Positions 1 to 41,414 of a DNA stretch of 41,414 nucleotides are shown here, piece by piece (the stretch's first letter is position 1; the number at the start of each line of letters is the position of its first letter). This DNA is from Kiritimatiellota bacterium. Its GTDB lineage: Bacteria; Verrucomicrobiota; Lentisphaeria; Oligosphaerales; JAADHN01. Location: the NCBI GenBank assembly GCA_013151865.1, contig JAADHN010000156.1:1-41414 (forward strand). The letters run 5' to 3'. Made by a program: the position numbers and the translations under genes. A model generated the notes under the pieces. That model made no database searches, had not been told where the DNA came from, and was given only the letters and a program-made list of their open reading frames with translations.

Positions 1-1689
1 GGGCGCGGCGCGGCCGAGCAACGGCGCCAGGGCCCGGGCTTCGGCGTTCAGGTGCGCCATTTCCTTGAGCATGGCCACGGCCGCCGGTTCGAGGACGCCG
101 CAGCCGGTGTACGTCCCATACGGCGTGAACCACCAGTAGGAAATCCCTTTGGCGCCGCAGGCCAGGGCATAGTGGAACTCGACCGCTTTTTCCTCCGGGG
201 TGCCGAACCGGAACCGTTGCTTGTCCTTGCGGTACGAAGTGCTGTTGAGGATCACGTGCAGCGGTCGCGGCTCGCAGGCGAACCGGGCCACTTCGCAAAC
301 CCCGAGAATGACCGTCGGCTGTGCGAATTGCAGCAGGAGTCTCGGATGCGAGAAATACGTTTCCCGCAATCGATTCTGATAATATGGGTCGAGCGCGAAG
401 ATGTCCGGGAGTCGGCCGTAGACCAGCCAGTTTTCGGGCTTGAAGGTCATATCGACGTTCAGCAGGGTAGGGGTGACGGGGTCGGCCCGGGTCCACTGCT
501 TCTGTCGTTCGACCAAGGCCTGGGCGTAGGCGCCGACGCGCAGGTTGTACGGCAGGGCTTTTACGGCGTAATCGCGGCAGTCCGGCTCATCGAGCAGGAA
601 ACGAGCGTACAGTTGCGGACTTCGCACGGTCTCGGGTTTCGGCGCCCGTGCCATATAGCGAAGTCCGAAGCGGCGGAGCAGTTCGAGTCCCTGCGGACTT
701 CGCAAGAAACCGGAATGTCGTCCCGCCATTCCCATGTGGGTGTTGAAAAGGAACCGCTCGAAAGTGCGGCAGCAGTCGGTCACCATGTCTTCGAGCGTGT
801 AGCCCTCGTTGCGATAGCCCCACATTCCCAGGCTGAAGAAAGGCCGTCGCACATGCACGACCTCCATTGCGACGCCGGCGTCCGCAGTTTCCACCCGCAC
901 GCAGTGGAACGACCCGGGCTCGAACGCCCTGGGCAGGGGCAATTCGAGGGGAAGCACGCCCATTTCGGCGGTATGGATTTCCCCCGGGGGGGCAGCGGGC
1001 GAGACCGGCGCCCCGTCCACCGTGACGCGCCGCACACTGAAGTCGCTTCCGGCGACGCCGCGCAGGAGTACGAACATGCGGTCGAGTGCGGTGTTGAACG
1101 AGATCAGGGCGACCCGCAGTCGCGCCGGGGCCTGCATGGACAGTACGGTTGTCTGCGCGGCGCCGGAAACCGTTTCGACCGTGAGTCGAAGTTGCTTGAC
1201 GTTCGGCAGGCGCCGCAGACGCACGGTCGCCTCGGCGGATGCACCGGGGGCGACCGGGTTCGGCCGAACCTGCCACCAGATGGGACTGCCCATGGCCTGG
1301 AGACGGTTGCGCGTGTCCGGCGGCGTGGTCTCGGCGTCGTTCAGGTGGAACGATGCGGCCTTGATTCCGCCGTGTTCCCGGTGTCGCGGCGCCAGTTGTC
1401 GGGACAGGTCCACGTCGTCGAGGAGCACCCGGCGGACGGTGACCGGTCGGGAGGTTTCGTTCCGCACGACGACTCGCAGCACGGCGCCCCGATTGGCTGC
1501 GGCCGTGTACTGCCGGGGCTGGCCCAGGTCGTCCGTCACGCCCCAACCTTCGTGGAAGTACTTGGTGAATTGGGGAAAAGTTCGGTCGGGGACATAGGCG
1601 GCGAACCGCACTTCGAGGGCCGCGGTCCGCAAAGCGAGGGCCGCCATCGAAAGCGTGACGAGCCAGCCGAACGAAGCGGCTCTTTTCAT
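1..1689 (-). CDS. Secreted glycosidase-like protein, C-terminus beyond window edge
   Basis: An uninterrupted frame runs from an ATG at 1689 to the left edge, giving 563 residues with no stop, so the C-terminus is missing. GGAGG lies 8 bases before the ATG. Residues 1-24 look like a signal peptide (MKRAASFGWLVTLSMAALAL), so export is expected. The first ~270 residues read as beta-rich, with phrases such as VVRNETSRPVTVRRVLLDDV. The following part looks like a TIM barrel, with LLDEPDCRDY near residue 375 and GISYWWFTPYGTY near residue 525, the kind of segments seen at strand ends of glycoside hydrolases. The DEP glutamate is a plausible acid/base residue. I cannot assign a GH family or substrate. 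It lies downstream of a ceramidase-family gene on the same strand, separated by 414 bases. Confidence 0.7.
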   Translation of the reverse strand, partial: MKRAASFGWLVTLSMAALALRTAALEVRFAAYVPDRTFPQFTKYFHEGWGVTDDLGQPRQYTAAANRGAVLRVVVRNETSRPVTVRRVLLDDVDLSRQLAPRHREHGGIKAASFHLNDAETTPPDTRNRLQAMGSPIWWQVRPNPVAPGASAEATVRLRRLPNVKQLRLTVETVSGAAQTTVLSMQAPARLRVALISFNTALDRMFVLLRGVAGSDFSVRRVTVDGAPVSPAAPPGEIHTAEMGVLPLELPLPRAFEPGSFHCVRVETADAGVAMEVVHVRRPFFSLGMWGYRNEGYTLEDMVTDCCRTFERFLFNTHMGMAGRHSGFLRSPQGLELLRRFGLRYMARAPKPETVRSPQLYARFLLDEPDCRDYAVKALPYNLRVGAYAQALVERQKQWTRADPVTPTLLNVDMTFKPENWLVYGRLPDIFALDPYYQNRLRETYFSHPRLLLQFAQPTVILGVCEVARFACEPRPLHVILNSTSYRKDKQRFRFGTPEEKAVEFHYALACGAKGISYWWFTPYGTYTGCGVLEPAAVAMLKEMAHLNAEARALAPLLGRAAP

Positions 1690-2103
1690 GTCATTCCCTC
1701 CACTTCGGAAGTCCCGGCGCGGGACCTCGTTCCGAGTGCGTCGGCGGTTCTCGACAGCGGATACCCCCGTCCAACGCACGGGAGGGGGCGGCGTTCCTCC
1801 CGCCGGACGGGAGCGGAAACACGTCGGGGTTCGGAAAGCGAGCCCCGTCCGCTGCGAACGCCGTTCCACGTCTGCGGTCTTTGTCCTTCCTGTGGCGGAA
1901 CATACGTGCCGGCGTTCCTGCGTCGCAGGGCTGTTTCATTCTACCCAATTACACGCGAATCCACGTCCCGCCGAGCCCCGTTACCGCAATTCCGTACTCG
2001 ACCGCGACTCCCCGTCGCTCTCGGAACCGAGAATGAAACAACCGTGTCCTGCGTCGGACCGGCAACCATACCGAGATTCCCATTGGACGCCCGTGAATTC
2101 GGG
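1690..2103. other. Intergenic region, 414 bp
   Basis: No convincing coding frame was found on either strand. The region holds the ribosome binding site (GGAGG) of the left-edge gene at its lower end. An imperfect palindrome with 6-base arms (TCTCGG, AA, CCGAGA) lies at 2019-2032; its role is unknown. I found no well-spaced sigma70 promoter. Confidence 0.5.
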
Positions 2104-3564
2104 TCAGAGTTTGTGCAACAGTTCCACCGCTTTCTTCTCGAACAGCGCCTGCCACGCGGGCGCCAGGATGCAATCGCTGTCTTCCTGTGCCCCGCCGCGG
2201 TTCTTGAGCTGTTCCGCCGTCGGCGCGTAATAGATGTAGCCGTTGGTGACGCCCGCGATGAAAGTCCGTTTGTGCGGCGAGCGTTTCTTGATGTTCAGGC
2301 CGATCTGGACGGAAAGTTCACCCGGGAATGCGAGCAGCACGAAATCACCGACCCGCAGTCCGGTCAGTTCGACATCGACGGTCTTCTTTCCGGCGGCCGC
2401 GTTTTGTGCGTGGTGCATTTTCAACAATCGAAGGTTCTCGCGGAGCCGGGTCAGTTCTTCCATCACGTAAATGTTTTCGATATAGCGTTTCATCTGCTCG
2501 TGGTTGTCGGCATCCAACCGGCCCAGGGCGTTTCTTCCCAACGCCTGCTCATGCAGGTACAGATGGGAGTAATAGGACGGAAACTCTTTGAACAAGTTGT
2601 ACTTGAGAAACAGATGCAGGAATGTTTTCAGATTCAGGGAGGTCCCATGCAATGCATCGATGAGGTGGATCCGCCTGGCTTCCATGGCTGCAATGTGGGG
2701 GGCGAGGTCCGCCCTCGGAAGTTCGAGGGTCTCGGCAACGACCTCCAGAGTCGCGTTCCGGCTGGTTTGGATCCGGTTAAGCGCCCACAGCGTGCTCAGA
2801 CCCAGCATGTTGCCCAGCGGCTCCGCGTCTCGCGGCGCGTCCACGTCCTTGTAGCGAATCGGATTGACGTCTCCCCCGCAGCCCTGGAGAAAAAGGGCAA
2901 GCGTGCCGGCGCCGGAACTGTTCTCGATCACCTTGGAGGCGAACCCGATGATGTCCGCGGTGTTGCGACCGTTCGGCACTCCCCGGATGGGGTGGCAGGC
3001 GAAATTGTAGACCACGGCCAGGGGACGGCCGTCTTCCCGGTCCAGGCGAAGGACCCCGATTTCCGGGTCCACGGGACCGGCGCCCGCAACCGCGGCGTCC
3101 GGCGGAAGTGGGTAGGCGTGGCGCGAATCCGCCTCGGAGCCGTCTCTCAGGCGCAGCCTGCGGTTCTCCATGATCCGGTCTTCGTACCCCTTCCCCGCAC
3201 CGACCTTGACCGGGACCATGTGCCGCCAGGCTTCCAGGACCGCTTTGACGGTCCGGTCCGTGATGTCGGCACACACCGAGCCGTGGCAGTGGCTGGCACT
3301 GACGACGACATTCGCGGGCGAGATACCGGTTTCATGCCGAATGCGCGACCGGACTTCCGCCAGGTAACTGTTTGGAATCGATCCGATCTCGGCAACCGCC
3401 ACGGCGTCCACGGTGATCAGGGCCGCCGCGGTTTCGTCATTGCGCAAGACCAATGCCTTGACGTACAGGGGATCGTTGGGTGGGCCCGCCTCCAAGTTGG
3501 TGATGTCGCCCCTTGCGACACCCGCCCGAAGTTTGCCTGGTGAGTAGTTCTTTTTTGCGTTCAT
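2104..3564 (-). CDS. Neutral ceramidase-family (Ceramidase_alk N-terminal domain) protein
   Basis: The 486-residue product resembles the catalytic domain of neutral/alkaline ceramidases, zinc amidases that cleave N-acyl sphingosine. Visible hallmarks are ASHCHG (His91/His93), NFACHP (His191), LQGCGGDVNP near 227-236, PGELSVQIGL, and TNGYIYYAPTAEQL near the C-terminus. In characterised ceramidases zinc is held by two His, a Glu and a Tyr, and candidates for all four are present. The catalytic serine segment (QSN.GDVSPN in true ceramidases) reads QGCGGDVNP here, so ceramide may not be the substrate. The C-terminal immunoglobulin-like domain is absent. An upstream in-frame start at 3645 would add 27 arginine-rich residues; I prefer ATG 3564, where family similarity begins. 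No signal peptide is visible with either start. Confidence 0.8.
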   Translation of the reverse strand: MNAKKNYSPGKLRAGVARGDITNLEAGPPNDPLYVKALVLRNDETAAALITVDAVAVAEIGSIPNSYLAEVRSRIRHETGISPANVVVSASHCHGSVCADITDRTVKAVLEAWRHMVPVKVGAGKGYEDRIMENRRLRLRDGSEADSRHAYPLPPDAAVAGAGPVDPEIGVLRLDREDGRPLAVVYNFACHPIRGVPNGRNTADIIGFASKVIENSSGAGTLALFLQGCGGDVNPIRYKDVDAPRDAEPLGNMLGLSTLWALNRIQTSRNATLEVVAETLELPRADLAPHIAAMEARRIHLIDALHGTSLNLKTFLHLFLKYNLFKEFPSYYSHLYLHEQALGRNALGRLDADNHEQMKRYIENIYVMEELTRLRENLRLLKMHHAQNAAAGKKTVDVELTGLRVGDFVLLAFPGELSVQIGLNIKKRSPHKRTFIAGVTNGYIYYAPTAEQLKNRGGAQEDSDCILAPAWQALFEKKAVELLHKL

Positions 3565-3702
3565 GCCTGTCGCGTCGTCCCGAATCGGTGTGGAAATGCA
3601 ATCCGGCGTTCGTCTCGGCTCGACGGCGTATCGCGCCCCAGGCACGGCTCTCTCGCTCGGCGGGATCGGCCTCCGAACCGCTCCCCCCCGGCGCCCTCGT
3701 GT

Positions 3703-5796
3703 TCACTTTTCGAGGAGTCGTCTCATACCGAAAGCCCGCCACGCAAAGGCTGCCGCTTCCGGCCACGGGCCGCCGTTCTCGGCAACGCCGGCGGGCAATC
3801 CCCCTCCCAAAGGGCAGCCCGGTCCGTTCAGCCAATCGGTGACGCCGACCAAGGCAGGCGGCAGGGCGTCCGACCCCGTGGTCCGCCTGCGGAGCGAGGC
3901 GGCCTCCCAGACACGGAACCCGAGGTCGGCGCGACCTTCACTGGCAAGCGCCCACGCCATCCACGCATTCACAGTGGCGGAGACGCCCCCGTTTTCTCCC
4001 AGACCGGGACAGGTGGAGAAGGAACTGACGTCCTCCGGCGGAGGGGGGGGGTAGGGTGTCGAAAGCGCCGCGATCCCCGCCGACGTCAGGCACGTCTCCA
4101 GGACAAATTGGAGTGCCTTGTCGCGGTACAGGGTCGTCCCGCAGCGGGCGAGCACGGCCCAAGCCTGGGCGTCTGCAAAAACCGGCTCGTTCGGACCGGC
4201 CCCGACGGGGCGCCCCTGGTCGGTGTACCCGCGAACGAACCGATTTCCGTCGAAAGCTTCAGCCACAGCCTCGGCCAATTGCTGTCGCCAGTCCTCCAGC
4301 CGGTCCGCCAGGACGGGGTCTTCGCGCCGCCGGGCCGTATCGATCACCGGGCGCAGCGCCCAGATCAGCATGGCGGTATTGAGCGTGGACTCGCCGCGCC
4401 CGGACGTTCCCATCCGGTCGAGCCAGCCGTTCCAGTCGCCGGCCAACACTCGGACCAAGCCGTGGGGACCTGTGCCCAATTCATGCCGCACCCAATCGCA
4501 GGCCCGCTTGATGTGCTCCCATCGAGTGCCCGGCGCACCGTCTTGGAAAGGGCACTCCCGATCCAGTCCGGCCGTTGCCGGCTCCCGTCGCAGGAACCAG
4601 GCCCACGCAGCCAGGAACAGCACCTCCAGGTCGCTGCGGTCGGCCGCCGGTCGCACCCTGTCCTGGACGGCTTGGATTTCCAGGCGTTCGGGAACGCGTC
4701 CGGCGGAAGACTGACAGCACATGACCCGATCCAGCGCTGCCAGTGCCTGCCCGGGGACTGTCTCGACCAGCGGCAATGCGAGCCCGAGCATCTCTCGGAC
4801 CCCAGTGCCCAAGAGTCCTCGGGGCAGTCGCGCCGCAGCGCCGATGCCACGGAAGAACCGCCGTCCGCCGGGATTGATCGCGGGGGCGGTGTTGCGAACC
4901 GATCGCACGTCGAGGAACCCGGACAGTCGTCCCTCGCTCCAGAGACATTCCTGCTGCATCCACAGTTCCGGCGCCCGAATCCGCAGGTGCATCAGGGCTT
5001 CCGCCCAGCGGGCCCGGATGACCTCGGGGTTCATCTCGGCGTACTGGTCGCGTACTGTGGCGAACGAACATTCCCGACTGGTTCCGAGCAGGAACCGCCA
5101 GGCGACCTCGGCGGCGGGGGCGAGACGGACCGGGGCTTGCAGCACCAGGCGCGAGCCTTTTCCCGCACATTCCCATTCGGTACCGCCGGCCAGGAAGAAG
5201 TCGCCGATGTCCTCGCGCAGGTCGGGTCGAATAACGATTCCTTCTCTCTGGAAAAGACTGACAGGGGGGATGTCCGGCCCGCGTGGAAACGGCGCCAGTT
5301 CACAAATGACCTCGGCAATCCCCTCAAACGGGGCGTCGCTTTCGTTTTTCAGGCAAATCTCGATTTGACCGGCGGGGGTATACCGCGGGACTGCGACCTC
5401 GAATGAAAAAGCCAGCCCGGTGCCTTCGCGAGAGATGTGCCCTTCGTACCGTAGATACGGCACCCCCCAAACAAGTCTCCCATCGCCTCCTGCGGCCAAG
5501 CCGTCGGCAGGAAGCACCGACACCTTGCCGTCTGCCGCCGCAAGTCGCAGGTAAACCGCACTGAACACGCCGCCTTGCGGCGCGGAAAGCCGCAGAGAGC
5601 GGTCCGGCGCCCCGGTAAGAACGGACAGTCGCCCGGCGGAATCGCCGAGGAAATGAATGCATCCGTTGGCCACATGGTGCCGGAGTGCGGGAAAGGCGGG
5701 AGGCAGGTCCCGCAGCAACAAGACATAGCAGGGCAGGTTCGCCTCGTCCCGGACCCACGTGCCGAACGGATTGTCCCCTGATTCGGCGGGGCTCAT
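3703..5796 (-). CDS. GH94/GH36-type glycosyl hydrolase-like protein with altered catalytic motif
   Basis: The 697-residue product has no signal peptide and appears cytoplasmic. Its N-terminal ~270 residues look like a beta-sandwich and the rest like the alpha/alpha barrel of GH94 disaccharide phosphorylases. The diagnostic segment near residue 454 reads GDWNGWLDRMGTSGRGEST, against GDWNDG...G.G.GES in active GH94 enzymes. The second Asp of DWND, the general acid in cellobiose and chitobiose phosphorylases, is Gly. A second hallmark, GENGGVSATVNAW, corresponds to ENGGIF.H...W but lacks the His. It is therefore either inactive as a phosphorylase or uses another chemistry. The ATG at 5796 has AAGGAG 7 bases upstream. 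The gene lies 94 bases after pta and 138 bases before the ceramidase-family gene, so co-transcription is possible. Confidence 0.75.
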   Translation of the reverse strand: MSPAESGDNPFGTWVRDEANLPCYVLLLRDLPPAFPALRHHVANGCIHFLGDSAGRLSVLTGAPDRSLRLSAPQGGVFSAVYLRLAAADGKVSVLPADGLAAGGDGRLVWGVPYLRYEGHISREGTGLAFSFEVAVPRYTPAGQIEICLKNESDAPFEGIAEVICELAPFPRGPDIPPVSLFQREGIVIRPDLREDIGDFFLAGGTEWECAGKGSRLVLQAPVRLAPAAEVAWRFLLGTSRECSFATVRDQYAEMNPEVIRARWAEALMHLRIRAPELWMQQECLWSEGRLSGFLDVRSVRNTAPAINPGGRRFFRGIGAAARLPRGLLGTGVREMLGLALPLVETVPGQALAALDRVMCCQSSAGRVPERLEIQAVQDRVRPAADRSDLEVLFLAAWAWFLRREPATAGLDRECPFQDGAPGTRWEHIKRACDWVRHELGTGPHGLVRVLAGDWNGWLDRMGTSGRGESTLNTAMLIWALRPVIDTARRREDPVLADRLEDWRQQLAEAVAEAFDGNRFVRGYTDQGRPVGAGPNEPVFADAQAWAVLARCGTTLYRDKALQFVLETCLTSAGIAALSTPYPPPPPEDVSSFSTCPGLGENGGVSATVNAWMAWALASEGRADLGFRVWEAASLRRRTTGSDALPPALVGVTDWLNGPGCPLGGGLPAGVAENGGPWPEAAAFAWRAFGMRRLLEK

Positions 5797-5890
5797 TCAT
5801 GATCTCCTTATCGAGACACTGCTCGCAGAAGCACGAGACAATTCAACCCCCCTCTGCGAAACCGACAGGGAGCGGATTCCAGCGAGCGAG

Positions 5891-6907
5891 TCAACCGTGC
5901 GTTCCGGCCTGCGAGGCCGTAATCGCCGCGACACCGACGATGTCCTCGACGGAACAGCCGCGCGAGAGGTCGTTCACCGGTCTTGCCAGCCCCTGAAGGA
6001 TCGGGCCATACGCCATGGCTCCCGCCAAGCGCTGGGTGATCTTGTAGCAGATGTTGCCGGCCTGCAGGTCCGGAAAAATCAGAATGTTGGCATTGCCGCC
6101 GATGGGGCTGTCCGGACACTTTTTGGCAGCCACTGCGGGGACCAACGCGGAATCCGCCTGGAGTTCGCCGTCCAAGTCGGCGTCGATACCGAATGTGCGA
6201 AAACGATCCCGGGCGAGATCGACGGCTGCGACGACTTTGTCGATCAGTTCGTGTTTGGCGCTTCCTTTGGTGGAAAACGACAGGAAAGCCAGACGCGGGC
6301 GATCGCCGATCAAGTCCCGACGGGACCAGGCGGTGGCCACCGCAATGTCGGCGAGTTGTTCGGCGCTCGGGTTGGGATTGACGCCGCAGTCGGCATAGAG
6401 CAGGACGTCATCGCCGGCCGGGGTCGGCCCCTGCAGCTCCATAACGAAACAACTGCTGGCGATTTTCAAACCGGGCGCGGTGCCGATGCAATGAAACGCA
6501 GCCCGGAGCATGTGCGCCGTCGAGGCGATGCTGCCTCCAACCAGACCGTCTGCGTCCCCGGCGCGGACCATCATGTCTCCATAGTACAGGCGATCCTGCA
6601 GGAGCTTGCGGGCGGCAGAGAGACTCAAGCCTTTATGCGCTCGCAGTTCCTGGAGACGGGCGGCATACCGTTCCGCGTCCGGCGCCGTCGTGTAATCGAT
6701 GATTTCCACGTCCAAACCGGCGAACGAAATCCCCGCGGCGCTGGTTCCCGCCTCCCCGGGAGTGGCAAGGACTTTGATCCGGGCGAAACCGAGGCGAGCG
6801 GCTTTTTCAGCCGCCTGCATGACACGGGGATCCTGACCTTCAGCCAGAACGATGGTGGTATGCCCGGCGGTTTTGACACGTTCGAGCAGATCATCGAGAA
6901 AAGCCAT
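5891..6907 (-). CDS. pta: Phosphate acetyltransferase
   Basis: The enzyme interconverts acetyl-CoA plus phosphate and acetyl phosphate plus CoA. The 338-residue product matches the compact, single-domain bacterial Pta length and has family segments such as [18 protein letters not shown] (near 108-125), FADCGVNP-type [35 protein letters not shown], and [18 protein letters not shown] with [13 protein letters not shown] near the C-terminus. The ATG at 6907 follows the ackA stop by 52 bases on the same strand, making an ackA-pta operon. Together they run either substrate-level ATP formation with acetate excretion, or acetate activation. Acetyl phosphate is also a known low-molecular-weight donor to receiver domains, which is relevant because a receiver-rich locus lies just upstream. 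Confidence 0.95.
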
Positions 6908-6959
6908 GGCAATTGCTCCTCATGCCGGCTCGACCGGCGGATTCGCCCCCCGGCGGAGT

Positions 6960-8156
6960 TCAGGGTTGCATGATGCGCACCGTGTCTCTGCCGATCATCA
7001 ATTCCTCGTTGGTCGGCATCGCCACGGCCATCAGCGAACTGTTTGGCGTGCTGACGATGGCGGCTTTCCCCGACGCACGGTTCTTCTCTTCGTCGAGAAA
7101 GCACCCCAGCGGGGCCAGCCTGCGAATGACACGGGCCCGAATTTCGTCGCTGTTCTCGCCAATGCCGGCGGTGAAGACCACGGCATCGGCGCCGCCCATG
7201 AGGGTGTAATAGGCGCCGATGTAAAAAACAAGGCGGTGCACGAAAATGCGCACCGCCTGTTCGGCCTGCTCGTTTGCTCCGGCAGCCGCCTCGAGCACGT
7301 CTCGCATGTCGCTGCTGCCGACACCGGCGAGACCGAGGAGACCGCTTTTCTTGTTGAGCAAGGTGTCGACCTCGGCCAGCGTCCGTCCCTGGGCGGCCAA
7401 ATGGAGAACGACGCCCGGATCGATGTCGCCGCACCGCGTTCCCATGACAAGCCCCATCAGGGGCGTCATACCCATGCTCGTTTCAAAGACACGTCCACGG
7501 TCCACCGCGGTAATGCTCGAACCGTTTCCCAGGTGACAGGTAATCATCCGCAGCGAGTCGTACGGCTTTCCCAGGAAGTCGGCTGTCGCGTGCGCCACGT
7601 ACTTGTGCGACGTGCCGTGAAAACCGTAGCGACGAACCTGGTGTTCAGTGTAGAACTCGAGCGGTATGGCGAACAAGTAGGATTCCGGCGGCATGGTCTG
7701 ATGGAATGCCGTGTCGAATACGGCCACATTCGGGACGCCGGGAAAGACGCGCTCGCACGCTTCGATCCCGCCGAGATTGGCGGGATTGTGAAGGGGCGCC
7801 AGCGGAATACACTCCCGGATGATGTCTTTGACTTCCGGAGTAACGAGTGTGGATTCGGTGAACTGCTCCCCGCCGTGCACGACCCGGTGACCGATCGCTT
7901 CGACTTCGGCCAGGGAGGCCATAACGCCCACTTCGTCGTCCACCAACTTCCGGCAGACGATCCGCAGAGCCTCGTCATGGCTCTTGACATCGACCGTCTC
8001 GCACAGGGTCCTGCCGTCGTATCGGGTATACCGCAAGAGCGGTTTATCCAATCCGATCCGCTCGACAATCCCTTTGGCAAGCATCCGTTCGTGAGTCATC
8101 CGGAACATGGTAAACTTCAACGAGGAACTGCCGGCGTTGATAACAAGGACCTTCAC
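6960..8156 (-). CDS. ackA: Acetate kinase
   Basis: The enzyme transfers phosphate between acetyl phosphate and ADP. The N-terminus VLVINAGSSSLKF is the family signature, and MGTRCGDIDPGVVLHL, RRYGFHGTSHKYVA and VVFTAGIGENS are also present. I chose the GTG at 8156, which gives 398 residues, the usual AckA length: AGGAGA lies 7 bases upstream and the conserved sequence begins two residues later. A longer in-frame ATG start at 8189 would add 11 residues that include the ribosome binding site itself. It lies 52 bases upstream of pta, in the same operon. The PfkB-type kinase gene ends 268 bases upstream on the same strand; I see no clear promoter in that gap. Confidence 0.95.
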   Translation of the reverse strand: MKVLVINAGSSSLKFTMFRMTHERMLAKGIVERIGLDKPLLRYTRYDGRTLCETVDVKSHDEALRIVCRKLVDDEVGVMASLAEVEAIGHRVVHGGEQFTESTLVTPEVKDIIRECIPLAPLHNPANLGGIEACERVFPGVPNVAVFDTAFHQTMPPESYLFAIPLEFYTEHQVRRYGFHGTSHKYVAHATADFLGKPYDSLRMITCHLGNGSSITAVDRGRVFETSMGMTPLMGLVMGTRCGDIDPGVVLHLAAQGRTLAEVDTLLNKKSGLLGLAGVGSSDMRDVLEAAAGANEQAEQAVRIFVHRLVFYIGAYYTLMGGADAVVFTAGIGENSDEIRARVIRRLAPLGCFLDEEKNRASGKAAIVSTPNSSLMAVAMPTNEELMIGRDTVRIMQP

Positions 8157-8424
8157 GCGAGTTTCTCCTGGTACAGGCGCCCGCTCCACAGCGGCCGACG
8201 CCGGTTGCCCCGGGCCTCAGCCCACGTGAGCGAAACGGTCCGCCGGCGCGCGGCGCGATGAACGAACGGCCGCCGAGAAAAACTGGTGGCCCTGTCGTCC
8301 GTCCCTGGAGGTGAGAATATGGCTGCATGGCGAGACAAAACAGTCACACCGTACTATATCGGTCCCCCTGCACCGGGCCAGTGCCGGAAACCAGAAAAAA
8401 CGGCCGCGCGCCCATGGCGCACCC

Positions 8425-9405
8425 TCAGAGTCGCTCCACCCGGACCTGTTTCTGGATCCCCCCTGCCGTCGTCGGATTGAACTCGGCGGGACAGACGCTC
8501 GCACAGGACGCCGACGCTGCGGCCAAGGCCGCGCGAAGGGGGGGCACGATCCCGTCCCCCGAGACGTTGCGGGCGACCAGGTCCTGCCTCAGCCGAGCCG
8601 AGCAAGCAAAGTGCCAAGCCAAAACGCCGGTAACGCAATCTCCGGCCCCCAACGGATTCACGACGCTCCCGGTATCGGGCAGGATGAAACGCCACGCCTC
8701 CCGGCGTGTGAAGACACAAACGGGGCCTCCACCGGCGGTGACGGCGATCAGCGACAGGGGATATCGGCGGAACAGTGTTTCCGCAGACCGGGCCGGAGTG
8801 CTCTCGTCGGCCAGTCGCTGGAGTTCCGCCAAGTTCACTTTCAGGACATGGACCCCCGCAGCGAGCACTTGGTGCGCATCGCGCCAAGCGTCCAGGACGA
8901 CCACGGTATCCCCTGCGGCGCGCCGCACAATATCGGCCGGCAGGGAAGCGGGAACGCCCGGAGGCCAACTCCCGCAAAGCGCCGCGACAGCGGCGCGCGG
9001 CACGTATTCGCCGGCGGTCTCGCGCATCTGCCGCACTTCTCGGGCAGTGATCGTTCCCGAGGGTTCGATCAGTTCAGTCATGCTGCCGGTATGCTCATCC
9101 AAGACGGTGGTACAAACGCGGGTGCGAGCCCGGACGGGGACGGTCACATGCCGAATATTCTCGCGTCGCAGCTCCCTCCGCAATAGTCTCCCCGTCCATC
9201 CGCCGGCAAACTGGAGGACGAGACCCCGCCCCCCGACGGTACGAATCGCGCGGGCCGCATTGATCGCCTTCCCGGCGGCGGACTCGAGCAAAGCCGCGGC
9301 CCGGTTCACTTCGCCGGGACGGAATCGCTCGAAGCGCAGGGTGTTCTGCCACGCCGGGTTCAAACCGACGGTCAATACGAACGGGGACGACCTCAATGCA
9401 CCCAC
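8425..9405 (-). CDS. PfkB-family phosphosugar kinase (1-phosphofructokinase/tagatose-6-phosphate kinase type)
   Basis: The product phosphorylates a sugar phosphate, probably fructose-1-phosphate, tagatose-6-phosphate or fructose-6-phosphate. The N-terminal TVGLNPAW...FRPGEVNRA and AGKAINAARAI match the FruK/LacC branch of PfkB. The ATP/anion-hole motif NPLGAGDCVTGVLAW holds the catalytic base Asp of GAGD. From the GTG at 9405 it has 326 residues, close to the family norm, and GAGGGAG sits about 10 bases upstream. An alternative ATG at 9597 overlaps the stop of the upstream phosphatase gene (ATGA) and would add 64 Arg/Gly/Ser-rich residues without family resemblance. That overlap suggests either translational coupling or chance, so the start is uncertain. 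ackA and pta follow on the same strand. Confidence 0.85.
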   Translation of the reverse strand: MGALRSSPFVLTVGLNPAWQNTLRFERFRPGEVNRAAALLESAAGKAINAARAIRTVGGRGLVLQFAGGWTGRLLRRELRRENIRHVTVPVRARTRVCTTVLDEHTGSMTELIEPSGTITAREVRQMRETAGEYVPRAAVAALCGSWPPGVPASLPADIVRRAAGDTVVVLDAWRDAHQVLAAGVHVLKVNLAELQRLADESTPARSAETLFRRYPLSLIAVTAGGGPVCVFTRREAWRFILPDTGSVVNPLGAGDCVTGVLAWHFACSARLRQDLVARNVSGDGIVPPLRAALAAASASCASVCPAEFNPTTAGGIQKQVRVERL

Positions 9406-9593
9406 TGCGCGGAATCTCCCTCGTGCCTCTGTCGAAACCCGGGTCGAACGCCGTGCTTTCGTGCCGGGAAAGGGCGAACGGCATCCCGACCGGGCGCCGG
9501 CCCTGGTTGGCTTTCCGATCTCCAGTCGTCCTCCGGCGTCGGAATCCGAGCTGTATCGCGGTCGGTTCCCGTTGCCCACATTCGCGTAGCGCT

Positions 9594-11465
9594 TCATCCG
9601 CCGCCCGGTTTGCTCTTCCGACCCGAACTCGCCTCGACCGTTTCTATTGCAGCCCGTCCCCGGGCGCTCTCCCCCCGGTCGCCTCCCGTCGGCGTCGCTC
9701 GAGGCGGGGCGGACGTCCGTTCGATGCCGATAATGGCCACGTCGTCTTGGAGCCCTCCCGCGGGCGCGTTTTCCAGCGCGTGACCCATCAGACGCCGCAG
9801 GATGCGCCGAATTGAATCCGTCCCGAATTCTCGACAGATTCGCTCCAGCGGCGTCAGTCCGAGGAGGTTCCCGTCCGCATCCGTAATGTCGGTCAGACCG
9901 TCGGTGTAGCAGATCAGTTTCCACGCGGGTGGAAATTCGGCATCGAAGTCGGTGAATTCTGCATCCGGGTACACGCCGAGCATCAGGTCGTACGTTTCGA
10001 GAAAGCGAACCGTGCCTTTCGGACCAACGAGAATGGGGGGACAATGCCCTGCGGCGGCGTATCGAAACCGGTTCCTGGCCAAGTCCACGCGTCCGAAAAG
10101 GACTGTGAGATACATCCCGAACCGTTCGAGATCAGGGCATACGATACGGTTGAATGCCTCGAGAAAACGAGCGGGCGAACCGCGGTGGCGGAGGTGAAAC
10201 ACACTGCGAAAAGCCATGTGGGCAATAATGGAAAAGAATGCCGCGGACATCCCCTTGCCCATGGCATCCGCCATCACGAAATCCAGCGTTCGCGGCCCCC
10301 GAACGTGAAACCCGATGTAATCGCCCCCGACCTGCCGGGCGGTCTCGATTTCGGTCTCGACGCGCAATCCCGGGATCTCCGGGAGATCGGTCGGGTACAG
10401 TCGTCGCTGCAGGTTTCGGGCGATTTCAATCTCACGCTGGGCCAATTGGGTCCGCACCACTTGATCGTACAGCCGCTGGTTCTCGAGACCGACGCCGGTT
10501 TGGTCGGCCAAGGCCTGAGCGACTTTGACCTCGCCGGACACGAAGCCGGAGGGTCGGTCGCTCCCCCCCAGCAATAACGTCCCCAAAAGCGTTTCTCGGC
10601 CCTTGATGGGCAGACAAACCACAGGCGTGCCGTCGTCCAAGAAATGCATGGCCTCCAGGCCGGTCCTGGCCACTTTCTGTTCGATGCCGGCCTCGTCGAG
10701 GGACAGGGACGCCGGCGGCGGGGTCTCCGTCCCGTGCGCGGCACGAAGTTCGAGCCCTTTTGCAGTGAGCAGCCTCAGCACACCCCATTTGGCCTGTGCG
10801 CACTCGAGTGTCCGGCTCAGGACGTTTGCAAGCAGTACATCCTCTTCGACCAGGGCACTGACGTCCTGGCTGAGCGTGTAGAACATGTTCAGGCTTTCGT
10901 AGGCCGCAGAAAGCTCCTCGGCCATCTGCCCGACCGTCCACTCGCTGGTCGCGAGTTTCTCGCGTAACGCCGTAACAGCCTCGGGGGAATGATCCCGTTC
11001 GGCGACCGCCCCCGACTCAGCGACGGCCTGATGAAGTTCCTCCGGCAGACGCTTGACCAGTTCCAGACGATTGCGGTCGCCTTGCCGGGTGTGTCGGACC
11101 TCGTCCATGGTACTCCGGATCAAGAACACGCCCCAGCCGCCTTCCGGGACGTCCGCCAGCGAATCCCAGCGCAACGGGGGAGCGCCGACTTCATCGATTT
11201 GGAACGAAATCGGAGCACAATCCTCGATTCGAAAGTAAAGGCAGTCTTTCCGGCGTTGAATGCTCAGCCAGACGGGTTGGTCCGCGGCTCCGCGGTAGGC
11301 ATGTCGCACAATGTTGTTGCACGCCTCGGTGATGGCCAGTTCAACATCGTGGCAGTCGGGATCGGCGAGAAGGCCGGAACAGGCGTTGCGGCAGAAGCAA
11401 GCGGCGCGCCTCACCCCCGCGAGCGTGCTGCGAATGCAAAGGGAACGGATTTCGCCGGGTTCCAT
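9594..11465 (-). CDS. Fused RsbW-like HATPase, GAF and SpoIIE/RsbU PP2C phosphatase protein
   Basis: The 623-residue cytoplasmic protein has three parts. Residues ~10-140 are an RsbW/SpoIIAB-like HATPase with N-box ELAITEACNNIVRHAY and a glycine-rich GGWGVFLIRSTMDEV; the first ATP-site motif (EDCAPISF) is atypical. Residues ~205-345 are a GAF domain (LLTAKGLELRAAHG, VCLPIKGRETLLGTLLLGG), followed by a helical linker (QREIEIARNLQRRLYP). Residues ~375-600 are a SpoIIE-type PP2C phosphatase with VGGDYIGF, MADAMGKGMSAAF, AAAGHCPPIL, YTDGLTD and DDVAII metal-site motifs. It would carry opposing anti-sigma kinase and phosphatase activities on a STAS protein. The obvious candidate is the one at 20640, in the same chemosensory locus. 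The ATG at 11465 has only a weak ribosome binding site. Confidence 0.9.
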   Translation of the reverse strand: MEPGEIRSLCIRSTLAGVRRAACFCRNACSGLLADPDCHDVELAITEACNNIVRHAYRGAADQPVWLSIQRRKDCLYFRIEDCAPISFQIDEVGAPPLRWDSLADVPEGGWGVFLIRSTMDEVRHTRQGDRNRLELVKRLPEELHQAVAESGAVAERDHSPEAVTALREKLATSEWTVGQMAEELSAAYESLNMFYTLSQDVSALVEEDVLLANVLSRTLECAQAKWGVLRLLTAKGLELRAAHGTETPPPASLSLDEAGIEQKVARTGLEAMHFLDDGTPVVCLPIKGRETLLGTLLLGGSDRPSGFVSGEVKVAQALADQTGVGLENQRLYDQVVRTQLAQREIEIARNLQRRLYPTDLPEIPGLRVETEIETARQVGGDYIGFHVRGPRTLDFVMADAMGKGMSAAFFSIIAHMAFRSVFHLRHRGSPARFLEAFNRIVCPDLERFGMYLTVLFGRVDLARNRFRYAAAGHCPPILVGPKGTVRFLETYDLMLGVYPDAEFTDFDAEFPPAWKLICYTDGLTDITDADGNLLGLTPLERICREFGTDSIRRILRRLMGHALENAPAGGLQDDVAIIGIERTSAPPRATPTGGDRGESARGRAAIETVEASSGRKSKPGGG

Positions 11466-11761
11466 GGAAGGCCCCGCTGCTGCCGCGAACGCTCGGCCCG
11501 CACGGCAGAGAGATCAGGCAGGACGAACAGAGACAAACCGCGACCGAGTCGCCCCCCTCAAGGGTCGAGAAGCACGGCGCCAAGCTCCGTCCGCCCGACG
11601 GGACGCATTTGGGAGCGGGCCCGGACGGCGATGCTTCCAAAAGGAAACCGAAGGGGCGCGTGGGTAAAAAGCTCCCTCCGCAACCCCATCCGACACATCG
11701 GAAGGAACCGGCCGGCCCCAAGCGAAACCGGTGGAGGAAGCCAGGGCTCTGCGGTCGCGAC

Positions 11762-12337
11762 TCACGTATTCTTACGGGCCCGCAGAAAAAACCGCACCCA
11801 GTCCGCCACGCCCTTCTGTCCCCGGGCATCGTATTTGGCGTTCTGGGTACATGATTCTTTGGCCACTGTCACGATCGGATTATACCGGGCCCTCTTTCCG
11901 TGAACACTCTTCTTTGTGAAGAGCACGCCCCGCTCACCGCTGGAACTCGACAGAACGACAATGGGGATGCCCTGGGGGCGCCCCCGGGCCTCGTAATCTT
12001 TCCGCAGGTTCTCGATGAGATCCCAACCGTCCATCACCGGCATCTCGAGGTCGGTAATGATGACCGACGGATCATTCTCATAGTGCTGACGGATCTGGGC
12101 AAGTTTCTCCAGGGCCTCCTCGCCGTTTTCCGCCTCGTAAATCACGATCTGGTCGTTGACGGAACGAACCAGTTGAACGACGACCTTGCGGACCACCGCA
12201 GAGTCTTCGACCACCAGAACGGTCCGACTCTTGGGATTGCCCTTGCGCTCGAGGTCATCAACCAATTTGTGGTAGGTATTCTCCGCCGCCTTTCTCTCAG
12301 GGTCGCTGGCCCGGTTTTCGGTAGTGCTGTTCGCCAT
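11762..12337 (-). CDS. Stand-alone response regulator receiver protein with atypical C-terminal segment
   Basis: The 191-residue protein has a ~35-residue charged N-terminal extension followed by a CheY-like receiver. Seen are LVVEDSAVVRK with acidic Glu44/Asp45, the phosphoacceptor Asp96 in IITDLEMPVMDGW, and the switch residue Ser130 in VVLSSSS. After Ser130 the usual short helix is replaced by a basic stretch (TKKSVHGKRARYNP). The conserved lysine is probably Lys160 in TVAKESCT, followed by a basic tail with no DNA-binding domain. It is likely the CheY-type output of the adjacent CheA. I chose ATG 12337; an upstream in-frame ATG at 12355 is also possible. It lies 503 bases after cheR and 296 bases before the phosphatase gene, so it may be transcribed separately. 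Confidence 0.85.
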   Translation of the reverse strand: MANSTTENRASDPERKAAENTYHKLVDDLERKGNPKSRTVLVVEDSAVVRKVVVQLVRSVNDQIVIYEAENGEEALEKLAQIRQHYENDPSVIITDLEMPVMDGWDLIENLRKDYEARGRPQGIPIVVLSSSSGERGVLFTKKSVHGKRARYNPIVTVAKESCTQNAKYDARGQKGVADWVRFFLRARKNT

Positions 12338-12840
12338 AATGCTCCATACTCCCATGCTGGCCGGGGCGTCGAGCCGGCGTCCGACCTCGAAAACCGCCCT
12401 CCCGGACTCCCTGCCGGCCGGACACACGTGTACAACCCCGACGAGACCGCCCCTCTGTCTGCGCCCGGCCCCGACGGGACGATGCTCTTTCCACGGCCGT
12501 TTCGAACCGGGGTCCGCGCAAGCACCCGGAGGCGGCGGACTCGACCGCCATCACCACCCCAGCGTGCAGTCCGCAGGGATGCCGGACAATTACGACCCGC
12601 TCCGGGCGCGGACCACAGTCGCGCCACCGGAACGAACCACGGATGGCAGACTGTCGGAAACTGTCCGCCGAGCGACGACGTCGGTCTCTCCGGTAAATTG
12701 GGACCTTCTGCGGGAAGTTTCAAGGCCGGTCGACACCATTTCTTCCGGATGCCCTGTTTTTTTTCGGAAAGTCGACCGCCGGGATTCCCCGTGTCCTCGC
12801 GTTTCCACCACGGAATCCCCGTGTTGGAGGCCGTGCCGGT
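12338..12840. other. Intergenic region between cheR and the receiver gene, 503 bp
   Basis: No supported gene was found. Downstream of the cheR stop the minus strand carries two near-copies of ACACGGGGA.TCC within about 45 bases, the second of which can pair with the first (GGGATTCC and GGAATCCC). Further on are the distant arms GGTCGAC and GTCGACC near 12730-12780, which bracket a T8 run on the plus strand. A TTGAAA hexamer on the minus strand (12718-12723) lacks a good -10. The region could hold a processing site or a weak terminator and promoter. Confidence 0.4.
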
Positions 12841-13695
12841 TCAGATCTCTTTGGGGACGGGCACGTAATAAGTGGTGGCCCCTTCCTGGACCGCCCGAAA
12901 GTCCGGCGTCAGACCGATCAGACTCTCGCTCGCCCCCATGATCAAACACCCCCAAGGCGGCAGCAAACGATGAAACTGTTCCAGAACTTGGGATTTGATG
13001 TCGGTAGGGAAGTAGATGATGACGTTGCGGCAGAAGATAATGTCGAAAGGCCCGATGTAAGTAAACCGCTCGGCGAGGTTGAGTCTGGTGAAGCGAACCA
13101 TGTTGCGAATGGTTTCGTGAATGCGCCACTTGTCGCCGTGCCGCGCGAAATACTTTCGCAGGAAGCTCGCCGGGAGGTAACGGCCCAGGCCGGTCTTGGT
13201 GTACTCCCCGATCCGGGCTTCTTCGAGCACAGGCTCTGCGATGTCGACCCCGACAATGGAAAAATCCTCGGGCCTGAATTTTGTCTGGGTCCGCGTCCAC
13301 TCCTTCACGCAAATCGCGATGGAATAAGGCTCCTGACCGGCACTGCAGCCGCAGGAGAGGATGCGAATCGGCGTGGATTCCTTGCCGCGAGCGGCGTGCT
13401 CGGATGTCACGCCGGGAAGGATCTTTCGCATAAAGACATCAAAGGGGTGCCAATCCCGGAAAAAACTGCTTTCATGCGTCGTCATGGCCTGAATAAGATG
13501 GCGGCGGAGGGCGGCGTCTTTATCAATGGCCAAACGCTTGTAGAGCGCCCCGTAGGAATCGAGGCCTTCGCTGTCCAGGAACTCCCGTAACCGGGTCGTG
13601 AACAGGTAGCGCTTGTGCGGCAGGATGTCGATCCCGCAGTTGTCCCGAAAGTAGTTGCGTAGCAACCTGTATTCCATGTCGCTCAGTTTGATCAC
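12841..13695 (-). CDS. cheR: CheR-type MCP methyltransferase
   Basis: The enzyme methylates glutamates of methyl-accepting chemotaxis proteins using S-adenosylmethionine. The 284-residue product has the N-terminal helical CheR domain (residues ~5-75, ending with MTTHESSFFRDWHPF) and the Rossmann methyltransferase domain. SAM-site motif ILSCGCSAGQEPYS is near residue 110, DIIFCRNVIIYF near 218-229, and GASESLIGL near 250. The start is a GTG at 13695 that overlaps the cheB stop in a GTGA, so translation is probably coupled; ATG seven codons further is an alternative. No TPR domain follows, unlike some alternative-pathway CheR proteins. The substrate is presumably the MCP encoded two genes upstream. 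Confidence 0.95.
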   Translation of the reverse strand: MIKLSDMEYRLLRNYFRDNCGIDILPHKRYLFTTRLREFLDSEGLDSYGALYKRLAIDKDAALRRHLIQAMTTHESSFFRDWHPFDVFMRKILPGVTSEHAARGKESTPIRILSCGCSAGQEPYSIAICVKEWTRTQTKFRPEDFSIVGVDIAEPVLEEARIGEYTKTGLGRYLPASFLRKYFARHGDKWRIHETIRNMVRFTRLNLAERFTYIGPFDIIFCRNVIIYFPTDIKSQVLEQFHRLLPPWGCLIMGASESLIGLTPDFRAVQEGATTYYVPVPKEI

Positions 13696-14822
13696 TTCAC
13701 TCGTCCTACGATTTCCGTGAGCCGTCGTGCAATCTTGCGGAGGGGAAGAACTTCATCCACGGCGCCCTGCTGGACGGCGCTGCCGGGCATCCCCCAGACC
13801 ACTGAAGAATCCCGGTCCTGGGCAAGCGTGACGGCCCCTTTGCTTTTCAGGGCTTTCAGCCCTCGGGTCCCGTCGTTGCCCATTCCCGTCAGAATGGCCG
13901 CCACGACCCGCCGCTTGCACACACGAGCGGCGGAAAGAAAGAGTACGTCGAGGGACGGACGCGGCACGGCGTCCGTTCGCACTTGATCGACGATTCGGAA
14001 ACAGAGTTCTCCTCCCCCGGATGCAGCCAGTTCGGCATCGTGTCCGCCCGGCGCGAGCAGGACTTGACCGGGCTTGAGCGAATCACCGTCCCGTGCCAGG
14101 CGCACGGCGAGTTTCGAAAGCTTATTCAGCGCCGTGGCCATGTATTCCGTAAACAGCGGCGGCATGTGGAGCACGCACACGATCGGGACTGGGAAATTCG
14201 CCGGCAGTTTTTTCAGAATCTCGACCAGGGCCTCCGGGCCGCCCGTCGAACCGCCGATCAGGACCACGTCGAATGTGTGCTCTGCCCGGAGGCGCTCGAC
14301 GTCTGCCGCCACGCGTTCGGGCAAGACGGCATAGATGCCGGACCCCGAATCGTTGCTGCCGGCACCGCCGGCAATTCGAATTTTGGCGAGGCGGCTGTAG
14401 CGCTGTACGGAACAGCAGCGGACCTTTGGCAGGAGGGAAGCGCGCAACCGTCGGCCCAGCGGCTTCTGACGGCACGCCCGGGGCGACTTGGTGATCAGGT
14501 CGAATGCACCGGCCTCGAGCGCCTCGATCGTGCGCCGGGCCACGGCGGGGTTTTCCTGGGCGACCACGATTACCGCAGCCTCCGGCAGGGACGACCGCAG
14601 TTGGATGATGAAATCGGCCGGGGAAATGTCCGGCAGTGATGCGGAAAGGAGCACGACTTCCGGTTTGGTTTGAATCGCCAACTGTAACCCGGTCACGCCA
14701 CGCTGACAGGATCCGCAGATGTGGACGTCGGGCGCACCGGAGAGCGCTTCACGAATAGCGTCTCGACAGAAAATGTCCTCCTCGACAACCAAGATTCGGA
14801 TTTGTTGATACTGTTCTTTCAC
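13692..14822 (-). CDS. cheB: CheB-type methylesterase with degenerate receiver domain
   Basis: The enzyme removes methyl groups from (or deamidates) MCP glutamates. The 376-residue product has the standard order: receiver (~8-120), linker, and C-terminal esterase (~185-370). The esterase catalytic triad is intact: Ser in IGGSTGGPEAL, His in CVLHMPPLFTEYM, and Asp in LTGMGNDGTRGL. The receiver is altered. The phosphoacceptor position is Ser60 (EVVLLSASLPD in place of LLDV.MP), the Thr/Ser switch position is Ala88, and the acidic pair is Glu14/Glu15, while Lys112 (LITKSP) is kept. CheA phosphorylation therefore probably does not gate this enzyme in the usual way. Translation starts at a GTG (14822) preceded by AAGG, 110 bases after the MCP gene, and overlaps cheR. 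Confidence 0.93.
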   Translation of the reverse strand: MKEQYQQIRILVVEEDIFCRDAIREALSGAPDVHICGSCQRGVTGLQLAIQTKPEVVLLSASLPDISPADFIIQLRSSLPEAAVIVVAQENPAVARRTIEALEAGAFDLITKSPRACRQKPLGRRLRASLLPKVRCCSVQRYSRLAKIRIAGGAGSNDSGSGIYAVLPERVAADVERLRAEHTFDVVLIGGSTGGPEALVEILKKLPANFPVPIVCVLHMPPLFTEYMATALNKLSKLAVRLARDGDSLKPGQVLLAPGGHDAELAASGGGELCFRIVDQVRTDAVPRPSLDVLFLSAARVCKRRVVAAILTGMGNDGTRGLKALKSKGAVTLAQDRDSSVVWGMPGSAVQQGAVDEVLPLRKIARRLTEIVGRVK

Positions 14823-14932
14823 TGCGCCTTGTTTCGTTGCAGGGCACCATTGAGTTCCTGGGGTCGGAGTTCGCCGCGAGCGCGCAGGTCGTGCCGGTTC
14901 CGGCCCGCCGAAGCGTGGGGATGACCGGGGTG

Positions 14933-16495
14933 TCAGTCGCCGTTGTTCTCGCCGACCATGTCCCGAAGCTCATCCGCCGCGTCGCGGACGCGCTCGACGG
15001 TCTGCATCAACTGCTGCAATTGTTCTTTGCCGGCCAAACTGGCGTCCTTGGCGCTGCTGGTCCGACGCTGAGCCTCGGTGACCATATCGGAACTCTCGGC
15101 GAGTTTCCGGGTGAAGTCGGTGACCGACGTTGCGGCCTCGGAAATGTTTCGGGCCACTTCGTTGGCCCCGGTGGCGATCTCGCTGATGACTTTCGAGACT
15201 TGGCCGGTCCCGGCGGCGGATTCGCTGGCACTGCGCGAGACTTGTTCGACGCCTGCCGCTGCTTCGGTCACGTTCCGGCTGATTTCCTGAGTGGCCTGTT
15301 CCTGCTGTTGCACCATGCCGGCAATGGCCTTTTGCAGTTCGTCGAGCTTGTTGATCACCCCGGTAATGTCGTGTATCGCGGCCACGGCCCGGGTCGTCTT
15401 TTGCTGAATGTTCCGGATCCGTTCGGTAATGTCCTCGGTGGCCGAGGCCGTCTGTTTGGCCAGTTCCTTCACTTCGTTGGCGACCACGGCGAATCCCTTG
15501 CCCGCCTCCCCCGCGCTCGCGGCTTCGATGGCCGCATTCAAAGCCAGCAGATTCGTCTGCTGGGCGATTACCTGGATCACGTTCACGACTTTACCGATTT
15601 CCTCGGCGCTGCGCCCGAGTTCGGTCACGATGGCCGTGGTCTCGCCGGCGTCTTTGGCCGCGGTTTCGCCTACCTTCGCCCCCGTTTGCGTGTGCTCGGC
15701 AATCGTGCTGATCGAAGACGCGATGTGTTTCAAAGCGCCGTCGATGGTAGCCAAATTACTGGAGAGTTGTTCCGAAGTCGTGGCCAGCGTCGACATGTTC
15801 ATGCCGACCTGCTCGACCGAGGAAGCCGCTCCGGTAATGTTGGTGGAAATTTCTTCGGCAGCCGTGGCGACCAACGAAATGTTCGACGATAATTGCTCCG
15901 CCGTAACGGCCAAGGAATGAGTGGTCTGATCATAAGCGCCCAAGACATTGAGGGCGCCGTCGACTTCTTTCGCGCTTCCCTCGATCGAGGCGAGCTGCTC
16001 CGTGCACAACTCGAGCTGACGTGCAGTGGTTTCCGCAATCCGGTCGGCCTGGGCGCGCAATCGCTGCAAGACGGCATCCAAACGCGCGGTCTTCTCCACG
16101 AGCTGATTGGCGTGCTCGAGTTCCTCGGCAAGCTCCATCTGTTTGGCCACCGCCTCATTGTAGGCGTCGGTGAGAGCCTGCATGTGTTTCTCGACTGCGC
16201 TGTGCCGCAAGCTGCCGGTACGCGTGTTCCGGTAGAGTAAGCCCAAGGCCAGGACGGCGCACGCGATCCCCGCAATCAGGACAATCCCCTCGATCAGGGT
16301 CGCAATCGGCGGCGGAAGAAACGTCCCCACATACAACAGTCCCATGAACACCATAAGAAGTACGATCAGGGCGCCCATGGCCAATCCCTGTCGGGAAATC
16401 CCCACAGGTCGCAAGAGGATTTCGGGCGCATTCACCGGCGCCACGCTCACCACCTCCCGCTTCATCGGTACCATGCTCTGCGGTTCTTTGTCCAT
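14933..16495 (-). CDS. Methyl-accepting chemotaxis protein without periplasmic sensor domain
   Basis: This 520-residue inner-membrane transducer has two hydrophobic segments (~39-60 and ~64-88) separated by about three residues, so essentially no periplasmic ligand domain exists. No HAMP domain is evident. A long coiled coil (~100-500) carries the conserved hairpin tip near 312-352 ([19 protein letters not shown], then [17 protein letters not shown]), which docks CheW and CheA. The C-terminus ([13 protein letters not shown]) lacks an NWETF-type CheR/CheB tether. The input is likely cytoplasmic, membrane-related, or comes from a partner protein. It lies between cheW (72 bases) and cheB (110 bases), so it is probably the dedicated receptor of this array. 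Confidence 0.93.
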
Positions 16496-16567
16496 CTCAG
16501 ACTCTCCTCGCTTTCCCTAGGTTGTTGCCATCGTATGACAAGGCCGTCGGCTCCACTCGGCCCCGCG

Positions 16568-17041
16568 TCAATTGGTCAGCAGTTCCGCCGCATTCAGCAC
16601 CACCAGCGTGCGCCCCTCCAAGTGGACGACGCCCTGCACGAACCGGGCTGCCTCCCGCTTCAAGTGCGGCGGCGGCGGCGCCACCGAATCGTCTTCCAAC
16701 GTAATGACATCGCCGATCCGATCCACGAGAAATCCCACCGGTTTGTCCCCAAAGACGTTCGAGTCCGCTCCAGACTCGGCAAACCGCGACCGCCGCAACT
16801 CGGCGGCAGTCCGTAAAATGATAATCCGCGAATCCGGCGTGACCTTCCGGGGATCGCGTCCGAACACGACCGCGACGTCCACCACCAACACCACCTCGCC
16901 GCGGATGGTCACCAGACCCCGAACATGCCTCGCGGCCCGCGGAACGGGCGTAATGTCCGTGTTCGCACTGATTTCCTTCACCACGAGCACATCGAGCCCG
17001 TAGAACGTCCCTCCGAGGTCGAATGAGATGAACTGAACCAT
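16568..17041 (-). CDS. cheW: CheW-type adaptor protein
   Basis: This 157-residue cytoplasmic scaffold couples receptor hairpin tips to CheA. It has the typical CheW layout: FISFDLGGTFYGLDVLVVKEI at the N-terminus, VRGLVTIRGEVVLVVDV (the conserved region around the receptor-binding surface), VGFLVDRIGDVITL, and VQGVVHLEGRTLVVLNAAELL near the C-terminus. An insertion of about ten charged residues (ELRRSRFAESGADSNVFGD) precedes the VGFLVD strand. The ATG at 17041 has GAGG 8 bases upstream and lies 10 bases after the cheA stop, so cheA and cheW form a tight transcriptional pair. Confidence 0.95.
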   Translation of the reverse strand: MVQFISFDLGGTFYGLDVLVVKEISANTDITPVPRAARHVRGLVTIRGEVVLVVDVAVVFGRDPRKVTPDSRIIILRTAAELRRSRFAESGADSNVFGDKPVGFLVDRIGDVITLEDDSVAPPPPHLKREAARFVQGVVHLEGRTLVVLNAAELLTN

Positions 17042-17051
17042 ACAACGAACC

Positions 17052-20000
17052 TCAAGACTGTTTTACTGGCGCGGCGACGTCGGGAGAGCAGCATTTCAGG
17101 ACCGCTTCGAGCACTCCCTCGCGGTCCGACTTGCTCTTGCAATCCCAGAATCCGGCGTCCAGCGCCGCTTCCCGCACCCCGGCGCGGAGGCCGGTAACCG
17201 CCAGCAGAGGCAAGGACGCGAATCGGCGGTCTCTGGCCAGGGCGTGCGCCAATTCCAACCCGTCCATTCGGGGCATCTCCAAGTCGCTGATTACCAGGTC
17301 GAACGCCTTCTGCCGAATAGCGTGGAGCGCTTCGCGTCCGTCCGACGCAAACTCGATCTCCAAGCCTGTTCCGCTGAGGTAAGAGGCCAAAAGCAAACGG
17401 GAAAACGGGGAGTCGTCTGCTATGAGAATGCGCTTGCCGGCCAGCCCCTCCTCGATCGGCAGCCAGCCCGGATAGACCGTCTCGATGATCCCATACACAT
17501 CGAGCATAAGCGAAAGGCGGCCGTCAATCAACTGCGATCCGGTAATGCCGGGTCGTTTCATGGCCTGCAAATCCGCCTGAGGCGGCATCTCCACGTTGTC
17601 GATGATCCGGGACGCCAGGATGCCGAAGGGACGGCTGGACTTGGGGATGATGGCGTAGAGGGCGCCGTCCGGATATCGCGGTGCAAGCCCCTGGACAATC
17701 TCTTCGAGGCGGATCAGAGGGATCGGGGCGCCCCGGAATTCGAGGTACTCACGGCCGTTGGCGGTCTGGATGCGGTCGACCGGGACTTCCTCGACACGGA
17801 TGATCAGACACAGCGGAATGGCAAAGAGTTCCTGCGTCCCGACGTCGAACAGCAGGATCGTCCGCGGTTCCAATGTCGGGCTGCGCTGGCCCACGACGGT
17901 TTCCTGCCCCTCGGCGAAACGAAGAGCGCTGAGTTGGGCGATGGCCGCAACGTCCACAATCAGAGCAATCCGCCCGTCTCCGAGCACAGTGGCCCCGGCA
18001 AACGCGTCGCAATCCTTGATCTGGTGGTGCAGCCCCTTGACGACGATCTCCTCGGTATCGACGATTTCATTCACCAGCAATCCGAATTGTTCGGCTCCGG
18101 CCCGCACGACCACGATATGAACATCCTGCTGCTCCGTCGGTCCAGCCTGCTCGGCGACAACATCCCCTTGCTCCGTGCGTTGCGCCTTGGGGAGAAGGGC
18201 GGTAACCGGCGGTCCCTCATCTTCTTCCTCGGCTTCTTCCCCAAAACTCGATTCCAGGACGTTCTCCAGCCGCACGATGGGCAGCAACTGCCCGCGCAGC
18301 CAGTACACTTCCTGGCGGTCCACTTTCTGAATCGCGTCCGCAACCGTGGGGCCCTGCAGCCAGACCACTTCCTTGATCTTGGTCTGGGGGATCGCCAGGC
18401 AGGCGTCGCCGGCTCGGACAATGAGCGCCGGGATGATCGCCAGAGTGAGGGGCAGACGAACGGTAACCGTGGTGCCGCGGCCGGGGGTGGAGGTGATTTC
18501 CGCGCTGCCGCCGATCCGCTGAATGCAGGCCTTCACCACGTCCATCCCCACGCCGCGGCCGGATAGGTCGGTAACGACTTCGGACGTCGAGAACCCCGGC
18601 TCGAACACCAGGGAGAAGGCCTCGCGCTCACTCAGCTCGGCCGCTTCCTGCTCCGTGAGCATCCCCTTGCGCACCGCAGCCTTCCGCAACTCGTCAGCGT
18701 CCATGCCGCGACCGTCGTCCGAAACCTCGATATGCACTTGGTCACCCCGATGCGACGCTTTGATTCGGAGCCGTCCTGTCGGCCGCTTGTCTTTGGCGAT
18801 CCTCTCCTCGGGACTTTCGATACCGTGGTCGGCCGCGTTCCTTACAAGATGCAAGAGGGGGTCCGCAATGGCCTCGAGAATGTTCTTGTCCAGTTCCACC
18901 TCACCCCCGCTGAAAACAGGTTCGATTTTCTTGCCGAGTTGTCGTCCCAGGTCGTGGATCACCCGCTTGAACCGCGCAAATACCGTACTGACCGGCCGCA
19001 TCCGCGTCTGCATGATCGTGGCCTGCAGGTCGCTGGTCACCACGTTCAGACGCTGACTGATCGAACGGAGTTCGGCGATGTCTTTTGCCTGCACCGCCTG
19101 GATGTTCTGGTTCCGCACAAGGACCAGCTCCGTGGCCAGATTCATCAGACGGTCCAGCAACGTGATGGGAATCCGGATGGATTGGGCCTGGGCATCCCCG
19201 CCGGCCTGGACAGGAGCTTCGACAGCGGACGCCGGCGCTTTTGACGGTACCGGCGTTTGTACTTCCCCGGGAACGTCGGCCGGCGGCGAAGCGGACGGCG
19301 AACTCGACTCAGACGCGGGCGGTCCGGAAGAAACTTCCCCCGGTCCGGCCCGGACGGAACGCTTCTCAGTGAGTTCTTTCAGTTTCGCCAGTTCGTCCGA
19401 AATGGGGATCTCGTCGTCTTCCGGGCTGAACAGCAACATCCGCAACGCGTCCAACCCCGCATAGGCCGCGCCCAGAACCTCATCGTCCACGGGCGACTGT
19501 CCGTCGCGCACCAACTCGGCCAACCCGGCCAGGGCTGCAGCCAAATCAGCAATTCGGGTCAGGCCGCACTTTTGTGCCCCCGTTACCATATTCTTCAGGA
19601 TCGCCGCGAGTTCCCCTGCCGCGCTTTGAACGTCGGCGCCCTTGGCCTCTTCGAGCGTGGAGAGCGCGTCGGCCGCCGCCATGACCTGCTCATTGGCGTC
19701 CCCGAGAAAATCGCGCAGCGTGTCGGCGTCCGTCGACGAAGCCTCGTCCGCCGCCGTGGCCTCTTCCTGCCCTTGGTCCCCTGCGCCGAGCACGGCCTCG
19801 AGCCGTTGAAGTTCGTCGCTGATGTCCACCGAGTCGTTTTGCAAGTCCGCGAGGAACGTCCTGAGTCTGTCGATTCCCCGCAAGAGAGGATCACTGACCT
19901 CCGCTCCGGGCTGGAGCTTGCCGGCCCGCAACGACCCGACCACGTCTTCCATGGCGTGGCCGAGCCGGGCAAACGTCGTGAACCCCAGCAGTCCCGCCCC

Positions 20001-20159
20001 CCCCTTCACCGTGTGAAGGGCCCGAAACAGCCGGTCGATCAGCGCAGGGTCCGCGCCCGCACCGGACTCTTCCAGCGCGAGGACGTCCTCCTCGGCGGTC
20101 GTCAGCAACTCGGTTGCTTCCGCCACGAATTGATCGATGAGTTCTGGGTCGGTTTCCAT
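17052..20159 (-). CDS. cheA: Hybrid CheA histidine kinase with extra Hpt-like, double CheW and receiver domains
   Basis: This 1035-residue kinase is much longer than classical CheA (~650). Domains in order: an Hpt domain with phosphorylatable His49 in FRALHTVKGGAGLLGF; an acidic linker; an Hpt-like repeat (~146-265, LTRIADLAAALAGL) in which the His position is Lys; a Pro/Ser-rich linker; the P3 dimerisation helices (~325-385, RIPITLLDRLMNLATELVLV); an HATPase with NAADHGIE, DDGRGMD and GRGVGMDVV; a CheW-like domain (~577-743) with an acidic insertion; a second CheW-like domain (~763-890); and a receiver (~908-1030) with ADDS, phosphoacceptor Asp near 958 in VISDLEMPRMDG, and a later Lys. No P2 CheY-binding domain is evident. 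The ATG at 20159 has GGTGG 8 bases upstream. A strong promoter lies ~450 bases upstream. Confidence 0.95.
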   Translation of the reverse strand: METDPELIDQFVAEATELLTTAEEDVLALEESGAGADPALIDRLFRALHTVKGGAGLLGFTTFARLGHAMEDVVGSLRAGKLQPGAEVSDPLLRGIDRLRTFLADLQNDSVDISDELQRLEAVLGAGDQGQEEATAADEASSTDADTLRDFLGDANEQVMAAADALSTLEEAKGADVQSAAGELAAILKNMVTGAQKCGLTRIADLAAALAGLAELVRDGQSPVDDEVLGAAYAGLDALRMLLFSPEDDEIPISDELAKLKELTEKRSVRAGPGEVSSGPPASESSSPSASPPADVPGEVQTPVPSKAPASAVEAPVQAGGDAQAQSIRIPITLLDRLMNLATELVLVRNQNIQAVQAKDIAELRSISQRLNVVTSDLQATIMQTRMRPVSTVFARFKRVIHDLGRQLGKKIEPVFSGGEVELDKNILEAIADPLLHLVRNAADHGIESPEERIAKDKRPTGRLRIKASHRGDQVHIEVSDDGRGMDADELRKAAVRKGMLTEQEAAELSEREAFSLVFEPGFSTSEVVTDLSGRGVGMDVVKACIQRIGGSAEITSTPGRGTTVTVRLPLTLAIIPALIVRAGDACLAIPQTKIKEVVWLQGPTVADAIQKVDRQEVYWLRGQLLPIVRLENVLESSFGEEAEEEDEGPPVTALLPKAQRTEQGDVVAEQAGPTEQQDVHIVVVRAGAEQFGLLVNEIVDTEEIVVKGLHHQIKDCDAFAGATVLGDGRIALIVDVAAIAQLSALRFAEGQETVVGQRSPTLEPRTILLFDVGTQELFAIPLCLIIRVEEVPVDRIQTANGREYLEFRGAPIPLIRLEEIVQGLAPRYPDGALYAIIPKSSRPFGILASRIIDNVEMPPQADLQAMKRPGITGSQLIDGRLSLMLDVYGIIETVYPGWLPIEEGLAGKRILIADDSPFSRLLLASYLSGTGLEIEFASDGREALHAIRQKAFDLVISDLEMPRMDGLELAHALARDRRFASLPLLAVTGLRAGVREAALDAGFWDCKSKSDREGVLEAVLKCCSPDVAAPVKQS

Positions 20160-20639
20160 TTTGATCCACCCGAACGCGATTCAAGGATGAACGCCAGTAC
20201 CGGGGCCCGCATCCGTAATCACAACTCGTGCCGGTGCGGGAGACTCCGGCGTCCCGGTAGCTCATTCAGCCCGAAGCCTCCCGCAAACGGCCCGGGCGAT
20301 AACGGAGAACCCGCGAGCCAATCGGCCTTCCAGACGACACTGAGACAATCGGCCTCCAGATAAAAAAGCAAGCTCCCGACAAAGTCTCGCACCGACTTCA
20401 TGCTGGGAGCGACCGGAGTGCATTCAAGGGCCCGCCGGCGGCGGACAGTATGGATGGTGCGCACCGCGCGCCTGGTCGAAAACTCCCTTCGTCCACACCG
20501 CGGCTCCGGGCCGGCGGCCCCGAGCCTACCGCGAATCGCCCACAACCCCTTGCAAGGCCTACGGTTAATCGCCTGAAATCAGTGTAGACACGATGAGCTT
20601 CCGGACGGGCATTACTTATACACGAGAATCCGGTCGCCG
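20160..20639. other. Intergenic region and long leader upstream of cheA, 480 bp
   Basis: This stretch lies between the STAS gene and cheA. At its upper end is the cheA promoter, from which a leader of about 450 bases would be transcribed. The leader holds a perfect 10-base palindrome CCTTGCAAGG (20548-20557) and a possible 60-codon frame (20219-20401). I recognise no known riboswitch. Confidence 0.5.
20219..20401 (-). CDS. Possible small protein in the cheA leader (doubtful)
   Basis: A 60-codon frame from ATG 20401 encodes MKSVRDFVGSLLFYLEADCL followed by a Gly/Pro-rich tail ending PHRHEL. The N-terminal half looks protein-like, but no ribosome binding site precedes the ATG and no family is recognised. 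It would end 59 bases before the cheA start. It could be a leader peptide or simply chance in a GC-rich region. Confidence 0.2.
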   Translation of the reverse strand: MKSVRDFVGSLLFYLEADCLSVVWKADWLAGSPLSPGPFAGGFGLNELPGRRSLPHRHEL

Positions 20640-20643
20640 TCAA
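20615..20643 (-). promoter_or_regulatory. Sigma70-type promoter of the cheA operon
   Basis: On the minus strand, TTGACG (20643-20638) and TATAAG (20620-20615) are separated by exactly 17 bases, with one and one mismatch to consensus at the most conserved positions. The -35 hexamer overlaps the STAS stop codon. The predicted transcript starts near 20608 and reads into cheA. Confidence 0.6.
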
Positions 20644-20954
20644 ATCGCTCCACGCGCCTGCTCCACGGTCTCGAAGATGTCGAAAAGCCGGTAGAGGCGC
20701 GTCAATTCGAAAATCTGCCGAACCTGCGGGGTGAGCCCGGCAAGAGCCAGCGGCGTTTCCCGCTGAGAGGCACTCTTGAGCAGGTTGACCAACGTCCCCA
20801 GCCCGACACTGTCCACGAATCTCGTCCGCGAGAAATCCAAGACGATCCCCACTGCTTCATCCAACGCTGCCTGAATCTCGACTTTCAGCGCGTCCACGCT
20901 GGCGGAATCAAGGCGCTCCGGCACAGTGACTACCCGCGTGTTTTCTCGATCCAT
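20640..20954 (-). CDS. STAS-domain anti-sigma-factor antagonist (SpoIIAA/RsbV type)
   Basis: The 104-residue single-domain STAS protein is the switch component of partner-switching systems: unphosphorylated, it binds an RsbW-like kinase and frees that kinase's other partner. The conserved loop reads TRFVDSVGLGTLVNLL, with Ser49 at the phosphorylation site found in DS[ST]GLG of SpoIIAA and RsbV. The ATG at 20954 has GGAGG about 10 bases upstream. Its expected kinase and phosphatase are both domains of the protein encoded at 9594, at the far end of the same gene cluster. Its position just upstream of cheA suggests it is part of the chemosensory pathway. No sigma factor gene is in view. Confidence 0.93.
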   Translation of the reverse strand: MDRENTRVVTVPERLDSASVDALKVEIQAALDEAVGIVLDFSRTRFVDSVGLGTLVNLLKSASQRETPLALAGLTPQVRQIFELTRLYRLFDIFETVEQARGAI

Positions 20955-21014
20955 AACCTGCCGTCCTCCGGGTTGGCGAATGTGGGGCGAATCGCGCGCA
21001 TTGGATGTTTAGAC

Positions 21015-21039
21015 AAAAAAACGGAAGATATGTCTTCCG
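21015..21039 (-). terminator. Terminator-like hairpin in the STAS gene leader
   Basis: On the minus strand, CGGAAGA and TCTTCCG (7-base arms, 21039-21022) enclose a 4-base loop and are followed directly by seven T residues (21021-21015), the form of an intrinsic terminator. It lies 61 bases upstream of the STAS start and downstream of the proposed promoter, so it could act as an attenuator or stop antisense transcription entering from the right. Confidence 0.5.
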
Positions 21040-21057
21040 CAAAGACCGCACGGTAGT

Positions 21058-21085
21058 ATTGTACCCAAATTGACGGTCATGGCAA
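21058..21085 (-). promoter_or_regulatory. Sigma70-type promoter candidate for the STAS gene
   Basis: On the minus strand TTGCCA (21085-21080) and TACAAT (21063-21058) are separated by 16 bases, each hexamer with one mismatch to consensus. Transcription would start near 21051, about 97 bases before the STAS ATG and just before the terminator-like hairpin. Confidence 0.45.
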
Positions 21086-21142
21086 GCCCCGGCCCCAAAA
21101 GAGCGCCGACCCCGCCGAGGCCCGGGGGAAAGGAGGACGCCC

Positions 21143-21484
21143 GTGTGCCCCAGATCCAATGCCCGAATCCAAGCCGTCTATCGGCACTTGTCCCGTGAGT
21201 ATCAGATCGACGGCGCCGAACTGGATGAACTCATGGGGGCCGTACGCATCAATCTCGCCGAACTCCGCGACGAGATGCACCGCTGCCTCGACGAAAAGCA
21301 ATGGGACGAGCTTTGTCGTGTGGCACACTCGGTCAAAGGAGTGGCCTCCAACCTGGGACAGGAGGAAATGCGTCGGCTCGCCCTCGTCCTCGAAAAAGAG
21401 TCCGGATCAGGAGCGGAGAACAGGCTCCGGAAAGTCGCCGCCGGTTTGGGCCGCCTGTTTGCCGAGCTGGGAGTAGAGGAATAA
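21143..21484 (+). CDS. Stand-alone Hpt (histidine phosphotransfer) protein
   Basis: The 113-residue protein is a single Hpt four-helix domain that relays phosphate between receiver domains. The signature RVAHSVKGVASNLG places the phosphorylated histidine at His62, followed by the typical helix EEMRRLALVLEKES. The start is a GTG (21143) with a strong AGGAGG six bases upstream. It is transcribed away from the STAS gene and CheA. The receivers of CheA (C-terminus) and of the protein at 11762 are the obvious partners, which would make a His-Asp-His-Asp relay possible. Ninety-six bases separate it from the heptose adenylyltransferase gene; co-transcription is possible but functional linkage is not evident. 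Confidence 0.9.
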   Translation: MCPRSNARIQAVYRHLSREYQIDGAELDELMGAVRINLAELRDEMHRCLDEKQWDELCRVAHSVKGVASNLGQEEMRRLALVLEKESGSGAENRLRKVAAGLGRLFAELGVEE

Positions 21485-21580
21485 GGACCGTCGTCGAGCC
21501 ACGCGGGGCCGTGCTCAACCGGGTACGCCGGGGCGGCCCTGAATCACCCCCCCCGGTCTCAATTCTGAAGGAACGTCTCT

Positions 21581-22138
21581 ATGCGCCGGCCCGAAGACAA
21601 AATCATGCTGCAAAGAACCGCGGTCCGATGGCGCCGCCGACTGGCCGACAGCGGCAAGGTCCTCGTGATGACCAACGGTTGCTTCGACCTGCTTCACCGC
21701 GGCCATGCCGAGTACCTGAATCGGGCCCGGGAACTCGGCGACGCCCTCCTCGTCGCGGTCAACACCGACGCCTCGGTCGCGGTCATCAAAGGTCCGGCTC
21801 GCCCCGTGGTGCCGGAGGCGGACCGTGTTTACCTGGTGGCCAGTCTCGAGAGCGTCGATGCCGTCGTCCTTTTCGGCACACCCGAGCAAACAGATGCCTG
21901 CCCGCTGCTGCGGCTCCTGAGGCCGGAGATATACGCCAAGGGAGGGGACTACTCCGAGGATACGATCAATCGCCGGGAACGCAGACTGCTGCAGGAATTG
22001 GGCTGCCGAATCGAGTTCGTCCCCTTCGTTGCCGGCCTGTCCACCACCGAGCTGATCCGTCGCGTCGTGCGACTGACCGAAGAGGGAACTCACGGTCCGC
22101 CCAGGCAGCGGACGCCGCCGTCCATCGAAGACAGGTAG
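21581..22138 (+). CDS. rfaE2: D-glycero-beta-D-manno-heptose 1-phosphate adenylyltransferase
   Basis: The enzyme makes ADP-heptose from heptose-1-phosphate and ATP for the lipopolysaccharide inner core. The 185-residue product corresponds to the C-terminal cytidylyltransferase-fold domain of HldE. Visible are MTNGCFDLLHRGHAEYL with the nucleotidyltransferase HxGH motif (His39, Gly41, His42), VAVNTDASVAVIKG, RPEIYAKGGDY, and AGLSTTELI near the C-terminus. The kinase half is not adjacent, so it must be a separate gene elsewhere. The ATG at 21581 has AAGGAA about 8 bases upstream. Its last 49 bases overlap the 3' end of the convergent 22090-26034 gene, so the final ~16 residues (HGPPRQRTPPSIEDR) are constrained by two frames. 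Confidence 0.93.
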   Translation: MRRPEDKIMLQRTAVRWRRRLADSGKVLVMTNGCFDLLHRGHAEYLNRARELGDALLVAVNTDASVAVIKGPARPVVPEADRVYLVASLESVDAVVLFGTPEQTDACPLLRLLRPEIYAKGGDYSEDTINRRERRLLQELGCRIEFVPFVAGLSTTELIRRVVRLTEEGTHGPPRQRTPPSIEDR

Positions 22139-25100
22139 AGACGCTTGCCCGCGGCAATCAGCCCGTCCCACACGGGGGGCGACGCCAGTCGCAACTCCCC
22201 GAGTTTCGCTCCGCTCCCGGCGGCCACCGCCCAGAGCACGCCCCCGGATCTTCCTGCCAGCGCGGCCTCTTGCTGTGCCACTTCCTTGAGTCCGGCCGGT
22301 GCGAAGAGGCGCCGCACAGCCCGGGTCTCGTCCATAAGGTCCGCAGGTCCCGCAATGAAAAGCCGCGCTTCCGGCGTTCCCGCGGCGGTCAAGACCATGC
22401 CCCGGACCAGAATGGGAACGTCGGCCGTCCACCGGTGCGGTACACTGTACCCGGGCGTTGTCTCCGGACCGGTCGGCGCGGCGCCGGCAAACGCCAAGGC
22501 GCGCCCCACTTTTCCGCCCACGACTTTGGCATTCTCGATCCGACCGTGGTTTCCTTTCCCCGATTCGTCCCTGGCCCGACCTCCGTCGAACGGCAGGAAC
22601 AGAACCAGGTCCACCTCTTCGGGCCGGGTCGCGCCCGGGGCCTGGACAAGGGCCTCGATCTCGGCCCCGGCCAGGGCACGCCGGTAGACCCGGACCTGGT
22701 CGATGGCACCCTTGAAGCCGCGCATGGTTTGGTACTTTCCGGCAGGTCCGCCGTCGTCCAACCCGATCTGGGTCGGTTCGATCGGGGTCTTGGAAATCAA
22801 GGGGACCCCCGTCTTTTCGCCGGCAAGTCGACCGTCGACGTAAACCCGGAGTCGACCGTCACGCGCGAGTACGCCGCACAAATGACTCCAAATCCCGCTC
22901 GGAAGCTTGCGGACAGCAGCGGCCTCGAACACTTTGTGCGAGACCGTCACCGCGAAGCGAGGGCGACCGCCGCGCAAGTACAGGGAATAGCCGTTGATGG
23001 CCGCGCCGCGGGCCACGACCACGCCCTCCCCGCGTTCCGGCTTGACCCAGGCCGCGACCGTAAGCGGTCTGCCCGCAGAATCGAGACTCGGAGAGTTTTC
23101 GATGCGGACACAAGAAACTTTGGCCGAAATGGGAGGCTTCCGGGGGGAGGACCCTGCGGCGAGAGGCGCTGAAAAAAGCTGATATTCCATGGGCGTGGTC
23201 CACCGGTAGAACTGCGGTTTTCGACCGTATCCGTAGACCGTGTCCTTGTCGAAGCAAAGGATGCGCCCGGCCGGTACCAGTTTGCCGGAGAGGTAGTATC
23301 CGGACCAACCGCTCGAGAACTTGCGGCCGTAAATCCAGTACGACCTCTGAAACCAGGTATCGTCCAAAAAGCCGGTGGGACTGAAAAGATGTCGCCCGGG
23401 CCCGGACTGGTCCGCAGCCACCACGCCGGGCCTATCGCTTTTGGGAACGAGGTCGTACCGCCTGCCGGTCAGGTCGAACCGCTGACTCCGCATGTAAATG
23501 AAGGCGCCGTCCGAGGACAGGACGTCGGGCAGGGCCACGGGCATATTGAGCCATTTGACGTCCGTGTGCAGGTCTTTCCCCGTCGCCGGATCCAGATTGC
23601 CCAGTACGAGTTCCCGGACGACCCGGCCGGTCCGGGCGTCCAGTTCGAGCCAACGCAATCCGCCATCCAGAAACATGGAGCGCCCGGCCACAAGCCAAAC
23701 GGTGTCTCTCATGACCAGCACGCTGCCGTGTATCGGCCAGACAGACTCGAGCTGCTCGGCAGCCACGAGCTGCACATTGCTGGGGGCCGCCCGAAAACGC
23801 CAGTTCAACCGGCCGTCGCGAGCGTCCAGGCAGTATACGGCCCCATCCCGGCACCCGAAAAGGACGCGGCCCCCGGTCACGGTGGGCGGCGAATCAATAC
23901 GCCCGCCCGCGGTGAACCGCCAGAGGATCCGCCCCGAATCCATATCCAGGGCGTACAGCGTGTGCCGGTCCGTCTCGGCCACGTACAACCTGCCGGCCGC
24001 CAGGGTCGGCGCGGTAAGGCGTCCGTGGAGACGCGTCGTCCATTTCTCCACGAGCCGAGCCGGCGGCGCGGCGGAGGTGGCGCCGCTGCGGGTCGAGTCG
24101 TGACGGTAGGTCGCCCACTCCGCACCCGGGCCCGAGGCGCCGGGCTCGGAGCCCGTACTTGCGGGTCGAATCGCCGTCCCTTTTTCAAAACGATCGCCCC
24201 GTACTCCGTATACGATGCCGTCCGTGGACCGGGACGGCGCCGTGGCATCGAACCCGGACAGCTTGGATTCGGCATAGCAAATGCACGGATGCGGCGGCGT
24301 GTAGATGAGTCCGTTGCAGGGCATGATGCCGTAGGAACAACTGCCCCGGATCCAGTGGTTCAGGGTCCAGTGCTTCCGTTTCAGATCGATGAACTCGATG
24401 CCGGTCCGGGAAGTCAACAAGAAACGGTCCGTCGCGCGCCCGCGGTAGCAGCGATGATGAAACCAATAGGAAACCACGTCGGGTTTGAACTGACTGACCA
24501 GGTTGCCGCTGCGGATGTCACGACCGGTGACAGTACCGGCCAACCCCCCGTTCGACGACTCGTCGAACCACACCGTATTGCCGATCACGAATACATTCTC
24601 AGGGGAGCTGTAACCGGAAGGCGGATGCGGCGCCGTCCAAAGCACCGCGCCGGTCCGAGCATCCAACCCCGTCAGCGTGTCGGATTTCGTCGCACCGCCG
24701 GTCGATTTGACCAGCCCGGATTCCTCGCCGCCCGCAAAGAGGACGACGCCTTGCCGCACCACCAGCGTCGGGGCGAAGAACGACATGATCCGCCGGCAGC
24801 GCGGCACAGGCTTCGAGCGCCAGAGTCGCCTGCCGGTCCGGCGATCCAGGCACACCACGGAATCGCCGTCATGAAAATAGACACCCCGGTCATCGACGGC
24901 CAACGTCAGCGGCAGCACAGGGCTCGACACGCGCCAGAGTTCCCGCCCCGAATCCGCGCGGAGGCCCACGATGTCCAAACTGCGCCCGTCCCACCACGGC
25001 CGGCGCACGGCGCGGGGGTCCGTGTACTTGGCCATGTCGAACTGCGGGTCCGCCAGTACGAAAAGATCGCCTTTCGAGCATAGAATCTCCTCCGCCCCTT

Positions 25101-26034
25101 TCGTCCCGGGGTAGGTGCGCAAAGTTCTCCCATCCGCAGCGTCCAAAACGCTGACCGGCACGTTCAGACCCAGAGTAGCGTAAACCTCGTCGCCCACTGC
25201 CACCAAATGTCGGGGAAGCTGGGCCGGACCGCTCTTGAGAGACCACATCCGCGTCTCCCACGCCGGAATCGAACGTTCCCAAAGCAGTTTCCCGTTGAAC
25301 GCGTCACGGCAAACCAGGGCCCAATGCGACGGCAATAAGATCGAAGCGAGGGAGCCGAGATCGATGATCTGAAACACGCGGTTTCCCGCAGAAACCAGTG
25401 CCGTAGTACTCGAGACGTGATCGTGATGCCGGCTCCACTTGGGGCCTGCGCGCCATTGCAGATGACGCGGTGGCCCCACCACGGTATCGTGGGCCACGGC
25501 GTTATTCCCGGGATCGTGCAGGTAATGGGTCCATTCGTCGATGTTCTTCGGACGCGGCTTGACCACTTTCCGCCACGCGTCCTTCTCCCGGATGTACGCC
25601 ACGCCTCCCGGTGCAAGCACACGCAGCATTTCCCCCTCGGGGACCGCCCCACCGTCGGTTGCCACGATCAGGTTTACCATGTTGTCGATGTAGGGGAGCA
25701 CGCGGCCCGAAAGCCGACCGGCGGTCACCGGCCCGTACAACCCCAGTTCCATGATGGTGTCCCGGGCCCGACGCACATTCTCCGGGGTCGGATCCAACCC
25801 TTGCACCAAGAAGGTCTCGTCGGCACGCAACGCCGCGGTGAGACGCCCGTCGCCGCACCCCAAATGGACGACAACGCCCCCGTGCACCCCCGTCGCCTCG
25901 AGTATCCCTCGCGCCGTCTCCGCCGGGGACGGAGCCGCCGCCACGGACAGGACGCCGGCCAGACAAACCAAGACAAAAGCGCGGCACACTGTGCGTGCGC
26001 CGGGGCAAAACACCGTGTGTGGATGGACTCTCAT
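22090..26034 (-). CDS. Giant secreted protein: methyltransferase-like, PQQ-type beta-propeller and LamG-like domains
   Basis: The 1314-residue product starts with a signal peptide (residues ~1-34, hydrophobic AFVLVCLAGVLSVAAA). Residues ~40-150 resemble a class I SAM methyltransferase: VVVHLGCGDGRLTAALR, then VQGLDPTPENVRRAR and LRVLAPGGVAYIRE. From ~185 there are repeated PQQ/quinoprotein-like propeller blades (DAFNGKLLWERS, DRRTGRRLWRSKP, DARTGAVLWTAP, DMDSGRILWRFTAGG, DARDGRLNWRFRA). A concanavalin/LamG-like domain (~970-1135, LTVAAWVKPERGEG, LRVYVDGRLAGEKTG, AIDQVRVYRRAL) is inserted before final blades ending LYLSSMDGGVRCLGGP. I infer an extracellular or periplasmic protein binding glycans or metabolites; the role of a methyltransferase fold outside the cytoplasm is unknown. 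AAGGGA precedes the ATG by 9 bases. Confidence 0.85.
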   Translation of the reverse strand: MRVHPHTVFCPGARTVCRAFVLVCLAGVLSVAAAPSPAETARGILEATGVHGGVVVHLGCGDGRLTAALRADETFLVQGLDPTPENVRRARDTIMELGLYGPVTAGRLSGRVLPYIDNMVNLIVATDGGAVPEGEMLRVLAPGGVAYIREKDAWRKVVKPRPKNIDEWTHYLHDPGNNAVAHDTVVGPPRHLQWRAGPKWSRHHDHVSSTTALVSAGNRVFQIIDLGSLASILLPSHWALVCRDAFNGKLLWERSIPAWETRMWSLKSGPAQLPRHLVAVGDEVYATLGLNVPVSVLDAADGRTLRTYPGTKGAEEILCSKGDLFVLADPQFDMAKYTDPRAVRRPWWDGRSLDIVGLRADSGRELWRVSSPVLPLTLAVDDRGVYFHDGDSVVCLDRRTGRRLWRSKPVPRCRRIMSFFAPTLVVRQGVVLFAGGEESGLVKSTGGATKSDTLTGLDARTGAVLWTAPHPPSGYSSPENVFVIGNTVWFDESSNGGLAGTVTGRDIRSGNLVSQFKPDVVSYWFHHRCYRGRATDRFLLTSRTGIEFIDLKRKHWTLNHWIRGSCSYGIMPCNGLIYTPPHPCICYAESKLSGFDATAPSRSTDGIVYGVRGDRFEKGTAIRPASTGSEPGASGPGAEWATYRHDSTRSGATSAAPPARLVEKWTTRLHGRLTAPTLAAGRLYVAETDRHTLYALDMDSGRILWRFTAGGRIDSPPTVTGGRVLFGCRDGAVYCLDARDGRLNWRFRAAPSNVQLVAAEQLESVWPIHGSVLVMRDTVWLVAGRSMFLDGGLRWLELDARTGRVVRELVLGNLDPATGKDLHTDVKWLNMPVALPDVLSSDGAFIYMRSQRFDLTGRRYDLVPKSDRPGVVAADQSGPGRHLFSPTGFLDDTWFQRSYWIYGRKFSSGWSGYYLSGKLVPAGRILCFDKDTVYGYGRKPQFYRWTTPMEYQLFSAPLAAGSSPRKPPISAKVSCVRIENSPSLDSAGRPLTVAAWVKPERGEGVVVARGAAINGYSLYLRGGRPRFAVTVSHKVFEAAAVRKLPSGIWSHLCGVLARDGRLRVYVDGRLAGEKTGVPLISKTPIEPTQIGLDDGGPAGKYQTMRGFKGAIDQVRVYRRALAGAEIEALVQAPGATRPEEVDLVLFLPFDGGRARDESGKGNHGRIENAKVVGGKVGRALAFAGAAPTGPETTPGYSVPHRWTADVPILVRGMVLTAAGTPEARLFIAGPADLMDETRAVRRLFAPAGLKEVAQQEAALAGRSGGVLWAVAAGSGAKLGELRLASPPVWDGLIAAGKRLYLSSMDGGVRCLGGP

Positions 26035-26278
26035 CGGGTATCCCTTTTTTTCTGCCGGGAAAAACCGTTTGCGAAACAGCAGAATCTTTCCTGCCGCCCG
26101 CCGGCCGGTCCGAAACCCGCGTTCTCGCCAACACGGCTCTCGAAGAAACTCGCCGCCCTGGGGTGGGGTTCACCCCGAAACCAATCCCATCGCCGGGGCG
26201 CCGCCCGGAGCGGCCCGGGGCAGACAGGGGAACCGCCCACGCACCAGTGGTCGGGGCCTGTGCCTGGAGAGGCGGGAA

Positions 26279-27277
26279 TCAGTCGCCGTCCTCATCTTCG
26301 CGCGGCTTGGGCGCCCGCTCCCACGGTGAGCTGGCGGTCAATCGACCACGCTCGTCGAACCGGAACTCGCACATACGCCCACGCCGGTCATAGACGGTGG
26401 CCACGTAGGTCGCGGTGGCTTTCGGCGTCCCCGCCCGGGCCGGGGTCTTCCCACGCGACCGCGAAGACCTTCTTGGGTGAAAATCGTACACGTCCCGGCG
26501 TCGAACTTCGGTCTTGACGGCGGTACGCAGGCTCCGGTCGCCCCGCAAACGCTTCGCGGCCGCAGCCGGCAGGGCCGCAAAGCGAATCGGATACTCCATC
26601 TCGAGAATCCGCCCCCGACTGTCCATGACCGTCTCGATCCGTGCTTTGGCAGGCGTGAGCAATTGGATGTGGAACCGATCTTCGGCCCCTTCCGCATCGA
26701 GTTCCACTTCCGTGATGCGCGCCCCTTTGAATCGGCTGTTCAGGACCGCCAAGACCGTTGCGGGCAACTCGAGAACGCCATTCGAGTCCAATTGCTTTCT
26801 GTACCGACGCCGGTCGAGGCCGATGTACGAAATCTCATAGACGATCCGAGGCGCTTTCAGCGCTTTGTACTGCCCCGTCCGGACAGTCCCGCGGCGCTCC
26901 GTGCGTTCCACCCGCAGGACGCGAACGGGCTTCAGGCGGGTCCGGACAAGGACGGCAATCTGCGGCGGTAACTCCGTCACGGCGATAGACCGACTGATCT
27001 CCACCAAGCCCCCGTCTCGCGTGATTTCCACCCCATACTTCTCGCGACCTTTCCGAACCCGCACCTCGAACAGCCAGATGCCCATTTCACGTTCCCGACC
27101 GAACCCGGTCACCTTGCCGCCCGGAAACTCCTTTACCAGCACCCGCATGATTTCTTCCGGCAGAGGAGAGATCAGAGGCGCCGCCCCCCGCATCGGCTCG
27201 ACCGAAGCGCCCAGCAAGAGAATCAACGGGTAAAACCACCATGACAACCGGAGAGACAACAACGTCGTTTTCATCAT
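26279..27277 (-). CDS. Exported PepSY-like repeat protein
   Basis: The 332-residue product begins with a signal peptide (MMKTTLLSLRLSWWFYPLIL, then LLGASVEPMRGAAP), so it is exported. It contains repeated segments of the PepSY-like type: a helix with LPEEIMRVLVKEFPGGKVT followed by strands (GIWLFEVRVRKGREKYGVEI), a related SNGVLELPATVLAVLNSRFK...ARITEVELD unit, and IRFAALPAAAAKRL near 240. The C-terminal ~70 residues are basic, then Pro/Glu-rich (APKPREDEDGD). Such domains usually bind or inhibit proteins in the envelope; the target is unknown. AAGGAGG lies 5 bases before ATG 27277 and 8 before ATG 27274, so either start works. A near-consensus promoter lies ~118 bases upstream. The secreted propeller gene follows after 244 bases on the same strand. 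Confidence 0.75.
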   Translation of the reverse strand: MMKTTLLSLRLSWWFYPLILLLGASVEPMRGAAPLISPLPEEIMRVLVKEFPGGKVTGFGREREMGIWLFEVRVRKGREKYGVEITRDGGLVEISRSIAVTELPPQIAVLVRTRLKPVRVLRVERTERRGTVRTGQYKALKAPRIVYEISYIGLDRRRYRKQLDSNGVLELPATVLAVLNSRFKGARITEVELDAEGAEDRFHIQLLTPAKARIETVMDSRGRILEMEYPIRFAALPAAAAKRLRGDRSLRTAVKTEVRRRDVYDFHPRRSSRSRGKTPARAGTPKATATYVATVYDRRGRMCEFRFDERGRLTASSPWERAPKPREDEDGD

Positions 27278-27394
27278 CCGATCCTCCTTGCGTACAACAG
27301 GATGCCCGCCCCACACCAAAGGGGTCCGGACACCGGAGGGCGGCCGTTCGCAAACCGCGGAGTCGAGCCGGACGCCGAACATGCCGCAACACAA

Positions 27395-27423
27395 TCATAC
27401 GCAGCACGGCCCGAGTTGTCAAG
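27395..27423 (-). promoter_or_regulatory. Near-consensus sigma70 promoter for the PepSY-like gene
   Basis: On the minus strand a perfect TTGACA (27423-27418) and TATGAT (27400-27395) are separated by 17 bases. It is the best promoter match I found in the window and would start transcription near 27388, leaving a leader of about 110 bases. Confidence 0.7.
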
Positions 27424-27691
27424 AGGATCGGATGAGGCCGGAGGTAACGAAGGACCAGCAGCGCGGAACGCCGCAAAGCCTTCCGCGTCTCGAAACCGGC
27501 AAGAGCGCAGGCCGACCCCCAGCCGCCGTCGAATCGTCTCGACACTTCCGAGACGCTCTGTGCTCCGTATGACAGGCGAATTCGCAACCCCCGCAAAACC
27601 GTCTCGACGGTCGATGGCGGCCAATCACACCGGCCCGTGAGGTGGCGCGGCGTACTCCGGAAAACAACACGAACGCCCGCCGTCCGACTGC

Positions 27692-27713
27692 GGCGGGGTC
27701 GAATCGCCCCGCC
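27692..27713 (-). terminator. GC-rich hairpin after the glycosyltransferase gene
   Basis: Seven-base arms GGCGGGG and CCCCGCC with an 8-base loop lie 22 bases beyond the stop codon of the 27735-29615 gene. No T-run follows, so if it terminates transcription it would not be a standard intrinsic terminator. Confidence 0.3.
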
Positions 27714-27734
27714 CACTTCCTCGTCCCGAACCGG

Positions 27735-29615
27735 TCAATGCGCCGACTCCCGCCCTTCGATGACCACCGGGCGGGCGGGCACCTCGTCCGGTCGGTCCTG
27801 CGGCGGGCCGGGCTTTTCCGGGGGGGCCACCCCCCGCCAAACCTTGGGCGACCGAACCTCCTCCGGTAGATCCAAGTCCGCGAAGTCCGCCTTCGACAGC
27901 TTGTAAACCACCATAATCCGTCCGCCGCGGATTCGTACGCTGAAGATCTCGTCCTTGAATGAATAGTCGTCGCAGTGCCACCGATAGTTGCTGAGGAAAT
28001 AGCGGGCGTGCAAGGGCATGTCGGCAAACACGAGCCGGGCCCGTTGCCGGGGAGTGAGAATCAAGGACTCCAATAGCCCCAGTTCTTTGGGCAGCGAAGC
28101 AATGAAAACAGGTATCTGCTTACCGGCATCGTGATCGAGGATGTACTCGAGTCCGGCCCGATAAGAGAGACCCCAATAGTCCATGTCGAAGTTGCGGCGA
28201 ACAGACCGCATGTCGCCGGCAATGGCGTTGAAATACACGTTCTGATAGGGATGATAACGCACCATGAACCACGCCACGCACGCCGCATTCACACCAACCA
28301 CTCCCGCCACGAAGGCGTGCCCCACGGTCCGCATCCGTCGGCTCCGAAAGGTGTTTCCCACCGAATTCCAGGTCGAGTGCAGTCCGACCAATGCCACGAA
28401 CAAGAAGCCCGGATAGGTGAAAAACAGGTGGCGCCACCCGTCGTACAGGACCGAGCCCAGCACGATCACAGCCGCCACAGGGACAGCGAACTCGACCAGA
28501 AGCAACAGTTCCGCACGGCGCTCCCGGAGTGTCGCGAACGGATGAGCTGCCAGGCGCTTGAGAATCGGGTATGTCCCAATGACGAAGAACAGGATATAAA
28601 CAATGGGAATCGATATCAACATCCACACCAATGCATAATGCCAGGGCAACTCGAGCGCCGAGACGTATCTGCCGAAGTAGAGGACGGTCCCGTGCCAGGG
28701 ATAGCGACTCATCCGGCGGAAGGCTTCGATGAAGTTCGCCAGGGGGTGGCGCCACAGGATCGGCCAGAAAAGGACCGTGAGGACCGGCAGCAGGACCGCG
28801 TACAGTCCCAGGGCGCGATACACGCCCGGCCGACGTTCTCTTTTCTTGAGCAGAAGGTCGGTCAAAACAAAACCCGCCGTGAGGCACGGGATGAAAACTC
28901 CCAGGATACGGACATCGATGACCAGCGCCGAGGCCAGGGCGTGCCAAACGGCGCGAGTGGCACGCTTGTCGTCCAGAAAACGGACCAAAGTGTAGGTCGA
29001 AACGACGAAGAAAGCGAGAGATGCGATGTCTTTCGAATTGAAAAAAGCGTGCCCGAATATCCGAGGACTGAGCACCAGTGCGGCAGCCCCGACCAACCCC
29101 CACCGCCAATCGGCAAACCGATACGCACAGAGCTTGTAAAAAAAGATGACGGCGACGTAGAACAGCAGAAAAGTGAGAAAGTGCCGCATTAGGAAGATGG
29201 TCCGCCAGTCCGTGACGCCCAGCGCCTTCTCGGCAAGCATCAGGACCGATTCGAACACCGTGCCGTAGAAACGGTCGCTGTATTCCAGCAGGGCCGGGTC
29301 CCCCTTGAACACGTAGTTCCATGTCAGGAGACCGTTGTTGCGGTTGACGATTTCGTCGCTGGAGATGCCGTAGTCCCGAAAAAGGGCGATCCCCAGCACC
29401 AGCAACGCGAGGAAGAACAGGGCGACCGGTAGGGGAGGCAACCACGCCGGAAACGACAGCCCCGAACGTCGCAGTACACCCGACGGGGACGGCGGCAATT
29501 CGCCATCGCGTCTCCCGCCGGCCGAACAGGGAGCGGAAAGCGAGGCGGGCGCCCTTGGGCCGTTCGACCGTTCCAGGTTCGTTTCGGTTTGGCTTTTCGG
29601 TCTGGGTAAGTCCAT
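27735..29615 (-). CDS. GT39/ArnT-like polytopic membrane glycosyltransferase
   Basis: The 626-residue inner-membrane protein starts with ~58 polar residues and then about ten to twelve hydrophobic segments (for example LPVALFFLALLVLGIALF, LTFLLFYVAVIFFYKLC, ALVWMLISIPIVYILFFVIG, VAAVIVLGSVLY). The first extracytoplasmic loop carries SSDEIVNRNN (Asp87/Glu88), the position of the catalytic acidic residue in GT-C enzymes of the ArnT/PMT type, which transfer sugars from polyprenyl-phosphate donors. A globular C-terminal region (~500-626) ends in a Pro-rich tail. The acceptor is unknown; lipopolysaccharide, a glycan or a protein are all possible. ATG 29615 lacks a clear ribosome binding site. It is transcribed divergently from rpsO. 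Confidence 0.8.
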   Translation of the reverse strand: MDLPRPKSQTETNLERSNGPRAPASLSAPCSAGGRRDGELPPSPSGVLRRSGLSFPAWLPPLPVALFFLALLVLGIALFRDYGISSDEIVNRNNGLLTWNYVFKGDPALLEYSDRFYGTVFESVLMLAEKALGVTDWRTIFLMRHFLTFLLFYVAVIFFYKLCAYRFADWRWGLVGAAALVLSPRIFGHAFFNSKDIASLAFFVVSTYTLVRFLDDKRATRAVWHALASALVIDVRILGVFIPCLTAGFVLTDLLLKKRERRPGVYRALGLYAVLLPVLTVLFWPILWRHPLANFIEAFRRMSRYPWHGTVLYFGRYVSALELPWHYALVWMLISIPIVYILFFVIGTYPILKRLAAHPFATLRERRAELLLLVEFAVPVAAVIVLGSVLYDGWRHLFFTYPGFLFVALVGLHSTWNSVGNTFRSRRMRTVGHAFVAGVVGVNAACVAWFMVRYHPYQNVYFNAIAGDMRSVRRNFDMDYWGLSYRAGLEYILDHDAGKQIPVFIASLPKELGLLESLILTPRQRARLVFADMPLHARYFLSNYRWHCDDYSFKDEIFSVRIRGGRIMVVYKLSKADFADLDLPEEVRSPKVWRGVAPPEKPGPPQDRPDEVPARPVVIEGRESAH

Positions 29616-29673
29616 TGCCGCTATCCGAAGTTGATTGCCGATTTCTCCTCCCCGCTTCCCGCGGTCCCCATGG

Positions 29674-29701
29674 AGAATACGCGTCGTCCTTCATTTTGCA
29701 A
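29674..29701 (-). promoter_or_regulatory. Weak promoter candidate for the glycosyltransferase gene
   Basis: On the minus strand TTGCAA (29701-29696) and TATTCT (29679-29674) are 16 bases apart, each with two mismatches to consensus. It lies about 60 bases before the start codon. Confidence 0.3.
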
Positions 29702-29845
29702 GCGTTGGCACGCGTCCCGGGTTCCCCCGGATGAACCGACAGGCTCTGCCGAGGCCGCCCAGGCCCTCGGTCGCCCTCAGCCGGTTGCCGATCACGTTCG
29801 TTTTCACCGGCCATGCAAAAAAAAACATCCCGGACACTGCGGCGC

Positions 29846-29873
29846 TTGAAATAATCCGCCGCGGCCCTAAAGT
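29846..29873 (+). promoter_or_regulatory. Promoter candidate for rpsO
   Basis: TTGAAA (29846-29851) and TAAAGT (29868-29873) are separated by 16 bases on the plus strand. It lies about 137 bases before the rpsO start, on the correct strand. Confidence 0.4.
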
Positions 29874-30009
29874 ACTGCTTCTGTTTTTTGCTCGCCCGGG
29901 TTCTTCCCCTCGAACGCAACCGCCCCGGGTTTGGCGCGCAGGGGGGGCGAGGGGCCGTTGCGACCCCGGTCCGACACCCGGGAAACTGTAGAGGACTCAT
30001 ACTTTCACG

Positions 30010-30273
30010 ATGGACAAGCAAGAAAAACAGGCCGTTATTGCGGACTTCGCAATCACCGAGAACGACGTGGGCTCGCCCGAGGTCCAGGTCGCAGTCCTGA
30101 CCCGTCGAATCGCCCAACTCTCGGAGCATATGCGCCAGCACCGGCACGACTACGGTACGCGCCGGGGATTGATTGCCATGGTCAATCGTCGGCGTAAACT
30201 GCTGAACTATTTGCAGCGCAAATCAGTCCAGCGCTATAAGAACGTCATCGAGCGGCTCAAACTGCGTCATTGA
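30010..30273 (+). CDS. rpsO: 30S ribosomal protein S15
   Basis: S15 is a primary 16S rRNA-binding protein of the small subunit platform. The 87-residue product is the standard length, with the family segments NDVGSPEVQVAVLTRRI, LSEHMRQHRHDYGTRRGL and VNRRRKLLNYLQRKS and the C-terminal RYKNVIERLKLRH. GAGGA lies about 14 bases before the ATG, rather far; S15 genes are often autoregulated in their leader, but I cannot identify a specific structure here. The gene is followed by pnp, the usual rpsO-pnp order, but with an unusually long 581-base gap. Confidence 0.97.
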   Translation: MDKQEKQAVIADFAITENDVGSPEVQVAVLTRRIAQLSEHMRQHRHDYGTRRGLIAMVNRRRKLLNYLQRKSVQRYKNVIERLKLRH

Positions 30274-30854
30274 CGACGCAGACGGGCAGTGCCCGGCTCG
30301 CTCGATATCGGACAGCGAGCGCCGGGAACGCAGAGTCGAAGCCGAAGTCCAGGATGTGGAATTCGGCCGGTAAAAGAGGCTGACGCCGTGCGGCGGCCTT
30401 TTCTACCGCAATTCCGCATTCTGTCCCCTTCTCCTTTCTTCTCCGCCTTCCGTGCCGCCGCCAAGGCATCTCGGAGCTGCTCGGACGCTTCTTGCCGAGA
30501 TCGCCGGTCTTGAGCGAGAGGCAGGTATTCATCGTCTCGAAATAAGCTGCAGCGCAGGCGAAGTCGCTGCTTCCGCTGAATTGGTCGGACTATTCCGAGA
30601 CGATCCGTAACCCGTCGGACGGCTGCCCCCTCTCCCGCCGCGAGGTAGGAGTGAAGTCGGGTGGGGCCTTCCTGTGTGCCGGACTGTTCTCCGAGAGATC
30701 GGTCGGGCGCAGGAGGGGCTGTTTCAGCGTCTATCGGTTGCTGCACTGAGCCGGGGCCCGTTGTCACCAGCCGTCGTACGACCTCTCGGGTCTCACCACA
30801 GCAAGCGAAGTTCCGGCCGGACAACAGGCCCGGACGTACCGAGGAGAAACAAGA
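30274..30854. other. Long rpsO-pnp intergenic region, 581 bp
   Basis: No supported gene. A short inverted repeat GGGC/GCCC follows the rpsO stop (about 30288-30298) without a T-run. The stretch near 30405-30460 is pyrimidine-rich. Most of the region probably forms the pnp leader, where PNPase genes are commonly autoregulated in other bacteria. The minus-strand frame here is arginine-rich and not credible as a protein. Confidence 0.45.
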
Positions 30855-32954
30855 ATGGCTATTGAACAGGTAACTGCGGAACTCACGCCGGGCCGGACCC
30901 TCACGATCGAGACCGGAAAAATCGCCAAACAGGCGGCGGGCGCCGTGACCGTCCAGCAGGGGGACACCATCGTACTGGTGACGGTCTGTTCGGCAGATCC
31001 GAGACCGGGGATCGATTTCTTCCCGCTCCAGGTGGATTACCGCGAGGGATTCAGCGCCGCCGGCAAGTTCCCCGGAGGTTTTTTCAAACGCGAAGGTCGT
31101 CCCACCGAGAAAGAAATCCTCACCGCACGAATGACAGACCGTCCCTTGAGACCGCTTTTTCCAAAAGGCTTCTTCGACGAGATCCAGATCGTGGCGCGCC
31201 TGTTGAGCGCCGACGGCGAAAACGAGGCTGACGTTCTGGCCATGCTCGGCGCATCAGCTGCCCTCGCTTTGTCCGATATCCCGTTCAACGGCCCGATCGG
31301 GACCGTGCGAGTCGGCCGGATCGACGGAGAATTCGTGGCAAACCCCATTCACCCCGAGATGGAGAAAAGCGATCTCGACCTTGTGTACGCGGGTGCACCC
31401 GGTAAGACAATCATGATCGAAGGACGAGCCGACGAAGTCAGCGAAGAGACCCTGCGCGACGCCATGCGCTTTGCCGATAATTGCGTGCGACGCATCGTGG
31501 ACGCCGTGGCGGACTTGGCGGGCCGGGCCGGCAAACCCAAAAAAGTCCCCAACCTGCGGGTCGTGCCCGACAGCCTGCTCGAAGCCGTCAGAGATTATTG
31601 CCGCGGGCGCATTGACGATGCCTGCCTCGTGATGGACAGGAAGGCCAGGGACCAGGCCCTGGGAGCGGTCTTCGAAGAGATGACGACCGCACTCGCGGAA
31701 CAGTTCCCGGCAGGTGAAGCAAACGACGAACCCGACTTTCGTCCGGCCTTCGATCAGGTCACCGAAGAAACGGTGCGGCGCTTGATCCTGGAACAAGGCA
31801 AGCGCAGCGACGGCCGAGGCCCCGAAGATCTCCGGCCCGTCAGCGCGGAAGTCGGGGCCCTGCCCCGCACACACGGCAGCGCCTTGTTTTCACGCGGAGA
31901 AACCCAGGCCCTGGTTTCCGTGACTCTCGGCGCCGAGGGAGACGCCCAGGAGTATGACGTCATCACCGGCGGCGCACCGAGCAAGCGATTCATGCTTCAT
32001 TACAACTTCCCCCCCTTCAGCGTCGGTGAAGTCCGCCGGATCGGCGGGCCGGGACGCCGCGAAATCGGCCACGGCGCCCTCGCCGAACGGTCCCTGGCCG
32101 GAATGATCCCCGAGGAATTCGCCTACACCATCCGTTGCGTGTCGGACATCCTCGGATCCAACGGCTCAAGTTCCATGGCCAGCGTTTGCGGCGCCAGCCT
32201 CGCCCTCATGGACGCCGGCGTCCCCATCCGCAAGGCGGTAACCGGGATCTCCGTGGGACTGGTGACCGCGCCGGACGGCGACCGCAAGATCTTTCTCACC
32301 GACATCCTCGGATCGGAAGACCACTACGGCGACATGGATTTCAAACTGGCCGGCACCCGCGATGGGATCACGGGGTTCCAGCTCGACCTCAAGATCCCCG
32401 GCATCGACATCGATTCCATGTATACCGCAATGCAGCAGAGTCGGCGGGCCCGCGCCAAAATCCTCGACGTTATGGACGCCTGCATTGCAGAGCCCAGGGC
32501 CCAAATGAGCCCATACGCCCCTAAGGTCCGCAGCCTGAGGATCAACCCGGAAAAGATCGGCGGACTGATCGGCCCCGGCGGCAAAGTGATCCGCGGTATC
32601 TGCCAGCGGACCGGAGCCGAAATCGACGTTCTGCCCGACGGCACCGTCAATGTATTCGCCGCCAACGGCGAGGCCATGGAAAAGGCTGTCAACGAAATCC
32701 AGGCAGTCACGGCGGAAGCCGAAATCGGCAAGATTTACCGGGGCGAGGTTAAAACGGTCCGCGATTTCGGGGCATTTGTCGAGATCCTGCCGGGCCAGGA
32801 CGGACTCCTGCATATCTCCGAGATGGCCGATCACCGCGTGAACAAGGTCGAGGACATCTGCAAGGTGGGCGACCGCATCACAGTGAAAGTCATCGATATC
32901 GACGACCGCGGACGCATCCGGCTCAGCCGGAAAGAAGCCTTGCGCGAAATCTGA
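30855..32954 (+). CDS. pnp: Polyribonucleotide nucleotidyltransferase (PNPase)
   Basis: PNPase is a trimeric 3'-5' phosphorolytic exoribonuclease of the RNA degradosome. The 699-residue product has all expected domains: first RNase PH core (ITVQQGDTIVLVTV-like segment, PLQVDYREGFSAAGKFPGGF), helical linker, second RNase PH core (KRSDGRGPEDLRPVSAEVG, RGETQALVSVTLG, LGSEDHYGDMDFKLAGT with the catalytic acidic residues), then KH (IGGLIGPGGKVIRGICQRTG, ~557-610) and S1 (GEVKTVRDFGAFVEILPG, ~625-695). The ATG at 30855 is preceded by AGGAG 9 bases upstream. Length and domain order are normal, and nothing looks degenerate. Confidence 0.97.
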   Translation: MAIEQVTAELTPGRTLTIETGKIAKQAAGAVTVQQGDTIVLVTVCSADPRPGIDFFPLQVDYREGFSAAGKFPGGFFKREGRPTEKEILTARMTDRPLRPLFPKGFFDEIQIVARLLSADGENEADVLAMLGASAALALSDIPFNGPIGTVRVGRIDGEFVANPIHPEMEKSDLDLVYAGAPGKTIMIEGRADEVSEETLRDAMRFADNCVRRIVDAVADLAGRAGKPKKVPNLRVVPDSLLEAVRDYCRGRIDDACLVMDRKARDQALGAVFEEMTTALAEQFPAGEANDEPDFRPAFDQVTEETVRRLILEQGKRSDGRGPEDLRPVSAEVGALPRTHGSALFSRGETQALVSVTLGAEGDAQEYDVITGGAPSKRFMLHYNFPPFSVGEVRRIGGPGRREIGHGALAERSLAGMIPEEFAYTIRCVSDILGSNGSSSMASVCGASLALMDAGVPIRKAVTGISVGLVTAPDGDRKIFLTDILGSEDHYGDMDFKLAGTRDGITGFQLDLKIPGIDIDSMYTAMQQSRRARAKILDVMDACIAEPRAQMSPYAPKVRSLRINPEKIGGLIGPGGKVIRGICQRTGAEIDVLPDGTVNVFAANGEAMEKAVNEIQAVTAEAEIGKIYRGEVKTVRDFGAFVEILPGQDGLLHISEMADHRVNKVEDICKVGDRITVKVIDIDDRGRIRLSRKEALREI

Positions 32955-33175
32955 CCCCCGGTGCGACAAACCCGAAGGCAGTCCCTGGCCGCCGAGGCAG
33001 GGCCCCGTCAATCTGCAGGGACAACACGTTCGCCGATAAGCATCGCAACCGGCCCACCTTGCCGTGGGATTGCACCGGGGAGGTCCAATTCTCTACCCCC
33101 GCAGTCCCGACCCCGAGGGACGACAATGCGGGCAACGTGCGGAGTAGGCACGACGTCTCGCCCTGCACTGAATAA

Positions 33176-33206
33176 CAGACCTCCAAGCTCAATCTACTGA
33201 GGTCTG
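33176..33206 (-). terminator. Hairpin overlapping the stop of the glycosidase-like gene
   Basis: Arms CAGACCTC and GAGGTCTG (8 bases each) enclose 15 bases that include the stop codon at 33189. On the minus strand the stem is followed by TTATTC. This is a possible weak terminator for the minus-strand gene. Confidence 0.35.
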
Positions 33207-34358
33207 ACGAACAGTATTACTCAGCAGCTTTTCTTGTTGCTGAATAAGTGCCTTGAACGCATCGAATGTCTTGGTGACCTCCCCCGCCTTGATTGCCTCC
33301 ACGACCTGCCGGTTGTAACTTGGATCCAGGGCATTCCCGTCTCCGGTGACGTATTTGAAAAAAGTCTGCGTCCAGAAGGGCGTGACCGCCTCCAGTCTCC
33401 ATGCGTTTGCATACAGTATCATCGCGGTGAGCCACTTGGCGTCGAGCGCCTGAAACACTTGGTCGCCAATCCCCTTGGCGCTAATGGCGTCCAACGTCTC
33501 ATCCCTGCCGGATCGTTGAACGTAGTACGGCGGCCGCCAGGTTTCTTCGATATAGACACTCTTGCCGCGTTTTCTCGCTTGCGGGATCATCTTGTTCGCC
33601 GCACCCAGACCGCTGATGCGATAGATGTCGAAACTGATGGCATCGAGTTCATCGAGAAGAAGAAACGCCTCGAAATAACGTCGCTCGGATGGGCGACCTG
33701 CCAGTATCCCCGCCCCACATCGACTTCTCGGCGAAACGCTTCTGATGGCCCGGGCCGCCCGCCGAACGAAGTCACGCCACCGCTCCGGCCCCGCATGAAT
33801 CCCCATCCGGTCATTCATGACGGTGGGCTCATGGACCACTACGAGGATCTCCGGCTGATAGCGCCCGGCAATTCGGGGATACACTTTGAGTGCCGCAGTC
33901 GCCCAGTCGTCGAAAGTACGAAACTTGTGATACATGCCCGAGTATTGCGGGTTGACGGCAAGCTGCAAGTTGGCCTGTCGAATATGACGGACAAGAGCAT
34001 CGTATTTCCCGATGGTCTCTTCGTGGTTATTCAGCCATGGAAAAAGCCCCATGTTGATGTCGATACGATTCACACCAGCCGCTTTTAGGGCATCCACATA
34101 TTTCGTGAGGATCTCCAGGGGCATGGCTTTTATGCAGACTTCATGTGCAAAGAAAAGGTTGGCACTGAAAACCAATTCATGCCGAGGTTGGTTACGGCAC
34201 TTATCAATAACCCCGTCGAGCGCTTTGTTCATAAGACGCAAGTATTGTCCTTGCGAAAAAGTCCTTGCTTCCTTGGCGCCTGTATCGACGCCTGGGGTAA
34301 TCAAGCAGCTTACCGCCATCGTCAGGATACCAATTTGTCCCCCGGTCGGAGTCTTCAT
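33189..34358 (-). CDS. Secreted TIM-barrel glycosidase-like protein (clan GH-A style)
   Basis: The 389-residue product starts with a hydrophobic export signal (IGILTMAVSCLITPGVD). The body reads as a TIM barrel: INMGLFPWLNNHEETIGKYD, LAVNPQYSGMYHKF, EILVVVHEPTVMND, LDAISFDIYRISGL, KSVYIEETWRPPYY and MILYANAWRL. Glu in VVHEPT and Glu in VYIEETW sit where clan GH-A enzymes keep the acid/base and the nucleophile, so retaining glycosidase activity is plausible; no specific family is recognised. I use ATG 34358, with AGGAG about 11 bases upstream; the in-frame start at 34397 would add 13 basic residues before the signal. Its GC content is lower than that of flanking genes, as in the neighbouring marC, suggesting shared acquisition. 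Confidence 0.7.
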   Translation of the reverse strand: MKTPTGGQIGILTMAVSCLITPGVDTGAKEARTFSQGQYLRLMNKALDGVIDKCRNQPRHELVFSANLFFAHEVCIKAMPLEILTKYVDALKAAGVNRIDINMGLFPWLNNHEETIGKYDALVRHIRQANLQLAVNPQYSGMYHKFRTFDDWATAALKVYPRIAGRYQPEILVVVHEPTVMNDRMGIHAGPERWRDFVRRAARAIRSVSPRSRCGAGILAGRPSERRYFEAFLLLDELDAISFDIYRISGLGAANKMIPQARKRGKSVYIEETWRPPYYVQRSGRDETLDAISAKGIGDQVFQALDAKWLTAMILYANAWRLEAVTPFWTQTFFKYVTGDGNALDPSYNRQVVEAIKAGEVTKTFDAFKALIQQQEKLLSNTVRQTSVD

Positions 34359-34551
34359 CAGGCTCTCACTCCTCGATTTGCGTCGAAAACCTGACACAAC
34401 GTCGCCGCGGGCTCGACCTCGAGTTCGCCCGTACTCAGCCCACCTGCTGCAGCGTCACAGGCGATGATTGGCGGTGCAACTGCCCTACCGGCACCTTCGA
34501 CTGAGCGCAGGCCGGCAAGAGCGCCGAATTCGGTCGTGGATTTCGTCCCGG

Positions 34552-35172
34552 TCAGTTCACGGGTGAACTCATCGCACCGGAAACGCCTACAATAAACATC
34601 TGAGTTCCTATTACAGCCAGTATAAGCCCCATTAATCTGGTGACAATACTCAAACCGCTCTCGCCAATAATAGTCACGACTTTCTGACCAAAGATGAAAC
34701 AGACGAATGTGATCAAACATAGAATGGCAAATGTTGCCACGGTGATGGTTATTTCAAGCCAACCTCCTGTGGCCGAATAATTCATGGCCGTTGCGATAGT
34801 TCCCGGACCTGCAAGAAGCGGAACCGCAAGAGGCGATACGGATATATCGACGTCACTATTGTCTTGAGGATTATGTAATTTTGAGATTTCACCGTGGAGC
34901 ATTTGATAACCGATGAGAAACACTAGAACGCCACCCGTTATCCTCAATGCAGGTAGCGTAAAACCGAATAAGTGAAAAATTGTCTTGCCAAGCACTGAGA
35001 ACAATACAACAATAAAGAATGAGATTATCAATGCCTTACAGGCAATCTTCATTTGAACCGTTTTTTCTTCATTTCCGGTTATTCCAATGAACACGGCCGT
35101 ATTTGCAATCGGATTCATAATTGCAAAGAACCCCAAAAAAACACTTAACACATGCCGCGATAATTCATTCAC
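34552..35172 (-). CDS. MarC-family integral membrane protein
   Basis: The 206-residue protein has six hydrophobic segments (for example VFLGFFAIMNPIANTAVF, ALIISFFIVVLFSVLG, ITGGVLVFLIGYQML, ITITVATFAILCLITFVCFI, LMGLILAVIGTQMFIVGV) and the family motifs NPIANTAVFIGIT and SPLAVPLLAGPGTIATAM. MarC proteins are of unknown transport function; the old link to multiple antibiotic resistance was not confirmed. I use the GTG at 35172, with AAGG about 9 bases upstream, which gives the normal family length; an in-frame ATG at 35289 would add 39 unrelated residues from GC-rich DNA. The gene is markedly AT-rich with many A/T-ending codons, unlike nearly everything else in the window, so recent transfer is likely. 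Confidence 0.9.
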   Translation of the reverse strand: MNELSRHVLSVFLGFFAIMNPIANTAVFIGITGNEEKTVQMKIACKALIISFFIVVLFSVLGKTIFHLFGFTLPALRITGGVLVFLIGYQMLHGEISKLHNPQDNSDVDISVSPLAVPLLAGPGTIATAMNYSATGGWLEITITVATFAILCLITFVCFIFGQKVVTIIGESGLSIVTRLMGLILAVIGTQMFIVGVSGAMSSPVN

Positions 35173-35435
35173 TGTACTGCCTTTTCGGATGCAGTTCCAC
35201 CATGGGCCAAGCGGCGGCGTCCCGCCCCCCGTGCAACCCCTGAAATGCGTCAAAAAGCGAACGCCGAAGTGCCGATACGCGTTCGCCATCGACAGGAGCC
35301 CGGCCGGGGTGCGCGGTCGCGGGCCGATTTCGGGGTGGATTCCCGCCGTTTTCGTCCCACGGGGACTCTGGGACTATGCGCAGGGGGAAACCTCCCGAAC
35401 GGAACAGGCCACCCCGCGCACTCAACACCGCTCGT

Positions 35436-35459
35436 GCGCCCTTTGTGGCCGAGATCAAG
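35436..35459 (+). repeat. 24-bp direct repeat, copy 1
   Basis: Shares 21 of 24 bases with the unit at 35903-35926, including an identical 12-base core CCCTTTGTGGCC. The two lie 467 bases apart in the same orientation. Confidence 0.4.
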
Positions 35460-35641
35460 GTAACGGATGTTCGCGGGCGCGTCAAACCCCGCTCTGCACG
35501 TCGTTCGGTCGGCGGACCGCCCGGCTGGTTTCCCGAGAATCGAGATGCGGCGGCAGGACAAACCTTGCGGGGACGGTGTCGGCCGCGTATGGTATTCGGG
35601 CTGCAGTCGGGCCGATTTGGCCGCGAACGGAATCGGACGGT

Positions 35642-35656
35642 GTGAATGCAATTCAC
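35642..35656. promoter_or_regulatory. Operator-like dyad
   Basis: A perfect inverted repeat, GTGAAT and ATTCAC around GCA, in a stretch without genes, 289 bases upstream of the methyltransferase start. It could be a regulator binding site; no flanking promoter was recognised. Confidence 0.25.
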
Positions 35657-35902
35657 TGGGGGCCCAACCGCGACTGCAATAGACGCAGGATCGATCTCGG
35701 TCCCTCCCGTCGGCGTGCGTGTTGCGACCTCCCCGCCATAGTCCCCTAGGCGCGGGACGAAGGCGAGAGGGGGCGGACGCTTTCGGACGATCTTTCGCCG
35801 TTTCCGCCTCCCGCCGAGCGGAATTACCGGTGAGGGTAGCATCGCCGGGTCCCGCTTGGCGGGAACGAAATCTCACCCAAAATCGCACTCGCGCGCGGCC
35901 AC

Positions 35903-35926
35903 GCACCCTTTGTGGCCGGGCTCAAG
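35903..35926 (+). repeat. 24-bp direct repeat, copy 2
   Basis: Second copy of the unit at 35436. It ends just before the ribosome binding site of the methyltransferase gene at 35945. Confidence 0.4.
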
Positions 35927-35944
35927 CTGCAGGAGACCCCGCCC

Positions 35945-36763
35945 ATGAGCAGGCAAGGCACATCTGATGCCGGTTCGTACGATTTCGGTGCGCTATCCTC
36001 ACCGCAAGAGGAATTGGCCCGTCTCAGGAAACAGGCGGAGACCGCCTGGAACATCGAGAAGCGGGTGCTTGTCCAGGCCGGCCTGCGACCAGGCATGCGA
36101 GTATTGGATCTGGCCTGCGGCCCAGGCTTCATCACCCGTCACATCGCTGCGGAGCTGACGCCCCCGGGAGGAACGGTGACGGGGGTGGATCTGAGCGATC
36201 CACTCCTCGATGTGGCCCGGAACGAATGCCGCGATTTGTCCGGCGTCACGTTCCGAAAAGAGGACGTCTACGCCCTCGATCTACCGGACGCCTCGTTCGA
36301 TTTCGTTTACGGCCGTTTTCTGTTCCAACATCTCGACCGCCCCGAGGTCGCGCTCCGCGAAGTCCACCGGGTCTTGGCGCCGGGCGGACGCGTGGTGCTG
36401 GTGGACGCGGATGACGGCCTGCTTGGCATCTTCCCTGAGCCGGAAGGGTTTGCAGCCTTTACCGCCGAGGTGGCCGAATACCAGCGCCGCGCTGGCGGCG
36501 ATCGAAAAGTCGGTCGCAAACTTGGCTGCTACCTGGTCCGGACCGGATTCGAACACCTTCGGGTCAATATCGTCACGGTAACCAGTGAACAGTTGCCGAG
36601 GCGCACGATCCTGGACGTGGTGACCGGTTTCAACCACCAACTGGTCCCGGAGAACGAACGCGAGCGGGCCGTCCGCACGTTGCAGACCATCTACCGGCAG
36701 GTGTTGAGTAACGACGCCTTCATCATCACCGGAGTGTACGTTGCCGCGGCCGTACGTCCCTGA
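35945..36763 (+). CDS. Class I SAM-dependent methyltransferase
   Basis: The 272-residue cytoplasmic protein has the classical Rossmann methyltransferase motifs: motif I VLDLACGPGFITRHIA (~50-65), the acidic end of strand 2 in TGVDLSDPLLDVAR, motif II/III DASFDFVYGRFLFQHLDRP, and LREVHRVLAPGGRVVLVDADDG. The C-terminal ~90 residues (TGFEHLRVNIVTVTSEQLP and onward) form a UbiE/Methyltransf_11-type cap. The substrate is not predictable from sequence. I chose ATG 35945, with AGGAG 9 bases upstream; the longer GTG start at 35912 lies inside the 24-base repeat. It converges with the UroD-like gene and has no close same-strand neighbour. Confidence 0.88.
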   Translation: MSRQGTSDAGSYDFGALSSPQEELARLRKQAETAWNIEKRVLVQAGLRPGMRVLDLACGPGFITRHIAAELTPPGGTVTGVDLSDPLLDVARNECRDLSGVTFRKEDVYALDLPDASFDFVYGRFLFQHLDRPEVALREVHRVLAPGGRVVLVDADDGLLGIFPEPEGFAAFTAEVAEYQRRAGGDRKVGRKLGCYLVRTGFEHLRVNIVTVTSEQLPRRTILDVVTGFNHQLVPENERERAVRTLQTIYRQVLSNDAFIITGVYVAAAVRP

Positions 36764-36869
36764 ATGAAAAACCGCTCGTACTCAGTGTCGCAGGTGTTCC
36801 GCTGCTGGTACGCTTGAGGTCGGGGTGCGCCCGCGCCCGAAAAACCCGGGCGGCGGTGCGGTGGGTTCG

Positions 36870-38129
36870 TCACGCATATTCTTCCGCCAACTCCATGGCC
36901 ATGGCTGCCCACTCCGTCAGCCGATGCGGTTCGTTTCGCACAGTGTGCAGGTCCTGGAGATTGACTTCGACCACGTTGTCCCGAGTTTTCTCGAACGCTT
37001 CCCGCAACTGCGCTCGAGCCAAGTCTGGGTGCCAGCCTTCCATGCTGACGACTGTCGGATTCGGTTTATGCGTAAGAACATAATCTCGACCGACAGCAGC
37101 TGCGGCTCGGTCCAGATCGACCCAGGGGCTCATGGAAACTCGGCGCAGGTTGACGATCTTGCGTACGACGTGCATTTTGCGGTCCAGTGGCTCGCAGCAG
37201 CCATAGCAACTCAAGCCGAAACACTCGAGCAGCCGCTTCTCGTACCGAATGGCAAACTCTTCGTGCATTTCCGGCGAGATTCCGTTGGTGAAAATCTGCG
37301 TCGCGGCCCGGGCCCAGAGGTCGCGCAGGCGCACGTGTGTGCCATCGAAGTCATCTTGGGGCAGGCAATCGGTCCAACCGTATCCTCCGGACCCCAACAG
37401 CGTATTGCCGTGCCCGGGGGACAGCAGCCCCAGATCTTCCATCTGCCGTATGCTGTGGAGGTACCCCTGCGTGATGCGTTCGAGCGCCTCGTGCACCCAG
37501 TCGGGCCGCTCGATGAGATCCACAAACGTCTGCTCGATGCCGCGCCACGTGATGAACTGATCCATGGGGGCAAACCAGAAGAAATCGCGGCCGCGCTTTT
37601 CCACCGGCAGCACTCCGTCGTAGAGATCGCTGAGCGCCTCGAACGTGCGCTCGGTCGCCTCCCAGTCCACGCTCACTTCGGGTTCGACCTCGATCTTTGC
37701 GATATCTGCAAGATCGGTGATCACCGGAACGAAGGCGTAGGCCCCCGACGGCTCGGCGGAGCGTTCCACCTGCCGGCGAATCCCGAAGCCCGTGCTCCAT
37801 GCGTCTCCGCGAATTGTAATGGGTGAGGCCACGACGGCACTCGTGACGCGGTCGTCGGCAAAACGCTCCCAGCAATAGATCCGCTTGCGCAACTCCAGCT
37901 CCTGGGCACGGCAGAAACGATCCTCGCACAGCAGTGTCGCCTCGGGAATCAGTTCCTCCCAAATGTTCTGCGCCAAGGCCTGGATGTGAATCAACGGCCG
38001 GGTCCGTTCCAGACGATTCAAGCGGACCCACAGGTCACGGCGCTGCCGCTGAGCGGGCAAAGCGGCAATTTCGGCCACCCGGGCCGCCAGATTCCGCACG
38101 ATCGATCGGTCGCGTCCGGGATAGGCCAT
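36870..38129 (-). CDS. Uroporphyrinogen decarboxylase-superfamily protein
   Basis: The 419-residue protein resembles the UroD-fold group that includes corrinoid-dependent methyltransferases rather than haem-pathway HemE. Visible features are VTSAVVASPITIRGDAWSTG, DFFWFAPMDQFITWRG, LLGSGGYGWTDCLPQ, CFGLSCYGCCEPLDRKM with clustered cysteines, RRVSMSPWVDLDRAA and DYVLTHKPNP near the C-terminus. Cysteines in this region bind zinc in MtaA/MtbA-type enzymes; whether they do so here is an inference. The reaction and substrate are unknown. ATG 38129 has GGAGG about 8 bases upstream and lies 18 bases after the AraC-family regulator, so the pair is co-transcribed, probably for uptake or breakdown of a specific compound. 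Confidence 0.75.
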   Translation of the reverse strand: MAYPGRDRSIVRNLAARVAEIAALPAQRQRRDLWVRLNRLERTRPLIHIQALAQNIWEELIPEATLLCEDRFCRAQELELRKRIYCWERFADDRVTSAVVASPITIRGDAWSTGFGIRRQVERSAEPSGAYAFVPVITDLADIAKIEVEPEVSVDWEATERTFEALSDLYDGVLPVEKRGRDFFWFAPMDQFITWRGIEQTFVDLIERPDWVHEALERITQGYLHSIRQMEDLGLLSPGHGNTLLGSGGYGWTDCLPQDDFDGTHVRLRDLWARAATQIFTNGISPEMHEEFAIRYEKRLLECFGLSCYGCCEPLDRKMHVVRKIVNLRRVSMSPWVDLDRAAAAVGRDYVLTHKPNPTVVSMEGWHPDLARAQLREAFEKTRDNVVEVNLQDLHTVRNEPHRLTEWAAMAMELAEEYA

Positions 38130-38147
38130 TGCAGAATCCTCCAGCCG

Positions 38148-39023
38148 TCAGTCGGGGGTGGGGCGGCACGACACGGTCTCCGCTCGACGGAAACAACGCG
38201 GGGCTTGTCCGACCTGGGCTTTGAAACCACGGGAGAAGTAAGCGGGGTCGCGATAGCCGACCTCGTGGGCGATCTCCGCGATGGTGAGCCGCGTCCGTCG
38301 GAGCAATTCTCGGGCACGTGCAAGTCGCATATCGCGCAGGTATTTCATCGGGGCCATGCCCACTTCCGTCCGGAACAACCGTCCGAAATGAGGTTCGGAC
38401 AGATGAGCGTGTCTCGCCAGGGCGCCCAGGCTCAGGCCGGGGTCCCGGTAATGGCGCTGCATCAGCTCCAAGGCCGTTTCTATCGGGACCGAATGCCGAG
38501 TCGCCCCTCCCCCCCTGGCCTGCAGTAGATCCTCCAACAGCTCGGCGAACAGCAGCAGAACGGCACCCTTGATCCGCTCGCGTCGGACGGGACTGCGCCG
38601 TGCGTACTCCCGGGCCACACCTTCGTATCGCCGTCCGACCGAAGTGGGGTCCGACAAAGAAACGGCGGACAACATCGGCGCGGCCGCGATTCCGGGCAAC
38701 GGCGATGAGCGGCTGACGTCCAGCGACAGGCACCAGTAGCGCCAAGACTTTTCCGGTGTGCCGCGGTTGCCGAAGTGCGCGTTCATCACCAAAAGAGTGC
38801 CGGGGGTGGAAAGGGCATGGCGCTTCCCGACCCACACATCCGTCTTGGCGCCCCACGAATGCAGGCCGAACTCCAGCAACGATCTGCATTCGGTCGCAAC
38901 ACGCGTACGGTCCTCGGCGATGTAGACGACGGGAGATTGGTCGAGCCGTGACAGCCAACCAAGGGTCGAACGCACGATTCCGCAGACTTTGTCCAACTTA
39001 TTGCAGGTTCTTTCCAAGTGCAT
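38148..39023 (-). CDS. AraC-family transcriptional regulator
   Basis: The 291-residue regulator has a cupin-like N-terminal effector domain (~30-150, LHSWGAKTDVWVGKRHALS, TPGTLLVMNAHFGN) and a C-terminal pair of helix-turn-helix motifs. These are LSLGALARHAHLSEPHFGRL followed by FRTEVGMAPMKYLRDMRLARA, and LTIAEIAHEVGYRDPAYFSR followed by FKAQVGQAPRCFRR, the AraC signature. The domain layout suggests a sugar- or metabolite-responsive activator. It is transcribed with the downstream UroD-like gene (18-base gap) and divergently from the DegT-family gene, with 182 bases between, so it probably controls both. GGAAAG precedes ATG 39023. Confidence 0.92.
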   Translation of the reverse strand: MHLERTCNKLDKVCGIVRSTLGWLSRLDQSPVVYIAEDRTRVATECRSLLEFGLHSWGAKTDVWVGKRHALSTPGTLLVMNAHFGNRGTPEKSWRYWCLSLDVSRSSPLPGIAAAPMLSAVSLSDPTSVGRRYEGVAREYARRSPVRRERIKGAVLLLFAELLEDLLQARGGGATRHSVPIETALELMQRHYRDPGLSLGALARHAHLSEPHFGRLFRTEVGMAPMKYLRDMRLARARELLRRTRLTIAEIAHEVGYRDPAYFSRGFKAQVGQAPRCFRRAETVSCRPTPD

Positions 39024-39205
39024 ACTCTTTCCGGTGCAGCGAGAAAACCATACAGTACCACGACTGATGGCAGATGAAAGCAGTGGAAAGATCCGGTTTC
39101 GGCAGAAGGCGGACGACGAATCTGCCCGCCGCCCCGGGCCTCGAGTCGGGACCGTTGGATCATGCAGGATGAAAGAGGCGAATCCCAGCAGAGGAGTACC
39201 CGGAA

Positions 39206-40408
39206 ATGATCGAAACCAGTCGGCGGAGAGAGATCCTTGCAGGGGAACGGTCGACCCTCTATTCGTTCGGCGAGCCCCTGTTGGGCGGAACCTACACCGA
39301 AGAGGAGATCGAGGCGGTCGTCAAGACCATTCGTGCCTCCATGGATCCGTCCGTGGGGTTCGGATTCAACGTGGACGAAATCTTGAATTTCGAGCGGGAG
39401 TTTGCCGAGTTCTGCGGGGTCCGCCACGCAATCTCGATCAACGGCGCGGGCACCGGCTTGGACATGGCCATGATGGCACTCAACCTGGAGCCGGGCGACG
39501 AAGTCATCGTGCCGGCCATCAACTTCAAAGCCGCGGCGCTGTCGGTGATCGGCCAGGGAGGCAAAGTGGTCTGGTGCGATGTGGACGAGCGCACTTTCCA
39601 AGCCGACCCCGAGGACGTGGAACGCCGCATCACGCCGCGTACGCGCGCCATTTTTCCTGTTCACATGAACGGGCTGTCGGCCCCCATGGACGACCTGCTC
39701 GAGGTCGCCGAACGCAACCCGCACCCGAAGCACGGCCCCCTCGCGGTCATCGGCGATGCCGCCCGGGCCTTGGGTGGCGGTTACAAAGGGACGCACATCG
39801 GCAAGAAAGGCTGGTGCACGGTCTTCAGTTTCCACACACAGAAGAACATGACAACCCTCGGTGAAGGTGGCGCCATCACCACCGACGATGACGAACTGAT
39901 CGAACGCTTTCGCGCCATCCGCCAGTTCGGCGGCGGTCACACCTGGGGAACGAATTACAAAATGACCAAGGTCCAGGCCGCCGTCGGTTCCGTCCAGTTG
40001 CGGCGTTTGCCCGAGTTCGTCGAGAGCCGTCGGCGTGTGGCCCACGAACGCCATAAGCTGCTGGCGGGTCTTCCTGAAATCACCCTGCCCCACGAGCCTC
40101 CGGAATGCCGGCACAGCTTCTACCTGTACACCTGCCTCGTACCCGACGCTTGGGCCGGGGCAAAGCGAGACAGGCTCATCGCGATCATGCGCGAGGAGTA
40201 CGGAGTGGGCTGTGTGGTGGCCAATCCGCCCCAGTATATCCAGACGCCGTACCTGCGCAAGATGACGCCCGGCCAGGACTTGCCCCACAGCAACCGCTTG
40301 GCGGAACGCCTGTTCTGTGTCTCGATCCATCCGAGCATGACCACTCGGCACAACGAAATCATCTGCGCAGCGTTGATCGAGACGGTCGAAAGGCTGCGCA
40401 AGGAATAG
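39206..40408 (+). CDS. DegT/DnrJ/EryC1/StrS-family PLP aminotransferase
   Basis: The 400-residue cytoplasmic enzyme is a fold-type I pyridoxal-phosphate protein of the sugar aminotransferase family. Motifs are AISINGAGTGLDMAMMAL near the N-terminus, EPGDEVIVPAINFKAAALSV, the PLP-contacting VIGDAARALGGGYKG, the lysine FSFHTQKNMTTLGEGGA (Lys213, Schiff base), and NYKMTKVQAAVGSVQL. Most members transaminate nucleotide-linked keto sugars; some act on free sugars or are dehydratases. No sugar-nucleotide genes flank it, so the substrate is open. ATG 39206 has AGGAG 9 bases upstream. The divergent AraC-type regulator suggests inducible expression and a catabolic or conditional role. Confidence 0.92.
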   Translation: MIETSRRREILAGERSTLYSFGEPLLGGTYTEEEIEAVVKTIRASMDPSVGFGFNVDEILNFEREFAEFCGVRHAISINGAGTGLDMAMMALNLEPGDEVIVPAINFKAAALSVIGQGGKVVWCDVDERTFQADPEDVERRITPRTRAIFPVHMNGLSAPMDDLLEVAERNPHPKHGPLAVIGDAARALGGGYKGTHIGKKGWCTVFSFHTQKNMTTLGEGGAITTDDDELIERFRAIRQFGGGHTWGTNYKMTKVQAAVGSVQLRRLPEFVESRRRVAHERHKLLAGLPEITLPHEPPECRHSFYLYTCLVPDAWAGAKRDRLIAIMREEYGVGCVVANPPQYIQTPYLRKMTPGQDLPHSNRLAERLFCVSIHPSMTTRHNEIICAALIETVERLRKE

Positions 40409-40476
40409 TCGGCGCCCGGTGTCGACGACCGCATCGACGGAGTCGCGGGGGGCGCATGTCGGTTCCGCAGGCGTTT

Positions 40477-40506
40477 TTTCGCCCCGGCCCTTCCGGGAGG
40501 GCGAAA
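40477..40506. repeat. Palindromic element A next to RAYT
   Basis: Perfect 8-base arms TTTCGCCC (40477-40484) and GGGCGAAA (40499-40506) enclose a loop that itself contains CGG and CCG. Short GC-rich palindromes near a RAYT gene are typical of REP elements, but only one copy is in view. Confidence 0.35.
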
Positions 40507-40854
40507 CGGCTTGGCCGGCTGTGGGTAAGCGTCGCAACTGGGCCATGTTGCTTCGGCGTCGCCGTTGGGCGTACAACACGGGACAAAGACGAACTGTGCC
40601 GGGTGCCGGGGTAGACTGCGATTGGTCCGAGTCCCGCCTGTCCGGGCGTGCCGCACCTGCTTCCGGCGCGGGGCGATGCCGGTGTGGCGCTTGCGCGGAA
40701 GTCTGCCGGGTGGAGTGAGAACTCGGGCGGTGGCGGATCGGGGCCGGGTTCAGCGGTGGTACCGGACCGCGGGCGTCCAGTTGCGAGGAAGCAGTCCGTC
40801 GAGGCGCTGTCGCCGGACCGCCCTGAGGCGGAGCGTTTTTGGGGGAGCGCGGTG

Positions 40855-40880
40855 GAGCGAGCCCCGGAGCGACCTCGCTC
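40855..40880. repeat. Palindromic element B next to RAYT
   Basis: Arms GAGCGAG (40855-40861) and CTCGCTC (40874-40880) enclose 12 bases. An overlapping alternative, CGCTC-GAAT-GAGCG, follows. It may be a REP-like element linked to the adjacent transposase gene. Confidence 0.35.
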
Positions 40881-40934
40881 GAATGAGCGCGAAGAATGAA
40901 CGGGGGACACTCAGGCCATCGACGGAAGGAGCAG

Positions 40935-40959
40935 GGCGCTCGCGCGCCGATTTCTTTTT
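40935..40959 (+). terminator. Terminator-like structure on the plus strand
   Basis: A GGCGC-TCGC-GCGCC hairpin (40935-40948) is followed by GA and TTTCTTTTT (40951-40959). It would stop plus-strand transcripts coming from the aminotransferase gene before they enter the convergent RAYT gene. Confidence 0.45.
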
Positions 40960-40977
40960 CCGCACGTGCCGCCCCGA

Positions 40978-41414
40978 TCACGAGATCGGATTCAAGCGCC
41001 GCCAGGAATAGATTCCGGCCGCAACGTCGCCCTGCCGCGCCACCGCCAACCGCTTCTTCTCCGCCCGTTCCGGATCGATCACCGCCGCCGCGATGTTCCG
41101 CACGAACAACTTCGAGCCGATGATCGCACCGTCCGACCAATATCGGACCCGACGTTGCGCCGTCAGCACGAACCCGTCGCCCCGTCGTGCCGCGGACTGC
41201 GCCACGAAGATCGCTTCAGAACTTTCGCCCCGCTCCGACGCCGCCACCCGCGCCATGTCCGCATTCAGTTCCGCCAGTACCCGTGCCCCGCTCCAATTCC
41301 GCGCCTGTTCGCCCAGGTATCGTCGCAAATGCCGCACCACGTTCGCCTGGAACGGGTGCCGACCGCTTCCCTTGTACCGACCCCATGTCCCGAACCGATA
41401 CTCCGCGGGGTCCG
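40978..41414 (-). CDS. REP-associated tyrosine transposase (RAYT), C-terminal part, cut by window edge
   Basis: The frame is open from the right edge down to a stop at 40978 and gives 145 C-terminal residues; the start and the HUH/Tyr catalytic half lie outside the window. The sequence has the hallmarks of the C-terminal region of RAYT/IS200-like proteins: DPAEYRFGTWGRYKGSGRHP, NVVRHLRRYLGEQAR and especially RRVRYWSDGAIIGSKLFVRN, which matches the family's RYFTDG..IGS..FV pattern. RAYTs are single-copy, domesticated relatives of Y1 transposases thought to mobilise REP palindromes. Two palindromes lie just downstream. An internal GTG at 41340 is not the true start, because family similarity continues upstream of it. 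Confidence 0.8.
   Translation of the reverse strand, partial: DPAEYRFGTWGRYKGSGRHPFQANVVRHLRRYLGEQARNWSGARVLAELNADMARVAASERGESSEAIFVAQSAARRGDGFVLTAQRRVRYWSDGAIIGSKLFVRNIAAAVIDPERAEKKRLAVARQGDVAAGIYSWRRLNPIS

Follow-up and report, generated by a model that had tools for sequence, protein, structure and literature searches.

The locus studied here raises the question of how a chemosensory system adapts when the receiver of its methylesterase CheB has lost the aspartate that takes phosphate from CheA. The locus lies on a stretch of 41,414 nucleotides from a Kiritimatiellota bacterium (assembly GCA_013151865.1, contig JAADHN010000156.1), referred to as the window. The role of phosphorylation feedback on CheB has been described as a long-standing question, for which PMC5809149 gives mainly noise reduction as the answer in Escherichia coli. 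A natural lineage that dropped this feedback and kept CheR, CheB, MCP, and CheA allows one to ask when the feedback is dispensable and what, if anything, took its place.

Phosphorylation pocket of the window CheB

The cheB gene (13692..14822, minus strand, GTG start) encodes a protein of 376 amino acids composed of a pseudo-receiver and a methylesterase, and its neighbors cheR, MCP, cheW, and cheA are those of a genuine cheB. The methylesterase domain (13719..14264, minus strand) was matched by Pfam as CheB_methylest (PF01339, residues 187-368, 206.7 bits), and its triad Ser192-His219-Asp317 is complete as read from the sequence. The N-terminal receiver-like domain (residues 8-113; 14484..14801, minus strand) matched PF00072 over residues 10-113 with 41.1 bits at a cut-off of 30.2.

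Within this domain, four of the five pocket residues are changed. Ser60 (TCC, 14643..14645, minus strand) occupies the phosphoacceptor position and faces the aspartate of 'LDVEMP' in Salmonella CheB (PDB 1a2o; phmmer alignment), Ala88 (GCC, 14559..14561, minus strand) stands at the Thr/Ser switch position, and Glu14-Glu15 (both GAG, 14778..14783, minus strand) replaces the Asp pair. Only Lys112 (AAG, 14487..14489, minus strand) is unchanged. The residues were read from the codons and, for Ser60, Ala88, and Lys112, also from the alignment columns. Leu109 is found at position K-3 and Pro68 at D+8. The acceptor Asp and the Thr/Ser switch that define a classical phosphorylation-activated CheB are thus missing, and the domain is recognized as a receiver without the key phosphotransfer residues, as are aspartate-less receivers or pseudo-receivers. 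The residues listed in the earlier note, including the intact triad, were all confirmed by the codons and, for Ser60, by alignment to 1a2o. Its reading that phospho-control is lost is supported by this pocket and by the closest CheB, which also lacks the Asp. On balance, the sequence favors a catalytically competent methylesterase whose receiver has turned into a pseudo-receiver. A point against it is that Glu14, Glu15, and Lys112 may yet bind a metal or an acidic ligand.

The genome (97% complete) is a draft of 176 contigs, and its draft state leaves room for a sequencing or assembly error as the origin of Ser60. The chance of this is negligible. Asp to Ser takes two base changes in codon 60, more than a single wrong base can account for, several further pocket residues are altered, the open frame is intact, and relatives share the loss, the sister gene carrying Ala.

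Acceptor residues in other CheBs

For the first CheB set, the 135 matches (of 275) that span both domains were kept and one was added by hand, giving 124 sequences after removal of duplicates, plus the window CheB. The 140 partial open reading frames excluded were receiver-only proteins, receiver-less CheB fusions, and fragments, and they include the hand-added row. A second search added loci from the phylum of genome G453 and brought the set to 144 distinct rows, 138 of which fall outside the clade of the window CheB described below. At the acceptor position, the first set (n = 125) had 122 Asp, 2 Ala, and 1 Ser, and the enlarged set (n = 144) had 138 Asp, 2 Ala, 2 Gln, 1 Ser, and 1 Glu.

Outside the clade, the acceptor Asp was present in 137 of 138 CheBs; because the sample was collected by similarity to the window CheB and is no census, the single exception in 138 gives no frequency for CheBs at large. 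The remaining columns had D at the Asp-pair positions in 134/138 and 135/138, S or T at the switch position in 132/138, K at the Lys position in 134/138, F or Y at K-3 in 112/138 (Leu in the window), and Gly at D+8 in 137/138.

The exception outside the clade is the CheB of G016:C129 (locus L151, 9666-10766), which carries Ala in place of the Asp and lacks the Lys; its neighbors are a receiver-bearing CheA and a two-receiver hybrid kinase. It was considered as a clade member and rejected, being unrelated to the clade; with 32% identity and another type of cluster, in which the CheA has one CheW stretch and the hybrid kinase is adjacent, it is taken as an independent loss.

Relatives of the window CheB

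Among 47 genomes of the order, the closest CheB was that of G003:C225 (locus L148), 44% identical with 290 bits, and across the 197 genomes of the class no CheB exceeded 191 bits except those of the window and G003. The best named relative, L031, comes from a Chitinispirillaceae MAG of the Fibrobacterota. When 167 genomes of this phylum were searched, three further members, G496, G475, and G485, came to light. The six CheBs appear to be divided between two phyla, with the window genome and G003 set apart from the other four.

The acceptor residues of the six are S (window), A (G003), D (L031), E, Q, and Q, so that the Asp is missing in five. In L031, the sole member that has it, the second acidic residue is replaced by Thr and the switch residue (Thr/Ser in other CheBs) by Val. 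The pocket Lys is also missing in three members, and in those three Pfam finds no receiver. The Gly at D+8 is missing in all six, a loss reported as a pseudo-receiver trait (PMC12632262, section 7).

The earlier note had named a conserved Ser, or another residue than Asp, in the closest orthologues as support for a rewired class. The second part held for the G003 CheB with its Ala; a conserved Ser was rejected, given the variety of residues in the clade. An acceptor Asp elsewhere in the alignment, which would have spoken against the loss, was also looked for and rejected, since none near the pocket is common to the clade: no other Asp falls in the acceptor column, and Asp16 and Asp65 are present in just three of the six members. 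The same residues bear on the proposal of a Ser/Thr kinase acting on Ser60, or of another Asp as the acceptor. A receiver-Ser/Thr kinase gene near the G003 cluster is in its favor, but with Ala at the site in G003, no Ser in the other members, and no shared alternative Asp, the proposal is highly improbable.

In a tree of CheA, CheR, and MCP, from which CheB was excluded, the six loci formed one group with 100/100 support, and the window paired with G003 (99/99); another concatenated tree gave this pair 95/96. The esterase-only tree (139 rows), which omits the five long-branch rows L020, L114, L117, L021, and L143, also placed the six in one group, not starred, with an SH-aLRT of 89. The position of L031 inside the six had a support of 62/46 in the CheA, CheR, and MCP tree; the order of the window, G003, and L031 was unresolved in the CheR and esterase single-gene trees, and the AU test gave no rejection of the alternative. 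By these alignments and trees, CheBs with a defunct receiver do form a class and amount to more than one odd gene, and it is simplest to assume that the pseudo-receiver state is of long standing within the clade.

Receiver divergence and a conserved helix

Within the clade (n = 6), residues 128-147 had a mean pairwise identity of 0.63, compared to 0.53 for the esterase, 0.30 for the receiver (residues 8-120), and 0.17 for the linker after that segment (residues 148-185). As a control, 3,008 pairs of nonclade CheBs with an esterase identity of 0.45-0.56 were used, in which the receiver averaged 0.446 (SD 0.063) and segment 128-147 averaged 0.21 (99th percentile 0.47). For the receiver, 12 of the 15 clade pairs, which are not independent of each other, lay below the 5th percentile of the control pairs, and for segment 128-147 all 15 of these nonindependent pairs lay above the 99th percentile. 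Against such a decay, the receivers of the window and G003 are still 37-38% identical, inside the ordinary range of pairs.

The clade-specific conserved segment comprises residues 130-147 (LLPKVRCCSVQRYSRLAK; 14382..14435, minus strand) and lies within a predicted helix spanning residues 121-152. The motif K[IV]RxxS[IV]xxYSxxA, located after the receiver core, occurs in 6/6 clade members and 0/138 other CheBs, though it was derived from the same six proteins. Cys136 (14415..14417, minus strand) is shared by five of the six members and by none of the 138 others; L031 has Tyr in this column. The net charge of the motif segment is +4 to +6 in the six, compared to a mean of 3.5 in other CheBs. An amphipathic membrane helix was considered for the motif and found unsupported, with hydrophobic moments of 0.17-0.30 in the six compared to a mean of 0.26 (SD 0.12) in 129 other CheBs. 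The clade offers a clean set in which the phosphorylation residues decay and one helix is newly conserved, and it thereby names the residues to mutate.

Loss of the phospho-pocket together with the gain of a conserved helix points to a regulation that has changed and is not absent. The fast decay of the receiver would also be expected of a dispensable CheB, for which FrzG (PMC4546325) is a precedent. This is distinctly unlikely for a single-copy gene in an intact che cluster, whose triad and esterase core are conserved over the clade at the mean identity given above.

It is possible, and we put it forward tentatively, that another signal replaces phosphate, the pseudo-receiver and helix 121-152 acting as a binding or redox switch, with a partner or the Cys136 state determining CheB activity. 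Such a switch would fit a segment 130-147 that is far more conserved than in other CheBs beside a decayed receiver core, as well as the restriction of the motif and of Cys136 to the clade. There is also a precedent in RitR, an aspartate-less receiver switched by a redox cysteine in a structured linker helix (PMC5965902), and HdrA, FlpD (MvhD-type), and [NiFe] hydrogenase genes are neighbors of two among the six clusters. Against it, the partner is hypothetical, L031 would have to do without the cysteine, the motif was counted in the proteins that defined it, and no hydrogenase genes are among the window open reading frames scanned. The most far-reaching idea is a CheB class whose phospho-switch gave way to a different input at the alpha5 end and the linker helix, where the motif and the largely conserved Cys136 lie; read from sequence, this is something of a long shot. 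In one bold form of it, modeled on the RitR linker cysteine and on the two clusters with HdrA, MvhD-type, and [NiFe] hydrogenase genes, the methylesterase would be gated by redox state or by a partner through the helix and would couple receptor adaptation to electron flow.

Predicted structure

An AlphaFold2 model of the window CheB, built from 62 aligned sequences, reached a pLDDT of 91.4 and a pTM of 0.88 and placed the motif on the single long helix 121-152. Over both domains, the model superimposed on 6ymz with a Z score of 43.3 (1.9 Å, 326 residues) and on 1a2o with a Z score of 41.4 (2.6 Å, 329 residues), the latter being, as we assume, the unphosphorylated form of CheB with the esterase covered. 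The two structures were likewise the top entries in Foldseek. The title of 1a2o reads 'structural basis for methylesterase CheB regulation by a phosphorylation-activated domain'. With mostly normal CheBs in its alignment, AlphaFold would favor the known closed arrangement anyway, and because the predictor may merely reproduce that arrangement, the model backs a folded receiver more than a docked one. For some clade members, the docked cap may fail, given the three in which Pfam finds no receiver.

The predicted packing, the same as in full-length crystal structures, and the retention of a full-length receiver speak against a constitutively active CheB, in which a switchless receiver leaves the esterase uncovered. 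The unconserved linker 148-185 would suit constitutive activity, as would CheBc, the isolated E. coli catalytic domain, which is treated as a feedback-free high-rate form in PMC5809149. We regard constitutive activity as doubtful.

Gene cluster and genome context

The che genes and their flanking genes lie on the same (minus) strand in the order STAS, CheA, CheW, MCP, CheB, CheR, CheY-like, and HATPase/GAF/SpoIIE protein. A STAS-domain protein (20640..20954, domain match) is encoded upstream of a hybrid cheA (17052..20159) with Hpt (H49), dimerization, and HATPase domains, two CheW stretches, and a C-terminal receiver. These are followed by cheW (16568..17041, Pfam-type domain match), the MCP gene (14933..16495), cheB, and cheR (12841..13695), the GTG start of which overlaps the cheB stop by 4 bases. 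Such overlaps are common, and this one may steady the CheR:CheB ratio. Farther downstream are a CheY-like single receiver (11762..12427, domain match and sequence reading) and a HATPase_c_2/GAF/SpoIIE phosphatase protein (9594..11465, domain match), a possible output. Sequence reading showed that the Asp is kept in both the CheY-like protein and the CheA receiver. A frameshift in the CheY-like gene, suspected from a Pfam match ending at 80/111, was set aside, since the alignment with the G003 relative extends over 198 residues (46%) and the C-terminal layout of the two agrees. The position of the SpoIIE phosphatase, the CheY-like receiver, and the STAS protein, flanking the che genes on the same strand, presents a possible wiring to partner switching.

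One CheB and one MCP were found in the genome, so that redundancy is no easy excuse for the altered pocket, and no match to CheD was found there. The E/Q methylation sites of the MCP come near the consensus, with one mismatch in ten, and are spaced by multiples of 14 residues, as in G003 and L031. Its two hydrophobic segments, read by eye, have almost no residues between them, which leaves no periplasmic sensor domain.

Neither Flg_bb_rod nor FHIPEP was matched in the genome, each of these models matching in 4 of 14 control genomes, and the che system therefore serves a cell without a detectable flagellum. Seven PilT-family matches exceeded the cut-off. Type IV pilus genes without a flagellum agree with a Tfp-class (Pil-Chp type) genome; CheAs of that class have multiple Hpt domains and a C-terminal receiver. 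The window CheA combines a single HxxKG Hpt with two CheW stretches and a receiver, and two-CheW CheAs are assigned mostly to class F5 (PMC10782961). The output of the system is perhaps the pili, or gene expression via the SpoIIE/STAS pair. The G003 CheA (L148, 12297-15419) has two HxxKG Hpt sites, H49 and H197, of which the window CheA retains only the first.

The clusters of the relatives differ in their surroundings. In L148 (G003:C225, 3243-8114), HdrA-like, FlpD (MvhD-type), Oxidored_q6, and [NiFe] hydrogenase large-subunit genes lie in or beside the che cluster, with HdrA-like, FlpD (MvhD-type), and small- and large-subunit [NiFe] hydrogenase genes between cheR and cheY. A similar HdrA-like/FlpD/Oxidored_q6/[NiFe] set follows cheR on the same strand in L180 (G475:C191, 904-6286), and G003 and G475 are distant genomes. 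Among the open reading frames scanned around the window, L031, and G496 clusters, no hydrogenase genes were found. A gene for a receiver and Ser/Thr kinase protein with a part weakly resembling CheX (L148, 16027-17967) adjoins the G003 che cluster, and in G475 a receiver fused to a dehydroquinate-synthase-like domain (L180, 6273-7898) comes directly after cheR.

Proposed course of adaptation

It seems fairly probable that demethylation is uncoupled from CheA phosphorylation and that the receiver of CheB serves as a docked pseudo-receiver. CheA would hand its phosphate on to its own receiver and the CheY-like protein and not to CheB. The receiver-like domain would still fold and would cover the esterase in a docked position similar to that in CheB without phosphate, leaving CheB to work at a set rate. 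The MCP would be reset by activity-dependent demethylation against CheR, of the Barkai-Leibler type and without phospho-feedback, and what remains of N-terminal regulation would have shifted to the conserved segment 130-147.

Adaptation in this bacterium thus probably runs without the usual phosphorylation feedback. The conclusion of the earlier note that adaptation must work differently is too strong, because E. coli strains with CheB-D56E or CheBc are capable of precise adaptation through activity-dependent feedback, and phosphorylation feedback there mainly narrows cell-to-cell variability (PMC5809149). Since precise adaptation survives without the phosphorylation loop in E. coli, the differences to be expected are in noise and recovery kinetics.

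Comparison with known systems

CheBs with pseudo-receivers already have precedents in FrzG and, probably, ChpB. Among open-licence PMC papers, no published description of the six-member clade was found, and CheB is not mentioned in the main texts of two pseudo-receiver surveys (PMC4395418 and PMC12632262), although the window CheB shares with the aspartate-less receivers and pseudo-receivers (ALR, PsR) a PF00072 receiver without D.

FrzG of the Myxococcus xanthus Frz system, which governs surface motility, is likewise a CheB homolog with a degenerate receiver, accompanied by a hybrid CheA, an MCP, and a CheR. According to PMC4546325, its receiver is largely degenerate in Myxococcaceae and Cystobacteraceae and was recently lost, which suggested important changes in adaptation; in PMC3945109, FrzG (334 aa) is listed without a receiver. 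The likeness is by description, and in contrast to FrzG, the window CheB matches the receiver model, keeps Lys112, and belongs to a clade with the 130-147 motif.

ChpB (CheB4) of the Pseudomonas aeruginosa Pil-Chp system resembles the window CheB, by description, as a pilus-system CheB whose partner CheA ends in a receiver. It 'is not thought to be phosphorylated' in a legend of a 2025 review (PMC12632253), whereas phosphorylation of ChpB by ChpA is reported in PMC5812489.

The F3-class CheB of Campylobacterota also lacks phospho-control beside a receiver-bearing CheA; it has no receiver domain (PMC9321776), whereas the window CheB retains a receiver-like one. CheB-D56E and CheBc of E. coli are a further parallel in that the esterase is active without phosphorylation feedback (PMC5809149). 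These are engineered mutants, whereas the loss in the window CheB is natural and common to its clade.
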